From positions 3,410,001-3,474,000 of the forward strand of contig NZ_BDCO01000002.1 of NCBI RefSeq assembly GCF_001613545.1: a DNA stretch of 64,000 bases. The letters run 5' to 3'. The notes under the pieces are model-generated. The model saw only the letters and a list, made by a program, of their open reading frames with translations. It searched no databases and was not told the DNA's origin. Numbering within the stretch: the stretch's first letter is position 1; the number at the start of each line of letters is the position of its first letter. Below are positions 1 through 64,000 of this stretch, one piece after another. The translations under genes were made by a program, and so were the position numbers. The DNA comes from Terrimicrobium sacchariphilum (GTDB lineage Bacteria > Verrucomicrobiota > Verrucomicrobiia > Chthoniobacterales > Terrimicrobiaceae).

Positions 1-1577
1 TCGGGGAACTCCGTGGTGAGGCGGTCCATGAGCTTGTAAACGCCAAGGATGTGTCGATGCGCCACCTCGCCCTGCTGCTCCGCCGGCCAGCCCGCAGAGC
101 CCACTTCGGTAAGGTGGCGGTTCATGTCCCACTTGATATAGCGGATCGGGGCGCTGTGCAGGATCGTGGCCATCTGGTCGCCGATGGCCTGGACGACCTC
201 GTCGCGGGAGAAATCGAGCACGAGCTGCTGGCGGCCCGGGGTGCGACTGCGGTCGGGCATGTGCAGGCACCAGTCGGGATGCGCGCGATAAAGTTCGCTC
301 TCGGCCGAGATCATCTCCGGCTCGAACCACAGTCCGAAGGACAGCCCCTCGTCATTGATGCGCTTCACCAGCGGAGCGAGGCCGCCGGGGAGTTTCTTTT
401 CATCAACGAACCAGTCGCCGAGTGAGGTGGTGTCGTCGTCGCGCTTGCCGAACCAGCCGTCATCGAGCACGAAGAGCTCGACCCCTGTGCGGGCCGCCAC
501 GTGGGCGATGGCGACAAGCTTGTCGGCGGTGAAGTCAAAGTACGTGCCCTCCCAGTTGTTGACCAGCACGGGGCGCTCGCGATCGCGCCAAGCGCCGCGC
601 GCCAGACGTTCCCTGTACAGGTGATGGTACTGGCGGGAAAGACCGCCCAATCCCTCGGCTGAGTAGGCCAGCACGACCTCGGGCGTCTGGAATTCCGCGT
701 CCGGCGCGAGATGCCAGGAAAAGCCCTCCGGGTTGATGCCCGAGACGATGCGGGTGTTGAAGACCTGGTCCACCTCGGCCCCGCCGATATGGCTGCCGCT
801 GTACACGAGACTCACGCCGCGCACCGCGCCCGTGGTTTCCGTGGTGGAGGGGTCCAGCAGGGCGAAGAAGGGATTGTACTGGTGGCTGCTCGCCCCGCGC
901 CGGGAGCCGATGAGCTGCGCACCGGAGTGGAGCGGCTGGCGCTCGATCCAGCGTTCCCGTGCCCAGGCGCCGGGCAGGTGGAGCAGGTCAAAAGCCGATC
1001 CACGCAGGTCAGCCGCCATGCTGAGCGCGCGCAGAAGCGTCACCGGGGCCGAGCCGGTATTGCGGATGCGAGCCGACCGAGCCACGACATCGCGTCCCGC
1101 AAAAACGGTATACAGCAACGTCACCGCGATGCCCCCGAGTTCATCCCGCAGGTCGACCTCCAGCGTTTCCGCTTCCGAGGCATCCTCGACATACGTGGCC
1201 GGGAGCGACGGGAGGGCGGGCTTGCCCGCGGTGATGCGATGCCCCGCGTAAAACAGGCGCAGCCCCTGCGTGCCGTCCGCATGGCGCACATCCAGGGCGG
1301 GCAGGCGGAAGTCCCCGGTATTCGCCGTCGGGTACTCCAGTCTCAGCAGGTCGAGACCGATCAGGCCGCCGGAGACCTTGGGATGACCCGGGCTGAAGGC
1401 GATGTTGCCTCCATCCAGGAAAGCCGCCATCGCCGCACTCGGAGCTACCGGGCCACCCCAGTGCAGGTGACAGAGGAACCCCTCGTCACTGACGCCGAGG
1501 ACATACGAGGAGGACGGGCCGCCAAGGAAAAACAGTGGTTTGCCAGCGGGAGATTCGACCAAGGAAATGAGTTTCAT
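1..1577 (-). CDS. Alpha-galactosidase, GH36 (C-terminus cut by window edge)
   Basis: The reverse strand is open from an ATG at 1577 to the left edge, about 525 residues, so the C-terminus is missing. It begins MKLISLVESPAG, has the N-terminal beta-supersandwich character of GH36, and then the (beta/alpha)8 catalytic part with LFVLDDGWFGKRDDD, GLWFEPEMIS and YIKWDMNR. In GH36 the Asp of the KWDMNR motif is the catalytic nucleophile; the acid/base Asp would lie beyond the edge. The enzyme should hydrolyse terminal alpha-galactosides such as raffinose or galactomannan oligosaccharides. I see no signal peptide, so a cytoplasmic location is likely. It lies 101 bp downstream of a LacI-type regulator on the same strand, which is a plausible local control. 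Family call is firm; exact substrate is inferred. Confidence 0.93.
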   Translation of the reverse strand, partial: MKLISLVESPAGKPLFFLGGPSSSYVLGVSDEGFLCHLHWGGPVAPSAAMAAFLDGGNIAFSPGHPKVSGGLIGLDLLRLEYPTANTGDFRLPALDVRHADGTQGLRLFYAGHRITAGKPALPSLPATYVEDASEAETLEVDLRDELGGIAVTLLYTVFAGRDVVARSARIRNTGSAPVTLLRALSMAADLRGSAFDLLHLPGAWARERWIERQPLHSGAQLIGSRRGASSHQYNPFFALLDPSTTETTGAVRGVSLVYSGSHIGGAEVDQVFNTRIVSGINPEGFSWHLAPDAEFQTPEVVLAYSAEGLGGLSRQYHHLYRERLARGAWRDRERPVLVNNWEGTYFDFTADKLVAIAHVAARTGVELFVLDDGWFGKRDDDTTSLGDWFVDEKKLPGGLAPLVKRINDEGLSFGLWFEPEMISAESELYRAHPDWCLHMPDRSRTPGRQQLVLDFSRDEVVQAIGDQMATILHSAPIRYIKWDMNRHLTEVGSAGWPAEQQGEVAHRHILGVYKLMDRLTTEFP

Positions 1578-1678
1578 AGAAAATCGGAGTATCGGCGTAT
1601 CGGGAACGCGAGCCATCGACTATCACGAAAATCCCGAAGCCGTGTCGAAAAGAAACCGCTCCGCGACAGCGGCAATCT

Positions 1679-2695
1679 CTAGCGATTTCCCGCCATCCAG
1701 CGCGGAGGGACAAATATGGTCATCGGCACCGCCGGCTCCCCGGTTTCGTGCCTCTGAATCGTGCCGACCAGGTGATCCACCGACCAGCGACCCAGCAGAT
1801 CGTAGCGCAGGTCGACCCTGCCAAAGCTCGGCGTATCACCATCATCGTCGAGATAAACCATGTTCTCATGCGGGAACCAGTCGAAGAACCCTGGCGGCAG
1901 CCCGGATCTCGAGAGGACGATCAGCCCGGCAAATTTCCCGTCCTCGTAGGCTCGCCGGAGCTTCTTCACATCGAGGCCGGCCACGTCAAAAATGAGGCCC
2001 GCCGCCGCAGCGGGTCCGTCGGGATGGTGGGAGAGGAAGGCTGCACGGCAGGAACGGTCCGAGCGTTGGTCGTAGCGAAAATCCACCAGCACCGCTATGC
2101 GCCCGCCAAACCGACGCTTGGCATGGTGAATCGCCAGCCGAGTGGCTTGGAAATGATCAAATCTCACCCGATGAAACGCCGGGGAATATAATGACCAGCC
2201 AATGGAGACGCAGGCAAAGTCCTCGAGATTCAGCCGGAGATGAGATTTTCCCGCCGAACCCGCAGGCGAAAGGATCAGCACGCCACGAATGCCCCTGCTG
2301 GACAACATCCTCACCATTGCGGTGGGCGTGTGATCCAACAGAGTGAACTCCGAAACGGAGTAGCCCAGTTCCGCCGCACGACGCAACGCATGCCCTCGCA
2401 TCACGCCGAACTGCGAGTCCTCACGCCCCATCCAGACGTCGCACCAGATAAACGCCAGATTGCCTTGCATCGTCTCGCCCTGGCTCCGCCGGAAGCTCGA
2501 CATCAGTTGCCCGACGTATGGATTGAACTCATAGCCTAGGTGATGGGCTGCCGCCTCGACCAGCTTGCGCGTCCGGGCTGTGACCAGGGGTGATCCCCGC
2601 AAGGCCCGGGAGACCGTGGCCACGGAGAGCCCGCACTCCTCCGCCAGTAGCCTCATGGAGACCGGACGCTGAGACGAGGGAGGTGGTGTGTTCAT
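1679..2695 (-). CDS. LacI-family transcriptional regulator
   Basis: This 338-residue protein has the N-terminal LacI helix-turn-helix (MRLLAEECGLSVATVSRALRG, residues about 14-34), the hinge helix region up to LGYEFNPYVGQLM, and a periplasmic-binding-protein-like effector domain. The ATG at 2695 is preceded on the reverse strand by GGGAAAG at a good distance. The first dozen residues before the HTH are Pro/Ser rich. It sits between an AraC regulator (30 bp upstream) and the GH36 gene (101 bp downstream), all on one strand, so it may be expressed with them and repress the galactosidase until a sugar binds. The effector is unknown. Confidence 0.93.
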   Translation of the reverse strand: MNTPPPSSQRPVSMRLLAEECGLSVATVSRALRGSPLVTARTRKLVEAAAHHLGYEFNPYVGQLMSSFRRSQGETMQGNLAFIWCDVWMGREDSQFGVMRGHALRRAAELGYSVSEFTLLDHTPTAMVRMLSSRGIRGVLILSPAGSAGKSHLRLNLEDFACVSIGWSLYSPAFHRVRFDHFQATRLAIHHAKRRFGGRIAVLVDFRYDQRSDRSCRAAFLSHHPDGPAAAAGLIFDVAGLDVKKLRRAYEDGKFAGLIVLSRSGLPPGFFDWFPHENMVYLDDDGDTPSFGRVDLRYDLLGRWSVDHLVGTIQRHETGEPAVPMTIFVPPRWMAGNR

Positions 2696-2725
2696 ACGGA
2701 CTTTCCCAAGAAAAGAACAAGCCGC

Positions 2726-3619
2726 TTACTCAGGCGAGGAAGAATCTTCACCTTTCCGGGCATCGGGCTGCATACGCCCCAACCTCGAGGGTGAGAGGCC
2801 GAAGACGCGCTTCACTGTACGGGAAAAGGTGGATGCGTCGCTGAAGTTCAGCTCCTCCGCGACCTGCCGGGCGGTTTTTGCCGTGTGGCGTAGCAGGTCG
2901 ACGGCGTGATTCACCCGCAGCCAGAGCAGATAGCGGTAGGGATTCTGCCGCCCGAAGCGCAGGAACAACCGGCACATATACGCCGGGTCGATGCCGCACA
3001 CCCGGGCCACATCACTCACCGTGACCAACTCCGCATAGCGCTCCTCCATCGTCTCGCGACAGCGTTGATAGGTGGCATAGGCGAGCGAGGCGCTCTCCCC
3101 TTCGGGCGTCATCAGGTCGCCAATCTTGAGGATCAAGTATCGCAAAGTATCCGCACACGCCTCCTCGCGATCCGATCGGTCGCCGAAGCCCATTTCGACC
3201 AGATCGTCCCAGACCTCACGGATGCGATCAGGCCGCGTCACCGCACACATCCCGCCAAGCTTCAGCCCGCGACGGGCGAGAAGCTTGCGGGCAGCGGCAC
3301 CGCGCAGCAGGGCAAAGTACTTCACCATCCCACCCTCTCCCGCCGAGATGCGATGGGGTACGGTGCGGTCGTAGACATAAATCACCCCAGTTCGCAGGGG
3401 GAACCGCACCCCAGCCAGTTCCGCCTCACCCTCGCCCTTGGCGACAAACTCCACCGTGAGATGCGAGAAACTGGTGCGGCGGACCTCGTAGTCCGCCCGG
3501 CATGCCTCCCACCCCGCCCCCGCGACAACCAGCGGGGTGTCGGAGCGCCCCGGCGGCAGGTGAAATCGCCGGGCGTCGGAGACCTGCCGACTATAGTACA
3601 GAGGCTCGGGGGCGGGCAT
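2726..3619 (-). CDS. AraC-family transcriptional regulator
   Basis: The C-terminal ~100 residues carry the double helix-turn-helix of the AraC/XylS family (VSDVARVCGIDPAYMCRLF, then TARQVAEELNFSDASTFSRT and VFGLSPSRLGR). The N-terminus is a cupin-like sugar-sensing domain (TGVIYVYDRTVPHRIS). I chose ATG 3619, which gives MPAPEPLYYSRQ; an upstream in-frame TTG at 3658 would add 13 residues. The gene is divergent from fucI with about 100 bp between starts, the usual arrangement for an AraC activator and its target, so control of fucose catabolism is a reasonable inference. It could equally act on the LacI-GH36 genes downstream. Confidence 0.9.
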   Translation of the reverse strand: MPAPEPLYYSRQVSDARRFHLPPGRSDTPLVVAGAGWEACRADYEVRRTSFSHLTVEFVAKGEGEAELAGVRFPLRTGVIYVYDRTVPHRISAGEGGMVKYFALLRGAAARKLLARRGLKLGGMCAVTRPDRIREVWDDLVEMGFGDRSDREEACADTLRYLILKIGDLMTPEGESASLAYATYQRCRETMEERYAELVTVSDVARVCGIDPAYMCRLFLRFGRQNPYRYLLWLRVNHAVDLLRHTAKTARQVAEELNFSDASTFSRTVKRVFGLSPSRLGRMQPDARKGEDSSSPE

Positions 3620-3723
3620 TGCCTCATTGTCAGAGAGCGCGACGGGATGGGAAGTCAAAAATTGCCAACTTTAGGTCAATCGCGGCTCTTCCCCGCCAGC
3701 CCGCCGGGTGGTGAGATTTCCCC

Positions 3724-5496
3724 ATGTCTACTCCCTCCCATCCCAAGGTCGGTATCCGCCCCACCATCGACGGCCGCCTCGGCGGCGTGCGCGAGTCCCT
3801 CGAGGACCAGACGCGCCTCATGGCGGAATCCGCCGCCAAGCTCATCAGCTCCACCCTGCGCTATACCGACGGCACCCCCGTCGAGTGCGTCATCGCCGAT
3901 ACCTGCATCGGCGGCGTGGCCGAGGCTTCGGCATGCGCGGAAAAATTTGCCCGCGAGGGCGTGAAGGTCTCGCTCACCGTGACGCCCTGCTGGTGTTACG
4001 GCTCGGAAACGATGGACATGGACCCGCTCATTCCGAAGGCCGTGTGGGGTTTCAACGGCACCGAGCGCCCCGGCGCGGTCTATCTCGCCGCCGTGCTCGC
4101 CGGTCATTCGCAAAAGGGCCTGCCCGCCTTCGGCATCTATGGCCGCGAGGTGCAGGATGGCGGCGACAGCAGCATCCCGGAGGATGTCGCAGGGAAGATT
4201 TTGCAATTTGTGCGCGCTGGTCTGGCCGTGGCTCAGATGCGCGGGCGTTCCTACCTGGGAATCGGCGGCGTTTCCATGGGCATCGCGGGTTCCATCGTCG
4301 ATCAGCCCTTCTTTGAGAAATACCTTGGCATGCGCGTCGAGACCATCGACTCGACGGAGATCCTCCGCCGCATCGACAAGGGCATCTACGACGAGGCCGA
4401 GTATGAAAAGGCTCTGGCCTGGGTGAAGGCCAACTGCCCCGAGGGCAAGGATTACAACTCGCCATCCACCACCCGCTCGCGTGAGCAGCTGGACAAGGAA
4501 TGGGAGAGCAGCGTGAAGATGGCCCTCATCTCCCGCGATCTCATGGTCGGCAACCCGAAGCTGGCCGAGAAGGGATTCCGCGAGGAGGCCCACGGCCACC
4601 ACGCCATCGCGGCGGGCTTCCAGGGCCAGCGCCAGTGGACGGATTACCAGCCGAACGGCGACTTCCTCGAAGCCATCCTCAACACGTCCTTCGACTGGAA
4701 CGGCAAGCGCGCCCCGTACATCGTGGCGACGGAGAACGACTGCCTCAACGGCGCGTCGATGCTCTTCGGCCACCTCCTCACCAACACCGCGCAGATCTTT
4801 GCCGACGTGCGCACCTACTGGAGCGCGGACGCCGTGAAGCGCGTCACCGGCCACACCCTCTCGGGCGATGCGAAGAACGGCATCCTGCACCTCATCAACT
4901 CCGGCCCCGCCGCCCTCGACGGCACCGGCGAGCAGCAGATCGACGGCCAGCCCGCGATGAAGCCCTTCTGGGAAATCTCGCAGGAGGAAATCGATGCCTG
5001 CCTGAAGGCCACGACCTGGCATCCCTCCATCACCGAGTATTTCCCCGGCGGCGGATGGTCCACCCGCTTCCGCACCCGAGGCGGCATGCCGACGACAATG
5101 TTCCGGCTCAACCTCATCGCCGGTCTCGGCCCCGCCCTGCAAATCGCCGAAGGCGTGACGGTCGATCTGCCGGACGACGTGCACTCCATCCTCGACGAGC
5201 GCACGAACCCGACGTGGCCCACCACGTGGTTCGCCCCGCGCCTCACGGGCGAGGGTGCGTTCAGCGATGTCTACAGCGTGATGAACGCCTGGGGCGCCAA
5301 CCACGGCGCCATCGCCTATGGACACATCGGCAGCGACCTTATTAGTCTCGCCGCCATGCTCCGCATCCCCGTCTACATGCACAACGTCTCGCGCGAGCGC
5401 ATCTTCCGTCCCAGCACGTGGAATGCCTTCGGTACCGCGGACCTCGAGGCGGCCGACTTCCGAGCCTGCCAGAACTTTGGCCCTCTTTATGCCTGA
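3724..5496 (+). CDS. fucI: L-fucose isomerase
   Basis: The 590-residue protein matches the length of E. coli FucI (591). It interconverts L-fucose and L-fuculose in the cytoplasm with a Mn2+ cofactor. E337 in the [10 protein letters not shown] motif and D361 in IFADVRTYW fall at the same numbers as the catalytic Glu and Asp of the E. coli enzyme, and a conserved [15 protein letters not shown] stretch lies at about 291-305. The ATG at 3724 starts [18 protein letters not shown], typical for the family. The last 8 bases overlap the start of a class II aldolase, so the two are one operon. No L-fuculokinase gene is in the window; the phosphorylation step must be elsewhere or different. Confidence 0.97.
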
Positions 5497-6244
5497 TACC
5501 GCCCTCGACTCCCTCCTCGCCCTCTCCCACAGCCTCGGTCGACCCGACCTGCAGCTGGCCATCCTGGGCGAAGGCAATACATCCACCCGGCTCGACGCCG
5601 ACACCTTCCTGGTGAAGGCGTCCGGCTCCAGCCTGTCGACGCTCACCCCCGACGGTGTGGTGCGGTGCTACTCGGCCCCGCTCCTCGCGCTGCTGGATGC
5701 GAAGAACCTCTCCGATACGGACGTGGACAACGCCCTGCTCGAGTCGCGTGTCGACAAGAACGCGCGCAAGCCCTCCGTGGAGGCGCTCTTTCACGCCTAC
5801 CTGCTGTCGCTTCCGGGTATCAACTTCGTCGGCCACACGCACCCGATCACGGCCAATGCCTTCCTGTGCTCCGACCGGGCGCGGGAGTTTGCCAGCACGC
5901 GGCTCTTTCCCGACGAGATCGTTTGCTGCGGGCGCGTCTCGGCCTTCGTGCCGTACACCGACCCGGGGCTCGTGCTCTCACAGGCTATCCGCAAGGAGGT
6001 CGAAAGCTTCCGGAAGGATGAGGGGGAACTACCCCGCGTCATCCTGCTGCAGAATCACGGCGTCATCACCCTGGGCGGATCGCCCCAGGCCGTGGAGGCC
6101 GCCATGTTCATGTGCGAAAAGGCCGCACGTATCCGAGTGGGAGCCGCTGCCGTGGGAGATGTCGTGACGCTCACGGAACAAGAGGTCAATCGCATCGCGC
6201 ATCGCCCCGATGAACATCATCGTCGCAAGGCGCTGAATATCTGA
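5489..6244 (+). CDS. Class II aldolase/adducin family protein, probable L-fuculose phosphate aldolase
   Basis: This 251-residue protein has the class II aldolase pattern: GEGNTSTR near residue 28, E98 in [10 protein letters not shown]116 and H118 in GHTHPI, and H190 in QNHGVI. In FucA-type enzymes the three His bind Zn2+ and the Glu is catalytic. The open frame extends upstream to 5318 inside fucI, but the ATG at 5489, overlapping the fucI stop by 8 bases, gives the expected N-terminus [12 protein letters not shown]. With fucI upstream, cleavage of L-fuculose 1-phosphate to dihydroxyacetone phosphate and L-lactaldehyde is the likely reaction. A rhamnulose phosphate aldolase-like or epimerase role cannot be excluded from sequence alone. 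Confidence 0.85.
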
Positions 6245-6267
6245 CTTTGCGCCCGCGAGTCGCAGAG

Positions 6268-6290
6268 AGGGTGGGCCGAGCGCCCACCCT
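6268..6290 (+). terminator. Inverted repeat, probable terminator of the fucI-aldolase operon
   Basis: A perfect 9-bp stem AGGGTGGGC / GCCCACCCT with a 5-base loop begins 23 bases after the aldolase stop. There is no T-run after it, so a classical intrinsic terminator is not proven; it could also serve the convergent infA gene or act as an mRNA 3' end stabiliser. Confidence 0.5.
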
Positions 6291-6403
6291 TACGCGACAT
6301 TCGAAAGTCCGCTGCGAGATACAAACACACTCTCGCCGCCAAGGAAGGGGAACCACGTTCCCCGGAGATGGCCGGAAAACAAACCCGGCCGAAAAAGAAA
6401 AAA

Positions 6404-6622
6404 CTAGCCGAGACGATACACGATCCGGGCCTTGCTCAGATCGTACGGGGACATTTCCAGCTTCACGCGGTCGCCATTGAGGAGACGGATGAAACGCTTG
6501 CGCATCTTGCCCGAGATGTGTGCCAGCACGGTGTGCTTGTTGGCCAATTCCACGTGAAACATCGTCCCGGGTAGTACGTTCGTTATCCGTCCTTCAACTT
6601 CGATCGCTTTGTCCTGTTGCAT
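6404..6622 (-). CDS. infA: Translation initiation factor IF-1
   Basis: The protein starting at ATG 6622 is 72 residues, the normal IF-1 length, and consists of one S1/OB-fold RNA-binding domain: [39 protein letters not shown] and [18 protein letters not shown]-1 binds the A site of the 30S subunit during initiation. The longer open frame from 6637 would add MRYIS, which is not expected. It stands alone here instead of in the ribosomal-protein operon. In some bacteria extra infA copies exist, so a second copy elsewhere is possible. A GC-rich inverted repeat lies just downstream at 6370-6390, but its T-rich side is on the wrong flank for a minus-strand terminator. Confidence 0.96.
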
Positions 6623-6812
6623 AGAGATATACCGCACGGCGAAGAACGCATTCAGGCGACGCAGAATGACCTGCTAGATCGACAGAACAACGGGCAGATG
6701 AGTGTTGTTGCCAAAAATCCGCTGTGGAAACTTTCCACGCTACCAACGGAATCTCCCCCGTGCGAACGCACAGCATCCCCCCGATTGTCCGGGAATGCAA
6801 ACGGAAATGCCC

Positions 6813-7481
6813 CTAGATCGTGGGATTGTGGTCGCTATGGACCGGATACACCCGGATCCCGTTGATAAAGGTCGTGGTGAAGTCTTTGGCCAGTTCGTCG
6901 TAGGGGCGGAGGAAATCCGGGTCCTGAAACAGCTCAATGCTCAGCGCCGCGCTACGCAACATGCCGAGAAACGCTTGAGCGCTCATGCGTGGATTGCTCG
7001 CATGAATCAGACCTGCGGCCATCCAGCGAATGAACATTCCCTCCAGCACTGCGACAAACCGTGTGACAAACTGCTCGTAAAACTCCCCTGCCAGTTCATG
7101 CCCCTCCAGGGCACTCTGGTAATAAAGCCTGAGAAAGGTCGGGTCGTGGGCCTCGAGAAATCTTTGAGCCACGCCTTGGAGCACGATTTCCACGGGGAGG
7201 TCGATCGACTCCGGTGCCTGAAAAAGCTCCAGCGAGACCTCCTCCTCGAGCTTGGCTCGCAGGATGGCGGTGTGCAGGTCGCGCTTGGCCGGGAAATGCC
7301 GATAGATCAACGCCTCATTGACTCCGGCGCGACGGGCAATCTCCGCAGTCGTAGTTCCTTTAAATCCCTTGCTGGCAAATAGTTCCTTCGCTGCGCCCAA
7401 AATGCGATCACGCGTACGAAGCAGCGGATGGGGAGGATTGTTAAGCACGCTCTCCATCACGAGCATAACCTCGGTATGCAC
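6813..7481 (-). CDS. TetR-family transcriptional regulator
   Basis: The N-terminus holds the TetR DNA-binding domain: TRDRILGAAKELFASKGFKG followed by TTTAEIARRAGVNEALIYRH and FPAKRDLHTAIL. The remaining ~140 residues form an alpha-helical ligand-binding/dimer domain that I cannot assign to a subfamily. The frame begins with GTG at 7481; in-frame ATGs at 7466 and 7457 are credible alternatives because the HTH does not begin before residue 23. Neighbours are infA and the suf genes, neither an obvious target. TetR proteins often control a nearby efflux or metabolic gene, but none is adjacent here. About 295 bp upstream, to the end of sufU, show no gene. Confidence 0.9.
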   Translation of the reverse strand: MHTEVMLVMESVLNNPPHPLLRTRDRILGAAKELFASKGFKGTTTAEIARRAGVNEALIYRHFPAKRDLHTAILRAKLEEEVSLELFQAPESIDLPVEIVLQGVAQRFLEAHDPTFLRLYYQSALEGHELAGEFYEQFVTRFVAVLEGMFIRWMAAGLIHASNPRMSAQAFLGMLRSAALSIELFQDPDFLRPYDELAKDFTTTFINGIRVYPVHSDHNPTI

Positions 7482-7776
7482 ATTTCTACCCGCCGGAAAA
7501 TAAGGGACTTTCCTATCATGGGGCTTTAGGGGGATACGACATCACAAAGCCTCAAAGCACGAGTCATCGCTCGTCGTCCCTTCTTTCCCTGGGTGATCTT
7601 CATGCTTTTTGAGACCTGTTGCCTGACTGCACTAACAGATCATACGTAGAGACGTCGAGACTGGAGAAAGGCTCCATTTCAGCGCCCGGCCTGACGGGGC
7701 CGGACACGCCAATCTCCAGGCTGCCTCCCCATTCTCCTTACGTACCACCACCCACCGGAGGGCGGCGTCCAGCCTG

Positions 7777-8235
7777 CTAGCTGGCTGGTTCCTCGGTCGT
7801 AACCGATCCCGCATGGGCTTCCAGTGCCTGCTCGAGCGCACGCCACGAAAGGGTGGCGCACTTCACCCGCTGGGGGAAACGCCGCACGGCGGAAAAAATC
7901 TGCAAGTCGCCCAGCGTGTCGTTCGACTCCGGAGCCTCGGGCGCGGTGAGCATGTCCTTGAATCCCTTGAGCAGCGCCTCGGCCTGCGCCTTTTCCTTTT
8001 TCTTCACCTTCAGCGTGAGGAGCGAGGCGGAGGCCATGCAGATGGCGCAGCCCTGGCCGGTGAATTTCACGTCCTCGATCTGGTCGCCGTTGAGCTTGAG
8101 CGAAAGCTCGATCTCGTCGCCGCACGAGGGATTGTCCCCGCGCACGGTCACCGTCGCATCGGGCAGTGGGCCGAAGTTCCGGGGACGCTTGCTGTGGTCC
8201 AGGATCACCTCCTGGTAGAGTTCTTCGAGGTTCAT
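7777..8235 (-). CDS. sufU: SufU-type iron-sulfur cluster assembly / sulfur-transfer protein
   Basis: The 152-residue protein has the SufU pattern: C38 with D40 (NPSCGDEIEL), C63 and C66 (GQGCAICMASASLL) and C126 (VKCATLSW). The insertion between the second and third Cys distinguishes SufU from NifU/IscU. SufU binds Zn and receives persulfide from SufS for Fe-S cluster building. Its ATG overlaps the stop of sufS by 4 bases, so the two are translated together. The other suf genes (sufB, sufC, sufD) are not in the window. Confidence 0.95.
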   Translation of the reverse strand: MNLEELYQEVILDHSKRPRNFGPLPDATVTVRGDNPSCGDEIELSLKLNGDQIEDVKFTGQGCAICMASASLLTLKVKKKEKAQAEALLKGFKDMLTAPEAPESNDTLGDLQIFSAVRRFPQRVKCATLSWRALEQALEAHAGSVTTEEPAS

Positions 8236-9455
8236 GCGAAAAAGGTCTGCACTTTCTTGAGGATTTCCCCCATCCGTTGAATCTCCTCAATCGTGTTGTA
8301 AAAGGCAAAGCTTGCCCGGCTGGAGGCGGGCACGCCGAGCTTGCGCAGTAGCGGCTGGGTACAGTGGTGGCCGCCGCGCAAGGCGAGTCCCTCCTGGTCC
8401 GCCATGCTCACGACATCGTGGGCGTGGGCCGACTGGAGGGTAAAAGCGACGAGTCCGGCCCGCTGGTCCAGCGGCCCAAGGATGCGGATGCCGGGGATCT
8501 GGCTCAATACCGCCAGTCCTTCCCGGGCGAGAAGCTGGTCGTGTTCCCAGATGCGAGCGCGGCCAATACCGTCGATGTACTCCGCCGCCGCCGCGAGGCC
8601 GATCGCCTCCGCGATGGCCGGGGTCCCCGCCTCGAAGCGGTAGGGCGACGGCTTGTATTGGCTTCCCTCAAAGGTGACAGTGGAAATCATCTCGCCGCCG
8701 CCATGGAAGGGCGGCATCGCGTCGAGAATCTCCCGGCGGCCATACAGCAAGCCGATACCGGTCGGGCCGCACATCTTGTGCCCCGAGAGCGCGAGAAAGT
8801 CGCAGCCAAGCTCCTTCACGTCGAGCGGCAGATGCCCGGCACTCTGAGCGGCGTCGACGAGCACGGTGGCTCCGGCGGCCTTGGCCCGGCGCACGAGCTC
8901 GGCGGCGGGATTGATCGTGCCGAGGCTGTTCGAGATATGAACGAAGCTGAAGAGCTTCACCCCGTCGAGGAGCTGATCGAGATTGGAAAGGTCCAGCGTG
9001 CCCTCCGGCGTCACCGGGATGAAGCGCAGCTTCACGCCGCGCCGCTGGGCCAGGAGTTGCCACGGCACGATGTTGCTGTGGTGCTCCATCTCGGTCAGCA
9101 GGACCACATCGCCGGCCTTCAGGTATTCCTCGCCCCAGGCGCGAGCCACGAGGTTGATGCTCTCGGTGGTGCCGCGGGTGAAAATGATCTCCTCGTCCTG
9201 CGCGCCGAGGTAGGCGGCGAGGCGGGCGCGCGCGCCTTCATACCCGGCGGTGGCGCGATTACTCAGTTCATGCAGGCCGCGATGCACATTGGCATTGTCG
9301 TGCTCGTAGTAATGCGTCATCGCCTCGATCACGCTCAGCGGCTTCTGCGAAGTCGCCGCGTTGTCGAAATAAATGAGCTTCCTCCCGTTGACCTCCTGGT
9401 CCAACACGGGGAAGTCCTTGCGGATTTCCTCCCACGATCTTTCTCCTGCAGCCAT
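8232..9455 (-). CDS. sufS: Cysteine desulfurase SufS
   Basis: This 407-residue PLP enzyme takes sulfur from cysteine, giving alanine and an enzyme persulfide passed to SufU. K227 in LSGHKMCGPTGIG is the PLP Schiff-base lysine and C365 in RGGHHCTQPLL is the persulfide-carrying cysteine. LIYFDNAATSQKP near the N-terminus and the TEMEHHSNIVPWQ stretch are typical of group II (SufS) desulfurases. ATG 9455 gives MAAGERSWEEIRKDFP. It is the first gene of a sufS-sufU pair and is divergent from the STAS-MlaE-MlaF operon. Confidence 0.96.
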   Translation of the reverse strand: MAAGERSWEEIRKDFPVLDQEVNGRKLIYFDNAATSQKPLSVIEAMTHYYEHDNANVHRGLHELSNRATAGYEGARARLAAYLGAQDEEIIFTRGTTESINLVARAWGEEYLKAGDVVLLTEMEHHSNIVPWQLLAQRRGVKLRFIPVTPEGTLDLSNLDQLLDGVKLFSFVHISNSLGTINPAAELVRRAKAAGATVLVDAAQSAGHLPLDVKELGCDFLALSGHKMCGPTGIGLLYGRREILDAMPPFHGGGEMISTVTFEGSQYKPSPYRFEAGTPAIAEAIGLAAAAEYIDGIGRARIWEHDQLLAREGLAVLSQIPGIRILGPLDQRAGLVAFTLQSAHAHDVVSMADQEGLALRGGHHCTQPLLRKLGVPASSRASFAFYNTIEEIQRMGEILKKVQTFFA

Positions 9456-9558
9456 TTCGTCACCAATAAACCAGATTCACGGCCCCGCACAAGGTGCGAC
9501 CCTCGACTGGGCGCAAATCAAGCTTCCCTCTGCCGCCCCGCCTCGCTATCTCGCTGGT

Positions 9559-9900
9559 ATGCAGATCGAGAAGTTGAAAGACGACCAGGCAACCACACTC
9601 AAGATCACGGGTGAAATCGACCTGCACGCCTCCCCCGCCCTCCGCGCCGAACTGCGCGACTGCGCCTCCGACAAGGCGCCCGTCCTCCTCATCGACTTTA
9701 CCGACGTCGAGTACATCGACTCGTCGGGTCTCGCCACCTTCATCGAGTACGTACGCGAGTCCTCCTCATTCGGCGGCAAGATCGCCCTCTTCGGCCTGAA
9801 AAAGAAGGTGCGCACCATTTTCGACCTCGTCCGCCTGAACGAGCTCTTCACCATCTCCGACACCCGCGAGGCCGCCCTGGCGGCTCTCGCCTCCAAGTAA
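9559..9900 (+). CDS. STAS-domain protein (anti-sigma factor antagonist / MlaB-like)
   Basis: The 113 residues from ATG 9559 form one STAS domain: LKITGEIDLHASPALRAEL, then VLLIDFTDVEYIDSSGLATF with the serine that is phosphorylated in SpoIIAA-type antagonists. The open frame extends back to 9373 through sufS, which is not coding here. The stop lies 6 bases before an MlaE-type permease and the whole set looks like one operon, so a partner of that transporter (as MlaB is for MlaFE) is the best reading. The SpoIIAA-like serine motif leaves a switch by phosphorylation possible. Confidence 0.88.
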   Translation: MQIEKLKDDQATTLKITGEIDLHASPALRAELRDCASDKAPVLLIDFTDVEYIDSSGLATFIEYVRESSSFGGKIALFGLKKKVRTIFDLVRLNELFTISDTREAALAALASK

Positions 9901-9906
9901 CCGACC

Positions 9907-10671
9907 GTGGCCGCGTTGCGCCAATTCCTCACGCTCAACGCCCAGATTCTCTACTGGACCTTTATCGCGCCCTTCGTCGGGAAGCCGCCCGTCCGGATCG
10001 ACGCGATCTTTCAGCAGATGGTCCGCATGGGCGTGCAGGCTGTCCCCATGGCGGCGCTGACTTCCCTGAGCATCGGCCTGACGCTGGCCATGCAGGGTTC
10101 GCATGAGCTGGCCCGCATGGGCGCGACCTCATACGTGCCGGATCTCCTCTCGATCACGCTCCTGCGCGAGCTGGCCCCGCTCCTCACCGGCGTCGTCGTC
10201 ATCGGCCGCAGCGGCTCGGCCATCACCGCGGAGCTCGGCACCATGAAGGTCTCGGAGGAAATCGAGGCCCTCGAGGTGATGTCGATCAACCCGGTCCGCT
10301 TCCTTGTCGCCCCCCGCGTGATCGCCATGATCATCATGCTCCCGTGCCTGGTGGTCTTCAGCAACTACATCGGCTTCGTCGGCGGCTGGATCATCTGCAA
10401 CTTCGCCCTCGATATCAACACGACGGCCTACATCATGCGCCTCGTCGAGAGCGCCGACATGATGGATCTCATCTCGGGCATGACGAAGAGCTTTGTCTTC
10501 GGCTGGCTCATCTCCGTCATTTCCTGCCAGAGCGGCCTGAGCGTTACCGGCGGTGCCGAGGGTGTGGGCCGCTCGACTACGAAATCCGTCGTGCTCTGCA
10601 TCCTCGTGATGCTCGTCGTGAACGCGCTCCTCACCGGCATGTTTTTCATCATCGAGGGCCCCAAGGGATGA
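9907..10671 (+). CDS. mlaE: MlaE-family ABC transporter permease
   Basis: The 254-residue membrane protein starts at GTG 9907. It has the MlaE/YrbE pattern: QMVRMGVQAVPMAALTSLSI, then ELAPLLTGVVVIGRSGSAI and TAELGTMKVSEEIEALEVM, and several transmembrane segments to the C-terminal LVVNALLTGMFFI. MlaE is the inner-membrane permease of the lipid transporter that maintains outer-membrane asymmetry. Its stop overlaps the start of the ATPase gene (ATGA). No MCE-domain (MlaD) gene follows. Confidence 0.95.
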   Translation: MAALRQFLTLNAQILYWTFIAPFVGKPPVRIDAIFQQMVRMGVQAVPMAALTSLSIGLTLAMQGSHELARMGATSYVPDLLSITLLRELAPLLTGVVVIGRSGSAITAELGTMKVSEEIEALEVMSINPVRFLVAPRVIAMIIMLPCLVVFSNYIGFVGGWIICNFALDINTTAYIMRLVESADMMDLISGMTKSFVFGWLISVISCQSGLSVTGGAEGVGRSTTKSVVLCILVMLVVNALLTGMFFIIEGPKG

Positions 10672-11513
10672 GCGAGACCAAACGCGAGACCGTCATCGAG
10701 GTGCGAGACCTTGTCCGCAAGTTCGGCAATCGCACCGTGCTCAACGGCATTTCCTTCACCGTCGAGAAGGGCGACACCATGATCATCATGGGCGGCTCGG
10801 GGTGCGGCAAGAGCACGCTGCTGCGACACATCATCGGCTCGCTCCGGCCCACCAGCGGATCGATCAAGATCTTTGGCGACGAGACGACCACCATGTCGCC
10901 GCAGGAAATGGAGAAGCTCCGCCTGCGCTTTGGGATGAATTTCCAGTTCGGCGCCCTCCTGCAATCCCTCACCGTCGGCGAAAACGTCGCCCTCCCGCTC
11001 ATCGAGAACAGCAAGGTCGACCCCGCCATCGTCGATCTCGTGGTGAAGATGAAGCTGGAACTCGTCGGCCTCACCGGCTTTGAAAACCTCAAGCCCGCCG
11101 AGATCAGCGGCGGCATGCGCAAGCGCGTCGGCCTCGCCCGCGCCGTCGCTCTCGACCCGGAACTCCTTTTCAGCGACGAGCCGACCTCCGGCCTCGATCC
11201 CATCATGACCGCCGTCATCGACCAGCTCACGATGGACCTGACGCGCAAGCTCCACATGACCGCTGTCGTCGTCACCCACGACATGGCCAGCGCCTTCCGC
11301 ATCGGCACGAAGATGATCGTCCTCGGCGCAGGCAAGCGCGCCGGCATGGTCATCGCCCACGGCACACCGGATGACATCAAGAACAGCCCCGACCCCGAGG
11401 TGCAGCAGTTCATCCGCGGCGAACCCGACGGCCCCGTCCCGCTCAAGCTCGCCCCCGAGGATTACATCGACCGCCTCCTCGGCCACGACCGCGACAAGGG
11501 CCTGTCGTATTAA
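10668..11513 (+). CDS. mlaF: MlaF-like ABC transporter ATP-binding protein
   Basis: From ATG 10668 (overlapping the MlaE stop) the protein is 281 residues with Walker A GGSGCGKST, signature ISGGMRKRVGLARA, Walker B LLFSDEPTSGLDP and the H-loop VVVTHDM. ISGGMRKRVGLARA is characteristic of the Mla/Mkl/Tgd3 lipid-transport ATPases. It should power lipid movement through MlaE. The C-terminus (PEDYIDRLLGHDRDKGLSY) extends slightly beyond the core domain. The frame open from 10344 is only an upstream extension through mlaE. The substrate-binding MCE component must be encoded elsewhere. Confidence 0.95.
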   Translation: MSETKRETVIEVRDLVRKFGNRTVLNGISFTVEKGDTMIIMGGSGCGKSTLLRHIIGSLRPTSGSIKIFGDETTTMSPQEMEKLRLRFGMNFQFGALLQSLTVGENVALPLIENSKVDPAIVDLVVKMKLELVGLTGFENLKPAEISGGMRKRVGLARAVALDPELLFSDEPTSGLDPIMTAVIDQLTMDLTRKLHMTAVVVTHDMASAFRIGTKMIVLGAGKRAGMVIAHGTPDDIKNSPDPEVQQFIRGEPDGPVPLKLAPEDYIDRLLGHDRDKGLSY

Positions 11514-11516
11514 TCG

Positions 11517-12149
11517 CTACCGGTCCGTAAACTCGCCGCGTTTTCGGTAGAAATCAGACCGCGAGATGATCATCGCGATGTAGCTCTTCGTCCCGGGAAA
11601 ATCCATCGCATCCTGCAAATCCTTCGCGTCCGCGGTGGAACCCTGGCCGGAATCTTTCATCCAGCGATGCACCCGACCCCGACCGGCATTGTATTCGGCC
11701 AGCGCGAATGGCACCGGGTCATCCTTTTCGGACCAGTGATCCAGAGCGCGACGCAAATACCACGTGCCGACCTCCATGTTGACCTTGGGATCAAAAAGCA
11801 TCGTCGGGACAAAGCCCTCGACCTTGCCAGCCTTGGCCCAATCCGCCGCCGCCACCTCGGTGATCTGCATGAGGCCGCGCTCGCCCTGGCTGCCCTTCTT
11901 CGTGGTGTCAAACCGGCTTTCCTTCCAGATAATCGCCTTGATCAGCTCGGGCGGGATGTTGCGCTGCTTCGAGACCTCGATAATAAGGCCGTCGTATTTG
12001 TCATACCGCCCGAGGCTCAGCAGTTCGTGGGCAGTATAGCGCGGGTCGTCGCTCGCCATGCTGATCACTGCAAACGCAGCAACCGCCAGCACCACAACGA
12101 CAGCCAATATCGTGACAACAACCTTCACGCGTCCAAAGATACCACGCAC
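11517..12149 (-). CDS. Lytic transglycosylase, SLT domain, membrane-anchored
   Basis: The 210-residue protein has an N-terminal transmembrane helix or uncleaved signal (VVTILAVVVVLAVAAFAVIS, about 11-30) followed by an SLT domain. The catalytic Glu is E77 in IIWKESRFD, with GERGLMQIT at about 89-97 and ALAEYNAGRGRV later, all family hallmarks. It cleaves peptidoglycan between MurNAc and GlcNAc with formation of 1,6-anhydroMurNAc, in the periplasm. The gene is convergent with mlaF (3 bases between stops) and divergent from priA. Confidence 0.94.
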   Translation of the reverse strand: MRGIFGRVKVVVTILAVVVVLAVAAFAVISMASDDPRYTAHELLSLGRYDKYDGLIIEVSKQRNIPPELIKAIIWKESRFDTTKKGSQGERGLMQITEVAAADWAKAGKVEGFVPTMLFDPKVNMEVGTWYLRRALDHWSEKDDPVPFALAEYNAGRGRVHRWMKDSGQGSTADAKDLQDAMDFPGTKSYIAMIISRSDFYRKRGEFTDR

Positions 12150-12206
12150 CCATCCCGTCGCATCAATTCCTTTTAGAAACGCCCCATCCTTGGTTTAACT
12201 CCCGGG

Positions 12207-14426
12207 ATGCCGTCCTTCGCCCGCGTACTCCCCGACAAGGCGGGCGACCGTGCCCTCGACTACATCATCCCGCCCCACATGGCGGAGATGGTCGCCCCCG
12301 GCTCCCGCGTGAAGGTGCCCCTGCGCGCCCGGCTCCTCCAGGGCACCGTGCTCGAGGTGCTGGAGGACAGCGATGTGCCGGGTCTGAAGGAGATTCACGA
12401 GGTCATGGGCGGCCAGCCGCTCATTTTGCCGAAACTCTTCGAGCTGGCCCGGTGGATTTCCGACTACTACTGCTGCTCGCTGGAGGCCGCCATGTCCTGC
12501 CTGCTCCCGCAGGTCGTGCGGCAGGCCCAGGTCTCGGCGAAGAAGCGCAACTTTGCCCGCGCCCTGCGCGAGATCACCGACGACGACCTCGAGAAGCTCG
12601 CTGCAAAAGCGCCTCGGCAGGCGGACGCTCTGAATGCCGTCCAGCAGGCCGGGAAACCCACCGCCATCACCGAGCTTTGCCAGACCGCCGGGGTAAGCGA
12701 GGGCGTCTTTCGCACTCTGGAGGAGAAAGGCTGGATCGCCATCGAGCAGGAGGAAGTCGCCCGCGATCCGCACGCCGGGGATACCTTTATCCCGACGCAG
12801 GATCTGGAGTTGAACGAGGAACAGGCCCTCGCTCTGGAAGCCGTGAAGGTCGCAATCGCCTCGCCGACGCCTCCCCGTCCCATCCTGCTTTTCGGCGTGA
12901 CCGGCAGCGGCAAGACGGAGATTTACCTGCAATCCATCAAGGCCGTCCTCGCCCAGGGCCGCAGCGCGCTCGTGCTCGTACCAGAGATTTCGCTCACGCC
13001 GCAGACGGTCGAGCGCTTCAAGGCGCGCTTCGCGGCTCTCCAGCAGGAGGTCGCCGTCCTGCACAGCCATCTCGCCGCCGGGGAACGCCACGACGAGTGG
13101 TACAAGGTGCGCAGCGGCAAGGCCAAGATCGTCATCGGAGCGCGCAGCGCCGTCTTTGCCCCTCTGGAATCGCCCGGCATCATCATCGTCGATGAGGAGC
13201 ACGAAAGCTCCTACAAGCAGGAGGAGACGCCCCGCTACAACGCCCGCGATGTCGCCGTGCTCCGCGCCCAGCGCGAGGGATGCCCCATCGTCCTCGGCAG
13301 CGCCACGCCCTCGATCGAGAGCTGGCACAATGTCCAGAATGGCAAGTATCAGCTCGTCCGCCTCGCCCAGCGCGTGGACGACCGCAAGATGCCCGTCATC
13401 CGCATCGTGGACATGCGCAAGACGACCAAGGGCGGCGAATCCGCTTTCTCCCCCCCGCTCGTCACCGCCATCGAGAGCCGCCTGAAAAAAGGCGAGCAAA
13501 CCATCCTCTTTCTCAACCGGCGCGGATTCTCCACCACCATGCTCTGCGAGGTGTGCGGCCATGTCTGCGAATGCCCGAATTGCAGCGTCGCCCTCACCTA
13601 CCATCGCGACGCCTCCCAGCTCGCCTGCCATATCTGCGGCCACACCGAGCGCGCGCCCAAGGTCTGCCCAGAGTGCCGCGACCCCGGCATCCGCCACGCC
13701 GGCATCGGCACCCAGAAGGTCGAGGACATCGTGCGCAAGATTTTCCCCAAGGCCCGCATCGCACGCATGGATGCCGACGCCATGAGCCGCAAGGACGCGT
13801 ATCGTCTCACTCTCGGCGCCTTCAAGAAGGGCGAGATCGACATCCTCGTCGGCACCCAGATGATCGCCAAGGGCCTGCATTTCCCGAATGTCACGCTGGT
13901 GGGCATTATCAATGCCGACCTCGGCCTGCACGTACCGGATTTCCGCGCCGGGGAACGCACCTTCCAGCTCCTCACCCAGGTCGCGGGTCGTGCCGGACGC
14001 GGCGAGATGGAGGGAGAGGTGCTCGTGCAATCCTACACGCCGACCAGCCCGTCCATCCAGTTTGCCCGGCACCATGATTTCGAGGGCTTCGTCGAGCAGG
14101 AGATGGAGTTCCGCGAGCGCTTCCACTTCCCGCCCTTCTCCCGCATGGTGCTCGTCACCGTGCGCAGCGAGAGTCGCGAAAAGGCGGAGTTCACCACCCA
14201 GACCTTCGTCCGCCGCCTCCGCGAGGTCACGCCCGAGGGAATCGCGGTCAGCGAAGCCACCCCCGCCCCGCTGGAAAAGGCCAAGGGCTACTACCGCTTC
14301 CAGACCGCCCTGCGCGGCACCTCGACCCGCGCCATGTCCCGAGCCGTCCAGACCGTCCTCCACGCCCTCCCGCTCCCCGAGGACGTCTTCATCGTCGCCG
14401 ACGTCGACCCGGTGCAACTGATGTAA
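12207..14426 (+). CDS. priA: Primosomal replication restart helicase PriA
   Basis: This 739-residue helicase has the N-terminal PriA DNA-binding domain (FARVLPDKAGDRALDYIIPP), Walker A GVTGSGKTEIYLQ, the DEEH box (IIIVDEEHESSYKQEE), and between the two helicase lobes the zinc-binding cysteines CEVCGHVCECPNC and CHICGH...CPECRD. The C-terminal motif GTQMIAKGLHFPNVTLVGI is standard. PriA reloads DnaB at stalled forks. The ATG at 12207 gives the usual N-terminus. A small secreted-protein gene follows after 8 bases. Confidence 0.97.
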   Translation: MPSFARVLPDKAGDRALDYIIPPHMAEMVAPGSRVKVPLRARLLQGTVLEVLEDSDVPGLKEIHEVMGGQPLILPKLFELARWISDYYCCSLEAAMSCLLPQVVRQAQVSAKKRNFARALREITDDDLEKLAAKAPRQADALNAVQQAGKPTAITELCQTAGVSEGVFRTLEEKGWIAIEQEEVARDPHAGDTFIPTQDLELNEEQALALEAVKVAIASPTPPRPILLFGVTGSGKTEIYLQSIKAVLAQGRSALVLVPEISLTPQTVERFKARFAALQQEVAVLHSHLAAGERHDEWYKVRSGKAKIVIGARSAVFAPLESPGIIIVDEEHESSYKQEETPRYNARDVAVLRAQREGCPIVLGSATPSIESWHNVQNGKYQLVRLAQRVDDRKMPVIRIVDMRKTTKGGESAFSPPLVTAIESRLKKGEQTILFLNRRGFSTTMLCEVCGHVCECPNCSVALTYHRDASQLACHICGHTERAPKVCPECRDPGIRHAGIGTQKVEDIVRKIFPKARIARMDADAMSRKDAYRLTLGAFKKGEIDILVGTQMIAKGLHFPNVTLVGIINADLGLHVPDFRAGERTFQLLTQVAGRAGRGEMEGEVLVQSYTPTSPSIQFARHHDFEGFVEQEMEFRERFHFPPFSRMVLVTVRSESREKAEFTTQTFVRRLREVTPEGIAVSEATPAPLEKAKGYYRFQTALRGTSTRAMSRAVQTVLHALPLPEDVFIVADVDPVQLM

Positions 14427-14434
14427 CCGCCTTT

Positions 14435-14938
14435 ATGAAAGCATTCCCCCTGCTCGTCTTTCTCCTCACCCTGGCCTCCCCAATCCACGCCCAACTCGCA
14501 GCGCTGGAAACCCTCGTCCGCCAGTCCGACGACATCGCCATTGTCACCGTGGAAGAACCTGCTGAAGGATTTTGGGGTTCGGCTCCTATTAGTAACCAGG
14601 ATCAGGTTTTCTACTGGCAGGACAGTATCGTCCGCGTCGTCGTGCAGGAAACTCTGAAAGGCGATCTCAAGCCCGGCGCCAAACCGCTGATCAGCCTCCG
14701 CATCCCCAACCAGCCAGCTTCTGAGGAAATGACCGCTCCCTACGCCAAGGGAAAAAAGGCTCTGGTCTTCCTACGAGACCGGAGTAAATCCGAAACCCAC
14801 AGCGGCGCCTCGCTCAACGACGAACCCGTCCAATACCTCACCTTCGATCCGCTCTTTTCCTGGATGTCATACAGCCGTCCGCTGGAACTCGCTACGCGCA
14901 GGCTGCTTTTCGGATCAAACGTCTCCCTCCCCGACTAG
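14435..14938 (+). CDS. Hypothetical secreted protein
   Basis: The 167-residue protein has a clear signal peptide (MKAFPLLVFLLTLASPIHAQ, cleavage likely after HA). The rest is soluble: ETLVRQSDDIAIVTVEEPAEG near residue 28, then VVVQETLKGDLKPGAKPLIS and KKALVFLRDRS. The pattern of a short beta-rich domain with 'transport of value through a conversion' motifs is seen in many uncharacterised exported proteins of Planctomycetes and Verrucomicrobia; I do not assign a function. It starts 8 bases after priA and could be co-transcribed with it. Confidence 0.75.
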   Translation: MKAFPLLVFLLTLASPIHAQLAALETLVRQSDDIAIVTVEEPAEGFWGSAPISNQDQVFYWQDSIVRVVVQETLKGDLKPGAKPLISLRIPNQPASEEMTAPYAKGKKALVFLRDRSKSETHSGASLNDEPVQYLTFDPLFSWMSYSRPLELATRRLLFGSNVSLPD

Positions 14939-14999
14939 ACAGCCTGGGGATTTCCCGATTCCGGTCGACAAAAAACGGGAGGCCGTTACGGTCCGGCTC

Positions 15000-15689
15000 A
15001 TGGCGCATGAGGAACATCATCGCATCAATCGCTCCGGGTGGCTGCGCGCCGCCGTGCTGGGCGCGAATGACGGCATTCTGTCCACCGCCAGCCTCATCGT
15101 AGGCGTGGCAGCGGCGAACTCGACCAAGTCCAGCATCCTTCTCGCCGGGGTCGCCGGCCTGGTCGCCGGGGCCATGTCCATGGCGGCCGGGGAGTACGTT
15201 TCCGTGAAGTCGCAGGAGGATACCGAGAAGGCCGACCTGAAGATGGAGGCCGACGCCCTCGCCAACGATCCCGAGGAAGAGGAAGCCGAACTCGCCGCCA
15301 TCTACCGGGATCGCGGACTCGATGAAAATCTCGCCCTCGAGGTTGCCCGCCAGCTGATGAAAAAAGACGCCCTCGGCGCGCATGCTCGCGATGAAATCGG
15401 CATCACCGAGGAGCTGAGCGCGCGCCCAATCCAGGCCGCCATGTGGTCGGCCACCGCCTTTGCTTCAGGAGCCATCGTTCCGGTCGTCACCGCCATTCTC
15501 GCTCCTGCCGGGATCGTGGTTTGGCTGGTGCCGGCGACCGCCATCACGCTGCTGTGCGCCCTGGGAGCCGTCGCCGCTGCGGCAGGTGGGGCGTCGATAT
15601 GGCGCGGAGCCTTGCGCGTCTGTTTCTGGGGCAGCTTTGCCATGGGCCTGACGGCTCTGATTGGCAAACTCTTCGGCATCTCAGCGTAG
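15000..15689 (+). CDS. VIT1/CCC1-family transporter (Fe2+/Mn2+)
   Basis: The 229-residue membrane protein begins with MAHEEHHRINRSGWLRAAVLGANDGILSTASLIVG, the classic VIT1 start with the GANDGI motif. A second hallmark is GAMSMAAGEYVSVKSQEDTE at about 59-78. An acidic loop (EADALANDPEEEEAELAAIY) corresponds to the cytoplasmic metal-binding region, and three membrane segments follow. The family moves ferrous iron or manganese out of the cytosol. No metal regulator is adjacent. Membrane topology is inferred from hydrophobicity. Confidence 0.92.
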   Translation: MAHEEHHRINRSGWLRAAVLGANDGILSTASLIVGVAAANSTKSSILLAGVAGLVAGAMSMAAGEYVSVKSQEDTEKADLKMEADALANDPEEEEAELAAIYRDRGLDENLALEVARQLMKKDALGAHARDEIGITEELSARPIQAAMWSATAFASGAIVPVVTAILAPAGIVVWLVPATAITLLCALGAVAAAAGGASIWRGALRVCFWGSFAMGLTALIGKLFGISA

Positions 15690-15764
15690 AGCCGCCTCTC
15701 CGCGCAGGGAGAAACCTGAAGAAAAATTCAGGTTCCGTTCAGAATCTTTTAAGCATCGGGAGTC

Positions 15765-17171
15765 ATGGTGCGAGGCAGACAAACCTCCCCTATGCATACT
15801 CCCTCCGCGTCCGAGTCGTCGGCTCCCGCCGTCCCCCCAAAGCCCCGCAAATTTTACCAGTCGCTCTATTTCCAGGTCATCGTCGCGATCGTCCTGGGCG
15901 TGCTGCTGGGCCATTTCTTCCCCGCCACGGGTGAGGCGATGAAGCCCTTTGGCGAAGGCTTCATCAAGCTGATCAAGATGATCATCGCCCCGATCATCTT
16001 CTGCACCGTGGTCATTGGTATTGCGGGCATGGAGGACATGAAAAAGGTCGGCAAGACGGGCGGCCTCGCCATGCTTTACTTTGAGATCGTGAGCACGCTG
16101 GCCCTGGTGGTCGGCCTCGTCATTGTCAATGTCGTGCGCCCTGGCGCGGGGATGAACATCGACGCCGCCAGCCTCGACACCAAGGCCATCGCACAATTCA
16201 CCGCCCCGGGCAAGATGGAGGGCACGGTCGACTACATCCTCCACATCATTCCGACCACAGTCTTCGACGCTTTCGCCAAGGGTGAGATCCTCCAAGTGCT
16301 GCTCGTATCGGTGCTCTTCGGTTTCGCCCTGCATCGCTTCGGCGGGCGCAGCTCGATCGTCTTTGAACTGATCGAGAAAACCTCGCACGTCCTCTTTGGC
16401 ATCGTTGGCATCATCATGAAGGTCGCTCCGCTCGGCGCGTTTGGCGCGATGGCTTTCACCATTGGCAAGTACGGTACGGAGTCGCTCTTTTCGCTGGCGA
16501 AGCTCATGGGCTCGTTTTACCTCACGTGCCTCATCTTCGTCTTCCTCGTACTCGGCACCATCACGCGTCTGCACGGCTTCAGCATCTGGAAATTCATCAA
16601 GTACATCAAAGAGGAGCTCCTCATCGTGCTCGGCACCTCATCGTCGGAATCCGTGCTCCCTCGCATGATGAGCAAACTGGAGAACCTCGGCGTGAAGAAA
16701 TCCACCGTCGGCCTCGTCATTCCGACCGGGTATTCCTTCAACCTCGACGGCACCGCCATCTACCTGACCATGGCCGCCGTGTTCATCGCCCAGGCCACGA
16801 ACACCCCGCTCGACCTCACCCACCAGCTCACGCTTCTCGCCGTGCTGCTCCTGACCTCGAAAGGTGCCGCGGGCATCACGGGCAGCGGCTTCATCGTGCT
16901 GGCGGCGACGCTTTCCGCCGTGGGTCATGTGCCGGTGGCGGGCATCGCCCTCATCCTTGGCATCGATCGCTTCATGTCCGAGGCCCGCGCGCTGACGAAC
17001 CTCGTGGGCAATGGCGTCGCCACCGTCATCGTGGGCAAATGGTGCAAGGAGGTTGACGAGACCCGTATGCGCCAGGTCCTCGACTCCGCTTCCCCCGCAG
17101 CTGCCACACCGACCGCCCTCCCCGCCGCAAAGGCTCCGGAGGAAAGGCTGGTGGTTTCCCCCGCCAGCTAG
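15765..17171 (+). CDS. DctA-like dicarboxylate/amino acid:cation symporter (DAACS family)
   Basis: The 468-residue carrier has the family landmarks: [21 protein letters not shown] with [10 protein letters not shown] in the first third, the re-entrant serine-rich loop [13 protein letters not shown], and the conserved [20 protein letters not shown] with [19 protein letters not shown]. These point to C4-dicarboxylate uptake (succinate, malate, fumarate) with protons or Na+, though glutamate carriers share them. ATG 15765 has a GGGAG just upstream; ATG 15792 is an alternative without the first nine residues. A strong inverted repeat follows the stop. A second carboxylate carrier lies downstream. 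Confidence 0.92.
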
Positions 17172-17188
17172 CCAGATGCCAGAACCGG

Positions 17189-17220
17189 GAGCGTTCCGGG
17201 TGGAAATTCCCGGAACGCTC
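17189..17220 (+). terminator. Stem-loop terminator after the DctA-like gene
   Basis: A perfect 12-bp stem GAGCGTTCCGGG / CCCGGAACGCTC with an 8-base loop starts 17 bases after the stop. The tail is TCATTGCT, not a long T-run, so termination may be partial and could allow read-through into the DASS gene 47 bases further on. Confidence 0.6.
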
Positions 17221-17266
17221 TCATTGCTCCCGGCCCGCCAGAGGCTAGAGTATTTCCATCAGACGC

Positions 17267-18679
17267 ATGGCGGCAGCGCGGCCAACCCCAGCAGTCCTCC
17301 GATGGGCGATCATCCTCCTCCCGGGAATCGTCCTGTACTTCGCGCCCGTCGCGGAGCTCGCGTCGAACCAGCGCCAGCTCCTGGCGATCTTTGTCTCCAC
17401 CATCCTCGCCCTCGTCGTGCGGCCCGCGCCCATGGGCGTGGTGGTCCTCATCGCCATGACGCTCATCGCCCTCACGGGCACCCTCCCGCTGTCGCAGGCG
17501 CTATCAGGCTTCTCCAGCCCGACGGTCTGGCTCATCTTTTCCGCCTTTCTCTTTGCCCAGGCGGTCACGCAGACCCGGCTGGGCCTGCGTATCGCCTATT
17601 TCTTCATCAGCCGCCTCGGCAGCACGGCACTCTCGCTCGGGTACGCCGCCGCGGCATCGAATCTCGTGCTCTCGCCCTTCGTGCCCTCGGATACCGCGCG
17701 CGGCGGCATCGTCGCCCCCATCCTGCGCAATGTCGCCCAGGTGCTCGGCTCGGAGCCCGGCCCGACCTCGCGGCGCATCGGTGCGTATCTCACGCTGGTC
17801 GGGTTTCATACGAACTACCTCGCCTCCGTGCTCTTCCTCACCAGCATGGTGGGCAATCCGCTCATCGCAAAGTTCGCCCTCGACATCGCCGGGGTCGAGC
17901 TGACCTGGATGAAATGGGCTCTCGCCACCTGCGTTCCCGGCATCGTCTCCTTCGCCCTCATTCCGTGGATATTGTATAACCTCACCCCTCCGCAGCTTCA
18001 GGAGACGGGCCACGCGCAGGCCTTTGCCCGGGGAAAGCTCGACGAACTCGGCCCGCTCAGCCGCCAGGAGATCACGCTGCTCGTCATCCTTTTCCTCGTC
18101 ATCCTCGGCTGGATCACCTCACCCTGGCACGGCGCGGGCAATACGGTCGTCGCCCTCACCGGCGTCTCCGCCCTGCTGCTCACGCAGGTCTTGAAGTGGG
18201 ATGAACTCCTCGGCAACCGCCGCGCCTGGGAGGTGCTGGTGTGGTTCGCGCCTCTGCTCATGATGGCCGACGAGATGAGTTGGCAGGGGACGTTCAAGGT
18301 GCTCTTCGACGATGCCTTTGGCCATCTCGCAGGCTGGCCGTGGCCCTTTGCCATGGCGGTGCTGGCGCTGCTGTACTTTTACGCGCACTACGGCTTCGCC
18401 AGCCTCACGGCGCAGATTTCCGCACTCTACCCGGCCTTTCTCGGTGCAGCCGTCGTCCTCGGCGTACCGCCCGCCCTCGCCGCCTGGACGCTTGCCGTCT
18501 TGTCCAATCTCAACGCCGGACTCACCCACTACAGCACAGGCTGCGCGCCCGTCTACTTCACCGGAGCCTACGTCTCGCAGAGTACATGGTGGAGCGTCGG
18601 CTTCATCATCTCGGTGGTGAATCTCGCCATCTGGATGGGCATCGGCCCGCTCTGGTGGAATCTCGTGATCTTGCGTTAG
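17267..18679 (+). CDS. DASS/SLC13-family anion transporter (2-oxoglutarate/malate translocator-like)
   Basis: The 470-residue protein has about a dozen hydrophobic segments and motifs of the divalent anion:sodium symporter family, subgroup DiT1/CitT: FSSPTVWLIFSAFLFAQAV, ASNLVLSPFVPSDTARGGIV with the substrate-loop NLVLSPF, and GFHTNYLASVLFLTSMVGNP. The C-terminal half repeats the pattern with LSNLNAGLTHYSTGCAPVYF. Substrates of this subgroup are di- or tricarboxylates such as 2-oxoglutarate, malate, citrate or succinate. It follows another carboxylate carrier and precedes a convergent two-component system, which might sense the same solutes, but nothing shows this directly. Confidence 0.9.
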   Translation: MAAARPTPAVLRWAIILLPGIVLYFAPVAELASNQRQLLAIFVSTILALVVRPAPMGVVVLIAMTLIALTGTLPLSQALSGFSSPTVWLIFSAFLFAQAVTQTRLGLRIAYFFISRLGSTALSLGYAAAASNLVLSPFVPSDTARGGIVAPILRNVAQVLGSEPGPTSRRIGAYLTLVGFHTNYLASVLFLTSMVGNPLIAKFALDIAGVELTWMKWALATCVPGIVSFALIPWILYNLTPPQLQETGHAQAFARGKLDELGPLSRQEITLLVILFLVILGWITSPWHGAGNTVVALTGVSALLLTQVLKWDELLGNRRAWEVLVWFAPLLMMADEMSWQGTFKVLFDDAFGHLAGWPWPFAMAVLALLYFYAHYGFASLTAQISALYPAFLGAAVVLGVPPALAAWTLAVLSNLNAGLTHYSTGCAPVYFTGAYVSQSTWWSVGFIISVVNLAIWMGIGPLWWNLVILR

Positions 18680-18705
18680 GTCGGCCTAGAAAATATGCTC
18701 CAGGG

Positions 18706-20055
18706 CTAATCCACCGCCTGCTCGCGCTCGCTCGGTCGGTCGGCCACACGCGGCGCACCGCCGAGCGGCACCTCGCACACCACGCGCAGGCCCCCTTTTC
18801 GCTCGCCTGCCCCGGCATGGATCGCTCCGCCATGCATCGCCATCACGCTCCGGCAGATTGCCAGTCCCAACCCGGAACCCGACCCGCGCTCTGCTGCATC
18901 GTCGAGCCGCACAAATCGCTCAAATATCCGCTCCCGCTCCACCTCTGGCACCCCCGGCCCCTCGTCCTCCACGGTCAGCCGCCACGCATCGAGAGTGAAT
19001 TCCGAGTCGAGCGTCACCAGCGATCCACGACCGGAATACCGAAAGGCGTTTGTCAGCAAATTCAGCAATGCCTGGCGCATCCACTGCGCGTCAAACGCCA
19101 CCTCCCCCTCCGGCTCGATGTGCGCGCGGAACTGCACCCCGGCCTGCTCGGCCAGCAGTGCGGCATCTTCCGTCAATTCATCGAGAAACTCCCGCGGATT
19201 GCGCCGCAGCAGCCGTGGCCGGATCGCCTGCGCCTCGGCCCGGGAGAGAAACAGCAGGTCCTCGATGATGTGCTGCATGCGGTTGATCTCCGCCAACTGC
19301 TCCTGCACGGCCTCCTCCTGCTCCGCGCCGAGGCGTCCGTCGCTTAGCAACTTCTCCGCCTGGAGACGCAGCAGGGACAACGGGGTCTTGAGCTCATGCG
19401 AAGCCTCAGCGCTGAACCGCCGCACCTCCTCAAAAGCCGTCTCCAACCGGTCAAACATTTCGTTGAGCAGCTCCGCCAGCGACGCGATCTCATCCTGCGA
19501 GTCGCCGACCGGAATGCGCTCGCTCAGGTTGTCGAGGCGGATGCGGTTGGCCGTCTCCTGGATCGTCCGTACCGGCCGCAGCGCCGCACGGCTCAGCGCC
19601 ATGCCACTGATCAGGCTGATGAGCAGCACGAGACAGACAAGAACGAGGCTGATCTCCGCATACCCCAGCATCACCTGCCGCACTGGCTCCAGCGGCACCG
19701 CCACCTTCACCGTCGCGCCGTCTTTTTGAAAGACTCCCACGCGATGCCGCCCGAGCGTACCGATCGTTACCGTATTGCCTAACTCCGGCAATACCGTCAC
19801 TCCCAGCGCCGCCGAACGGTAAAGCACAGCGCCACCTGCATCGCGCACCTCGACGAGGAAGCCCGGCGACTCCGCCCCCGGCCGGGGCAGCGAACCTCCG
19901 GCCACCAGGCGGTGAAACTCTGCCGCGTTCTGCAAATCCACGCCGCGCACGAGGTGGCGGTTCAACAGGAAATACCCCGCCGCGAGGAGACCGAAGAGCG
20001 TTACCGTGGAGACAAGGGAATACCACAGCGCGAGGCGGGCTCCCAGCGTTCTCAT
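18706..20055 (-). CDS. Sensor histidine kinase (OmpR-type system)
   Basis: This 449-residue kinase has two transmembrane helices (about 8-31 and 134-155) around a ~100-residue periplasmic sensor region, a HAMP domain, and a HisKA domain with H220 in FSAEASHELKTPLSLL. ATP-binding motifs follow: NLLTNAFRYS (N box), VEDEGPGVP (G1) and GSGLGLAI (G2). It resembles CusS/TctE-like kinases in size and layout. The start ATG overlaps the response-regulator stop by 4 bases, so RR and HK form one operon. The signal is unknown. Confidence 0.94.
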   Translation of the reverse strand: MRTLGARLALWYSLVSTVTLFGLLAAGYFLLNRHLVRGVDLQNAAEFHRLVAGGSLPRPGAESPGFLVEVRDAGGAVLYRSAALGVTVLPELGNTVTIGTLGRHRVGVFQKDGATVKVAVPLEPVRQVMLGYAEISLVLVCLVLLISLISGMALSRAALRPVRTIQETANRIRLDNLSERIPVGDSQDEIASLAELLNEMFDRLETAFEEVRRFSAEASHELKTPLSLLRLQAEKLLSDGRLGAEQEEAVQEQLAEINRMQHIIEDLLFLSRAEAQAIRPRLLRRNPREFLDELTEDAALLAEQAGVQFRAHIEPEGEVAFDAQWMRQALLNLLTNAFRYSGRGSLVTLDSEFTLDAWRLTVEDEGPGVPEVERERIFERFVRLDDAAERGSGSGLGLAICRSVMAMHGGAIHAGAGERKGGLRVVCEVPLGGAPRVADRPSEREQAVD

Positions 20056-20717
20056 AGGAGCTGATACCCCACGCCGCGTTGTGTCTTAAAGAGCGGCTCG
20101 CCGCCGGGCGTTTCCAGCTTCGCCCGGAGCTTGCTCATGTAGACATCGAGGAGATTGGTATCCACGTCGTAGTTTGACTCCCAGATCTTCTCGCAGATCA
20201 GCGTGCGAGTGAGCGTGCGCCCTGGGTTGCGCAGGAAGGTCTCGAGCAGCGCAAACTCGCGGTTCGTCAGGTCGAGCGGCCTGCCGTGCAGCGACACCGC
20301 GCGGCCCACGAGGTCCATGCGTAGCGGCCCATGCTCCAGCACCGTATCCTTTGATGCCGACTGCCGCCTCAGCAGCGAGCGGACGCGGGCGAGGAGTTCC
20401 TCCAGGCTGAAGGGCTTGGCCAGATAATCATCCGCGCCGAGGTCGAGCCCCCGGATGCGATCCTGCACCGCATCGCGCGCGCTTAGGATGAGCACGGGTT
20501 CGTTGAATCCCGCCCGCCGCCATTCCCGCAGCAAATCCAGCCCGTCACCATCCGGCAGTCCGAGATCGAGAATGATCGCATCCTGCGCAGCCTCCGCCAG
20601 CGCATCCCGCGCCTCCGCGCATGTACGAACCCACGTCGTCGTGTAGCCATGCTCGGCGATGGCCTTTTTCAGGAACCGCCCGAGCCGCTCCTGGTCTTCA
20701 ACAATCAAGATTTTCAC
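20052..20717 (-). CDS. OmpR/PhoB-family response regulator
   Basis: The 221-residue protein starts at GTG 20717 (MKILIVEDQERLG). The receiver domain has the acidic pair E7/D8, phospho-acceptor D51 in AIILDLGLPDGDG and the conserved K of DYLAKPFSLEELLARV. The C-terminal winged helix (LTNREFALLETFLRNPGRTL, VDTNLLDVYMSKLRAKL) binds DNA. It should be phosphorylated by the kinase encoded immediately downstream. The 59-bp gap to the upstream PIN gene is GC/AT mixed with no clear palindrome. Confidence 0.95.
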   Translation of the reverse strand: MKILIVEDQERLGRFLKKAIAEHGYTTTWVRTCAEARDALAEAAQDAIILDLGLPDGDGLDLLREWRRAGFNEPVLILSARDAVQDRIRGLDLGADDYLAKPFSLEELLARVRSLLRRQSASKDTVLEHGPLRMDLVGRAVSLHGRPLDLTNREFALLETFLRNPGRTLTRTLICEKIWESNYDVDTNLLDVYMSKLRAKLETPGGEPLFKTQRGVGYQLL

Positions 20718-20776
20718 GATGGGGAACGCCTCAAAATGTCCCCCCTTTTCCCCCGATTCGCTAGGAAAAAGTCAGG

Positions 20777-21148
20777 CTACCGGGATTCGAAAGGATCTAT
20801 AAGTCGCAAGCCTTCCACCCATCGAAAATCTTCCACGTTACGGGTCACCAGCTCGCATCCGGCCTCGATAGCAGTCCCTGCAACGAGGGAATCGCCAAGT
20901 CCCATTTTCCGCCTCTGTCGCAGAGCTATTGCTCGATCAGTGATTTCAGTCGTAATGGGTATGACAAGCAGGGCATCCAAAAAACCAGCAAGATCACGCC
21001 TTTCATCTTCTTTTAGCAGATGATACCCGAGAACCTCCACCCGCGATATCTGCGAAACGGCCAACGGCTCAGTTTCCAGCCACTCTCTCAGCCATTCATT
21101 TTCAGAGAGGGTCGCGTAAATGATGATGTTGCTATCGAGCAACCTCAT
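20777..21148 (-). CDS. PIN-domain toxin (VapC-like)
   Basis: This 123-residue protein is a PIN-domain ribonuclease. The acidic metal-binding residues are visible: D5 in RLLDSNIIIY, a Glu in ISRVEVLGY, and D85 in MGLGDSLVAGTA. VapC toxins cleave RNA such as initiator tRNA or rRNA. Its ATG shares one base with the stop of the upstream small gene (TAATG), the normal antitoxin-toxin order. The gene has slightly lower GC than its neighbours, consistent with a mobile toxin-antitoxin module. Confidence 0.9.
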   Translation of the reverse strand: MRLLDSNIIIYATLSENEWLREWLETEPLAVSQISRVEVLGYHLLKEDERRDLAGFLDALLVIPITTEITDRAIALRQRRKMGLGDSLVAGTAIEAGCELVTRNVEDFRWVEGLRLIDPFESR

Positions 21149-21399
21149 TACTCCCGCCCGGGCAAAGTACGATCCTGGCGGTTTTCACGCTCCCAATTCG
21201 CCGGGTTTGCGATGCTGGAAACTCCCCCACGCGCAGAAATCTTTCTCAGGAAATCGATCGCGTGCGCGGAAGGCTTCGCCTCAGTCACTTTGGTCAGAGT
21301 CGCCACGATCATGACCTTGCCGTGCCGCAATTCCTCGGGCAACGGGAGATGCACGCTGCCATCGGCGTCGACATCGAGTATCGCCTGAATCGTGCTCAT
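21148..21399 (-). CDS. Putative antitoxin of the PIN toxin
   Basis: The 83-residue product starts MSTIQAILDVDADGSVHLPL and contains a short beta-strand start (QAILDVDADGSVHLPLPEEL) of the kind found in AbrB/DUF-type antitoxins and a polar C-terminus (ANPANWERENRQDRTLPGRE) that could wrap the toxin. It is not a classic RHH VapB. The gene position, length, 1-base overlap with the PIN gene and a palindromic promoter region upstream support the antitoxin role. Binding to the toxin is inferred, not seen. Confidence 0.75.
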   Translation of the reverse strand: MSTIQAILDVDADGSVHLPLPEELRHGKVMIVATLTKVTEAKPSAHAIDFLRKISARGGVSSIANPANWERENRQDRTLPGRE

Positions 21400-21406
21400 C
21401 CTTTCT

Positions 21407-21422
21407 TATATATCACTATATA
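21407..21422 (-). promoter_or_regulatory. AT-rich palindrome at the antitoxin promoter
   Basis: TATATA, four bases, TATATA forms a 6-bp inverted repeat 8 bases before the antitoxin ATG, in a high-GC genome. It fits a -10 element and/or an autoregulatory operator for the toxin-antitoxin complex. No separate -35 was assigned. Confidence 0.45.
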
Positions 21423-21547
21423 CGGGAGTCAGCAAGCCCGCCGGGCAATCCACAGCACGCCATAAAGGCCTCCGACTCATTTCCGAGCCTTTGCTCAAGG
21501 GAATCCCGGCCTTGACGCCCGGGAGGGAATCCGCCACAGGAAGCGAT

Positions 21548-22579
21548 ATGCAGCTCCACACTGTATTCTCTCTCGCGGCCGCCATCGGCCTTCTCACCGC
21601 CCTCCCCGCTTCAGCCGCCGATGTAAAAGGTGCGAAAGACCCCGATTTTCTCAAACGCATCACCGGGTCGGAGATCATCTGGTACGGGTTTGCGAAGTTT
21701 GACGAGATGCCGATAGCGCTGGAGAAGGTGCAGTTTGACTACGGCACCTCCGCCTTCAAGGACACCAAGAAGCAGGTCGTCGAGGGCCAGCGCACTACGA
21801 TCTACTACAAGCTCCCCGGCGACGCCTCCACCCTCGAGGCGGTGCGTCAATACCAGGAGCTGCTTGGCGAGGCAGGTTACAAGACGCTCTTCACCGCCGC
21901 CGATGACAACCTCGACGACGGGTACAACCGATTCGTCGCCCAGATCTTCCCGCAAGCCAAGAAAACCGAAGGCCTCCAGTACCTGCATGAGTTCAACCAC
22001 AGCCAGCAGCGGTACGCCGCTCTGGAGGGTACGGGACCGAATGGTGCGCCGATTTACATCAGCCTCTACGCTTTCCTCATCAAGGACGGCTCGGGCAGCG
22101 GGTACAGCACCCTGGCCAAGGAGCACGATATCCAGAAGGGCAACTGCATCCTCCGCGTCGACGTCCTCCAGACCAAACCGATGGACCAGCGCATGTCCGT
22201 AGTGAAGGCCGCCGAGATCGAGCAGACCATCGCCAAGACCGGCCGCATTGCCATCTACGGCGTGTACTTCGACACCGACAAGGCCGACATCAAGCCGGAA
22301 TCCGACGCCGCCCTCACCGAAATGGCCACCGCCATCAACGCCGCGCCCGGCAAGAAATTCCTCATCGTCGGCCACACTGACAACCAGGGCGCTCTCGACC
22401 ACAACCAGGAGCTCTCCAAGCGCCGCGCCGCCTCCGTCGCCGCTGCTCTCGCGGCAAAATACAACGTCCCCGCCTCTGCGATCATCCCCGTGGGCGTCGG
22501 CATGGCTGCCCCCGTCGCACCAAATACCGACGACGCGGGGCGCGCCAAGAACCGCCGCGTCGAGATCGTCGCTATGTGA
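21548..22579 (+). CDS. OmpA-family outer-membrane protein
   Basis: From ATG 21548, preceded by AGGAAG, the protein is 343 residues. A signal peptide (MQLHTVFSLAAAIGLLTALP, cleavage after ASA) is followed by a soluble N-terminal domain of unknown type (about 30-230) and a C-terminal OmpA/MotB domain: YGVYFDTDKADIKPESDAAL, IVGHTDNQGALDHNQELSKR and AGRAKNRRVEIV. The OmpA domain binds peptidoglycan through the conserved D and R residues. The N-terminal part is not a beta barrel I recognise, so it may be a periplasmic cell-wall-linked protein, not a porin. Confidence 0.88.
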   Translation: MQLHTVFSLAAAIGLLTALPASAADVKGAKDPDFLKRITGSEIIWYGFAKFDEMPIALEKVQFDYGTSAFKDTKKQVVEGQRTTIYYKLPGDASTLEAVRQYQELLGEAGYKTLFTAADDNLDDGYNRFVAQIFPQAKKTEGLQYLHEFNHSQQRYAALEGTGPNGAPIYISLYAFLIKDGSGSGYSTLAKEHDIQKGNCILRVDVLQTKPMDQRMSVVKAAEIEQTIAKTGRIAIYGVYFDTDKADIKPESDAALTEMATAINAAPGKKFLIVGHTDNQGALDHNQELSKRRAASVAAALAAKYNVPASAIIPVGVGMAAPVAPNTDDAGRAKNRRVEIVAM

Positions 22580-22727
22580 GACCGCCCGTCCGGGCGTGCC
22601 ACTGATCCCGCCGCACAACGAAGCAGCGGGAAGACTGAGCTACCTCCTGCGGAATCAGCTGATCCGCCTGAAGTGACTCCGTGATGTTACTCTTCCCCGG
22701 CGAACCCCGGGAGGATGACCGGCGGCT

Positions 22728-23528
22728 TCAGGCGCGCGCCATGCGGCGGCGATAGGCGGCAAAGACCAGCAATCCCCCTCCTGCAAGAAGCCCGAGCGTC
22801 GTCGGCTCCGGCACTGCTGTGGTGCTGAGATTGTCGATCGCAACGCCTCCACTCACCTGAAAGTAAATGTATGCCGTGCTGTCGCCAGCGATGGCGGGAT
22901 TGTTGAAAGTCTGGGAGGCACTCGCCAGCAGCGAGCCGACCGTGCCGTCCGATGAAGCGCTGTTGAGCGTCCCCGTTACTGAGAAATTGTTGGACCCGAG
23001 ATAAGAGACCGTAAGTTCGTAAAAGTACCAGTTTGTCGTCGTGGGCAAACCACCCGCTACCGGACTGACTTTCCATTCGGACTCACCTGATCCACTGTAG
23101 CTGGAAATGCCCATCTCGCCGCCATTCGCGCCCCCGCTCGTCACGTTGATGATCGGATAGTAAACACTGCCTCCATTGCCCGGCTGTCCATCCGTCAACA
23201 GCGGTACAGGCTCAGTTGTCACTCCCAGAGTCGGATTATTATTGGCATTTCCCTTGTAGTAAAAACTGACCTGCCAAGTATCGAGATTCCCCGAAAATGG
23301 CGTATTCAGGGTGAAAATTTGCCAAGGGCCATTCTCATAGTCCGTTGCCGAGATATCGAGGCAACCCGAGTTATTCAATCCACCCGTTCCGCTCTGGATC
23401 GTCAGCCCCGACTGCGCCGAGGAAAAATTTCCCGTCAGTTGTCCCGGCGTGTTGAAGTCGAAAAGCACCGCCCCATAAGACGCACCCACCACGGCAAATA
23501 TCCCCAAAACGGCAACAACAGACTTCAT
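22728..23528 (-). CDS. PEP-CTERM exported protein
   Basis: The 266-residue protein has a signal peptide (MKSVVAVLGIFAVVGASYGA) and a C-terminal PEP-CTERM tripartite signal: VPEPTTLGLLAGGGLLVFAA then YRRRMARA. The middle is Gly/Ser/Thr/Asn rich and beta-strand-like, with low Lys/Arg content. PEP-CTERM proteins are processed by exosortase (EpsH/XrtA type) and sent to the cell surface or exopolysaccharide. No exosortase gene is in the window. The region downstream to the OmpA gene has no gene. Confidence 0.92.
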   Translation of the reverse strand: MKSVVAVLGIFAVVGASYGAVLFDFNTPGQLTGNFSSAQSGLTIQSGTGGLNNSGCLDISATDYENGPWQIFTLNTPFSGNLDTWQVSFYYKGNANNNPTLGVTTEPVPLLTDGQPGNGGSVYYPIINVTSGGANGGEMGISSYSGSGESEWKVSPVAGGLPTTTNWYFYELTVSYLGSNNFSVTGTLNSASSDGTVGSLLASASQTFNNPAIAGDSTAYIYFQVSGGVAIDNLSTTAVPEPTTLGLLAGGGLLVFAAYRRRMARA

Positions 23529-23761
23529 GAGCGGGGCAGGGAATCTGAACTCTTTTCGGCCAGCAAGATTAAATCCTGCTCACAACATACATTGATACGC
23601 AGTCTCAATACGAAATTCGCAGTATATCCTTGACCCCCGCCTCACAACTTACCTTAACGCGCACGCGGCAAAGTCTATGACATGCCATCCGGCAGATGGA
23701 CAGGCTGGCCTCTTCCGCGCCGGAGACGGTCTTTATCCGAAAAAATGATCAGGCCTCCCGC

Positions 23762-24235
23762 TTAACCTGCACCCTCCACCGTGAACACCCCCTCGCAACT
23801 CACGGGAAAATTCACCGACCGCGCGATGAAGCATACCTCGTGGATGCGCCCATGTATTGCCTGAGCCTTCTCCAGATCCGCCCCGGCGCGCACGGTGATG
23901 CGCGGGCGCAGCGTGGCGGAGACAAATCTCCCCGCACCTCCCGGCCCCGCTTCGCCCACACCCTCCGGCTCATCCTCATAGGCTAGCACGCCGATGCCGG
24001 CATCGGCGGCGTAGTGCAGATACCAGAGCATGTGGCAGGCGGAGAGTGCGGAAAGCAGCAGGTCCTCCGGGTTCATTTTCCCAGGATCGCCGCCGAGCAG
24101 CGGGTCGTTTGAACACGGGATCACCGTCTTGCCCGGCACTGCGATATCCCACGTGCGGTCGTACCCGCGATAGGTCGCCGTCCCGTCGCCCCGGTTGCCC
24201 GTCCAGACGATGCGCGAGGTGTAGCTATGCCCCAT
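23762..24235 (-). CDS. OsmC-family protein
   Basis: The 157-residue protein follows the OsmC/YhfA fold: RIVWTGNRGDGTATYRGYDR at the N-terminus, PEDLLLSALSACHMLWYLHY with the catalytic Cys of SACHM, and a C-terminal VCFIARSVNFPVSCEGVFTV with the second Cys. OsmC proteins reduce organic hydroperoxides. ATG 24235 lies 2 bases after the stop of a choloylglycine-hydrolase-like gene, so the two share an operon. Confidence 0.9.
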   Translation of the reverse strand: MGHSYTSRIVWTGNRGDGTATYRGYDRTWDIAVPGKTVIPCSNDPLLGGDPGKMNPEDLLLSALSACHMLWYLHYAADAGIGVLAYEDEPEGVGEAGPGGAGRFVSATLRPRITVRAGADLEKAQAIHGRIHEVCFIARSVNFPVSCEGVFTVEGAG

Positions 24236-24237
24236 GC

Positions 24238-25320
24238 CTACTTGCCCGGCGTCGCCGCCAGCGGCGTGAAGGCCTGTGCGGGCTCAAGGTGCTTCGACGC
24301 ATCGCCTGCGTAGAATTTTCCGCCCGTGAGCAGAAGGCGCTTCACCCCCGCCCCGGCGGAGAAATCGAGCTTCGTCAGGTCGATCCAGAAGGTATTCGGA
24401 ACCGTCGCGGCGTCGTAATAGTATGTCAGGTGTTTGCTATCGGATACGGTCCGCCAGATGGTCGAGGCGATGTTGGGTTCGCCCGGGGTGGTGAGGCCTA
24501 GCGGTACGCTGACAGACCGGATCACGCTCATCATGGAGGCCACGCCCTGCACCGAGAGATCCTCACCCGGCACGGCCTTGATGAAGTTCTTGTCGATGCC
24601 GCGCGGGACGGAATTGATGCCGAAGGACGCTCGGGCAAAACGATCCGCCGCACGCGCAGTGCCGGGGAGGAAGTTGGTTCCTCCCACGCCGCTCCAATAC
24701 TTCTCGATAGCGAGCTGCTGCGAGTACTCGGGCGAGTTGGTCATCACGGTGTACTGCGGGCCATGGTGGATCACGAGCTTGCCGTCGATGTACTCAAAGA
24801 TGGCTGAGTCGCCCGTGGCGTCGGTGAGGGCGAGATGCCCGGTGGCGGGCGATCCGTCCGGCAGCTTCGGGGCGATGATGCGAAAGGGTTCCTTCTCCAG
24901 CGCCGCCACCGCCTCGGCGACCGTGGCATAGTTATCGAGGACGTACTGCGCCCACATGGAGATGCACATCGACGGCTTGTCCCCCACCGCGCCGTAGTCG
25001 GACTCCGCGAGGTAGAGCGTGTTGGCGACCAGCCCCTTTTCATTGATGCCGTCGACCGTGGCGATCTCATAGATCGTCGTGATCACGCTCCCGTACCTTG
25101 ACTCCCAGGTGATCGATCCCGGCCCCGCCGCGCCATCACGCTTCATTCCGCGAGGGAAGACCCACAGGTTATTCTCGATCTCCTCCATCCAGTCCATCGA
25201 TCGACCGGTCAGGACCGTTCCGTCATCGAGTTTGAGCACAGCGCGCGTACAGGCCGCAACCGGCGAAGCACTGGCTGCAAAACCCAGGCACGCCGCGAAC
25301 AGGAGGGGGAAACTCTTCAT
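24238..25320 (-). CDS. Choloylglycine-hydrolase / penicillin V acylase family Ntn hydrolase
   Basis: The 360-residue protein has a signal peptide ending ...SPVAA followed by C24, which becomes the N-terminal catalytic nucleophile on cleavage: CTRAVLKLDDGTVLTGRSMD. TGRSMDWMEEIE and the ITWESRYGSVITTIYEIATV and DGINEKGLVANTLYLAES stretches are typical of linear C-N bond amidases (bile-salt hydrolase, penicillin V acylase, AHL acylase). Being exported, a periplasmic or extracellular amide substrate is likely. Bile acid is improbable in this organism; N-acyl homoserine lactones or other N-acyl compounds are alternatives. OsmC follows directly. Confidence 0.92.
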   Translation of the reverse strand: MKSFPLLFAACLGFAASASPVAACTRAVLKLDDGTVLTGRSMDWMEEIENNLWVFPRGMKRDGAAGPGSITWESRYGSVITTIYEIATVDGINEKGLVANTLYLAESDYGAVGDKPSMCISMWAQYVLDNYATVAEAVAALEKEPFRIIAPKLPDGSPATGHLALTDATGDSAIFEYIDGKLVIHHGPQYTVMTNSPEYSQQLAIEKYWSGVGGTNFLPGTARAADRFARASFGINSVPRGIDKNFIKAVPGEDLSVQGVASMMSVIRSVSVPLGLTTPGEPNIASTIWRTVSDSKHLTYYYDAATVPNTFWIDLTKLDFSAGAGVKRLLLTGGKFYAGDASKHLEPAQAFTPLAATPGK

Positions 25321-25356
25321 TCCCCGATAGGAGCACGAACAGCCCGCTGGCTCAAG

Positions 25357-26754
25357 CTATAGCCCGGCGTCGTGACCCGTAGCCGAGAGGAAATCGACTC
25401 CCTCCGGCTCGTCCGTAGGGCGCAATTCCAGCCGGAAAACGGAACCACCGCCGTCATTGGGGAAACAGGAGATCGTTCCATTCAGGAGCTTCGCCAAGCG
25501 TGCCGCGATGAATAGCCCGAGACCATTGCTCGGCTCCCCGGCTGTCGGCAGATTCCCGGTGCGCTGAAATTTCTGAAAGAGATAAGGCGCCGCCTCTCCC
25601 GGGATGCCCGGGCCGGCATCCCGCACATCGATGCGGCACGCGCCATCCTCCCTCCGCCAGGCGATGCGCACAGTCGACCCCGGCGGCGAATACTTGATGG
25701 CATTGCTCAGGAGATTTTCCACCACCCGCAGGCACAGTACGGGATCGGTCGGCCAGAGCTCCTCCGTCCCGGAGCTTTCGATGACGATATCCGACCCTTT
25801 CTCCGCAGCCGAGGCGCCGAGGCTGTCCCGGGCGGCGAGGAGGAGTTCGCCGATGCGGGTCGGGCGAAACACAGGGACCTTTGCCCCTTGCTCGAGTTCG
25901 TGCGTCTCGAGCATGTCACCGACGAGCTCGACGAGATTGCTCAGCGCCTTGTCGCACTCCGCGACGACTTCGCGATAGGGCTCGCTCCGCCACTCTGGCT
26001 TCGTCCCCAGGATGCGAAACAGGCTGCGGATGTTCAGCAGCGGACCCTTGATGTCGTGGGCGGCCAGGAGCATCACCTCGTTCAGGTCCTCCGTCACCTT
26101 GAGTAGCCCCTCATTGGCCCGCCGCAAGGCCCGGCTGCGCAGGAAGGACTGCCAGTCCTTCGAAAAAAGCGTCCATGCCGCGATAACCGCCAGCACCAGG
26201 CTGTCGGTGCCGAGGAAGAGCGCCATGGCGGAGACGCCCTCGGGGCCTGCCGATGTCCACAGCTCCGCCAGATAGACGGCATGAGTCGCTCCGAGCAGGA
26301 TGAGAAAATCCAGCGGCGGCAGGCGAAACAGCATGGCCGGAATCAGCAGGCCCAGGACGTAAACCGGATTATTCGGATACGTCCCCAGTGTGCTGAAGTA
26401 ATACCCCGTCATCGAGACAAGGCAATACGCGTAGTAGGCCCGGACCACCCACAATCGCGTCCGGAGAAAGCCCGTCGTCTTTCTCAGCACCAGCGCCAGT
26501 GACAGGGAGATGATTCCCAGCCCGATGTCAAAGAGCGCCCAGGAGGTCATCTCGGGCAGCCGCGTGTAAATCAGGTTATACACCAGTCCGCCAATGCTGA
26601 TGGGCAGATAGATGCCCGCGACCCACGCCATGCGGGTCAGGTTGCCGGGCGTGATCTCCTCGAGGAACTGCCTGTGGCTCTCGCGGGAGGCTTTTCCCCA
26701 GCTATGGGCGATCGTTTTCAAGGCTGCTGCCCGCTTGAGGATTCGCTCTCGCAA
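25357..26754 (-). CDS. Sensor histidine kinase, multi-span membrane N-terminus
   Basis: The 465-residue kinase has an N-terminal membrane module of about six hydrophobic segments (residues 43-195) with no obvious periplasmic sensor, then HisKA with H233 in LLAAHDIKGPLLNI and HATPase motifs: VVENLLSNAIKYSPPG, VRDAGPGIP and SNGLGLFIA. The longest frame starts at TTG 26754 and overlaps the RR gene by 37 bases; TTG 26721, overlapping the RR stop as TTGA, is an equally plausible coupled start. The partner is the NarL-type regulator directly upstream. The signal may be membrane or redox-related, but this is a guess. Confidence 0.9.
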   Translation of the reverse strand: MRERILKRAAALKTIAHSWGKASRESHRQFLEEITPGNLTRMAWVAGIYLPISIGGLVYNLIYTRLPEMTSWALFDIGLGIISLSLALVLRKTTGFLRTRLWVVRAYYAYCLVSMTGYYFSTLGTYPNNPVYVLGLLIPAMLFRLPPLDFLILLGATHAVYLAELWTSAGPEGVSAMALFLGTDSLVLAVIAAWTLFSKDWQSFLRSRALRRANEGLLKVTEDLNEVMLLAAHDIKGPLLNIRSLFRILGTKPEWRSEPYREVVAECDKALSNLVELVGDMLETHELEQGAKVPVFRPTRIGELLLAARDSLGASAAEKGSDIVIESSGTEELWPTDPVLCLRVVENLLSNAIKYSPPGSTVRIAWRREDGACRIDVRDAGPGIPGEAAPYLFQKFQRTGNLPTAGEPSNGLGLFIAARLAKLLNGTISCFPNDGGGSVFRLELRPTDEPEGVDFLSATGHDAGL

Positions 26755-27404
26755 TATGCTTCGGCACTACGCACCAGCTCGACGCCAGAGAGCAGATGGA
26801 GCTTTTGCTTGATGCGCTCGCGAACGGTCTGCACCGCCTCCAGGCTCACACCCAGCCGGGCGGCGATCTGCGCGGTGTCGTACCCCTCGCCCAAGAGGCG
26901 AAAAACATGCAGTTGCTGGATGGACAGTCCGTCCAGTCCCTCGGAGTTTCTCTCTCCTCCGCCGGCCTCGTCGATGAGGAGCTGGAGCACACTCTCACTG
27001 GCAAACAACCCACCGGCCGCCACCTTGCGCAGGGCTTCCAGCAGTTGCTCGTGCGGCGCGCTTTTCATTACATAACCCTTCGCGCCCAGCCGGAAAGCCC
27101 GCAACCCGTGCCGCGTCTCATCGAGGCTGGAATAAATCACGACCCGCGCCGCGGGAGCCACCCGCAGGATGCCCGGCAGCAGGTCCAGGCCACTCCGCCC
27201 GTCAAGCAGCAGGTCGAGTATGACGAGATCTGGCAGCTGGCGTTCCACCCAGGCGAGCAGTGGATGTCCCGGCTTTGGAGTTTCGCACAATTCAAAATCC
27301 GCGCAGTCCGACAGCATCGTCTTCACCGCGAGTAATACAATCGGATGATCATCCAGCAACAGGACCTTGCGCCGTGTTTCGGGAGAGCGCTGCATACCTG
27401 ACAA
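26718..27404 (-). CDS. NarL/LuxR-family response regulator
   Basis: The 228-residue protein has a receiver domain with D18/D19 (VLLLDDHP) and phospho-acceptor D64 in LVILDLLLDGRSGL, followed by a LuxR-type HTH (LSIQQLHVFRLLGEGYDTAQ, then IAARLGVSLEAVQTVRERIK). The usual GLT-RE-EVL start of the HTH is altered (LDGLSIQQLHVF), which is slightly divergent. It precedes and overlaps its likely cognate kinase. Starts at 27404 or 27395 are both possible. It is divergent from the flavoprotein gene, with about 200 bp between starts, so regulation of that gene is an inference. Confidence 0.92.
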   Translation of the reverse strand: MSGMQRSPETRRKVLLLDDHPIVLLAVKTMLSDCADFELCETPKPGHPLLAWVERQLPDLVILDLLLDGRSGLDLLPGILRVAPAARVVIYSSLDETRHGLRAFRLGAKGYVMKSAPHEQLLEALRKVAAGGLFASESVLQLLIDEAGGGERNSEGLDGLSIQQLHVFRLLGEGYDTAQIAARLGVSLEAVQTVRERIKQKLHLLSGVELVRSAEAYCESESSSGQQP

Positions 27405-27608
27405 ATACGGGAGAATGCGCCTCCCGTCAGCCGTGAATTTCGGAGGAAATGGCCTCCAAAATCAGTCCGAATTACGGAGAAATGCCTGCTATTGCCTCGC
27501 ACCCCCATCATTCCGCCTGACCCTGCACCTGCCCGGCATATCGCCAGTCGGGCCGTTTCCGAGGAATTTCCTCGCCGGGGGAAAATCCGGGTATTAGGTA
27601 GCGACAGC

Positions 27609-28769
27609 TTGCACCTCGAAAATCCAGATCCCGGCACGGTTTACGATGTCGCCATCGTCGGCGCAGGTCCGGCGGGCAGCACCGCCGCGCGCCTCCTCGC
27701 CGAGGGCGGCGCCCGTGTGGCGCTCATCGATAAAGCCGCCCTGCCGCGCTACAAGACCTGCGGCGGCGGGGTACTCGGGCGTGCGTACCGCCGGCTGCCC
27801 GACATCGCGCACTGCGCCGTTGAGCGTGAATTTCGCACCATCGCGCTGAACTTCCTGGATGGCGGCCCGACCCTCTCAGCCACACGGAAAGAACCGCTTG
27901 TTCACATGACCATGCGGCCGGAACTCGACCACCGCCTCGCCCTCGCCGCCCGCGACGCGGGAGCCGAGCTCGTGGAGTCGTGCCCCATCCGGTGCATCAC
28001 GGAACATGCCGATGGGGTCACCTTGGAAAGCGACACGCACCACTTTCATGCACGCTTTGTCATCGGGGCCGATGGCATCCACAGCGTGGTGGCCAAGGCT
28101 GGCGGATGGTCCGACCTGCCGCATCTCGCCCCGGCGCTGGAGTGGGAAGTAACGGTGGCTCCAGAAGACTTTGCCCGCATCCAGGGCGACGCGCGGTTTG
28201 ACTTCGACGTCATCGAGTCGGGTTATGCCTGGGTCTTCCCGAAGCACGACCACCTTTCCATTGGCATCCTGAGCGTAACGCCACGCTACCGCGATCTCCA
28301 AAAAAGGCTCGAGGAATACATGTCCCGCCTCGCCTTGGGAGACATCGTAAAGATCGATCGCCACGGCTGGCTCATTCCCCTCGCACCGCGCCGGGAACCT
28401 CTCGCTCGCGGTCGCATCCTCCTCGTCGGCGACGCCGCCGGACTCGTCGATCCCATCACCGCCGAGGGCATTTCGAATTCCCTCCTCAGCGGCCAGCTTG
28501 CCGCGACCGCCCTCTTGGAATCTCAATTCGATCCCAACGCCGTAGCGGATCGCTACTTAAGCCTCCTGCGTCCAGCCGTTCTCAATGAACTCCGCGCCGC
28601 CCGTCTTCTCGCCAGATTTCTTTACAAGCATGCGGGTCTGCGCCGGTGGGCCTTCCGCCGCCACGGCCAGCGCCTCGTCGATTTCGTTGCAGACATTGCA
28701 GCGGGCGACCGCGGGTATTGCGAAACTTTGCTAAAGTCAGCGAGCTATCTGAAGCTGCTAAGACGTTGA
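27609..28769 (+). CDS. Geranylgeranyl-reductase-family FAD-dependent oxidoreductase
   Basis: The protein has the Rossmann FAD motif VAIVGAGPAGSTAARLLAEG near its N-terminus, CGGGVLGRAYRR with the Cys-Gly-Gly motif typical of the GGR family, FVIGADGIHSVVAK, and LVGDAAGLVDPITAEGISNS. Members reduce isoprenoid chains (geranylgeranyl lipids, menaquinone) or act on aromatic rings. The frame is open back to a TTG at 27492, adding a Pro-rich tail that looks non-coding; I prefer the TTG at 27609, with AGGT nine bases upstream. A damaged copy of its 3' end occurs at about 30850-31033. Neighbour divergent is a two-component pair. Confidence 0.86.
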   Translation: MHLENPDPGTVYDVAIVGAGPAGSTAARLLAEGGARVALIDKAALPRYKTCGGGVLGRAYRRLPDIAHCAVEREFRTIALNFLDGGPTLSATRKEPLVHMTMRPELDHRLALAARDAGAELVESCPIRCITEHADGVTLESDTHHFHARFVIGADGIHSVVAKAGGWSDLPHLAPALEWEVTVAPEDFARIQGDARFDFDVIESGYAWVFPKHDHLSIGILSVTPRYRDLQKRLEEYMSRLALGDIVKIDRHGWLIPLAPRREPLARGRILLVGDAAGLVDPITAEGISNSLLSGQLAATALLESQFDPNAVADRYLSLLRPAVLNELRAARLLARFLYKHAGLRRWAFRRHGQRLVDFVADIAAGDRGYCETLLKSASYLKLLRR

Positions 28770-29058
28770 GGCAAGTCCCCCCTTACGGGACCACTCCCTT
28801 GCACCACCGGTCGTTTTGCGCCGCCTTTGCAGAAGATAAAACCTCCATGCACCGGCCCGCCTTAGGACGCACGCGTCCATTCCGACCGGTTCATTGGAGC
28901 GCCATCCTGCACCTTAACCCAATAGACGATTCGAGCGCGCTATATCGCCGACCGCCATTCGGATGTCTAGGACTGTCTTGTCGCTCGTAACAGCAGGCAG
29001 CCGGGAATACTACGAGACTCCCGGCGCTACCTCCGGCTTTCCAATCCTGCCGCAGAGC

Positions 29059-30750
29059 CTAGCTCTGAGCCGCGTTGCGTCGGCGCATGGCCCACCCCGC
29101 CAAAGCCAATCCACCCAGTCCGAGAAGAACCATCGAGGAAGGCTCCGGCACAGCTCCAGCAGTGCCGAGGCTCCACTCCAGTGTGGCGTTTCCAAAAACG
29201 TCTCCACCATTGAGGGGGCCGGTCTGCATGCCAATAAAGGTATCGCTGCCGATCGAAGTCGAGCCCCAGAAATCCTGCGAGGGGAACAAATAGGCCGGAG
29301 TCTGCTCAGAGGCCTTGAGGAGCTCGAGGAAGTAAGGGTTCACCAACGTGCCATCTGCCGCCTGCTGTTCCATCCAGGCTACGAGGTCCGTGCCGGTCAG
29401 GTTTCCCGCACGACCGCCTGCGATCTGGGCGCCCGCAGTCAGGATCTCAAAGTTATAGTTATCCTGCCCTGCCACCCACGGCACATAACCCGCCCAAGTG
29501 GGGAGCTGGGCGTTGTTCACGAAATTGGGAGTAAAGACCACCCCCGATGCCACTGCGTTGTAAAGCGCGTACCAAAGGTTCGGCCCATTGGAACCCAGAT
29601 TGGTGACCCAGGCGGGAGTTGTCGTGAGCGCATTGGGCGATGACGTCCAGATACCGTTCAGCATTCCCTCGTTTTGGGAGATGCTGTAGGTGGCTCCCCC
29701 GGCATTGGTAACGGAGTTCCAAACCACGGAGTAGGAAGCTGTCGGGGACGGAGTACCTCCGTAAACCGTAAAGTCCGTCAGCGTCATTGTATAATTATTG
29801 TTGTTATCCTTGGAGAAGTTCACGTAGGCCGACCACATATTTCCGGAGGTCGTTCCGTCCGGCGACGTGATCTGCTGGGTGGAGGCCATGCGAAAACCTG
29901 CGCTTGTCCAGTTCGGCCCGGTGGCCGGAGAACCCGACACCCAGGCAGGCGCTGTCGACGATTTTGTGATCACCGAGTCCAGTGCTTCGGTAAAGCTCGT
30001 GATGGTCGAAGCGTCGATGTTTCCAGGGGCGGCCGAATTTTTGGTGATCCACCGTACGGGATTCGTAGCTCCCGGGTACGACATATTCTGGGAGAATCCG
30101 CCGTTCGAGGTCCCCAGCCAGGCATACCGCGACTGAGAGGCATAGCTGGCGATCTTACTGGCGACGGTGGCGGACGAAACACCGGTTTTCCCACCATAGG
30201 TCACCGTCGTCGGAGCAGGGCTCAGCGTTCCATTGGCCTGGACCTTCATCTGCGTGGAGAAATCCCAGCTATCGATCCAGCTGAGATCGAGAGTCCCCGG
30301 GTTACCGCCACTGAAGCTCCACTCAAAATAGTTGTTGGGAGACGTATTCAGAGAGCTGGAAGTCGGCGCGACTCCGCCCGGGCTGAGCACTGCGTACATG
30401 CGGGTACCGCCATCGGCAGCGTACAGACGCAACGCACCGTCCGTGATCGTGCTCAGCTGCACCGCCGTTCCATAGGTGCCTGCGCTCGAGTTCCCAGTGA
30501 CGTAACTTGAGCCAGATTTGTAGTCGAACTGGAAATTGGAGAGCAGCCAGATATCAGACGTCTGAACATTGGCTCCATAATACTCGCCCGGCCCAAAGTT
30601 ATTCGTGACCGTCAGGTCGTAGTAGGACTGAGCGAAAGCACCCGACCCAGCCAGCAATGCCGCAGCCGCGACTGCATAGGACCATTTGGTTCGGCGGTTG
30701 CCTGCGCGAGCGATAGGCTGGTTCACTTGAGTTGAGCGACAAACATGCAT
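29059..30750 (-). CDS. Large PEP-CTERM exported protein
   Basis: From ATG 30750, spaced six bases from AGGGAG on the reverse strand, the product is 563 residues. A hydrophobic signal region (SYAVAAAALLAGSGAFAQ) follows a basic N-terminus (ARAGNRRTKW). The long middle is Asn/Ser/Thr/Gly rich, aromatic and beta-strand-like with few charges. It ends AGAVPEPSSMVLLGLGGLAL followed by AGWAMRRRNAAQS, the PEP-CTERM signal. It is probably a surface or extracellular structural/adhesive protein processed by an exosortase. The longest open frame starts further upstream at 30825 but lacks an RBS there. It is located between an intact flavoprotein gene and a partial copy of it. Confidence 0.92.
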   Translation of the reverse strand: MHVCRSTQVNQPIARAGNRRTKWSYAVAAAALLAGSGAFAQSYYDLTVTNNFGPGEYYGANVQTSDIWLLSNFQFDYKSGSSYVTGNSSAGTYGTAVQLSTITDGALRLYAADGGTRMYAVLSPGGVAPTSSSLNTSPNNYFEWSFSGGNPGTLDLSWIDSWDFSTQMKVQANGTLSPAPTTVTYGGKTGVSSATVASKIASYASQSRYAWLGTSNGGFSQNMSYPGATNPVRWITKNSAAPGNIDASTITSFTEALDSVITKSSTAPAWVSGSPATGPNWTSAGFRMASTQQITSPDGTTSGNMWSAYVNFSKDNNNNYTMTLTDFTVYGGTPSPTASYSVVWNSVTNAGGATYSISQNEGMLNGIWTSSPNALTTTPAWVTNLGSNGPNLWYALYNAVASGVVFTPNFVNNAQLPTWAGYVPWVAGQDNYNFEILTAGAQIAGGRAGNLTGTDLVAWMEQQAADGTLVNPYFLELLKASEQTPAYLFPSQDFWGSTSIGSDTFIGMQTGPLNGGDVFGNATLEWSLGTAGAVPEPSSMVLLGLGGLALAGWAMRRRNAAQS

Positions 30751-30849
30751 TTTCATCTCCCTATTTGCCCATTGAAAGCTTGGCAAGGAACAAATGCTCA
30801 CAAAACCGACTTCTCGCGGACCCAAAAATTACCTAACAACATTTACCAT

Positions 30850-31033
30850 TCCCGCACTTCTCTCGCCGGGCGCTCCGCCCACGGCCATCACCGTTCCCGT
30901 CTGAGCGCCTGGAGCCTTCCACCGCCACCGCCAGCGCCTCACCGATTTCGTCGCCGGCATCGCCATGGGCGACCGCATGCATTGCGAGACTTTGCTTAGC
31001 CCGGAAACTTATCTGAAACTGCTGCGCGCGTAA
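30850..31033 (+). pseudogene. Degenerate 3' fragment of the geranylgeranyl-reductase-like gene
   Basis: The stretch ends in a frame reading FHRHRQRLTDFVAGIAMGDR and then MHCETLLSPETYLKLLRA before TAA, clearly homologous to the C-terminus FRRHGQRLVDFVADIAAGDR then GYCETLLKSASYLKLLRR of the intact gene at 27609-28769. Upstream, the similarity shifts frame and there is an in-frame TGA at 30902-30904, so the piece cannot be made as a protein from its own start. Similarity seems to continue ~50 bases past the stop. It is a remnant of a duplicated gene. Confidence 0.75.
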
Positions 31034-31135
31034 GGCCATACAAATCGTCCAGCCCGGTCGTCCTTACGAGACTTCACTCAGTTCCATGCGCTCCGCTCCG
31101 CAATTCCAGCAAATGTCGAAGCCTCCGGGCACCGA

Positions 31136-31393
31136 CTAGCCACACGAGCCACACGTTCGTTCCGGCAGATGCGCTGGAGTGCCATCCCTCATCTCAAGGA
31201 TCAGCGCAACAGCGCGGTCGTAGTCCCCGTCATTCACCGCGCAGAGCAAGGGAAAGAAAATCCCGCTCGGCATCTCGACGCCCGTCGTGTTCGTCACCTG
31301 ATTCCGCACATACGTCAGGATTCCCGCATTATCGAGGACGGATTGAAAATACCCCACCCGGGCAGGCTCACGGTCGGTGAAGACGGCTTTCAT
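31136..31393 (-). CDS. DUF2007-type small protein
   Basis: ATG 31393 gives an 85-residue protein starting MKAVFTDREPARVGYFQSVL, with LDNAGILTYVRNQ following. This matches the DUF2007 (putative signal-transducing protein) pattern of one alpha/beta ferredoxin-like domain. A C-terminal CGSCG adds a possible metal or redox site not always present in the family. The function is unknown. The longer open frame to 31447 adds 18 unlikely residues. It stands alone between the pseudogene and the DUF3592-like gene. Confidence 0.75.
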   Translation of the reverse strand: MKAVFTDREPARVGYFQSVLDNAGILTYVRNQVTNTTGVEMPSGIFFPLLCAVNDGDYDRAVALILEMRDGTPAHLPERTCGSCG

Positions 31394-31570
31394 AAGCCAA
31401 GCATACCTTATAAATGATCGCCAGGCACGCAAATCCGGTATGCGCAAGTTTTTCCGACGTTCCGCTCCTTAACTCTCACCAACTCCGGGACATCCCTGCG
31501 CTGCCCCCTAAGGATAATTAACTCGTCCGGATCGTCGTTTGATCTCGATCAATTGATCTCCGAAGCCTGG

Positions 31571-32047
31571 CTACGCTTTCAACATATAGAAAAACGCCCA
31601 AAAAAGCGCCGGCACAAATGACAATGCGAAGAGGAGGATGCCCATCGTCCACAGACCGCCCTTGTCCTTGGGCAGCAGGACGCACTTCTCCGGTTTGCCC
31701 GGACCAAAGTAGAGAGGCAAAACCCGACCTGCGGGAAACTTCTCACACGTGCGCTTCGCTCGTGCTAAGCTCCCCGCGAAGCTCAAACCACCGAATTGAA
31801 TCTTCCGACCTCGCAAGGCCTTTCGCTCGTGTTCGAATTCGTAGATGATCTCTGGCGAGAAGACACGTCCGGTCATTGTTCCGGAGTTTGTTCTACTTCC
31901 AACCACCCTGCTGCTAACGATGGTTGCCGAGGCGGATTCCCAGCGCTTCGCCATCAGGAAGCCCCTCCATTCGATCAAGTAGCAGATCCAGAAGATCGCG
32001 AGCATTCCTGCCGCAATAATCGCGAGGATAAGCAGGGATAATTCCAT
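31571..32047 (-). CDS. DUF3592-like membrane protein
   Basis: From ATG 32047 the product is 158 residues with an N-terminal transmembrane segment (LSLLILAIIAAGMLAIFWIC), a soluble centre with the DUF3592 pattern (SASATIVSSRVVGS ... FSPEIIYEFEHERKALRGRK and GRVLPLYFGPGKPEKCVL), and a C-terminal segment (LWTMGILLFALSFVPALFWA). Function is unknown. The open frame extends to 32470 through higA in another frame, which is not coding. It begins 17 bases after the higA stop, so it may be read from the same transcript. Confidence 0.75.
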   Translation of the reverse strand: MELSLLILAIIAAGMLAIFWICYLIEWRGFLMAKRWESASATIVSSRVVGSRTNSGTMTGRVFSPEIIYEFEHERKALRGRKIQFGGLSFAGSLARAKRTCEKFPAGRVLPLYFGPGKPEKCVLLPKDKGGLWTMGILLFALSFVPALFWAFFYMLKA

Positions 32048-32064
32048 ACCGTTCGCCCCGGACT

Positions 32065-32382
32065 TCAGGCCGCCTTCAACCTCTCGGCGAACGGCGTAAT
32101 GACTGGGTAGGTGGGCGTTTCCCGCTCCAGCTTGCGCAGGTCGTAATGGCTTTGCAGGTTCAGCCAGAACTTCGCCGTCGTCCCAAGGTATGCACCGAGC
32201 CGCAGAGCCATGTCGGGCGAGATCGCCCGCGTCCCGGCGAGAATTTGTCCGATGGCCGTCGCGCTCACGTGAATATCCTTGGCGATCCGGTACGGCGTGA
32301 TCCCCAGCGGAACAAGAAATTCCTCCCGCAGGATTTCCCCCGGCGTGACCAGAGGGAGCAGCTTTTCTTTTTTCGTGTTCAT
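32065..32382 (-). CDS. higA: HigA-type antitoxin
   Basis: The 105-residue protein has a HigA/VapI XRE helix-turn-helix: TPGEILREEFLVPLGITPYR, then IAKDIHVSATAIGQILAGTR and AISPDMALRLGAYLGTTAKF with the WLNLQSHYDLRKLE tail of HigA. It should bind the toxin and repress the operon at the palindrome upstream of the toxin gene. The order toxin then antitoxin, with a 21-bp gap, is characteristic of higBA. The C-terminus ends FAERLKAA. Confidence 0.93.
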   Translation of the reverse strand: MNTKKEKLLPLVTPGEILREEFLVPLGITPYRIAKDIHVSATAIGQILAGTRAISPDMALRLGAYLGTTAKFWLNLQSHYDLRKLERETPTYPVITPFAERLKAA

Positions 32383-32403
32383 GTTTGGTTTCCCTCTCAG
32401 GAC

Positions 32404-32685
32404 TTAATGGTAATCCACGATTTCCACCTCCGATGGACCATTTGAGGTCCATCGAAAACAGATTCGCCACTGCTGATTGATCCGAATGCGGTGCTGCCCC
32501 TTCCGGTCGCCCTTGAGAGCTTCGAGCTGATTTCCCGGCGGCACGCGAAGATCAGTCAACTCCGCCGCAGCCTCCAGCATCGTCAGCTTTCGCGACATAA
32601 TCGGCTGAATATTTGCCGGCAGTTTCCGGGAGTATCTCCCCTCGAAGACCTTTTGGGTTTCCTTGCAGGCGAAACTCAGAATCAT
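32404..32685 (-). CDS. higB: HigB-type toxin (RelE/ParE superfamily)
   Basis: The 93-residue protein begins MILSFACKETQKVFEGRYSR and contains LEAAAELTDLRVPPGNQLEA, then LKGDRKGQHRIRINQQWRIC and FRWTSNGPSEVEIVDYH. This is the HigB/killer-protein fold of the RelE superfamily, a ribosome-dependent mRNA endonuclease. RIRINQQWRICFRW carries the basic active-site residues of the family. ATG 32685 lies only 9 bases from a perfect palindrome that should be the operator. It precedes the HigA antitoxin. Confidence 0.93.
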   Translation of the reverse strand: MILSFACKETQKVFEGRYSRKLPANIQPIMSRKLTMLEAAAELTDLRVPPGNQLEALKGDRKGQHRIRINQQWRICFRWTSNGPSEVEIVDYH

Positions 32686-32694
32686 TCAACGCTG

Positions 32695-32719
32695 GATATT
32701 AACGAATCGCGTTAATATC
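32695..32719 (-). promoter_or_regulatory. Perfect palindromic operator of higBA
   Basis: GATATTAACG, five bases (AATCG), CGTTAATATC is an exact 10-bp inverted repeat ending 9 bases before the higB start. Its position and AT-richness fit autoregulation by HigA. Confidence 0.75.
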
Positions 32720-32746
32720 GTCAACCATTACTACTCGGTACGCGTC

Positions 32747-33226
32747 CTACCCCATCAACACCCGCCTGCGCTCCTCCGGGCTCAGTAGTCCGCATGCGGT
32801 GGTTTTACCAAAAAGGCGGTAGCGGTTGTCGGCGACGAGCTTGTAGACGAAATTGCGAAGGGCGCACGGGATGAGAAAGCCGATCTTCGTTAACGACCAT
32901 GGAAACCCGAGGTCGGCCCAGACGTTAAGCGACACGTCGCTGTAGGTATACGAGCGCCCGCCCTTGAGCAGCACGATGGTGCCGGTGGGCGGCTCGGGGA
33001 TGCGGGTCTCGGCGAGGAGACGCGCGGAGGTCTCAGAGTGATTCGGGATCAGGACAAACAGCCCCTCGCGGTCGGCGCGAATGACCGTGCGGGCGAAGCG
33101 GTTGCACAGCACGCACTCCGCGTCGATGAGGAGCACGCCGCCATGGGGGCCGAGAGCCCGCGAGACGGCTTCCGCGAAAGTCGCCTGCGGCCTAGAGCCG
33201 GTCGAGGAGTTTTTGGTGGATGCCAT
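32747..33226 (-). CDS. DCC-family thiol-disulfide oxidoreductase (DUF393)
   Basis: The 159 residues from ATG 33226 contain the DxxCxxC signature, D35, C38 and C41, in LLIDAECVLCNRFARTVIR, then LVADNRYRLFGKTTACGLL, which matches the DCC/YuxK (DUF393) family. The fold is thioredoxin-like, and members are thought to be redox proteins of unknown substrate. Its start overlaps the end of mpl by 35 bases; a more upstream frame to 33283 exists but would run deep into mpl. The call is firm, function is not. Confidence 0.82.
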   Translation of the reverse strand: MASTKNSSTGSRPQATFAEAVSRALGPHGGVLLIDAECVLCNRFARTVIRADREGLFVLIPNHSETSARLLAETRIPEPPTGTIVLLKGGRSYTYSDVSLNVWADLGFPWSLTKIGFLIPCALRNFVYKLVADNRYRLFGKTTACGLLSPEERRRVLMG

Positions 33227-34571
33227 CGAAGCCGCCGTTGCTGAAGACCACCACAACGTCGCCCTCCTGCGCCAGCGGCGCAAGTTTCGCCACGATGTCG
33301 TCGGCGGTTGGCTCGTAAAAGGCGGGCTTCCCCTGCGCGGCGATGTCGGCCACGACCTTCTCCGGATTCAGCCGGTCGGCCTCCGGGAGCTGGTCGAGGC
33401 GTGCGACGCGAGCGATGAAGACCCCGTCGGCATCGACGAAGGCCTGCGGCAGGGCGTCCTGAAACACCGCGCGGCGCGTGGTATTTGACCGGGGCTCAAA
33501 GATGGCCCACAGCCGCGCGCTGCCGTAGCGCTCGCGCAGTCCGGCCAGCGTCTGCCTGATGGCGGTCGGATGATGTCCGAAATCGTCGATCACCGTGATC
33601 CCGCGCGTGATGCCGCGCACCTCCTGGCGGCGCTTGATGCCATTGAAAGTAGCCAGCGCCTCCTGGATTTGCGGCACCGGAATGCCGTAGAAATGAGCCG
33701 CCGAGGCCGCCATGGCCGCGTTGCGGATATTGAAGTCGCCGATGAGCGGGATCTGGAACTTCGCGCCGAAGAGTTCGAAGAACGACTCGCCGCCCTTCTG
33801 GTGCGGGTTGGCGATGTGGTTGCCCGCGTTGGGCGAGAAGCCGACCTCCACGATGGGCGCGGGGCATTTGCTCGCGACATCGAGGCAGTTCGCATCGTCG
33901 CCATTAACCAGCACCATGCCGTTGCCCGGCACGATGTTGAGCAGCCGGCGGAAGCTCGTCTTGATCTCGTCGAGATCCTTGTAGATGTCGGCGTGGTCAA
34001 ACTCGATGTTGTTCACGATCACCAGCTCGGGGAGGTAGTGGATGAACTTTGAGCGCTTGTCGAAAAATGCCGTGTCGTACTCGTCGCCCTCGAGGATGAA
34101 GTACTTCGAGTCGCGCAGCTTCGACCCCTGGCCGAGATTGGCCGGGATGCCGCCGATGAGGTAGCTGGGCTCCTGCCCCGTGCTCTCAAAGATCCATGTG
34201 AGCATCGACGTGGTCGTCGTCTTGCCGTGCGTCCCGGTGACCACGAGATTGTGGCGACCGCGCAGGAAGAACTGCTTCAGCGTCTCGGGCAGCGAGAGGT
34301 AATACAGCTTGCGGTTCAGCACGGCCTCGACGGCGGCGTTGCCGCGCGTCATGGCGTTGCCGACCACGATCACATCCGCCGCCGGGATGTCCTCGGGGCG
34401 GAAGCCCTTGGTGATCGTGATACCCTTGCCCTCCAGGAAGGTGGACATGGGCGGGTAGACGTTGTCGTCCTGCCCGGTGATGATATAGCCCCGGTCGCGC
34501 ATCGCGGCCGCCACGGCGCCCATGGCGGTGCCACAGATGCCGAGGAAATGAACATGCTGATGTTGCTGCAT
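33192..34571 (-). CDS. mpl: UDP-N-acetylmuramate:L-alanyl-gamma-D-glutamyl-meso-DAP ligase
   Basis: This 459-residue Mur ligase recycles murein tripeptide by joining it to UDP-MurNAc. The N-terminus HVHFLGICGTAMGAVAAAMR and the P-loop VVTGTHGKTTTTSML (about 110-124) are typical; GQEPSYLIGGIPANLGQGSK is the Mpl-specific region that separates it from MurC. VIDDFGHHPTAIRQTLAGL carries the conserved DDFGHHP. The presence of Mpl together with DAP-type lysA indicates meso-DAP peptidoglycan. It begins 49 bases after the CysJ-like reductase gene on the same strand. Confidence 0.96.
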   Translation of the reverse strand: MQQHQHVHFLGICGTAMGAVAAAMRDRGYIITGQDDNVYPPMSTFLEGKGITITKGFRPEDIPAADVIVVGNAMTRGNAAVEAVLNRKLYYLSLPETLKQFFLRGRHNLVVTGTHGKTTTTSMLTWIFESTGQEPSYLIGGIPANLGQGSKLRDSKYFILEGDEYDTAFFDKRSKFIHYLPELVIVNNIEFDHADIYKDLDEIKTSFRRLLNIVPGNGMVLVNGDDANCLDVASKCPAPIVEVGFSPNAGNHIANPHQKGGESFFELFGAKFQIPLIGDFNIRNAAMAASAAHFYGIPVPQIQEALATFNGIKRRQEVRGITRGITVIDDFGHHPTAIRQTLAGLRERYGSARLWAIFEPRSNTTRRAVFQDALPQAFVDADGVFIARVARLDQLPEADRLNPEKVVADIAAQGKPAFYEPTADDIVAKLAPLAQEGDVVVVFSNGGFDGIHQKLLDRL

Positions 34572-34619
34572 GAAGGGAGAGGGTACGACGCGCGCGCTCG
34601 GGGAATGTCGGGAGACGTC

Positions 34620-35768
34620 TTAGTAAACGTCCTTGCGGTAACGCTTGGCCTTCTTGAATTCCTCGATGTACTCCTTGGCCTGCTCGGGCGTCTTGCCGCC
34701 CGCTTTTTCCACGATGGTGTGGAGAGCCGCCTCGACATCCTTGGCCATGTTCTTGGCATCGCCGCAGACGTAGAAGTACCCGCCCGCCTCGAGCCACTCG
34801 TAAATCTCGGCGGCGTTCTCGATGAGGCGATGCTGGACGTAAATCTTCTCGGCCTGGTCGCGGGAGAAGGCGGTGGTGAGCTTCGTCAGTACGCCCGACT
34901 CCTGGTATTTCTCAAATTCCTCGCGGTAGAAGAAATCCGTCGCGGCATGCTGCTCGCCGAAGAAGAGCCAGTTCTTGCCCGTCGCACCCGTGGCGGCGCG
35001 CTCCTGGAGAAAGGCCCGGAACGGCGCGATGCCGGTGCCGGGGCCGACCATGATGACCGGGGCATTCAGATCCTCGGGCACGCGGAAGTGCTTCGCCGTG
35101 TGGGTGAAAACCGGCAGTCCGGCCTCGGAACGCTCTGCGAGGAAGGTCGAGCAGACCCCCTTGCGGAGGCGGTCGCTGCCCTTGGAATTGTAGCGCACGA
35201 CGGCGACCGTGAGGTGCACGGCTTCGCCAACCGCCTTTTGCGACGAGGCGATGGAGTACAGGCGCGGCTGGAGCTTGCGCAGGACCTTGACGAATTCCTC
35301 CGGCGTGAACTTCGCTGCCGGGAACTCCTCGAGCACGTCGAGGATGTCGCGGCCCCAGAGGTAGTCGTCGAGCGAGGCCTTCTGGCCGGGATCGAGCAGG
35401 TCATTGAGAAAGGCGGCGGACTCGTCCTTGAGCGGCACGGCCTGGAGGATTTGCTTGGCCGGCTCCGTGATGACGTAGTCCTTCGTGAGCGCCTGGCGGA
35501 TCGTGACGGTCTGGCCGTCGGGATTGGTCACCTGTTCGTCGCCGCTGAAGCCCTGGTTCGCCAGGATCAGCTCGACCAGTTCCGGGTCGTTCGTGGCAAA
35601 CACGCCAAGCGAATCGCCCACCTCGTAGGTGAGTCCAGAACCCTCGAGCGAAATCTCAAAATGGCGGGTGTCTTTATTTGAGCCTTCAGCAGTAAGGCGT
35701 TGGTTGACCGTCAGTTTGGCAGGGAATGGGTTTTTGCGGGAGTACCCCGAGGCGGATTCCGTGGACAT
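34620..35768 (-). CDS. CysJ-like flavoprotein reductase (FAD/NADPH domain only)
   Basis: From ATG 35768 the protein is 382 residues: an FAD-binding domain (RLYSIASSQKAVG, GVCSTFLA) and an NADP-binding domain (VIMVGPGTGIAPFRAFLQER, NWLFFGEQH, YFYVCGDAKNMAKDVEAAL, ending YRKDVY). These match the CysJ/P450-reductase C-terminal half, but there is no flavodoxin (FMN) domain. It may be a stand-alone sulfite reductase alpha-type subunit, common in Bacteroidetes and Verrucomicrobia, or a diflavin-like reductase with a separate FMN partner. ATG 35813 would add 15 residues. Neither cysI nor other sulfur genes are nearby. Confidence 0.85.
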   Translation of the reverse strand: MSTESASGYSRKNPFPAKLTVNQRLTAEGSNKDTRHFEISLEGSGLTYEVGDSLGVFATNDPELVELILANQGFSGDEQVTNPDGQTVTIRQALTKDYVITEPAKQILQAVPLKDESAAFLNDLLDPGQKASLDDYLWGRDILDVLEEFPAAKFTPEEFVKVLRKLQPRLYSIASSQKAVGEAVHLTVAVVRYNSKGSDRLRKGVCSTFLAERSEAGLPVFTHTAKHFRVPEDLNAPVIMVGPGTGIAPFRAFLQERAATGATGKNWLFFGEQHAATDFFYREEFEKYQESGVLTKLTTAFSRDQAEKIYVQHRLIENAAEIYEWLEAGGYFYVCGDAKNMAKDVEAALHTIVEKAGGKTPEQAKEYIEEFKKAKRYRKDVY

Positions 35769-35891
35769 GGGTGTGGAGTAAATGGGAAGGTTTCCGCTCA
35801 TGCAAGCGTTCAACGTGCCAAGACGAGGAACGAAATGGGATTTCCGGGGTTAAATCCCTTCATTGTGATCCCGTAAAGTTCTGCTAGTATC

Positions 35892-37109
35892 ATGCTTCAA
35901 ATGCTCAGCGTCGTAGTCAATGGCTTCTGGGTGGCCTTCATGGCCTCCGGGGCGTTGGGTGTTATCTCGATAGCTTCGCCGCACTCCGGTTTTGCCATCC
36001 TCTCGGCACTCGTGGCTGTCATGCTTTTCCTCGGCTCCTTCCCCATGCTCGCCCTCGTGCTGGCGACCGAACTGGTGCCGAAGCGGATCGTCCTCCCGAT
36101 GCTCGGCTATCTCTGGGCGGGCGTCTACGTCTCTCTCTGGCCCTTCCCAGATCATGTCGTACCGTGGGTTTCCGGCGTATCGAACGTGCTCCAGGTCCTC
36201 CTCGGTCTCTTCCTTGCGTGGAAATTCCGCGCTCCCGGGCATACATGGAAAGCCCCCTTCGCCGCGCGCGAGGGCCGGTTTTTCCGCTGGCAGTACACGC
36301 TCATCGGGTGGTTCACCCTCCAGGCGGCGAGCCTTGTGGCGCTGGTGGCGATCTTTTTCGAAACCTCCGCGCTCATCAGTGCGACTACGGGCGGGTACGT
36401 GCGCCTGCGGCCCAATGGCCTGTATCTGGTCGAGCGGCAGTTCCGGGAAGGCGATCGCGAGGTGCGTCTCTCCGGCATGATGCACATCGCCACGGAGGAA
36501 TTTTACGACGAGGTGCTCCCCAAGGCCGATCCGAAGCACCCCTCCGTCGTCCTGCTCGAGGGCGTGACTGACGACAAAAACCTCCTCGACGACAACCACC
36601 TCGACTACACGCGCGTCGCCCGGCTCTTCCAGCTCACCGCGCAAAGCGAGAGCACGTTTTCCCGCAAGGCTTACGCTCGCGCCAAGCTCCACAGTCACTC
36701 GAAAGAGGAGTCCCCCGGCGAAGCGGAAGAGTGGGGTAATGACAACTTCGCCAGCCATGAGTACCGCCACGCCGATGTCGACATCAGCAACCTGCGGCCC
36801 AAGACCATCGCCTACATCATCACGCTTTCCCGACTGATGGATGCCCCCACATGGCGCGATGTCCTGGCGGAACTCCAGAATCCCTCGTCGCCGATCAACG
36901 ACTCCGACGCCCAGGCGCAGGTGTGGGACGACATCCTGCACGCCCGCAACCGCCGGCTCATCGCGGAGATTCAGTCCGCCCTTCCCGACTTCCAGCGCAT
37001 CATCGTCCCCTGGGGCGCAGCTCATCTCTCGGAGATCGAGCGCTGGCTCAAGGGCCAGCACTTCGTCCAAAGCGGCGAAGTCGAGCGCCGCGCGCTGAAG
37101 TTTTTCTAG
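35892..37109 (+). CDS. Integral membrane protein with TraB/TIKI-like soluble domain
   Basis: The 405-residue protein has about five hydrophobic segments in the first 165 residues, then a soluble domain with HPSVVLLEGVTDDKNLL, a long acidic/basic insert with SHSKEE, and VPWGAAHLSEIERWLKGQHF. The pair E-G near the start and G-A-A-H-L at the end resembles the TraB/PrgY and TIKI metalloprotease superfamily (ELE... GxxH pattern). I cannot prove catalytic residues. It is not in an obvious operon; lysA runs convergently downstream. If correct, it would be an inner-membrane peptidase or peptide-inactivating protein. Confidence 0.6.
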   Translation: MLQMLSVVVNGFWVAFMASGALGVISIASPHSGFAILSALVAVMLFLGSFPMLALVLATELVPKRIVLPMLGYLWAGVYVSLWPFPDHVVPWVSGVSNVLQVLLGLFLAWKFRAPGHTWKAPFAAREGRFFRWQYTLIGWFTLQAASLVALVAIFFETSALISATTGGYVRLRPNGLYLVERQFREGDREVRLSGMMHIATEEFYDEVLPKADPKHPSVVLLEGVTDDKNLLDDNHLDYTRVARLFQLTAQSESTFSRKAYARAKLHSHSKEESPGEAEEWGNDNFASHEYRHADVDISNLRPKTIAYIITLSRLMDAPTWRDVLAELQNPSSPINDSDAQAQVWDDILHARNRRLIAEIQSALPDFQRIIVPWGAAHLSEIERWLKGQHFVQSGEVERRALKFF

Positions 37110-37113
37110 CAGC

Positions 37114-37147
37114 AAAAAAAGCGAGCCGCGCCTCGTGGACACGGCCC
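37114..37147 (-). terminator. Intrinsic terminator of lysA
   Basis: On the reverse strand an RNA stem GGGCCGTG / CGCGGCTC (8 bp with two G-U pairs) is followed by GC and seven T (the A-run 37114-37120 on the plus strand). It lies 47 bases after the lysA stop and right after the stop of the convergent membrane-protein gene. Confidence 0.6.
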
Positions 37148-37193
37148 GCCGGGAAAATCCCTCGTCTCTGGCGTTATTGTTGGCGAGCTCCCG

Positions 37194-38480
37194 TTACGGA
37201 ATCACCTCGCCTGCGATGAGATCGTCGAGCGTCTGGCGCTGGCGGATCACCGCGGATTTCCCGCCATCGACCAGCACCTCGGGCAGGAGCGGGCGCGAAT
37301 TGTAGTTCGATGACATCACAAACCCATAGGCGCCCGAGCTCATGAGCGCGATGCGTTCGCCCTGGGCGAGCGTCGGCACCGTGCGGTCCTGGGCGAAGAA
37401 ATCGCCGCTCTCGCAGACCGGACCTACGACATCCATCGGCTCGGGCTCGCTGGCGTTCTTCTTCAGCGGCACGATCTCGTGATAGCCCTCGTACAGCGCG
37501 GGACGGATGAGGTCGTTCATCGCCGCGTCGACGACGGTGAAGGTCTTGGCCGGGGTCTTCTTCACATACTGCACCGTGCTCAGGAGCACACCCGCGTTAC
37601 CGACCATGAACCGGCCGGGTTCGAAAAGAATTCGCAAACCGAGCGGCTGGAGGATCGGCACGATCGCGGCGGCGTAGGCCTCCGGCGTGATGCGCTTCGG
37701 GTGGTCGACGAATTCCCACCAGGCGGGATCGCCGCTGGCCAGAGCCTCGTCATAGACGATGCCGACACCGCCGCCGATGCTGAAAAACTGGATCTTGTAC
37801 GTGTCGCGCAAGTGCTCGACCAGCGGCACCAGCTTGGCCGCCGCCTCGGCGAAGGGCGCGGGGTCGAGAATTTGCGACCCGATATGCGTCTGCACACCGC
37901 GCAGGATGAGGTTGGGCAAGGTGGCCGCGTGAGCGTAAACCTCCGCCGCGCGGTCGAGACCGACGCCGAACTTGTTCTGGCTCTTGCCGGTCGAGATGTA
38001 CTTGTGGGTGTTGGCGTCCACGTTGGGATTCACGCGCACGGCGACCGGGGCCTTCACGCCGAGGCGTCCCGCCACGTCATTGATGCGTTCGAGTTCCGGT
38101 TCGCTCTCGACGTTGAAGGAATACACGCCGGCTTGGATAGCGTATTCGATTTCCTGCTCCGTCTTGCCCACCCCGGCGAAGGTGCACTTGCCCGGATCGC
38201 CCCCCGCCTTTTGCACACGGAAGAGCTCGCCGCCGGAGACGATGTCAAACCCGGCTCCTTCCTTGCGCAGGAGGTCCAGGATGGCGAGGTTGGAGTTGGC
38301 CTTGACGGCGTAGCAGATGAGGTGGTCGAGCGGCTTGAGCGCCTCGTCGAGGCGGCGGAAATTCTGCCGGATCGTCTCACTGGAATACACATAGGCCGGA
38401 GTCCCGACCTCGTCGGCGATCTTCTCCAGGCTCACGCCCTCACAAAAGAGGGACTGGTCACGATACGAAAAGGAATGCAC
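37194..38480 (-). CDS. lysA: Diaminopimelate decarboxylase
   Basis: The 428-residue PLP enzyme converts meso-diaminopimelate to L-lysine. K60 in LICYAVKANSNLAILDLL is the PLP Schiff-base lysine; FDIVSGGELFRVQKAGG, RVNPNVDANTHKYISTGK and QFFSIGGGVGIVYDE, then GPVCESGDFFAQDR with the catalytic Cys, are all LysA landmarks. ATG 38480 gives MHSFSYRDQSLFCEGVSLE. Its product feeds lysine synthesis while meso-DAP is also used by the wall (see Mpl). Confidence 0.96.
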   Translation of the reverse strand: MHSFSYRDQSLFCEGVSLEKIADEVGTPAYVYSSETIRQNFRRLDEALKPLDHLICYAVKANSNLAILDLLRKEGAGFDIVSGGELFRVQKAGGDPGKCTFAGVGKTEQEIEYAIQAGVYSFNVESEPELERINDVAGRLGVKAPVAVRVNPNVDANTHKYISTGKSQNKFGVGLDRAAEVYAHAATLPNLILRGVQTHIGSQILDPAPFAEAAAKLVPLVEHLRDTYKIQFFSIGGGVGIVYDEALASGDPAWWEFVDHPKRITPEAYAAAIVPILQPLGLRILFEPGRFMVGNAGVLLSTVQYVKKTPAKTFTVVDAAMNDLIRPALYEGYHEIVPLKKNASEPEPMDVVGPVCESGDFFAQDRTVPTLAQGERIALMSSGAYGFVMSSNYNSRPLLPEVLVDGGKSAVIRQRQTLDDLIAGEVIP

Positions 38481-38522
38481 CGATGGAAAATGCGGTGGCC
38501 GCCCGCGCGTGTCAACGTTGGC

Positions 38523-38556
38523 GAAGTCGGAAGTTGGAAACCGGAAGTCGGAAGTT
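38523..38556. repeat. Short direct repeat in the lysA upstream region
   Basis: GAAGTCGGAAGTT occurs twice (38523-38535 and 38544-38556), eight bases apart, period 21. It is of the GGAAGT(T/C)GGAAGT type of intergenic repeat. It lies 42 bases upstream of lysA and is non-coding as far as I can see. Confidence 0.6.
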
Positions 38557-38645
38557 TTCGCCGCTTCGACTTTTCAGCATCATGTCCGCCATGGCCATTT
38601 TGAAGGACGGAACACCATCCCCCTAGAAATAGGGACCATTCGCCA

Positions 38646-39086
38646 TCAGAGGAGAAGGACATCGGCAGATGCGGGATCGAACTCATCTTCCATGACTTCA
38701 AACCTGAGCGTGAATTCACTCTGAGGAGAGTAGTCTCGACCAACCGTTGCGCTTTCTCCAAGACTTATCGCGGGAACCCTCTTCTCGATCAGATCAGCCA
38801 GATTCGCCAACTGAGTGAGAGATCCCCAAATGCCGTCCCCTTTGATCAGAGCTTCGTTCCAGGTGACGATTTTCAGATACCCGTATGGTCCGTAATGGCG
38901 ATGCTCGGAGATTCGGGAATTCCTGGGATTTGCAGCGTACTCCCGCAGCAGGCGGGGGAAATTCCGTAATCCGCGCTGGGAACCCACAAACCTCCAGGTC
39001 TTGTCCGCCTTCAGCACTTCGTAAAAGAAGCCGAGTTGCCTCCACTCGGTTGCAGTCTGGCGATTGGTTTCGGGAGACGGAGACAT
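38646..39086 (-). CDS. Hypothetical protein
   Basis: The 146-residue protein has no signal peptide and no transmembrane segment. Visible features are RQLGFFYEVLKADKTWRFVG, an aromatic GPYGYLKIVTWNEALIKGDG and an acidic C-terminus (FEVMEDEFDPASADVLLL). The layout of a small alpha/beta protein with a WNE motif and a Leu-rich LADLIEKRV helix resembles small immunity-like or DUF proteins, but I cannot name a family. It is isolated, flanked by lysA and the alpha-E gene on the same strand. Confidence 0.65.
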   Translation of the reverse strand: MSPSPETNRQTATEWRQLGFFYEVLKADKTWRFVGSQRGLRNFPRLLREYAANPRNSRISEHRHYGPYGYLKIVTWNEALIKGDGIWGSLTQLANLADLIEKRVPAISLGESATVGRDYSPQSEFTLRFEVMEDEFDPASADVLLL

Positions 39087-39182
39087 GCCTGCTAAAGGGT
39101 GTCTAGATCAACGCCCGCATGATGAAATCGTTCAAACGTTCCCGCCGGGAGTGAAATCCCGGCGGAAGCTGAATGAACTTTC

Positions 39183-40178
39183 CTAGCTCTGGATTTGCAC
39201 CTGGGTCTGCGCGCTCTCGTCCATCCAGTAGCAGTATGTTTTCGTCGCTGCGCCGGAGATTTCGTTGAGGCGGGCCTGGGTCTGGTCGAGGAACTGGTGG
39301 AGTCCCTGCTGAAAGACCGACTCGATGGTGGTGTAGCCGAGGTTGGACTTCAGCATGCCCGAGAGCCGTTCGGCTTCGTTGCTGAAGTGCGCCCCATCGC
39401 ATCCGGAAATGCGGTGCAGCGCCGCGTCGACCTGATCCACGCAGAACCGGATCGAGCGAGGGAACTCATCATGCAGGATGAGGAACTCCGCGACCTGCCA
39501 ACCCGAGACGTGGCCGACGTTGATCTTGAAGTACGCCTCCATCGCGCTGCACGACCGCAGCACGGCCATCCACTGTGTCACGTCGACATGACCGCCCACC
39601 TGCTCGCCGGAGGGCAGCAGGATGTGGTATTTGATGTCGAGCACACGGGTGGTGGAGTCGGCCCGCTCGAGGTATTTCCCGAGCTGGAGGAAATCCCACC
39701 CCTCGCCATGCGTCATCGTCGCATCCGTGGTTCCCTGGAACCCGTGCAGGATGTCGACCAGACGACGGTAGAAGTCGATCGGACTGTCTTGGAAATCATG
39801 CCGTCCGCCTCCATCGCGCAGATAGAGATACGTGCGGTTGAGCTGCTCCCACATCTCGCTGGAGATCTGCTCGCGCACGGTGCGGGCATTTTCGCGGGCG
39901 TTGCCGATGCACGAAACGATGGAGCTGGGGTTCTTTTTATCGAAGGTGACAAACTCCATCACAGCGTCGGCGGTGATGGTGTCGTAAGACTTGATGAAAA
40001 GCTCCTGGTCCTCCAGCGTGGCGAGCACAGGCTGCCAGTGGCGCTGAATCGCCTCGGGACTGGAATCCTCCAGATCGAGGAGCAGTTGCATGTTGACATC
40101 CAGGATGCGGGCGCTGGTCTCGGCTCGCTCAATGTAGCGGCTGAGCCAGTAACAGGAATCTGCGACGCGGCTTAGCAT
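39183..40178 (-). CDS. Alpha-E domain protein (DUF403)
   Basis: The 331-residue all-alpha protein starts with the family signature MLSRVADSCYWLSRYIERAE and contains TSARILDVNMQLLLDLEDSS, then NARENARTVREQISSEMWEQ and WDFLQLGKYLERADSTTRVL. Alpha-E proteins occur almost always with a circularly permuted ATP-grasp enzyme, as here, 3 bases downstream of its stop. Comparative genomics has predicted that such pairs make or modify peptides (Iyer and colleagues, ATP-grasp/transglutaminase systems), but the biochemistry is little known. The usual transglutaminase-like and proteasome-like partners are absent. Confidence 0.9.
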   Translation of the reverse strand: MLSRVADSCYWLSRYIERAETSARILDVNMQLLLDLEDSSPEAIQRHWQPVLATLEDQELFIKSYDTITADAVMEFVTFDKKNPSSIVSCIGNARENARTVREQISSEMWEQLNRTYLYLRDGGGRHDFQDSPIDFYRRLVDILHGFQGTTDATMTHGEGWDFLQLGKYLERADSTTRVLDIKYHILLPSGEQVGGHVDVTQWMAVLRSCSAMEAYFKINVGHVSGWQVAEFLILHDEFPRSIRFCVDQVDAALHRISGCDGAHFSNEAERLSGMLKSNLGYTTIESVFQQGLHQFLDQTQARLNEISGAATKTYCYWMDESAQTQVQIQS

Positions 40179-40181
40179 GAC

Positions 40182-41633
40182 TTAATCCTCCTCCTCACCG
40201 TCGAGCACCCAGGTGTCCTTGCTGCCTCCGCCCTGGCTGGAATTCACCACCAGCGAACCCTTGCGCAGGGCCACTCGGGTGAGACCTCCGGGGATGATGC
40301 TCGTCTTCTCGCCCGAGATGATGTACGGGCGCAGGTCGATGTGCCGGCCCTCGACCGCACCGTCGCAGTAGGACGGCGAGCGCGAGAGGTTGATGACGGG
40401 CTGGGCGACATACCCGCGCGGATCGGCGATGATCGCAGCGCGGAACTTCTCGACCTGCTCCTTCGTGGCGTGCGGGCCGATGAGCATGCCGTAACCCCCG
40501 CTTTCGTTGGCGGCCTTGACCACCAGCTTCTCGAGGTTGTCCAGCACGTACTTTCGGTCGGTGTCGTCCGACGTGAGGTAGGTGTCGACATTCGGCAGGA
40601 TCGGGTCCTCGCCGAGGTAAAATTTGATCATCCTGGGCACGTAGTAGTACGTCACCTTGTCATCGGCCACGCCGGTGCCGATGCTGTTGGCCAGCGCCAC
40701 GTACCCTTTGCTGTACGCCTCGACGAGGCCGGGGACGCCGAGCACGGAATCCTTGCGGAACACGGTCGGATCGAGGAAATCGTCGTCGATGCGGCGGTAG
40801 ATCACGTCGACCTGCTTGAGGCCCTTCGTGGTCTTCATGTAGACCCGCGAGTTTTGCACCACGAGGTCATTACCCGTCACGATCTCGATGCCCATCGAGC
40901 GGGCAAGGAAGGAATGCTCAAAGTACGCCGAGTTATAAATACCCGGCGTGAGCACGACCACGGTCGGGTCGGGATTGCCGCCCGGCGCGCAATAGCGCAG
41001 CGCCGCCAGCAGATCCTGCGCGTACCGGTCGACGGGACGCACCGCGTATTTGCTGAAAAGCTTGGGGAAGACGCGCTTCATCGCCTGGCGATTTTCCAGC
41101 ACGTAGGAAACGCCGGAGGGACACCGGCCATTGTCTTCGAGAACGGTGTAGTTGCCCTGGCGGTCGCGGATGAGGTCGGTGCCGCAAACGTGAATGTAGA
41201 TGTTGCGCGGCACGTCGAAGCCCATGAACTCGGGTCGGAAATGCTTCGCGCTGTTCACGATCTCAGAGGGAATGAGACCCTCCTTCACGATGCGCTGGTC
41301 GTGGTACACATCGTGCAGGAACATGTTCAGAGCCGTAAGGCGCTGCACGAGGCCACGCTCGACATGATCCCATTCCTTGCCCGGGATGATGCGGGGGATC
41401 AGGTCGAAGGGAAAAATCCGCTCCGTCCCCTCGTCGCCCGAATACACGGTAAAGGTGATGCCTTGATTCAGATACGACTTTTCCGCGAGCGCGCACTTGC
41501 GCTCAAACTCGTCCACTTCCATCTCCTGGAAGCGTTGATAGAGGAGATCGTAATGAGGCCGCACCTGCCCAGGTGCGGAGAACATCTCGTCAAAAAAGTC
41601 ACCGACTTCGTAATCCTTGAACAGCCCTTTCAT
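40182..41633 (-). CDS. Circularly permuted ATP-grasp type 2 enzyme (DUF404/407)
   Basis: From ATG 41633, preceded by AAGGA, the product is 483 residues: [20 protein letters not shown]. It has [40 protein letters not shown] and [40 protein letters not shown] and [20 protein letters not shown] of the CP-ATP-grasp (type 2) family. These enzymes form amide bonds using ATP, probably on an amino acid or small peptide. The longer frame to 41705 adds 24 residues before the expected start. With the alpha-E gene it forms a two-gene operon. Confidence 0.92.
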
Positions 41634-41875
41634 CAACTCGCAGTCCTTTAGTGCCACGGAAGCGGGTTTTTGCAAGTGCAAAGCAGGTTTCCGCTCATGC
41701 AACATTTTCCAGGCACACGCGGAGACGAGAGGGGAATACGTAACTCGTTCATCATGCGAGAATACTAGCAGTTCTCAGGCCATGATTCGAATAGCTGTCA
41801 AACCGGGGCCGAAAAGACGCGATTGCGCCGGAATTTCGACCCGCAGGGAAAGGAGAGAAACGCGCGAGCGGCGCC

Positions 41876-42409
41876 TCAGGCGGCAAGCTTCGGCGTGGCC
41901 TCAAACTCCGTCACCCACTCAGCGGACTTGCCGGCGAACTTCGGATAAAGGAAACGCGCCGCGATCGTCTTGATGCGCGTGATGCCGTAGGCCTTGCGCA
42001 GGCCTGCCTTGCGAAGACGCAGGAGCGATGCGCCGAGGAGTCCGCTTCCCATGCTGCGGCTACGGTACTCGTGGAGCACGCACGGGCCGGTGACGAGGTG
42101 ATTTTCGGCGGTCTCGTCGAGGTTCAGCACAGAACAGCCAATGATACGGTTGCCGTATTGCAGGACGATGCAGGAGGGCGTCTCCTTGTCTTCAAAGGCC
42201 TTCTCAACCTGACCCGTGAGTTTGGCGAGGAGGGGCTTGTGAATATCCGCCCAACCCGTGTCCATAGAGAACGAGCTGGCAATAACCTTGAGGACGGCAG
42301 CCTCCTCTTCCTTGGTGGCGTCTCGCACCACCAAGGGAGAGGGGATTTCGTCTGCGTTCTGCGGGACTCCGGAGAGATCCCACTCAAATCTTAACCAATG
42401 TGAAGCCAT
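41876..42409 (-). CDS. GNAT-family acetyltransferase-like protein
   Basis: ATG 42409 gives 177 residues: VVRDATKEEEAAVLKVIASS at the N-terminus, SCIVLQYGNRIIGCSVLNLD in the middle, and VTGPCVLHEYRSRSMGSGLL, then GASLLRLRKAGLRKAYGITR. The R-x-x-x-G-S-G-L/LL pattern corresponds to the acetyl-CoA binding motif A of GNATs. The C-terminus (FAGKSAEWVTEFEATPKLAA) is not diagnostic. Substrate unknown. It is divergent from mnmG. Confidence 0.8.
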   Translation of the reverse strand: MASHWLRFEWDLSGVPQNADEIPSPLVVRDATKEEEAAVLKVIASSFSMDTGWADIHKPLLAKLTGQVEKAFEDKETPSCIVLQYGNRIIGCSVLNLDETAENHLVTGPCVLHEYRSRSMGSGLLGASLLRLRKAGLRKAYGITRIKTIAARFLYPKFAGKSAEWVTEFEATPKLAA

Positions 42410-42651
42410 GCAAATAAAAGCTACGATGCGTCGGAGTCCCGGCGGCATACCCACCAGACTCCTCCAAGCACCGCACTAGATAGGAACATGAAGGCCCAAA
42501 GATCCATGAAGGGCGGAGGGTGCCGCATTTACACGGCAAGTCAACAGAATTTCGTTTCTCCGATAGGCCTCTCAGTCCCAAACCCGAGAGAAAACCGCGC
42601 CCACCTCGTCATTGCGGCGGGCGGCAGAACCGTTACAGTGCTGCGCTGCCC

Positions 42652-44535
42652 ATGAGCGACTTTGTCTATCCCAAGACGTACGACGTGATCGTCCTCGGAG
42701 CCGGCCATGCCGGGATCGAGGCCGCGCTCGCTGCGTCTCGGCTGGGATGCGAGACGCTCCTGCTCACGCAAAATGCCGACACGGTCGGCCAGATGTCGTG
42801 CAATCCCGCCATCGGCGGCCTCGCCAAGGGCCACATGGTCCGCGAGATCGACGCTCTCGGCGGCGTGATGGGTATCAACACCGACGCGACGGGCATCCAG
42901 TTCCGCATGCTCAATGCCCGCAAGGGCCCCAGCGTGCGCGCCCCCCGCGCCCAGGCCGACAAGAAGGCCTACCAGTTTCGCCTCAAGGCCATCCTCGAGC
43001 GACAGCCCCGGCTCGACCTAAAGCAGGGCAACGCCACCAGCCTCATCGCGGAGGATGGCGTCGTCACCGGCGTGGAGACGAATCTCGGGCTGCGCTTCAA
43101 TGGCCGCTCGGTCGTCGTGACCACCGGCACCTTCATGCGCGGGCTGCTTCACGTAGGGCTACGTAATCAGACCGGAGGCCGTATGGGCGACACGGTCTCG
43201 ACCCTGAGCGACAGCCTGCGCGACCTCGGGTTTGAAGTCGGGCGCTTCAAGACCGGCACGCCCTGCCGCCTGCTCGCCAAGAGCATCGACCTGACGAAAT
43301 GCGAGCGCCAGGACGGCGACGAACCCTCCCCGGTCTTCAGCTACCTCGCCGACACCATCGAGCGCGGCCCGGATGACATTTTCACCCTCAATGGCTGGAA
43401 GGATGGCCGCCTCGATGTGCGCCAGATCCCGTGCTGGATCACGCACACGAATGAGACGACGCATGAAATCATTCGCGCCAATCTCGACAAATCGCCCCTC
43501 TACGCGGGCGTGATCGAGGGCGTCGGCCCCCGGTATTGCCCCAGCATCGAGGACAAGGTGGTGAAGTTCGCCGAAAAGGACGCCCACCAGCTCTTTCTGG
43601 AACCCGAGGGCCGCCAGACCGACGAGATTTACGTCAACGGCATCTCAACCAGCCTGCCCTTTGAAGTGCAGTACCGCTTCATCCGCAGTGTGCGCGGGCT
43701 GGAGAATGCCGAGATCCTGCGCCCCGGCTACGCGGTCGAGTACGACTACTGCCCGCCCACCCAGCTCCACACCACACTGGAGACGAAGCGCTTCAGCGGC
43801 CTGTACTTTGCCGGACAGATCAATGGCACCTCAGGCTACGAGGAAGCCGCCGCACAGGGCCTCATGGCCGGCGCAAATGCCGCACTGAAGGTCCTCGGCC
43901 AGCCCGCCTTTGTCCTGGGCCGCCACGAGGCCTACATCGGCGTGCTCATCGACGACCTCGTCACCCGCGGCACGCCGGAGCCGTACCGGATGTTCACCAG
44001 CCGCGCGGAGCACCGGCTCCTCCTGCGCCAGGACAATGCCGACCTCCGCCTCACCGGCAAAGCCATCGCCCTCGGCCTCGCCTGCCCCGAGCGCGCCCGT
44101 CGTTTCCAGCAGAAGACGGAGCAAATCTCCGCCCTCCGCGCCCTCGCCCTCACCACCCGGCTGGAAGGCGTCTCGCTGGAAACCTGGCTCAAACGCCCCG
44201 AAGGCGAACCCCACAAGCTCCCCGCCGATCTCTACTCGCAATTCCCCGCCGAGGTGTGGGACTGCGTGGAGATCGACATCAAGTACGAGGGCTACATCCG
44301 CCGCGAGGAGGACCGCATCGCCCGCACCGTCCGCCAAGAGGGAAAAACCATCCCCGCCGGTATCGACTACGCCGCCATCAATGGCCTCCGCGCCGAAGCC
44401 GTCCAGAAGCTCACCAAGATCCGCCCCGAGACCCTCGGCCAAGCTGCCCGCATCTCCGGCGTCACCCCCGCCGACGTCGCCCTCCTCAGCGTCTGGGTCG
44501 CGCGCGGCGATCTGTCCAAAGTGAGCGAGGGGTAG
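42652..44535 (+). CDS. mnmG: tRNA uridine 5-carboxymethylaminomethyl modification enzyme MnmG (GidA)
   Basis: From ATG 42652 the product is 627 residues, the normal MnmG length. It has the FAD motif [40 protein letters not shown], then [40 protein letters not shown] and [20 protein letters not shown], then [20 protein letters not shown]. With MnmE it adds carboxymethylaminomethyl groups to U34 of tRNAs. The frame open from 42520 adds a basic 44-residue tail with no support. Confidence 0.97.
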
Positions 44536-44891
44536 GAAAATGACCGCGATCAGAGCGGACTTTCCGTATCGGATCGTCTTCCCCGCAAGGCAGGAGTTTC
44601 GGCCCGGAAAGTTGTCGCTGTACACCCAGACCTCTGAACCGAGGGCTGAATACCGGCCATCCCCATGAAATCTCTCTCCACGCTCCTAGCTCGATAGAAA
44701 TCGGAGAGATATCGTTGTCAGCAGTCAAGATTCTCTCTTGACACCAGGGAATTTCATTAGCTATCGCTTATAGCACATTTTGAGCTACAAGCGCATCCCC
44801 CAGCGATGAATTCCGATGGACAGTGATTTTTGGAAGGCATCTCCCGAGCGCACAATCAAGTCCCCCGCCCACTCCAGCCTGAACTGACATT
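44536..44891. other. 356-bp intergenic region before the tandem secreted genes
   Basis: No gene seen. The 3' part is AT-rich relative to the window and holds a TTGACA at 44738-44743 that could be a -35 element, though no good -10 was found, and ATAGCACATTTTG at 44770-44782, a 13-mer that recurs at 45607-45619 before the second paralogue. Confidence 0.5.
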
Positions 44892-45566
44892 ATGAAGCTA
44901 CTTGTATTAGCCACGCAAATCAGCGTCACCACACTATTGGTATTGGGTGGTGTAGAGTCCACCCGGGCGGAGGCGATAGTCGCAGATACGTTTGCACTCA
45001 ATGCCTCAGGGCGAACTCCGGGGGCAGAACTGAATGGTTTGGCTGCGGAAACAGGATCCGATACATGGAACAGCAACGCGAGGTTTGGCCCGACGGGCGG
45101 CGTCACCGTGGGACAGTCTGGCGCGGATGCGTATGGATTAATTTCCCTTCCGGCGACCGAGACAACGCTCACGGTTGAAGCAGCCGTTGTCACAGCGACC
45201 TCGGGCTGGGTTTCGGTCGGCTTTCAAAAAAACAGCTCCAAATCAAACTGGTACGATCCCGCCAACAGCCTTCTGTTTGCATTGCTGGAACCCAATGGAA
45301 GGTGGCAACTCAAAAGCTCGGGAGCCACTCTGCTGGCTTCCGGGACATTGACGGATTTCGAGCCCGGCAACGTGTATAAACTGGAACTCAGATACAATCC
45401 CGCGTCCGGCACGGCCAGCGTGTTCATCAACGATATCAATGTCTCCGGCGAACGGGCGGCGCAATTGACCGATCTCATCGGATCGGCCGGATTCTTCTTC
45501 TACGGAAACGGCGCCGCCACGACCGCCGCTTCATTACGAGATTTCTCCGTCAGCTCCCTGCCTTGA
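44892..45566 (+). CDS. Secreted LamG-like protein, paralogue without PEP-CTERM
   Basis: The 224-residue protein has a signal peptide (TTLLVLGGVESTRAEA region) and a beta-sandwich-like body: LNGLAAETGSDTWNSNARFG, TSGWVSVGFQ, NSLLFALLEPNGRWQLKSSG and FINDINVSGERAAQL. It aligns end to end with the next gene with essentially no gaps, about half of residues identical by eye. It stops with FSVSSLP exactly where its paralogue continues into a PEP-CTERM tail, so it should be released, not anchored. A concanavalin-like/LamG fold is suggested by the strand pattern, not proved. Binding of a carbohydrate is a possibility. Confidence 0.8.
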   Translation: MKLLVLATQISVTTLLVLGGVESTRAEAIVADTFALNASGRTPGAELNGLAAETGSDTWNSNARFGPTGGVTVGQSGADAYGLISLPATETTLTVEAAVVTATSGWVSVGFQKNSSKSNWYDPANSLLFALLEPNGRWQLKSSGATLLASGTLTDFEPGNVYKLELRYNPASGTASVFINDINVSGERAAQLTDLIGSAGFFFYGNGAATTAASLRDFSVSSLP

Positions 45567-45670
45567 TCTTTTCTCGCTGCATCCAAAAAAAACACGCCCT
45601 TATTAAATAGCACATTTTGTGATATTTTAAATTATTGCAGACAAACCGAAAACCAAGACCACGAAAACCA

Positions 45671-46420
45671 ATGAAAACCCACCCCCGAATTGTACGAACA
45701 GGAGTTTCGATGTTGCTGATACTTTGCAGTATCGGACTAATGCATGCCCAAACGCTGATATCGGACTCGTTTGATCTGAATGGAACGACCCGAACAGCAG
45801 GTGGAAACCTGAATGGACTGCCTCCCGAGGTTGGCTCCGGCACATGGTACAGCAACGCAAAGTTTGGAGCCGATGGAGGGGCGACCGTCGCAAACACTGG
45901 GGTTGATTCCTTCGGGTTGATTTCCTTCACCAATCCGGGGACCACGCTGACGGCACAAGCAAGCGTGATCACGGTGACGTCGGGCTGGATATCTGTCGGC
46001 TTCCAACACAGCAGCACAAACTCGAACTGGTTTGATTCCTCGAATAGCCTTCTCTTCGGTCTCCTGACTCCTACCGGCGGATGGCAGTTGAAAAACGGGG
46101 CGACGCTTGTCGCATCGGGAACGTTGTCCAACTTTACCAGCACAAATCCCTACACTCTTGAGCTGGTATACAATCCTACGACGGCCATCGCCGGCTTGCT
46201 CATCAACGGTATCAATGTGTCGGGAAACCGGTCCGTGACGTTATCGAAATCGATAGGTTCCTCCGGATTCTTCATCTATGGGAACGGCTCCGCCACGACC
46301 AGCGCTCTGGCCACGGATTTCTCCGTTGTCGCCGTGCCCGAACCTTCTCCGAAGCTCCTCGTTATGATGGGTCTGCTATTGGGAATGCTCATTTTGCGGA
46401 GAGGCAGCTTCCGGAGCTAG
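45671..46420 (+). CDS. PEP-CTERM exported LamG-like protein, paralogue
   Basis: From ATG 45671 the 249-residue product has a signal peptide (TGVSMLLILCSIGLMHAQ) and the same body as its upstream neighbour: LNGLPPEVGSGTWYSNAKFG, TSGWISVGFQ, NSLLFGLLTPTGGWQLKN and LINGINVSGNRSVTL. It ends VPEPSPKLLVMMGLLLGMLI followed by LRRGSFRS, a PEP-CTERM sorting signal. An exosortase should cut it and attach it to the surface or exopolysaccharide. The two paralogues are a recent-looking tandem duplication in which one kept the anchor. Longest frame begins at 45635; the chosen ATG fits better. Confidence 0.88.
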   Translation: MKTHPRIVRTGVSMLLILCSIGLMHAQTLISDSFDLNGTTRTAGGNLNGLPPEVGSGTWYSNAKFGADGGATVANTGVDSFGLISFTNPGTTLTAQASVITVTSGWISVGFQHSSTNSNWFDSSNSLLFGLLTPTGGWQLKNGATLVASGTLSNFTSTNPYTLELVYNPTTAIAGLLINGINVSGNRSVTLSKSIGSSGFFIYGNGSATTSALATDFSVVAVPEPSPKLLVMMGLLLGMLILRRGSFRS

Positions 46421-46514
46421 ACCTGCCGATTACGGAACCCGGTCGATTTTCCTGGAAGGAAGGACTCTGGGTGAAGCGTCCGGTCGGACAAATAAATCGA
46501 AAGGGAGATACTGT

Positions 46515-48338
46515 ATGAAGAGGAGATTTGCCGCGGCATGCCTGTCGCCAGTGCTATTACTCGTCCTGTCGGCGTGCGGAGATAAGCAAAATCCACGATT
46601 TCATGCTGCTGACCCCCAGATGAACGCCGTGGAGCTGCAGTCCTACATTTCCGAGGCCTATCGGGCGGGGCAGAAGCGAGTCGTAATTCCGCGTGGCGAG
46701 TACAGGCTGGCCAAACTTCCTGATGATGAAGCGTGTCTCTTCTTTAGGGGACTCGAGGACTTCGAGATCGACGCCACGAATGTGACGTTCCTCATTTGCG
46801 GAAAGGCTCAGAGCATCCGGCTGGAGCGGTGCCGGAATGTTACCTTGAAAGGTGGAGTATTTCGGCATGAGATCCCCCCTTTTTCCCAAGGTCGCATCGA
46901 GCATGTTGATCAGGGGCGCAGGTGGTTTGATGTGAGAATTGACACGGGCTACCTGCAGGACATCGATAACCCGCAGTATTTTTTCCGTCCGGGAACGCCT
47001 AAATTTGTCAACATATTCGACCCAAATACCCGTGAACTAAAGCCCGGCCTGGATGATTTGTTCTTCTCCGAGGTGCAGAGAATCAAGGCCGGGTGGTTCC
47101 GGTTCGTTTTCGCAAAGCCTCTGGCCCAGAGATTCCAGATTAAGGAGGGGGATCTAGCCAGCTGGCGGGGAGTCGTGGCGCCGGATCTGTTCCTTATCGA
47201 GTGCGAGGGATTGCAGGTAACTGACATGGTGATCCAGAGCGGATCGGGCTTTGTGATCTATGAAGCCGGAGGCAATGGCGGCAATGTTTACCGCCGATGC
47301 CGCATCGAGCGCGGACCCGCCCCCAAAGGCGGCACGGAACGTCCGCTTTTTTCCGCAAATGCCGATGGATTTCACAGCGTCAGCGTGAGACGGGGACCCC
47401 AGCTGGTAGATTGCCGGTTCGAGCATATGAATGACGACTGCATAGCGATTCATGGGGTATCCTATCTGGTACTCGAGGCCGATGATAGGACACTGACCGT
47501 GGCGGCGGCTCCACAGTCGCATCCTTACTATAGCGAGGCGGGAGATACTCTGCGTATCTATGACGAGAATGGCGCTTCCGTGGATGAGTCAAAAATCATC
47601 TCCATCACCCCGTCGCCCGGCTACAAGATCACTCAGGATCTGAGTTCGTTCAGTCAATATGAGAACGAACGGAAGTCCGGCACACTCAAGGTATACACGG
47701 TGGTGCTGGACAAGGCTTGTCCAGCGCGTTTCCCGTGGTTTGCCGTAAATGCGGACACTCAGGGCAGCGGATTCGCCATTCGTAACTGCCGGGTAGGATT
47801 CAATCGCCCCAGAGGGATGCTGATTCAGGCCGGAGACGGGATCATCGAGGGCTGCACCGTGGAAGGCAGCGCGATCGGCGGGATCATCGTTGCTCCCGAC
47901 ATGCACTTCTGGGCCGAGGGAGATTATGCCCGCAACCTGATGATCCGGGACAACGTGCTGAGAAATGTGGGGATATGGACGCAGATCGGAGCTGTCAATA
48001 TCAGTTGCTGGTGGGGTCGCGGATATGATCGTTTCACGCCGGCCGGAGGCCATCAGAATGTCACCGTCTCCGGAAACATCTTTGAGAACAATGACGGTCT
48101 GAACGTATTGGTGTCATCCGCCACAAATGTTTCGATCACAAACAACCGATTTATCTCCCCAGGAAAAAACCTTGAACCCTACCCTTTCAATGCCCCGGAA
48201 GGAGCCCTGGGATGGATCGTAAATAGCCGCAATATTACAGTGGAAGGCAATGCAATCATCAATCCGGGGGCGTACCTGAAGTCCGAGTTCGTTTTCTCTC
48301 CGCCACCGGCCAATCCTCCCATGAACCATGAGCAATAG
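46515..48338 (+). CDS. Secreted lipoprotein with right-handed beta-helix, GH110-like
   Basis: The 607-residue protein has a lipobox (LSAC, C21), so it is anchored by lipid. It then has repeats of a parallel beta helix. MNDDCIAIHGVSYLVLE, FNRPRGMLIQAGDGIIEGCT and GGIIVAPDMHFWAEGDYARN resemble conserved spots of GH110 alpha-1,3-galactosidases (DDxxxxHG, NRxRG, WxExG). Activity on an alpha-galactoside or related glycan is inferred. Its last 11 bases overlap the start of the pseudopilin gene. A GntR/LacI-type regulator follows. Confidence 0.72.
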   Translation: MKRRFAAACLSPVLLLVLSACGDKQNPRFHAADPQMNAVELQSYISEAYRAGQKRVVIPRGEYRLAKLPDDEACLFFRGLEDFEIDATNVTFLICGKAQSIRLERCRNVTLKGGVFRHEIPPFSQGRIEHVDQGRRWFDVRIDTGYLQDIDNPQYFFRPGTPKFVNIFDPNTRELKPGLDDLFFSEVQRIKAGWFRFVFAKPLAQRFQIKEGDLASWRGVVAPDLFLIECEGLQVTDMVIQSGSGFVIYEAGGNGGNVYRRCRIERGPAPKGGTERPLFSANADGFHSVSVRRGPQLVDCRFEHMNDDCIAIHGVSYLVLEADDRTLTVAAAPQSHPYYSEAGDTLRIYDENGASVDESKIISITPSPGYKITQDLSSFSQYENERKSGTLKVYTVVLDKACPARFPWFAVNADTQGSGFAIRNCRVGFNRPRGMLIQAGDGIIEGCTVEGSAIGGIIVAPDMHFWAEGDYARNLMIRDNVLRNVGIWTQIGAVNISCWWGRGYDRFTPAGGHQNVTVSGNIFENNDGLNVLVSSATNVSITNNRFISPGKNLEPYPFNAPEGALGWIVNSRNITVEGNAIINPGAYLKSEFVFSPPPANPPMNHEQ

Positions 48339-49113
48339 AGCTGATATTGCCCCATCCATGCGGCTCTCCTCCGGGGCGTTTACCCTTGCGGAGTTGCTGG
48401 TCGTCATCGCTCTCGTCGGCGTGATTGCTTCCCTCCTGATATCAAGCCTGCAAAAGTACCGGAAGACTGCCAATGCCGCGCAATGCATCAACAACATGCG
48501 CACGATCGCGGGTGGCGTCATCATGTATACAGGGGACAATGAAGGACGGTTCCCTCCCTATATCACAGCCGCCAATGGTCAGCCCTGGAGCATGTATCGA
48601 TCCTGGGATTACGTCATCAAACCCTATCTGGAGATGGCCTCCGAGCGCCCGGGCAAGTTGTTCAAATGCCCATCGGACCCGCGACCATATATCGACGCCA
48701 ACGGAAACTACGCGCGGAGCTACTCGTTGAGCGCGTTTTACACCTCGACCAGCAGCTGGCCTCCTCCGGGCAGCGGCCTTATCTCCATCGACACCAGCGA
48801 GGGCGTGCCGACGCCGGTGCGCAGGATCGCACAAGTATCCCGGCCCACCAAATGCATCATGTTGTCAGAATGGTGCTCTGATCCCAACGGGCAGACTCTC
48901 GCCAATTACCAAAATCAACTGCCATACAGCGCCCTGACCAGCATCTGGATATGGAAGGGGCAGGAACCCGTTCTCTCAAACAAGAAGACCATCCATGACC
49001 CCATGATCAACTATGCTTTTGTCGACGGACACGTGGAAGCCTTGCGACTTTCCGATATCACGGATAATTTTTCTATATCGGGTAATACTCTGTGGACGGC
49101 GGTCACCCAGTAA
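48328..49113 (+). CDS. Pseudopilin-like protein with H-X9-DG motif
   Basis: The 261-residue protein has a prepilin N-terminus: SSGAFTLAELLVVIALVGVI, with AFTLAE instead of the usual GFTLxE. Near the C-terminus H and DG are separated by exactly nine residues (HDPMINYAFVDGHVEAL). The middle is a globular domain with CINNMRTIAGGVIMYTGDNE and CPSDPRPYIDANGNYARSYS, typical of the DUF1559-like pseudopilins expanded in Planctomycetes, Verrucomicrobia and Lentisphaerae. It may be part of a type II-like or pilus-like surface apparatus, perhaps for capturing glycans. It overlaps the lipoprotein gene and is therefore likely translated with it. Confidence 0.88.
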   Translation: MSNRADIAPSMRLSSGAFTLAELLVVIALVGVIASLLISSLQKYRKTANAAQCINNMRTIAGGVIMYTGDNEGRFPPYITAANGQPWSMYRSWDYVIKPYLEMASERPGKLFKCPSDPRPYIDANGNYARSYSLSAFYTSTSSWPPPGSGLISIDTSEGVPTPVRRIAQVSRPTKCIMLSEWCSDPNGQTLANYQNQLPYSALTSIWIWKGQEPVLSNKKTIHDPMINYAFVDGHVEALRLSDITDNFSISGNTLWTAVTQ

Positions 49114-49180
49114 AAAGCCTCCGTACGCAGACATGGAACAATCACACAGAAAATGACGTCTGTCACAGCATGCTCGGCAA

Positions 49181-50272
49181 ATGATGCAAACATGGCCCCA
49201 ACAGCCTCAGTATAAAAAGGTCGCGGAGGTTCTGCGAGAGCGAATCCTGCATGGGGATTACATAGTCAACGAGATCCCATCGCTGCGCAGACTCGCCTCC
49301 AAAATGGGCGTGAGCCATATCGTCGCACGCAAGGCGGTGGAGGCGCTCATCAAAGACGATCTGCTGGTCCAGTATCCGAATGGTCGACTGATGCCCAAGG
49401 TGCCTCGTCATCGGGCCGGACGCGAGGGGTTGCGCGTGGCTTTTCTCGCTCCGGCCTTTGATTCGCAATACATGTCCATGGTGCGACTCGGCGCCCAGAT
49501 CGTCGCTGCCGAAAGCAGCTCCTTATTGCGCCCGATGGATTATGTCCATTGGAATGATCTCGTCATTGAGGAAGCGCTGAACAGCTTCGATGGCGTCATT
49601 CTCCTGGCCTCGACGGAGGAAATCCCTCCCAATGTGCTGGACGCTTTATCCGAGGCGTCGACATGCTTGATGACCGTGGATTACGACCTGACGGCCAGGG
49701 GCATTCCGTGTCTTTCCCTGTTTCGCGCCTCAAATATCCGGCACCTTCTGGACCATCTACAGTCTCTCGGACATCATCATGTGGATTGCCTCAACACCCA
49801 GCCCATTTGCCAGGAAACGGCAGCCCGGATCGAGTTTTGGCGACAGGGGACGCAGGAGCGGAAAATGCAGGGCAGCCTGATCAACGATCCGGTTCGGTCC
49901 TATGAACGGCCCATCGTTCGCGCTTATGAGGTCGTAAGCCGGCGACTGGATAACGGTGAAACGTTCGGCACGGCCGTCTTCTGTCCCAATGAATCCACAG
50001 CCAATGGTGCGATGAGGGCATTCTCGGAACATGGGCTTGAGGTTGGCAGGGACATCTCAGTCTGCGCCGTAGGAGATTTCGGCGGAGCGAGATACTCAAC
50101 ACCATCTCTCACGTCTTTGCAGATGCCCGATGTTGCCGCGCTGCTGCGGCCCTGCTTCGAATGGATAAAGTCGAAAAAACAAAAATGGTCAGGCCCATTG
50201 CTGGTTAAACCGCAAGAAACCGTTCTCTTTATAGGGGAATCCACCGGCAAGGCGTTCAGCTCCGGCAATTGA
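49181..50272 (+). CDS. GntR-type HTH / LacI-type sensor regulator
   Basis: The 363-residue protein begins with a GntR winged helix: QQPQYKKVAEVLRERILHGD, IPSLRRLASKMGVSHIVARK and AVEALIKDDLLVQYPNGRLM. Then a LacI/PBP1-like effector domain follows (LRVAFLAPAFDSQYMSMVRL, DGVILLASTEEIPPNVLDAL, DISVCAVGDFGGARYSTPSL). This AraR-like architecture is common next to sugar-utilisation genes of Verrucomicrobia. It is the best candidate to control the beta-helix/pseudopilin genes upstream, though it could act on the minus-strand glycoside hydrolases. Ligand unknown. Confidence 0.9.
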   Translation: MMQTWPQQPQYKKVAEVLRERILHGDYIVNEIPSLRRLASKMGVSHIVARKAVEALIKDDLLVQYPNGRLMPKVPRHRAGREGLRVAFLAPAFDSQYMSMVRLGAQIVAAESSSLLRPMDYVHWNDLVIEEALNSFDGVILLASTEEIPPNVLDALSEASTCLMTVDYDLTARGIPCLSLFRASNIRHLLDHLQSLGHHHVDCLNTQPICQETAARIEFWRQGTQERKMQGSLINDPVRSYERPIVRAYEVVSRRLDNGETFGTAVFCPNESTANGAMRAFSEHGLEVGRDISVCAVGDFGGARYSTPSLTSLQMPDVAALLRPCFEWIKSKKQKWSGPLLVKPQETVLFIGESTGKAFSSGN

Positions 50273-50377
50273 GTGGCAGGAACTACCGGATTCTGTCAGC
50301 AATCCCTGACCAAACCCCGAAGCTCCCCTCGACCCCGCTCGCGCTCGGAGAGATGACCGATCAATAATCCGCATCAG

Positions 50378-50655
50378 TTATGGCTGACCCTCTCCCAAGA
50401 CGCTTCGCCACACCAAAATAGCGATCGGAGTTATCAAAGCCGCCCACATTGCCGGAATCAGTGCCAGGAGATCCGGTCGAATGTTATACCCCGCCGAATA
50501 AGCATGAAGATTCCACCAGCTCGCTCCCTCCACAGGCAGGCACTCGCGGCAAGCGAGCCCCAATCGTAAGGCGTCGATCCCGCACGGAGACAAAGTAGCC
50601 CGAGTCCCGCCAGCACCACAACCAGCGGACCTAACAGTGCGCCCCACATAGTCAT
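50378..50655 (-). pseudogene. Small membrane protein, probably frameshifted
   Basis: Two short frames abut: one starts at ATG 50655 (MTMWGALLGPLVVVLAGLGL, one transmembrane segment), the other, shifted by one base, ends at 50378 with LLALIPAMWAALITPIAILV and a second segment. Together they read as a two-helix membrane protein of ~90 residues with a shift near 50540. It may be a real broken gene or an assembly error. No family recognised. It lies next to two small secreted-protein genes on the same strand. Confidence 0.4.
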
Positions 50656-50705
50656 GGTTACAACATTCTGCCTTCTCGCCGCTAGCAGAAGCTCCGGTTC
50701 CCAAC

Positions 50706-51104
50706 TTACGGCGTATCGTGTTTACCTTCTGCCAACTGTTGCAAACGTGCTCCCAGCAGCAGTTGCATCCTGAGAATATCCTTCGATTCCTCCGGGCTGG
50801 TCGCTCTCTTCATCTTGTCGGAGAGAATATGCAGCGCGTACCAGATCCGCATTTTCTCAGGAGCGTCTTTCAGCATGAAATCTCGCAGTTCCTTGTCCGC
50901 GCGATCAGCCACCGAAAGCACCTCGTTATCCACTGCTGACAACGGCACCAGGGTACCGTCCGGCAGACGAGCGCCGGCAATCCCGACTACATGACCGAAA
51001 TTGACGGAACCCGAGATAATCCGTGCCGCCAGCACGTCCGCCGACTCCCCGGCCAGGCACATTCCCGTCGCGAGCCATAGAGCCCAAACAAGGAGTCTTT
51101 TCAT
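50706..51104 (-). CDS. Hypothetical secreted protein
   Basis: The 132-residue protein has a signal peptide (MKRLLVWALWLATGMCLAGE, cleavage around LAG). The rest is helical with charged stretches (DRADKELRDFMLKDAPEKMR, IWYALHILSDKMKRATSPEE). No family recognised. It is the second gene of a same-strand run (51133, 50706, 50378) of small exported or membrane proteins. Confidence 0.65.
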   Translation of the reverse strand: MKRLLVWALWLATGMCLAGESADVLAARIISGSVNFGHVVGIAGARLPDGTLVPLSAVDNEVLSVADRADKELRDFMLKDAPEKMRIWYALHILSDKMKRATSPEESKDILRMQLLLGARLQQLAEGKHDTP

Positions 51105-51132
51105 GCATCCAGAGGCTCGAACGAAAGAAGCC

Positions 51133-51627
51133 TCATTTCTTCGAAACCTTCAGCACAAAGCCGCGCTTGTAGGTCGAGGGATCGTATTCCGCGCCGTCAG
51201 GCTTGCGGCCATCGAGGTCGACAAACAGGGGATAGACCCCCTCGGATATGGTTTCCGGCAATGGCGGATTGAATGTCGCTTTAAATCGCCGCCCGCTGGT
51301 CGAGATGGTCATGGTTCCGCCGGTTTGGCTGGAAACGCTGATCTTGTAATTTTCGCCCTCTGGTCCGGCCAGGATGACGAAGTTTCCCGTCGGATCTTTC
51401 GACCAATCAATCTGATTGGCAAAGAGTCCTTCGCCAACATTGCCACCCTCGATGGGGCAGATATCGAGCGTGTAGGTCCCCGGCGGCAAGGCCACGCGTG
51501 TCGACCAGCCGTGCACATCCAGAAAGGAAGCCAGCTCCGCCGTCGTGATTTCATGGGCATTCACCCCGGAGACGACTCCCGCCAGACCAACCAGAGCGGC
51601 GCAGACCGGAGAAATAAAGTTTCGCAT
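51133..51627 (-). CDS. Hypothetical secreted protein
   Basis: The 164-residue protein has a signal peptide (ISPVCAALVGLAGVVSGVNA, cleavage after NA) and a beta-rich body: LPPGTYTLDICPIEGGNVGE, SVSSQTGGTMTISTSGRRFK and GVYPLFVDLDGRKPDGAEYD. The alternation of Gly-Thr-rich strands suggests a small beta-sandwich. No function assigned. Start 51627 is an ATG; 28 bases separate it from the next gene, so the two may be co-transcribed. Confidence 0.7.
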   Translation of the reverse strand: MRNFISPVCAALVGLAGVVSGVNAHEITTAELASFLDVHGWSTRVALPPGTYTLDICPIEGGNVGEGLFANQIDWSKDPTGNFVILAGPEGENYKISVSSQTGGTMTISTSGRRFKATFNPPLPETISEGVYPLFVDLDGRKPDGAEYDPSTYKRGFVLKVSKK

Positions 51628-51917
51628 GATGTTTCGTCAGCTTTGCTTAGTCGTATCAGAACGGCTCACCAATGTCCGCGCATTTCGCGTTCGACTTCCC
51701 GTGTTGGGGATTTTTGCACTGCTTCTTTTGAGCCGATTGCGCTTAACTTTAAGATCGTTCTCCAGAACACACCGCAACACTGAATCATTCACCGGAAACA
51801 GAGCCGCGTTTGCATACTGTCTCTTCTCCGTTTATTTCCCGGGACCCAGAGCCGCACACGCTCTGACCGGCAAACTCCTCATCCATCTCCAAACCAAACT
51901 CCCAGAATAACTTGGCC

Positions 51918-52805
51918 ATGAAGACTTCCCTCCTTCTCACCGCGTCGCTCCTCGCTGGCGGACACGTCCTGGCTGGTCGAGACCCCGGTTCTCTGACGGA
52001 AATCGCAAAGCTGAAGGCTGCGCTTCAGGCCGTCCCTGCCATCACAGCAGTCTCCTCGACGACCTACGAAATGTTTCCAGGCTATTACGTAGTGAACCGT
52101 GTCACACCCCAGGAGTGCCCGGGACACACCATAAAAAAGAGAGTGGTTTTTTCCGGGTCCATGTTTCGGGTGGAAACAAACATGGTTTCAAAAAATGGCG
52201 ACCTCCTGATGGACGACGAACTCGCGTACAACAATCGCACCACCCAGAGGCTGGATCGCATGCGGAGACTTACCTCCACCTGGCAAACGCCTAATGAAGT
52301 CTTTGATTCTAGCCCGTCTGCAATGGATCAATTTGCCTTCCTCGCGGGCTTCGTCCCCGGCAGACCGCTTTCGATCAAGCTGGAGGATTTGAAATCCGAC
52401 GCTGTGTGGAACCAGTTGATGGCCAGGGCGCGCTTTCTCGGCCCTCGCAAGGTAGCGGGCCAGGATGTCGTGCGGTTTGAGATCCGCGATGCGTTTGATC
52501 CGATAGGAAACATTTCCTGCCGCTATGAAGTCGACTTGTCCCCGGCGCATGGGTATTTCCCGCTCCGATGGGCTGCATTTACCACACATGGCCAGTGTTT
52601 TTGGGAGTATCGGGTGACAGAGTTTGGCCAGGCTTCCCACGGGAATGCTTCCTATTTTTATCCCCTCAAGGCGGAAGGACGACAGCCCGGCGTGAATGGG
52701 CAACGGGATAATCCGCTTTTTACCTTCACCGGGAGTTCCGAGCTGTTCCAGATTGATCCCGTGTCCGAAGACCTCTTCACCATCAAGCCATCACCCGTCC
52801 GATAA
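51918..52805 (+). CDS. Hypothetical secreted protein, possible LolA-like fold
   Basis: From ATG 51918 the 295-residue protein has a signal peptide (MKTSLLLTASLLAGGHVLAG). The body has VVFSGSMFRVETNMVSKNGD and LLMDDELAYNNRTTQRLDRM, then FEIRDAFDPIGNISCRYEVD and YFPLRWAAFTTHGQCFWEYR, beta-strand rich. This arrangement resembles planctomycete/verrucomicrobial LolA-like outer-membrane-associated proteins, but it is a weak comparison. It is convergent with the clan-A glycoside hydrolase gene. Confidence 0.65.
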   Translation: MKTSLLLTASLLAGGHVLAGRDPGSLTEIAKLKAALQAVPAITAVSSTTYEMFPGYYVVNRVTPQECPGHTIKKRVVFSGSMFRVETNMVSKNGDLLMDDELAYNNRTTQRLDRMRRLTSTWQTPNEVFDSSPSAMDQFAFLAGFVPGRPLSIKLEDLKSDAVWNQLMARARFLGPRKVAGQDVVRFEIRDAFDPIGNISCRYEVDLSPAHGYFPLRWAAFTTHGQCFWEYRVTEFGQASHGNASYFYPLKAEGRQPGVNGQRDNPLFTFTGSSELFQIDPVSEDLFTIKPSPVR

Positions 52806-52862
52806 ATCCCAAAATGGAGACGAAATAGAGTTTCCCCAAACTCCGCCGGGAAAACGGCTCCA

Positions 52863-55415
52863 TTATTTCGGAACGGGAATCTGCTCAAAGGTCACGTATG
52901 GCGCGAAGTTCACCGACTTGTTGGCGACGAGACCGGGAGCCAGTTGCAGAGCGTGCGCACGCACGACGCCGTCATTATCGTTAACGGCAAGGTTCAGACG
53001 GAATCCATCGCGCATGATCTGATCCGTCAGACCGAGTTCCTTGCGGGGCATGCGGACAGTGTACACCCGGCTCTCGCCTCGCTTTTCCACGTCGACGCGA
53101 ATCTTGTCGGAGCAATCCTGCCACCCCGAGGGAGTCGCCCATGAGGCAACGAGAGGACGCCCCTGATTGTCCTCGGAGAAGCCAAGTTCCCAACTGCCCT
53201 TTTGCTCGGGCAGGACGAGCACGCACTGGACACTGTCACCCCTCCACATGTCGGCCGCCGCGCCTTCTTGGAAGTGCTTGTCGTCCGTAACTGCGATTTT
53301 CATGACGAGATCATCCGTCTCAGCCCTGAGCCAGACTTGGGCGCTCAGGTCGGAGGCATCCTTCCACCGATGCGCAACCATGTGGGGATCGGCCTCGATG
53401 AAGGACACAAGCTGATCGCGGCGGTCGAGCGTGATGTCGGGCGCACGGCCGGTGGCATCCGCCGGTACCGAGATCGTTCCATAATGGACGGGAATGAGAA
53501 TACGCCCCGAGTACGGCAGGCCGGAGAAGGCGTAATTCACCCGCAGCTTTCCATCGCGGCCAAACTGATAGTTTTCACCCTCTGGCAGCTTCACAACGAC
53601 GGTCGAGAGAGCCCGGCTTCCCGCCGGAATGGACAGCTCCGGCGCAGCGGATCGCCGCACCGACATAGTACCCGGCACAGCCCAGTCGGTCTTTACGGTA
53701 ACAGGGTTTTGCGAAGGGTTGAAAAACTCGCACTCCACAGCAACCTCCGCTCCAGGCCTGCCAAAGAAGGCACGGGGCGGACCAGCAAGGCGGCCCACCA
53801 CCTCAATGGTCTGAGCGCCCTCGGCCAGGAGATACTGCGGCGTACGCCCAGAACTCACCACGGCAAGATCTCCGGCGAGCGAGAGCGGGAATGAGTTGCC
53901 ATTGATGTCGACGAGGCTCGCTCGCGCTGCTCCCGGCATGCGGAGGAGGATCTGCTCATTCTGGCTGCCATCGTCTTCGTTCCAAAAAACGAGTAGTTTT
54001 TCCGCGTTGTCGCCATGCAGGAAGAACCAGCGATTCTCCCCGGCGTCGAGCTGCCTCAGGTACGGGCGCGGCACCATTAGCCGGGCGAGCGTATTGAAGG
54101 CGATATAGGCGGGCTTTGGCTCCATGGCTCGCGTAAGGAGGCCGAAGTGGTGCTCCGGATCGGTGGGATCGACACCATCATTGCGCAAGTCGTACCAGAA
54201 ATACCCGACAGCTCCTCGCGCCCGGGCAAATGTTGCCTTCTTCACGAGAGCCTCCGCCTGAGCCTTTTCGGTTCCGTAAAGTGAATGCTCCGCAGTTTCA
54301 TTGAAGATGATAGGCGGGACGGGGGCGGGAAGCTTTGCCCGGAAGTCCGCATAAACCCCATCGACCACCTGGGCAAAACGATCAAAGGGGCCATGCTCAT
54401 GCACCGCATGCATATCCATCTGCGGGCCGAGGGTCATCATCGCTCGCTCCTGCAAGTCGGGGTTCTTTTTGCGAGACGGATGATTGAGGAGCGTGGCAAA
54501 TCCACCGCTCATCACCACATTTTCCGGGTCGACTGCCTTTAGCTCCTCGCGAGCAGCGCGGAAGAGCGAAAGATATTCCTCGGTCGTTCCCCGCCAGAAG
54601 CCCTCGAGGTCAGGTTCATTCCAGATCTCCCAGAGATGAATGCGCCCGCGGAATCTCTCGGCATAGGCCTTTACAAATGTCCGCCATGCCTGCATGTCGG
54701 GAGCGGCACGGTTCCAATCCAGCCAGTCCGCGCTCTTCTGTTTCTCGGGAGGAGCCGCCCACCGGGTCGTATAGGCCAGCAGGATCTCGATCTGCATATG
54801 CTGCTTTTCGGCGGCCGTGACGATCTCGTCGATCACCTCCCATTTCCACTGCTCGGCGGAATCCGGCTGAATGCTTTCCCAGCCCACGCCGTTTCTCATC
54901 ACCTTGCAGCCGATGAATCCAGCCGAGGCGATTTCTCTCTGCCGTTCCTCGGAGGAGACGCGGGAGGAATGCGCGCAGACGCCCAGCAGGAAATCCGGCT
55001 TCGTGTCATTGGGGCCTGCCGGTTCCAGATAGCCGAAGAGGACTTTCTTTTTCACCTCACCATCGGCCGTCCCCGTCACTGCATATTCCACACTCCACGC
55101 CCCCATCTCACGTCCCTGCAGGGACCAGGGGATCCTGGTTTCCTCGCCAGAGGAAAGCGACACGCGCTGTCGCACCTTTTCCTCAACACCCGAGGGAGAA
55201 ACGAATCTGGCCGAAAACTCCGTGTCAACGGCTCCCGGTCCTTCGTTTTTCACGAGGAAGCCAAAGTCACCAGCCGTTGCCGGGGTAACCACCGGCCAAT
55301 CCCTATCCCATGGGATTGAAACTCTCAAAGAGGCGTTGAGGGTTCCCGCCATAAGTAAACCAAGGAGAAACCCGGCAAGTGGAACGAAGCGCATTCCCTT
55401 CATAAAACGATACAT
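52863..55415 (-). CDS. Secreted clan-A glycoside hydrolase with C-terminal CBM9-like domain
   Basis: The product is about 850 residues, starting MYRFMKGMRFVPLAGFLLGL with an N-terminal signal region. An N-terminal beta domain (about 30-130) precedes a (beta/alpha)8 domain with the acid/base Glu in LWEIWNEPDLEGF (about 267) and the nucleophile Glu in PPIIFNETAEHSLYG (about 373), the GH39/GH5-type clan-A arrangement. Residues 660-850 look like a CBM9/DOMON-like domain (WRGDSVQCVLVL, RVYTVRMPRKELG). A secreted endo- or exo-glycanase is likely; substrate unassigned. The next gene, 17 bases upstream, encodes a small secreted protein, and both share the strand. Confidence 0.85.
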   Translation of the reverse strand: MYRFMKGMRFVPLAGFLLGLLMAGTLNASLRVSIPWDRDWPVVTPATAGDFGFLVKNEGPGAVDTEFSARFVSPSGVEEKVRQRVSLSSGEETRIPWSLQGREMGAWSVEYAVTGTADGEVKKKVLFGYLEPAGPNDTKPDFLLGVCAHSSRVSSEERQREIASAGFIGCKVMRNGVGWESIQPDSAEQWKWEVIDEIVTAAEKQHMQIEILLAYTTRWAAPPEKQKSADWLDWNRAAPDMQAWRTFVKAYAERFRGRIHLWEIWNEPDLEGFWRGTTEEYLSLFRAAREELKAVDPENVVMSGGFATLLNHPSRKKNPDLQERAMMTLGPQMDMHAVHEHGPFDRFAQVVDGVYADFRAKLPAPVPPIIFNETAEHSLYGTEKAQAEALVKKATFARARGAVGYFWYDLRNDGVDPTDPEHHFGLLTRAMEPKPAYIAFNTLARLMVPRPYLRQLDAGENRWFFLHGDNAEKLLVFWNEDDGSQNEQILLRMPGAARASLVDINGNSFPLSLAGDLAVVSSGRTPQYLLAEGAQTIEVVGRLAGPPRAFFGRPGAEVAVECEFFNPSQNPVTVKTDWAVPGTMSVRRSAAPELSIPAGSRALSTVVVKLPEGENYQFGRDGKLRVNYAFSGLPYSGRILIPVHYGTISVPADATGRAPDITLDRRDQLVSFIEADPHMVAHRWKDASDLSAQVWLRAETDDLVMKIAVTDDKHFQEGAAADMWRGDSVQCVLVLPEQKGSWELGFSEDNQGRPLVASWATPSGWQDCSDKIRVDVEKRGESRVYTVRMPRKELGLTDQIMRDGFRLNLAVNDNDGVVRAHALQLAPGLVANKSVNFAPYVTFEQIPVPK

Positions 55416-55432
55416 AGGATCGACCAACGAGA

Positions 55433-56068
55433 TTAGTCCGACACCCTAGTCGCCGAAATGTCGTCAAAGAGAAGAGTACCGCCATCGGTCTTCCAGTCCT
55501 TTAAACCGGCGCCAAACCCCAGAAACCTGACCGGGAAATCCATGGCACCATCAACCCTCTCACCCCAGGATTTGGAGCCGTCCGGGAGTGGTGCATTCGT
55601 ATCGACACGCCACTTAAGCTCCGTCCAGCCCGGTTCTCCCGCATTCACAATCGGCGTCGTATACTGAAAGGTCTCATTGCCGGAGTCGACGACCCGGATG
55701 GCAAGCGCCTGGATCTCCGGCGGACACTGCTCAACATTCACCTTTGCCGTGATCTCGTAAATTCCCGGCTCTCGGAACAAAATCGCTCCCGGCGTGGCGA
55801 GATTTGCTGCCACATGGCTGCCGGAATGCGCCTCCCAGGAAAGCTTCATCACGTGATTTCCCGCCTTCGCCGCATCCTCCACAATCTCGCACTTCGTCTC
55901 CTCCACGGCGTTCCCCTCGACCGCCACCGCTGGGCCCGATTCAAAATCCTCTGGAAGCTCCTGTGCAAACGCCGCTCCTGAACAAAGCACGGTGGATAAC
56001 AAGGCCAATCTGAAAGAAGATCGGCTCCAGGCACGGCAGCACGGAATAAAACAAAACGGTGTTTTCAT
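55433..56068 (-). CDS. Secreted carbohydrate-binding-like protein
   Basis: From ATG 56068 the 211-residue protein has a signal peptide (LALLSTVLCSGAAFAQ) and a beta-sandwich pattern: HVMKLSWEAHSGSHVAANLA, EIQALAIRVVDSGNETFQYT and FLGFGAGLKDWKTDGGTLLF ending DDISATRV. The closing 'DDIS' strand is typical of CBM-type jelly rolls (CBM11/CBM-like). It starts the two-gene run with the clan-A glycoside hydrolase gene, suggesting it binds the same substrate. The longer frame to 56107 includes MSRPAPEF. Confidence 0.75.
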   Translation of the reverse strand: MKTPFCFIPCCRAWSRSSFRLALLSTVLCSGAAFAQELPEDFESGPAVAVEGNAVEETKCEIVEDAAKAGNHVMKLSWEAHSGSHVAANLATPGAILFREPGIYEITAKVNVEQCPPEIQALAIRVVDSGNETFQYTTPIVNAGEPGWTELKWRVDTNAPLPDGSKSWGERVDGAMDFPVRFLGFGAGLKDWKTDGGTLLFDDISATRVSD

Positions 56069-56330
56069 AATAAGGGGAAAAAGAAACTCGGGGGCCGGCC
56101 GGCTCATGCGACGTCACGGCGCCACCAAACCACCTCGCTTCATCGGATGAAGGATGGTCCCTCCGCCCCGCGGGTTCAACTCAAACGCCGGATCATCGAC
56201 ACAAAGTGTATCTATACGCTTTTCACTGGAGGCAACGGCCCATCTCTCCAAGCCGCCCGCCACTTTTCAAGACATTCCGAGGGAGAATCGATCCTTGCGT
56301 AGTGTCAACCTCCGTTCCCCACCCTCAAGG

Positions 56331-57092
56331 TTAGCGCCCCAGATGCTGAAGAGCATTGCGCCATGGCATGCTGGAAACCCGTACAAGGCCATCAAACGGA
56401 TGATTCAGCTCCAGCACGAGATAAATAGCCACCGAGATCGCGCATGCACCGACAAACATCACGGTGATCGCGGTCATATTGCGCGGAGCAAAGAGGCCAA
56501 AGCTGATGAAAAGGAGTGTGAGCCAAAAGACAAGAATGACCACCAGGGGGTGGGGTAGGATGTTGTGCGTTTCTTCAATCATCAGCCACCGCGACTGGGC
56601 AAGACTTGCGGAAATCTGCTGAGCTTGGGAAAACATGCCTCGATGGGCATCGGTATCTGGTTCGATGGCGTTCAGCTTGTCCTGAACGCTTTCCATCGCA
56701 TTCTTGCGCTCAACAGCCTGGAGGCCCGGTTCTCCGATCTTTTCGTCGGGCCATACGGCATTGATATCGGACGCAACGGTGCAGCGCAATTGTTCACGGA
56801 CGGGCCCGGTCTCCGGGCCATATCGAGCCAGAGTGCGGTCGAGGAAAATGATATTGGCGCTCGCCTGCACGATGCCGGTGTTGATTGCGTCGAATGAGCT
56901 TTTTGCCGAGCTGACCAAAAGTCCAAGCACCAGCGCCGTCAGCGTGGCTACGATACCAGCGCATAATTTGACGAGATCCTGCGTCTCTTTCGAGAGGTGA
57001 TGATCGGGCAGCATATATTGCAGCCTCATGCCAAGCAGAGCGCCCCCGAATATGGAGATCACACTGAGTACGCCGACAAGATAGGGATTCAT
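56331..57092 (-). CDS. DUF4239-like (bestrophin-like) membrane protein
   Basis: From ATG 57092 the product is 253 residues with four hydrophobic segments: two N-terminal (LVGVLSVISIFGGALLGMRL and GIVATLTALVLGLLVSSAKS) and two C-terminal (PLVVILVFWLTLLFISFGLF and ITVMFVGACAISVAIYLVLE). The centre has VQASANIIFLDRTLARYGPE, matching the DUF4239 EAxAI pattern loosely. Function unknown. A start at 57200 would add 36 residues with no signal. It lies among secreted polysaccharide genes but does not look related. Confidence 0.75.
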   Translation of the reverse strand: MNPYLVGVLSVISIFGGALLGMRLQYMLPDHHLSKETQDLVKLCAGIVATLTALVLGLLVSSAKSSFDAINTGIVQASANIIFLDRTLARYGPETGPVREQLRCTVASDINAVWPDEKIGEPGLQAVERKNAMESVQDKLNAIEPDTDAHRGMFSQAQQISASLAQSRWLMIEETHNILPHPLVVILVFWLTLLFISFGLFAPRNMTAITVMFVGACAISVAIYLVLELNHPFDGLVRVSSMPWRNALQHLGR

Positions 57093-57229
57093 TGGAACGT
57101 GGAGCACGCCATCTACCGTTCCCGCTTCGACAAGCAAAGTACTATTTGCATGCCAGACCCAACCCTCGCTGCTCTGGACGCAGGGCTTTCCCACCGACAT
57201 AGCATCGAAAACCCGTTTCTAACACGCGC

Positions 57230-59455
57230 TTACTGCATCGCACCCACCGGTTCACGATTCGGAAGATTGGGGCGATAGGTGTCTCGATAAAGGCCTATCT
57301 TCTCAAAGGGAATAGGCTGAAATCCCGGCACCTTCTCAAGCAGCAAAGAGCCCTTGCGGAGCGTGTAGTTGCCTGATTTCGCATTCCCAAACCCGAGATC
57401 GACTGGCTTTTCGGGCGTGCCGGCAAGATATTCAAACCCCTTGTACACCGGAGGCTTTGCCAGGGATGGTTCGCCTGTTGTGTTCACGACGAGATTGGAA
57501 GCGATACGGACTCGGTCCAGCATCCCGAGGACCACGGAGTCGAGCTCGCACACATCGTCCGTACAATTGACAAAGACATTTCGCTCAAAGGAGTCATAGA
57601 GTGGCAACTGAGGATCCTCCCGCATGATGGAGGCAAGATGAGGGTACCTCTCGCTCCATGGAGGCTGCGTATAGTTGAGCGCCTTTGCCTTCGCTTCCAG
57701 AGCCCAACTGGGATCGACCGGATTGCTCCATTGGATCCGGGTCACGCCCCTTCCATCGAGATGCATCCCCATGGAGCAATCGATAACAAGATTGTTCGAA
57801 ACTGCGTTGTCCCGTCCGCCTCCGACGAATATCGCCATTCCGGCGCGGACAAGAATATTCCCCTCGATCGTATCGCCGGAGTCGCAATCATCGAGATAGA
57901 TGCCCATGGTAATACGAGAATCCCCCGCTCCCAGATCGTGGATGAAATTATGCCGGATGACGTTGCCCTGGGTCGTCCAGTCGCGACCGGTATACAATGC
58001 ACTGGCATCGTTTGACTCCAGGACCACACGCGAGATCTCATTCCACTCGATCAAGTGTTCATTGCCAGTGTAGAGAATCGCATTATGCGGAGCTTCGCGA
58101 ATAAGGTTATGCTTGGCGACCTGTCCGCACCCTTCGATGACGATTCCTGCCGCGTAGGTACGCTTAAAGAGTCCATAGGAGTGAATGTGGTTATTCACCG
58201 CGAGGTTGTTCGCGGGCTCTAGTGTCTTGCGGTTTCCGCCGCTCATCACGATGCCTCCTGCACCGAGATCAGACAGATCGCAGGATCGGATCACATTGTC
58301 CTTTCCAGAAACGGTAACGCCGGTCCCGGCGACATTTGCAATCACGCATCCCGCCAGTTCGATATTCCGGCTCTGGTCGATGGCGACTCCATGAGCATGC
58401 GTGTACTCGAAACGTATTCCCTCAAACTTGATGTACGCTGCATTCCGTATCCGGAGCAGAGGACTCGTCATCGTGGCCAGCACTGGCCCGCCCTGATCCA
58501 GAGAGCGGGGTGGATAGAAATACAGCACCCGCGACTTGCGATCCACATACCACTCTCCCGGGGCATCCAGCTCCTCCAGGACATTGAAGGCAAAAAAGCG
58601 GCGCTCCTTCTTTCCACCCCAATTTCCCGCCATGATCCCGAACTCGTGGGGCGCAGCCAACGTGATCACCCCATCATCCTTTCCATATCCCGCCACGCGT
58701 ATCACCTGCTCCGCCCAGTCATGCGTCCAGTAGCCCATCAGCCAGACGCCGTCCGCAAGGCTCCATCGTCCCACTCTGGGGTCGTCGCAGACAAACGCTC
58801 CGGGGTGCAGCTTCTGAGCATGAGGGTCCGGCGACTCTGCTTTGGGCAGCCCATTGTCCACGACCTTGGAAAAGACGCTCCATCCTCCGTTGGCCGCATC
58901 CACATTGGGCCAGCGCGCCAGAGGCATCTGTCGGCCGTCAAAGTATAGCCATGGAGCAGGAGGCATGCCGACGAAGGCATCTGGATAGGCTGGCAGCGGC
59001 ACTTCTGCCGGCAGTTGGCAACACACGATCTTTTCGCGCACCGAAGGGTCGAGTCGAGCGAGAATGCCTTCATCCCGAACAGGTTGAAATGAGACTCCGG
59101 ACAGGATCAGCCCACCAAAGACACGCGCTGCCCCCTGCTTTTCCGCCCGATAGATGACAGGCGCTCCGGAGACACCACCGTCTCCAGCCTCCAGTTCGAA
59201 CGTCGCCTCGAGCCGATAATCACCCGGAGCAAGCAGCACCGTGACGGATTCCCCAGGTGAGAGCTTTCCCGCCTTCCTCTCATTGCGGATCCAGTCGCGG
59301 GCCTGCACCGGACTCTGGAACGGAGCACCTCGCGAGCCATCTCCGCCGGGGCTGGAGGTCGCCGAGACAAAGATCTCGCGGCCAGCTGCGAGACAGGGAG
59401 TCAACTCCGCCAGGACCCAGACAGCTGCAAACAAGGAAATGTACGCGTTTTTCAT
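57230..59455 (-). CDS. Secreted right-handed beta-helix protein, GH141-like
   Basis: The 741-residue protein has a signal peptide (SLFAAVWVLAELTPCLAAGR), an N-terminal domain with FVSATSSPGGDGSRGAPFQS and ARDWIRNERKAGKLSPGESV, then APWLYFDGRQMPLARWPN, characteristic of GH141-like beta-helix enzymes, and long parallel-helix repeats (NIELAGCVIANVAGTGVTVS, NVIRSCDLSDLGAGGIVMSG, DTIEGNILVRAGMAIFVGGG). Known GH141 members are alpha-L-fucosidases acting on RG-II (BT1002) and a xylanase. A fucose-related activity would fit the fucI locus in this window, but that is inference. No partner on the same strand within 140 bases. Confidence 0.78.
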   Translation of the reverse strand: MKNAYISLFAAVWVLAELTPCLAAGREIFVSATSSPGGDGSRGAPFQSPVQARDWIRNERKAGKLSPGESVTVLLAPGDYRLEATFELEAGDGGVSGAPVIYRAEKQGAARVFGGLILSGVSFQPVRDEGILARLDPSVREKIVCCQLPAEVPLPAYPDAFVGMPPAPWLYFDGRQMPLARWPNVDAANGGWSVFSKVVDNGLPKAESPDPHAQKLHPGAFVCDDPRVGRWSLADGVWLMGYWTHDWAEQVIRVAGYGKDDGVITLAAPHEFGIMAGNWGGKKERRFFAFNVLEELDAPGEWYVDRKSRVLYFYPPRSLDQGGPVLATMTSPLLRIRNAAYIKFEGIRFEYTHAHGVAIDQSRNIELAGCVIANVAGTGVTVSGKDNVIRSCDLSDLGAGGIVMSGGNRKTLEPANNLAVNNHIHSYGLFKRTYAAGIVIEGCGQVAKHNLIREAPHNAILYTGNEHLIEWNEISRVVLESNDASALYTGRDWTTQGNVIRHNFIHDLGAGDSRITMGIYLDDCDSGDTIEGNILVRAGMAIFVGGGRDNAVSNNLVIDCSMGMHLDGRGVTRIQWSNPVDPSWALEAKAKALNYTQPPWSERYPHLASIMREDPQLPLYDSFERNVFVNCTDDVCELDSVVLGMLDRVRIASNLVVNTTGEPSLAKPPVYKGFEYLAGTPEKPVDLGFGNAKSGNYTLRKGSLLLEKVPGFQPIPFEKIGLYRDTYRPNLPNREPVGAMQ

Positions 59456-59841
59456 TCAGGGAAGCTCATTCCAAGGAATGAGAGATAATCATCATCCATT
59501 TGGATCACTCCATCAACTCCCTCGTCGGGTGACGTGATTGCAAATGTACCACCCATCGGCAACGACTCGACGCGATGTGGTGACGGCTCCGCCAGCGGGG
59601 CAAGCCAGGACCATCGCTTCCGAGATCGCCGCCAGGAAGAGACTCGCGCTCAAGGACTCTGTACCGTCACTCTGCATTCGGTGTGTCAGGGGGAGGTGGC
59701 CTTTGCGTCCGTCACGGAGTTGATCGACAGGACCTTCTGAGGCTGAACAATGCCCCCGATCCAGGCAGATCCATCGTTGAAAAAAAGCAAAACCGCTTCC
59801 CATCGTGATTGGCGGAAAGCGGTTTTGAGAACGTGGTGGTT
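59456..59841. other. 386-bp intergenic region with a terminator
   Basis: No gene seen. At 59780-59827 there is, on the minus strand, an 11-bp stem (CAAAACCGCTT / AAGCGGTTTTG, arms 59788-59798 and 59817-59827) followed by a run of seven T (59780-59786). This is a classical intrinsic terminator for the GH16 gene that ends at 59842. The rest is unremarkable. Confidence 0.8.
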
Positions 59842-61821
59842 CTACTCAGTCTTGGCCGGAACCGGGGATGCAGCAGGGCTGGCAGTCGGTGCAGCCGGAC
59901 CAGGTTCCACTCCCTGGGGAAGCTTGTAGCCATCCAGGTCGGAAGCGAGGTCCTTGCGCTGCCAGGCTCTCACGTAGTCGATGATGAAGTCATCCGGCAT
60001 CATCGAATCATCGATGCCATTGTTATCCCAGCCTCCCGTCACGTTTGTGAACATGATGTCGGAAGGCACATTGGATATACGTGGTGTTTCCCAGCGGAGG
60101 ACTTCACGACCATTCGCGTAAAAGACAGCCAGTCCCGGCAGCCAGAGCAGACCGGAGGTAACATAGCCATCCTTGTCGGGCTGGTAGTAGATCGTCTGGC
60201 TGCCCGTTTGCTGGTGACCTTTCCCGTATCCGTCCCAATGCAAAGCGATATTGAACCGATAACGCCCCCAGCGACCCAGGTGCTCCATGATGTCAAACTC
60301 CATGCCGCTATTGCCGGTATCCGCCCGCTTCCATTGCGGTCCCGCGGCGAGTCCGCGATCGGGCATGAGCCAAAAGGCAGGCCACATGCCAGGACCCTTC
60401 GTCAGCTTCATGCGAGCCTCAAAGTATCCGTACCGCTGCACCCACTTACCATACGTATCGAGGAAGCCCGTTGCATAATCCGTCTTCTTCCCGGATGGAT
60501 CGTCATTGTGAAAGCCGGTCTTCTTTTCGTAGCGCAGCTTGGCCACGCCGTCCTCGACGATCACGTTATCCTTGCTGAAGTGGCTTCGCTTGTCCCAGTA
60601 ATTCTCGGTGTAAACATTCCACGTGCGGTAATCGATACCCTTGTCGAAATTCTCGTCGAACGTCATCACCCAGTCGCCTTCCACGGGCGGACGCTTGCCG
60701 ACCCAGTCCGGGATCGGGCGCTGCGAGAGCTGCCCGGCCACGACCGACTTGATCGTCACTGACTGCTTTTTGTCAGAGCCATCCACGGAAAACACGATGC
60801 TGCCGACACTATCACTGGTGAAACCGGTCCCCGTGCCCTTGACGCCATTCCAGCTCGTCTTGGTGGAGTCCTTGATGCCGAGCCAGGGGACAGCGGGTTC
60901 GAAAGGCACCTCGACCACTCCGGATGCTCCGGGCGCCACGACCTCCGACTCGATCACATCCGTCGCTCCGCCATTGCTGCTCGCCTTGACGCGGAGGCGC
61001 ACGGGTTGATCGCCTGTATTGACAAATTTGACCTCCACGCCATACGCATCGACCAGCGTCCAGCGCCCGATCTCGGGCTTGAGCAGAGCCCACTTTGCCG
61101 CCGTGCCTGCAGGAAACTCAATCGCGATCCCATCCGTCGATGGCGCAACGACCGCTCCCTCCTTGCCCTCTGTCTGACTTTCCTTGAGCGTCACACTCTT
61201 GTCATAGATCACGCCATTGACCGGCTTCACTCGCACATTCTCCGGCTTTACCGGCGGAGCATCTCCTGTCTTTCCCCCGGCCACGATTGAGTCGATGCGG
61301 ATCTTTTGCTCCTCGCTCGACTTGTTGCAAAAGACCACCACCTTGGAAATCGCCGACTGGTTGAGCTTGGTCGCAGGCTTTCCACCATAGGCATAGCCAA
61401 AATACACTTTCGCGTTGGCGGTCTCCCCCGGCTTCACCGTGACCGACTCTGTATTGGAACCCCACTCGCCACCAGCAGACTGGCCATCAATTCGAAGCGC
61501 GCACATGGACGGTTTGGTACCGAGATTGGTAAAGGTTGCCTCCACCCAGCCAAAGGCGGAAAGATCCCACGCATCCTCCGGCTTGAAGTGCACTCCCGGG
61601 TATTGCTCATTTCCCACGGCGATGGTCATCAATGCTCCCTTGCCATCGGGGCTCATTGTCACCTGGGAACTGCTGGGAGCAAATCTTTCCATATCGACAT
61701 CGGTCTGCCCTTCCGGGAGCAGGAGAGACTTCGTCGGCCCGGCAGCTGGTTCATCGGCGGCAGGCAGTGGGGTGGAGAATGCTGCGGCTAGACAGCATGC
61801 GATAAGCATGGAGCGTTTCAT
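59842..61821 (-). CDS. Secreted GH16 enzyme with two N-terminal binding-like domains
   Basis: From ATG 61821 the protein is 659 residues with a signal peptide (MLIACCLAAAFSTPLPAADE). Two CBM-like units (about 40-180 and 230-390) with WDLSAFGWVEATFTNLG and RWTLVDAYGVEVKFVNTG resemble the N-terminal domains of GH50 agarases. The GH16 catalytic domain has RYGYFEARMKLTKGPGMWPA and the ExDxxE signature EFDIME, nucleophile E508 and acid/base E513, then NVTGGWDNNGIDDSMMPDDF. It may act on agar, carrageenan or beta-glucans. The C-terminus is a Pro/Ala-rich tail. A strong terminator follows. Confidence 0.88.
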   Translation of the reverse strand: MKRSMLIACCLAAAFSTPLPAADEPAAGPTKSLLLPEGQTDVDMERFAPSSSQVTMSPDGKGALMTIAVGNEQYPGVHFKPEDAWDLSAFGWVEATFTNLGTKPSMCALRIDGQSAGGEWGSNTESVTVKPGETANAKVYFGYAYGGKPATKLNQSAISKVVVFCNKSSEEQKIRIDSIVAGGKTGDAPPVKPENVRVKPVNGVIYDKSVTLKESQTEGKEGAVVAPSTDGIAIEFPAGTAAKWALLKPEIGRWTLVDAYGVEVKFVNTGDQPVRLRVKASSNGGATDVIESEVVAPGASGVVEVPFEPAVPWLGIKDSTKTSWNGVKGTGTGFTSDSVGSIVFSVDGSDKKQSVTIKSVVAGQLSQRPIPDWVGKRPPVEGDWVMTFDENFDKGIDYRTWNVYTENYWDKRSHFSKDNVIVEDGVAKLRYEKKTGFHNDDPSGKKTDYATGFLDTYGKWVQRYGYFEARMKLTKGPGMWPAFWLMPDRGLAAGPQWKRADTGNSGMEFDIMEHLGRWGRYRFNIALHWDGYGKGHQQTGSQTIYYQPDKDGYVTSGLLWLPGLAVFYANGREVLRWETPRISNVPSDIMFTNVTGGWDNNGIDDSMMPDDFIIDYVRAWQRKDLASDLDGYKLPQGVEPGPAAPTASPAASPVPAKTE

Positions 61822-61849
61822 AAGATAAACAGGGATTGAAGACTTCCCG

Positions 61850-62662
61850 TTAAGGAAGCGTGGGCGCTGGCACTGGTTCAGCGTCAAGTTCTGTGACTAC
61901 TACGGCATCGAGCCCATCCTGGTCGGCCCGGCGAAAGTTGATGATTGCGCGAATGAGATCATCCGCTTTGTACACGCCCGGTGCACTCATGGTATTTTGC
62001 AATGTAAACGTCTTCTGTGTTCTCAGGTTCGTCAACATGCATACACTCGCCCACTCGGAGGGTCTCCCCATGTTGACCAGCGTCATCGAGAGCTGAAGGG
62101 GATCGGATTTCCCGTCCTTGAACCCCAGCTCCGCCTCGGGAATACCTGCCTCTGTGCCACCCGTGATCTGGGTCTGGTCGGAGTGCTTTGACAGGCCTAG
62201 ACGATAGCCTCCCATCTCCGGAGATCGCGAAAATGTGACAATGAATGGCACATTATTCATGCCTGCCGGCAGGAACAAGGCCCATCCGAGTCCGATCAGC
62301 GCTCCTTTGCCGGTGGCACCGGATTGCTTGAGAAAGAAATTCGCGGTGAATGTCGCAGGCATTCCCTCCGAGATGCGGTCCCGCCCCCCGGCGATCAGCG
62401 AATCTGCAAGAAATGCATACGCCAGCGCATGAGTGCCGCCCGTGTTGGGCGTGAGCAGCAAACCGACGCCTGGTTGAATGACGAAGTCTCCATTGGCAGG
62501 AGACTGGACGGCCACCTTCCAGCCATTGTTCTTCTCCAGCGACCCCGCGACAAACTCCGACGGCGGCGTCACGAAGTTCACCGGATACGGATCAGCATTG
62601 ACTACTCCAGCAAAAACCAGGGCAGACAGTACCGTGCACAGTATGGGGGAGGGATTCGACAT
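61850..62662 (-). CDS. Secreted beta-rich protein
   Basis: The 270-residue protein has a signal peptide (ILCTVLSALVFAGVVNA) and a beta-sandwich-like body with NNGWKVAVQSPANGDFVIQP, LIGLGWALFLPAGMNNVPFI and FTLQNTMSAPGVYKADDLIR, ending VPAPTLP without a PEP-CTERM tail. It is 28 bases upstream of the GH16 gene start and downstream of the GH1 gene, probably in one operon. A role in binding the substrate is inferred from position only. Confidence 0.72.
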   Translation of the reverse strand: MSNPSPILCTVLSALVFAGVVNADPYPVNFVTPPSEFVAGSLEKNNGWKVAVQSPANGDFVIQPGVGLLLTPNTGGTHALAYAFLADSLIAGGRDRISEGMPATFTANFFLKQSGATGKGALIGLGWALFLPAGMNNVPFIVTFSRSPEMGGYRLGLSKHSDQTQITGGTEAGIPEAELGFKDGKSDPLQLSMTLVNMGRPSEWASVCMLTNLRTQKTFTLQNTMSAPGVYKADDLIRAIINFRRADQDGLDAVVVTELDAEPVPAPTLP

Positions 62663-62681
62663 GGGGGGAGATTAGCTCGGG

Positions 62682-64000
62682 CTATCGTACTCCAGGAAGT
62701 AGCGCTGGCTCCGGGGATTCCATGGAAAACTCCGGCAACTCCGTGCGCTCACCATCCCATTTGACATAAAGCGAGTCGCCATTGGTTTCCATCAGTCGCT
62801 GGAACCAGTAAGCCGACTCCTTCGGGATACGCTGTTGCGTCGCATAGTCGACATACACGAGGCCAAAGCGATGCTTGTATCCCTCGGCCCACTCAAAGTT
62901 ATCGAGGATCGACCAATGGAAATACCCGCGCACATCCACGCCATCCGCCACCGCGCGATCGAGCTGGCGGAGATAGCGATTCAGAAAATCAATGCGCGCG
63001 TGATCACGCACGCGTCCATCGAGATCCACCCAGTCATTGAGCGAAAGGCCGTTCTCTGTCACGACGATCGGGAGCTTGTAGCGCTCAGCCAGGAACTTGG
63101 GCCCCCAATACAGAGACTCAGGAGTGACATTCCAACCAAAGTGGGTGTGCGCTCCGCCCTGCCCCGGCTGCACGATCTCGATGCGACCGTCTTCACCTGC
63201 CCGCACTTTTGTGCTCGAGTAGATATTGCAGCCGTAAAAATCCAGCGGCTGACAGATCGTCTCCATGTCACCCGGGCGGACCGTGGGTGCATTACTGCCA
63301 TAAGCCTTTAAACCCGCCTCGGGGTAATGCCCGAGAACGATCGGATCGGCAAACCAGGTGTTATTCCAGAGATTGTCAGGATACACCTCGGCCATTCCCC
63401 GCATCGCCGCGTCGGCATCCGCCGCGGAGTCCGTGGCTGGATGAAAAATGCAACCCACCGGCGCAAACCCAACGATCGGTTTCCGCTTGGCGCGCTCCCG
63501 GATCACCTGCACGGAACGCCCATGAGCCAGCATGGAGTTGTGCACTGCCAGGAGAACCTCCTTCATTCCCAGTTTCAGCCCAGGAGCATGCTCGCCGGTC
63601 AGATGCCCCATGCCGAGGAAGCACTGTGGCTCGTTCAGCGTCATCCAGTGGGAGACACGATCCGACAGACGGTCGACCACGAGGCGCGTATACTCTTCAA
63701 ACCAGGCTGGACTATCATCATTCAGCCATCCGCCCTGGAGGAACAGCTCATACGGATAGTCCCAGTGAAAAAGTGTCAGCCACGGCTGCAAGCCTGCGTC
63801 GAGCATGCAATCAACCAGGCGATCATAGAAATCCAGACCCTTGGCATTGGGCTGACCCACGCCGGACGGAATGACACGCGGCCAGGAGATGGAAAAGCGA
63901 TAGGCGTCAAAGCCCAGGCTCTGCATCAGCCGGATATCCTCCTCATACCTGTGAAAGTGATCACAGGCCTCCTTCCCCGTTCCCCCGGCCCAGATTCGCC
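62682..64000 (-). CDS. GH1 beta-glucosidase (N-terminus cut by window edge)
   Basis: The frame is open to the right edge and enters with ...CDHFHRYEEDIRLM before LGFDAYRFSISWPRVIPSG, so the start is beyond the window; about 439 residues are visible. The acid/base Glu is in HWMTLNEPQCFLG and the nucleophile Glu in LPIVVTENGLSLNDW; RGYFHWSILDNFEWAEGYKH and RFGLVYVDYATQQRIPKESA are also GH1 landmarks. The enzyme should cleave beta-glucosides or beta-galactosides, completing the work of the secreted enzymes next to it. The C-terminus (SPEPALLPGVR) is intact. Confidence 0.95.
   Translation of the reverse strand, partial: RIWAGGTGKEACDHFHRYEEDIRLMQSLGFDAYRFSISWPRVIPSGVGQPNAKGLDFYDRLVDCMLDAGLQPWLTLFHWDYPYELFLQGGWLNDDSPAWFEEYTRLVVDRLSDRVSHWMTLNEPQCFLGMGHLTGEHAPGLKLGMKEVLLAVHNSMLAHGRSVQVIRERAKRKPIVGFAPVGCIFHPATDSAADADAAMRGMAEVYPDNLWNNTWFADPIVLGHYPEAGLKAYGSNAPTVRPGDMETICQPLDFYGCNIYSSTKVRAGEDGRIEIVQPGQGGAHTHFGWNVTPESLYWGPKFLAERYKLPIVVTENGLSLNDWVDLDGRVRDHARIDFLNRYLRQLDRAVADGVDVRGYFHWSILDNFEWAEGYKHRFGLVYVDYATQQRIPKESAYWFQRLMETNGDSLYVKWDGERTELPEFSMESPEPALLPGVR

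Follow-up and report, generated by a model that had tools for sequence, protein, structure and literature searches.

A tandem pair of secreted lectin-like proteins in Terrimicrobium sacchariphilum, one with and one without a PEP-CTERM tail, as one case of a recurring gene arrangement

Introduction

The closest described counterpart of the locus reported here is the PEP-CTERM/exosortase (EpsH) system. According to passages of Haft 2006 (PMC1569441), PEP-CTERM genes of Proteobacteria mostly form single-gene operons with a sigma-54-type upstream site, and homologous pairs with and without the tail were used to argue that the tail is a module; the PF07589 model of 2006 caught 22% of TIGR02595 instances. 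Tail modularity and the existence of tail-less homologues are therefore already known from these passages. Adjacent tailed and untailed pairs as a recurring format were not found among the titles and listings of the literature searched, nor in the same passages of PMC1569441.

Here, we describe such a pair in a window of 64,000 nucleotides (the whole stretch of DNA that was analysed) from Terrimicrobium sacchariphilum, where a sequence-only reading had drawn attention to two neighbouring paralogues. Beyond that reading, we find that the pair is old, that it is one of several in the genome, and that its gene cluster also encodes a GH110-like protein, a pseudopilin and a regulator. Most PEP-CTERM proteins have, to our knowledge, no known function and no known partner, and adjacent genes whose main difference is the tail offer natural experiments on exosortase sorting.

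Results

Two adjacent secreted proteins differ by a PEP-CTERM tail

The two genes, termed S and P, and the tail have the following coordinates in the window:

44892..45566, plus strand: S, secreted lectin-like domain protein without tail; 224 residues, signal peptide, TGA directly after ...SSLP
45671..46420, plus strand: P, same domain as S with a C-terminal PEP-CTERM tail; 249 residues, signal peptide
46337..46417, plus strand: PEP-CTERM tail of P; 27 residues with PEP motif, hydrophobic helix and RR basic end

The two secreted proteins had been said to align end to end almost without gaps, with S stopping exactly where P enters its tail, and both statements are borne out by BLASTP. S (44892-45563) and P (45671-46417) align from residue 1 through the final residue of S, with 119 of 224 residues identical (53%), one gap and an E value of 6e-81, and the final residue of S pairs with the first proline of the PEP motif in P. 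S ends in ...DFSVSSLP followed by the stop, and P runs on as ...DFSVVAVPEPSPKLLVMMGLLLGMLILRRGSFRS. A hydrophobic signal peptide is present in both proteins (the first 40 residues of P have a hydropathy of 2.11), and a hydrophobic C-terminal helix only in P; within the C-terminal 45 residues, hydropathy as a 15-residue mean peaks at 2.42 in P versus 1.11 in S. P is likely to start at ATG 45671, not at TTG 45635 of the mechanical ORF list, with a signal peptide that opens MKTHPRIVRTGVSMLLIL.

Residues 223-249 of P, PEPSPKLLVMMGLLLGMLILRRGSFRS, have the architecture of a PEP-CTERM tail, with the PEP motif, a hydrophobic helix and a basic cluster at the very C terminus. The tail scores 16.2 bits against PF07589, under the curated cut-off of 20.7, which is a detection limit rather than a definition of PEP-CTERM proteins, and NF038129 matches residues 206-244 (E 7.5e-5), under its own cut-off. 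The genome holds one exosortase gene (C2:146836-147621; PF09721, 153 bits), whose ORF carries CSGI, NLIR and HELAG, matching the Cys, Asn-x-x-Arg and His-x-x-x-Gly motifs given in passages of PMC1569441. The ORF after it may be read as EpsI-like. Besides that of P, 99 PEP-CTERM tails in the genome exceed the PF07589 cut-off. Elsewhere in the window, the minus-strand ORFs 29062-30828 and 22731-23579 also end in PEP-CTERM-like tails.

The shared domain looks lectin-like

Neither S nor P matches any Pfam model at E 1. The domain family is present in 11 of 387 genomes of the phylum and in 6 of 384 genomes of the class; in a different family within this class, it occurs in 3 of 12 genomes. No relatives were found in plasmids, and the genome contigs searched contained one relative. 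We collected 41 complete or nearly complete domain copies, leaving out L126, which is the same DNA as L039, and the partial copies at L106, L112 and L119. Eighteen are stand-alone and untailed (S), 12 bear a PEP-CTERM tail (P) and 11 are found within larger proteins (E). A scan of seven E proteins gave enzyme-type Pfam matches above the cut-off in two (GDSL lipase; DUF4838) and glycosidase matches below it in two. DUF4838 is linked to glycosidases.

A profile built from the 41 rows matches RanBP9/10 SPRY, legume lectins, a sialidase lectin domain and serum amyloid P (pentraxin) at E values from 0.015 to 0.55, alongside unrelated chains, and single members weakly match Laminin_G_3, sialidase N-terminal, galactocerebrosidase lectin and 3-keto-disaccharide hydrolase models, alongside unrelated models; none of the 41 exceeds the curated cut-off of a lectin family in Pfam. 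Structure prediction gave a pLDDT of 44.1 for the whole protein, and an all-beta model with a pLDDT of 49.7 and a pTM of 0.59 for the domain alone. Foldseek found no match to the domain model at E 0.001 or better. The model is thus of low confidence; the closest solved structure to it is the galactocerebrosidase lectin region (Z 10.8, 156 residues, 3.8 A), followed by CBM66 (Z 10.1, 135 residues, 3.1 A) and then galectins (Z 9-10). Because the profile matches and the model agree, a concanavalin-A-like lectin fold is favoured, short of proof, and the binding-like domain proposed from the sequence alone looks lectin-like from these weak profile and model matches. The family, for which Pfam has no entry, has so far been found in Verrucomicrobiota.

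The pair lies in a gene cluster and shares a palindrome

Flanking S and P in the window are the following features:

44770..44788, plus strand: operator-like palindrome 1, upstream of S, ATAGCACATTTTGAGCTAC; one change in the sister species
45607..45625, plus strand: operator-like palindrome 2, between S and P, ATAGCACATTTTGTGATAT; ~45 bases before the start of P
46515..48338, plus strand: GH110-like right-handed beta-helix lipoprotein; lipobox LSAC, Beta_helix over cut-off, PDB 7jw4 at E 1.4e-10
48328..49113, plus strand: pseudopilin-like protein of the DUF1559 family; prepilin cleavage motif, PF07596 and TIGR02532 over their cut-offs
49181..50272, plus strand: GntR-type regulator with a periplasmic-binding-protein-like (LacI-type) sensor domain; PF00392 at 31.4 bits and PF13377 at 48.3 bits, both over cut-off

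The S and P pair is kept in a same-genus relative, here called the sister species (G001; record JAFKMU010000042, a Verrucomicrobia metagenome assembly), in the same gene order, after a gene that we take from its sequence to be mnmG and ahead of the same three downstream genes. The pair is absent from one same-genus genome, G002.

The beta-helix protein aligns with 7jw4, a glycoside hydrolase of family 110, with ADGFH and NDDCIAIHG placed against ADATH and KDDATNIHG, in an alignment limited to residues 245-592 and of low identity. We take the aligned D and DD of these motifs to be the GH110 catalytic residues, and the lipoprotein is probably the cluster's glycan-active enzyme, as predicted from its sequence. 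The pseudopilin-like protein has an H-X9-DG-like end, with an H-X9-DG match under its cut-off.

Palindrome 2 is self-complementary at 14 of 19 positions and is invariant in the sister species amid otherwise diverged intergenic DNA. Palindrome 1 is a variant of it. Across the 4.75-Mb genome, the motif has three sites when up to two mismatches are allowed: two full-strength copies, both in the cluster, and a third site with 2 mismatches. At up to one mismatch, no site lies outside the cluster; a reversed-pattern control gave 0 sites genome-wide. This confinement to the S/P cluster speaks against a global site. No further copy lies near the GntR-type regulator. S and P are probably co-regulated, and the local regulator may bind both palindromes. 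As we read it, only the first half of the palindrome resembles the sigma-54 pattern that the passages of PMC1569441 give for PEP-CTERM genes of Proteobacteria.

Our favoured reading, with a probability of roughly 55%, is that the cluster serves carbohydrate use and maintains S and P as two secreted, probably co-regulated lectin-like proteins, P sorted and S free, with a glycan in common. Of this reading, we infer the fold, the sorting and surface display of P, the release of S, the ligand and the link between regulator and operator. The exosortase would cut P at the PEP motif and hand it over to be attached at the cell surface or to exopolysaccharide, and S, without a sorting signal, would remain unattached, either in the periplasm or, given export, outside the cell. 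The two would bind one and the same glycan; the sorted P would hold the polymer at the cell, and the free S would work on or carry what a fixed P cannot reach, next to the GH110-like lipoprotein. A sugar-sensing GntR-type regulator would switch both genes through the shared operator.

Alternatively, S might be a periplasmic binding protein for imported oligosaccharides while P acts outside, giving a two-stage capture and relay. By sequence and hydropathy, S has only a signal peptide, which alone delivers a protein to the periplasm; the organism is probably diderm, judging from its kin among the Verrucomicrobia, and the lipobox of the cluster's enzyme marks it as a lipoprotein. However, the pseudopilin of the cluster could belong to an export route, and no transporter was noticed among the five genes, and we regard such a relay as rather doubtful.

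Tailed and untailed copies of the domain parted repeatedly

A search for homologous pairs in related genomes, suggested by the sequence-only reading, returned three mixed loci in addition to the pair of the sister species. These loci (L055, L056 and L057) lie in G173, a genome of another family, each with at least one tailed and one untailed copy. The order at L055 is S, P, pseudopilin and glycosidase-like protein, beside a regulator that is presumably of LacI type from its sequence motif; at L057 it is P, pseudopilin, beta-helix protein and S. At a further locus (L125; G245:C39, 3564-4505 and 2-2926, minus strand), the domain occurs once with a tail and once in the adjacent DUF4838 protein; these two copies of the domain are 78% identical, and a recent duplication appears to have placed one domain in two delivery formats. 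Domain identity within the locus is 57% for S and P of the window and 38% at L057, and P of L055 is nearer by identity to P of the window than to its own S.

In a tree of the 41 domains, S and P of the window and of the sister species group together (support 99/96), as do S and P of L055 (100/86), S and P of L057 (99/99) and E and P of L125 (100/100); P and S stand apart at L056. The tree shows 11 changes of S, P or E label. A single ancient division between S and P lineages was rejected, with an AU value of 6e-41 for a clade uniting all P copies. Tree groupings and clade tests together indicate that tailed and untailed copies parted repeatedly. A single clade of the S copies of the window, sister species and L055, a group named after the tree was seen, was marginally rejected (p 0.039), so the window/sister and L055 loci could share one older duplication.

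A PEP-CTERM gene lies within 6 kb on the same strand at 13 of 14 independent S loci, the exception being L106, which is included in the 14 despite a doubtful frame that looks broken or fused. This count omits L112, where the C terminus is beyond the contig end, and the orthologues L039, L060, L107 and L111, and does not count the second S of L056 separately. Chance would give such a result with a probability of 2e-11 at the density of PF07589 tails (p 0.124), or of 5e-6 with a looser script test calibrated on the window (p 0.33). The PEP-CTERM neighbour contains the same domain at 4 of the 13 loci (the window, L055, L056 and L057); since no copy was detected in the other 9, a same-domain partner is not obligatory.

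Several loci show arrangements of their own. L124 (G527:C1:917001-935000, 5502-9133) departs from the mixed format, with three tailed copies that are 43-52% identical to each other and no untailed copy. L106 (G173:C36, 8025-8738) joins a GntR-like start to the second half of the lectin-like domain and is either a deletion fusion or a broken gene. At L061 in the same genome as the window (C2:780001-797000) and at L060 in G002, an untailed copy lies between an unrelated PEP-CTERM protein and a secreted protein of 781 residues, with a pseudopilin upstream; the domain is 93% identical between the two species.

Other domain families are paired in the same genome

To survey the genome, we compared 98 tailed ORFs from 83 stretches around tails, with the tail removed, against all ORFs there and in the window. 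This returned nine near matches (<8 kb), four of them to untailed ORFs, and a fifth untailed pair was added at L189, initially filtered out as its two frames overlap by 47 bases; a 125-residue fragment beside a tailed protein at L177 was not counted. The genome therefore has five loci that pair a PEP-CTERM protein with an untailed neighbour of the same domain. These are the window; L167, where a tailed Laminin_G_3 protein is followed by a Laminin_G_3-GH71 fusion; L199, where tailed and untailed copies of a different domain lie side by side; L203, where a tailed protein and a beta-helix protein have a common N-terminal domain; and L189, where a regulator, which we take from its motif to be LacI-type, is followed by a tailed and an untailed Laminin_G_3 protein.

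Five near pairs among 18 untailed relations would arise by chance with a probability of 2e-6 at one in 84 stretches, a rough figure because only stretches around tails supplied the untailed database, which under-samples distant untailed relatives. Among the distant untailed matches, 10 of 13 go to one frame of 958 residues (L162; G000:C2:252571-260571). This frame is similar to many PEP-CTERM proteins, is related to those of the beta-strand-repeat type, and has a PEP-CTERM match inside the frame, not at its end.

The L199 pair is conserved in G002, which holds a further tailed and untailed pair of this domain, with a pseudopilin (L223). Tailed copies of the two G002 loci are 51% identical, versus 29-31% to their own partners; as the tailed copies are closer to each other, the pair was inherited in this domain family, not remade at each locus. 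The window and L199 pairs are each followed by a beta-helix protein, and these two are 37% identical over 577 residues, so that one enzyme type goes with two domain families, each in a one-tailed, one-untailed format.

These comparisons also bear on the idea that S and P bind each other instead of a common glycan, an exosortase-attached P nucleating and free S adding on to build a protein layer or matrix at the cell surface. Copies of one locus are in several cases closer to each other than to those of other loci, as if fitted (the window, L057 and L125), and L199 and L189 use the same design with other domains. Yet identity within a locus also follows from plain duplication there, P of L055 is nearer to P of the window than to its own S, and lectin-type folds with glycosidase-like neighbours fit sugar binding alone; we consider self-assembly unlikely.

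S and P are maintained under purifying selection

In the sister species, S ends with TAA at the codon where S of the window has TGA, and the DNA past the stop has diverged. The S domain is 90% identical between the two. S and P have dN/dS values of 0.21 and 0.24, which point to purifying selection on both; the corresponding figures are 0.13 in the beta-helix neighbour and 0.12 in mnmG. In the tail of P, 23 of 27 residues are unchanged and none of the 4 changes falls in PEP or RR; its dN/dS of 0.48 is not clearly low and, on 27 codons, says little. Between S and P, dS is 2.0 in the window and 2.6 in the sister species, which argues that the duplication is old and has not been recently homogenised; recent gene conversion between S and P is unlikely on the same values.

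A tail hidden in another frame by sequencing error, which would have undone the contrast between S and P, was ruled out: no tail is encoded in any of the three frames past the S stop in the window or in the sister species, and the same stop position with a different stop codon and a low dN/dS likewise argues against such an error. It is very improbable that S arose from a P-type protein by loss of the tail and is now decaying by drift. A short terminal module is easily lost, and the 11 label changes show tail-less, tailed and fused copies to interchange often; but S ends at one codon position in both species, with TGA in one and TAA in the other, has a dN/dS of 0.21 and no frameshift, and 18 of the 41 family copies are stand-alone and tail-less.

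Discussion

The pair in the window is real and is one case of a recurring design. The proposal that a duplication made a soluble and a sorted version of one protein stands as far as the duplicated domain with and without a tail is concerned, in a genome with an exosortase and 99 other tails; the release of S and the surface location of P are what we infer from these signals. The recurrence suggests a division in such bacteria between a copy kept on the surface and a free one. Tentatively, carbohydrate clusters of these Verrucomicrobia may follow a general rule of matched-domain pairing, in which the lectin-like domain of a cluster is borne by an exosortase-sorted protein and also by a partner that is free or fused to an enzyme, the domain family being swapped from cluster to cluster while the format of one sorted and one free is kept. 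Pairs that recur with several lectin-like domains suggest a directly testable function, namely surface glycan capture beside free binding or cutting. Under such a pairing rule, the sorted copy would act at the surface as a docking site, either for the common ligand or for its twin; in Gram-negatives, this would loosely correspond to binding modules that occur both cell-bound and free.

Set against known systems, the closest likeness of P is to PEP-CTERM proteins of the exosortase (EpsH) system, as it has the PEP motif, hydrophobic helix, basic end and signal peptide, and the genome has an EpsH with the expected motifs. Unlike the genes described in the passages of PMC1569441, P is clustered with an untailed paralogue, an enzyme-like gene, a pseudopilin, a GntR regulator and a local palindrome. 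The neighbour at 46515-48338 resembles the GH110 alpha-1,3-galactosidases in its beta-helix and in an acidic motif region aligned with 7jw4, but the two align only over residues 245-592 and at low identity. The shared domain, finally, resembles the concanavalin-A-like lectin and CBM superfamily (Laminin_G_3, CBM66, and the sialidase and galactocerebrosidase lectin domains) in its low-confidence all-beta model, in its weak profile matches and in the placement of some copies in larger proteins, as binding modules are; it differs in that 0 of 41 members pass a curated cut-off.
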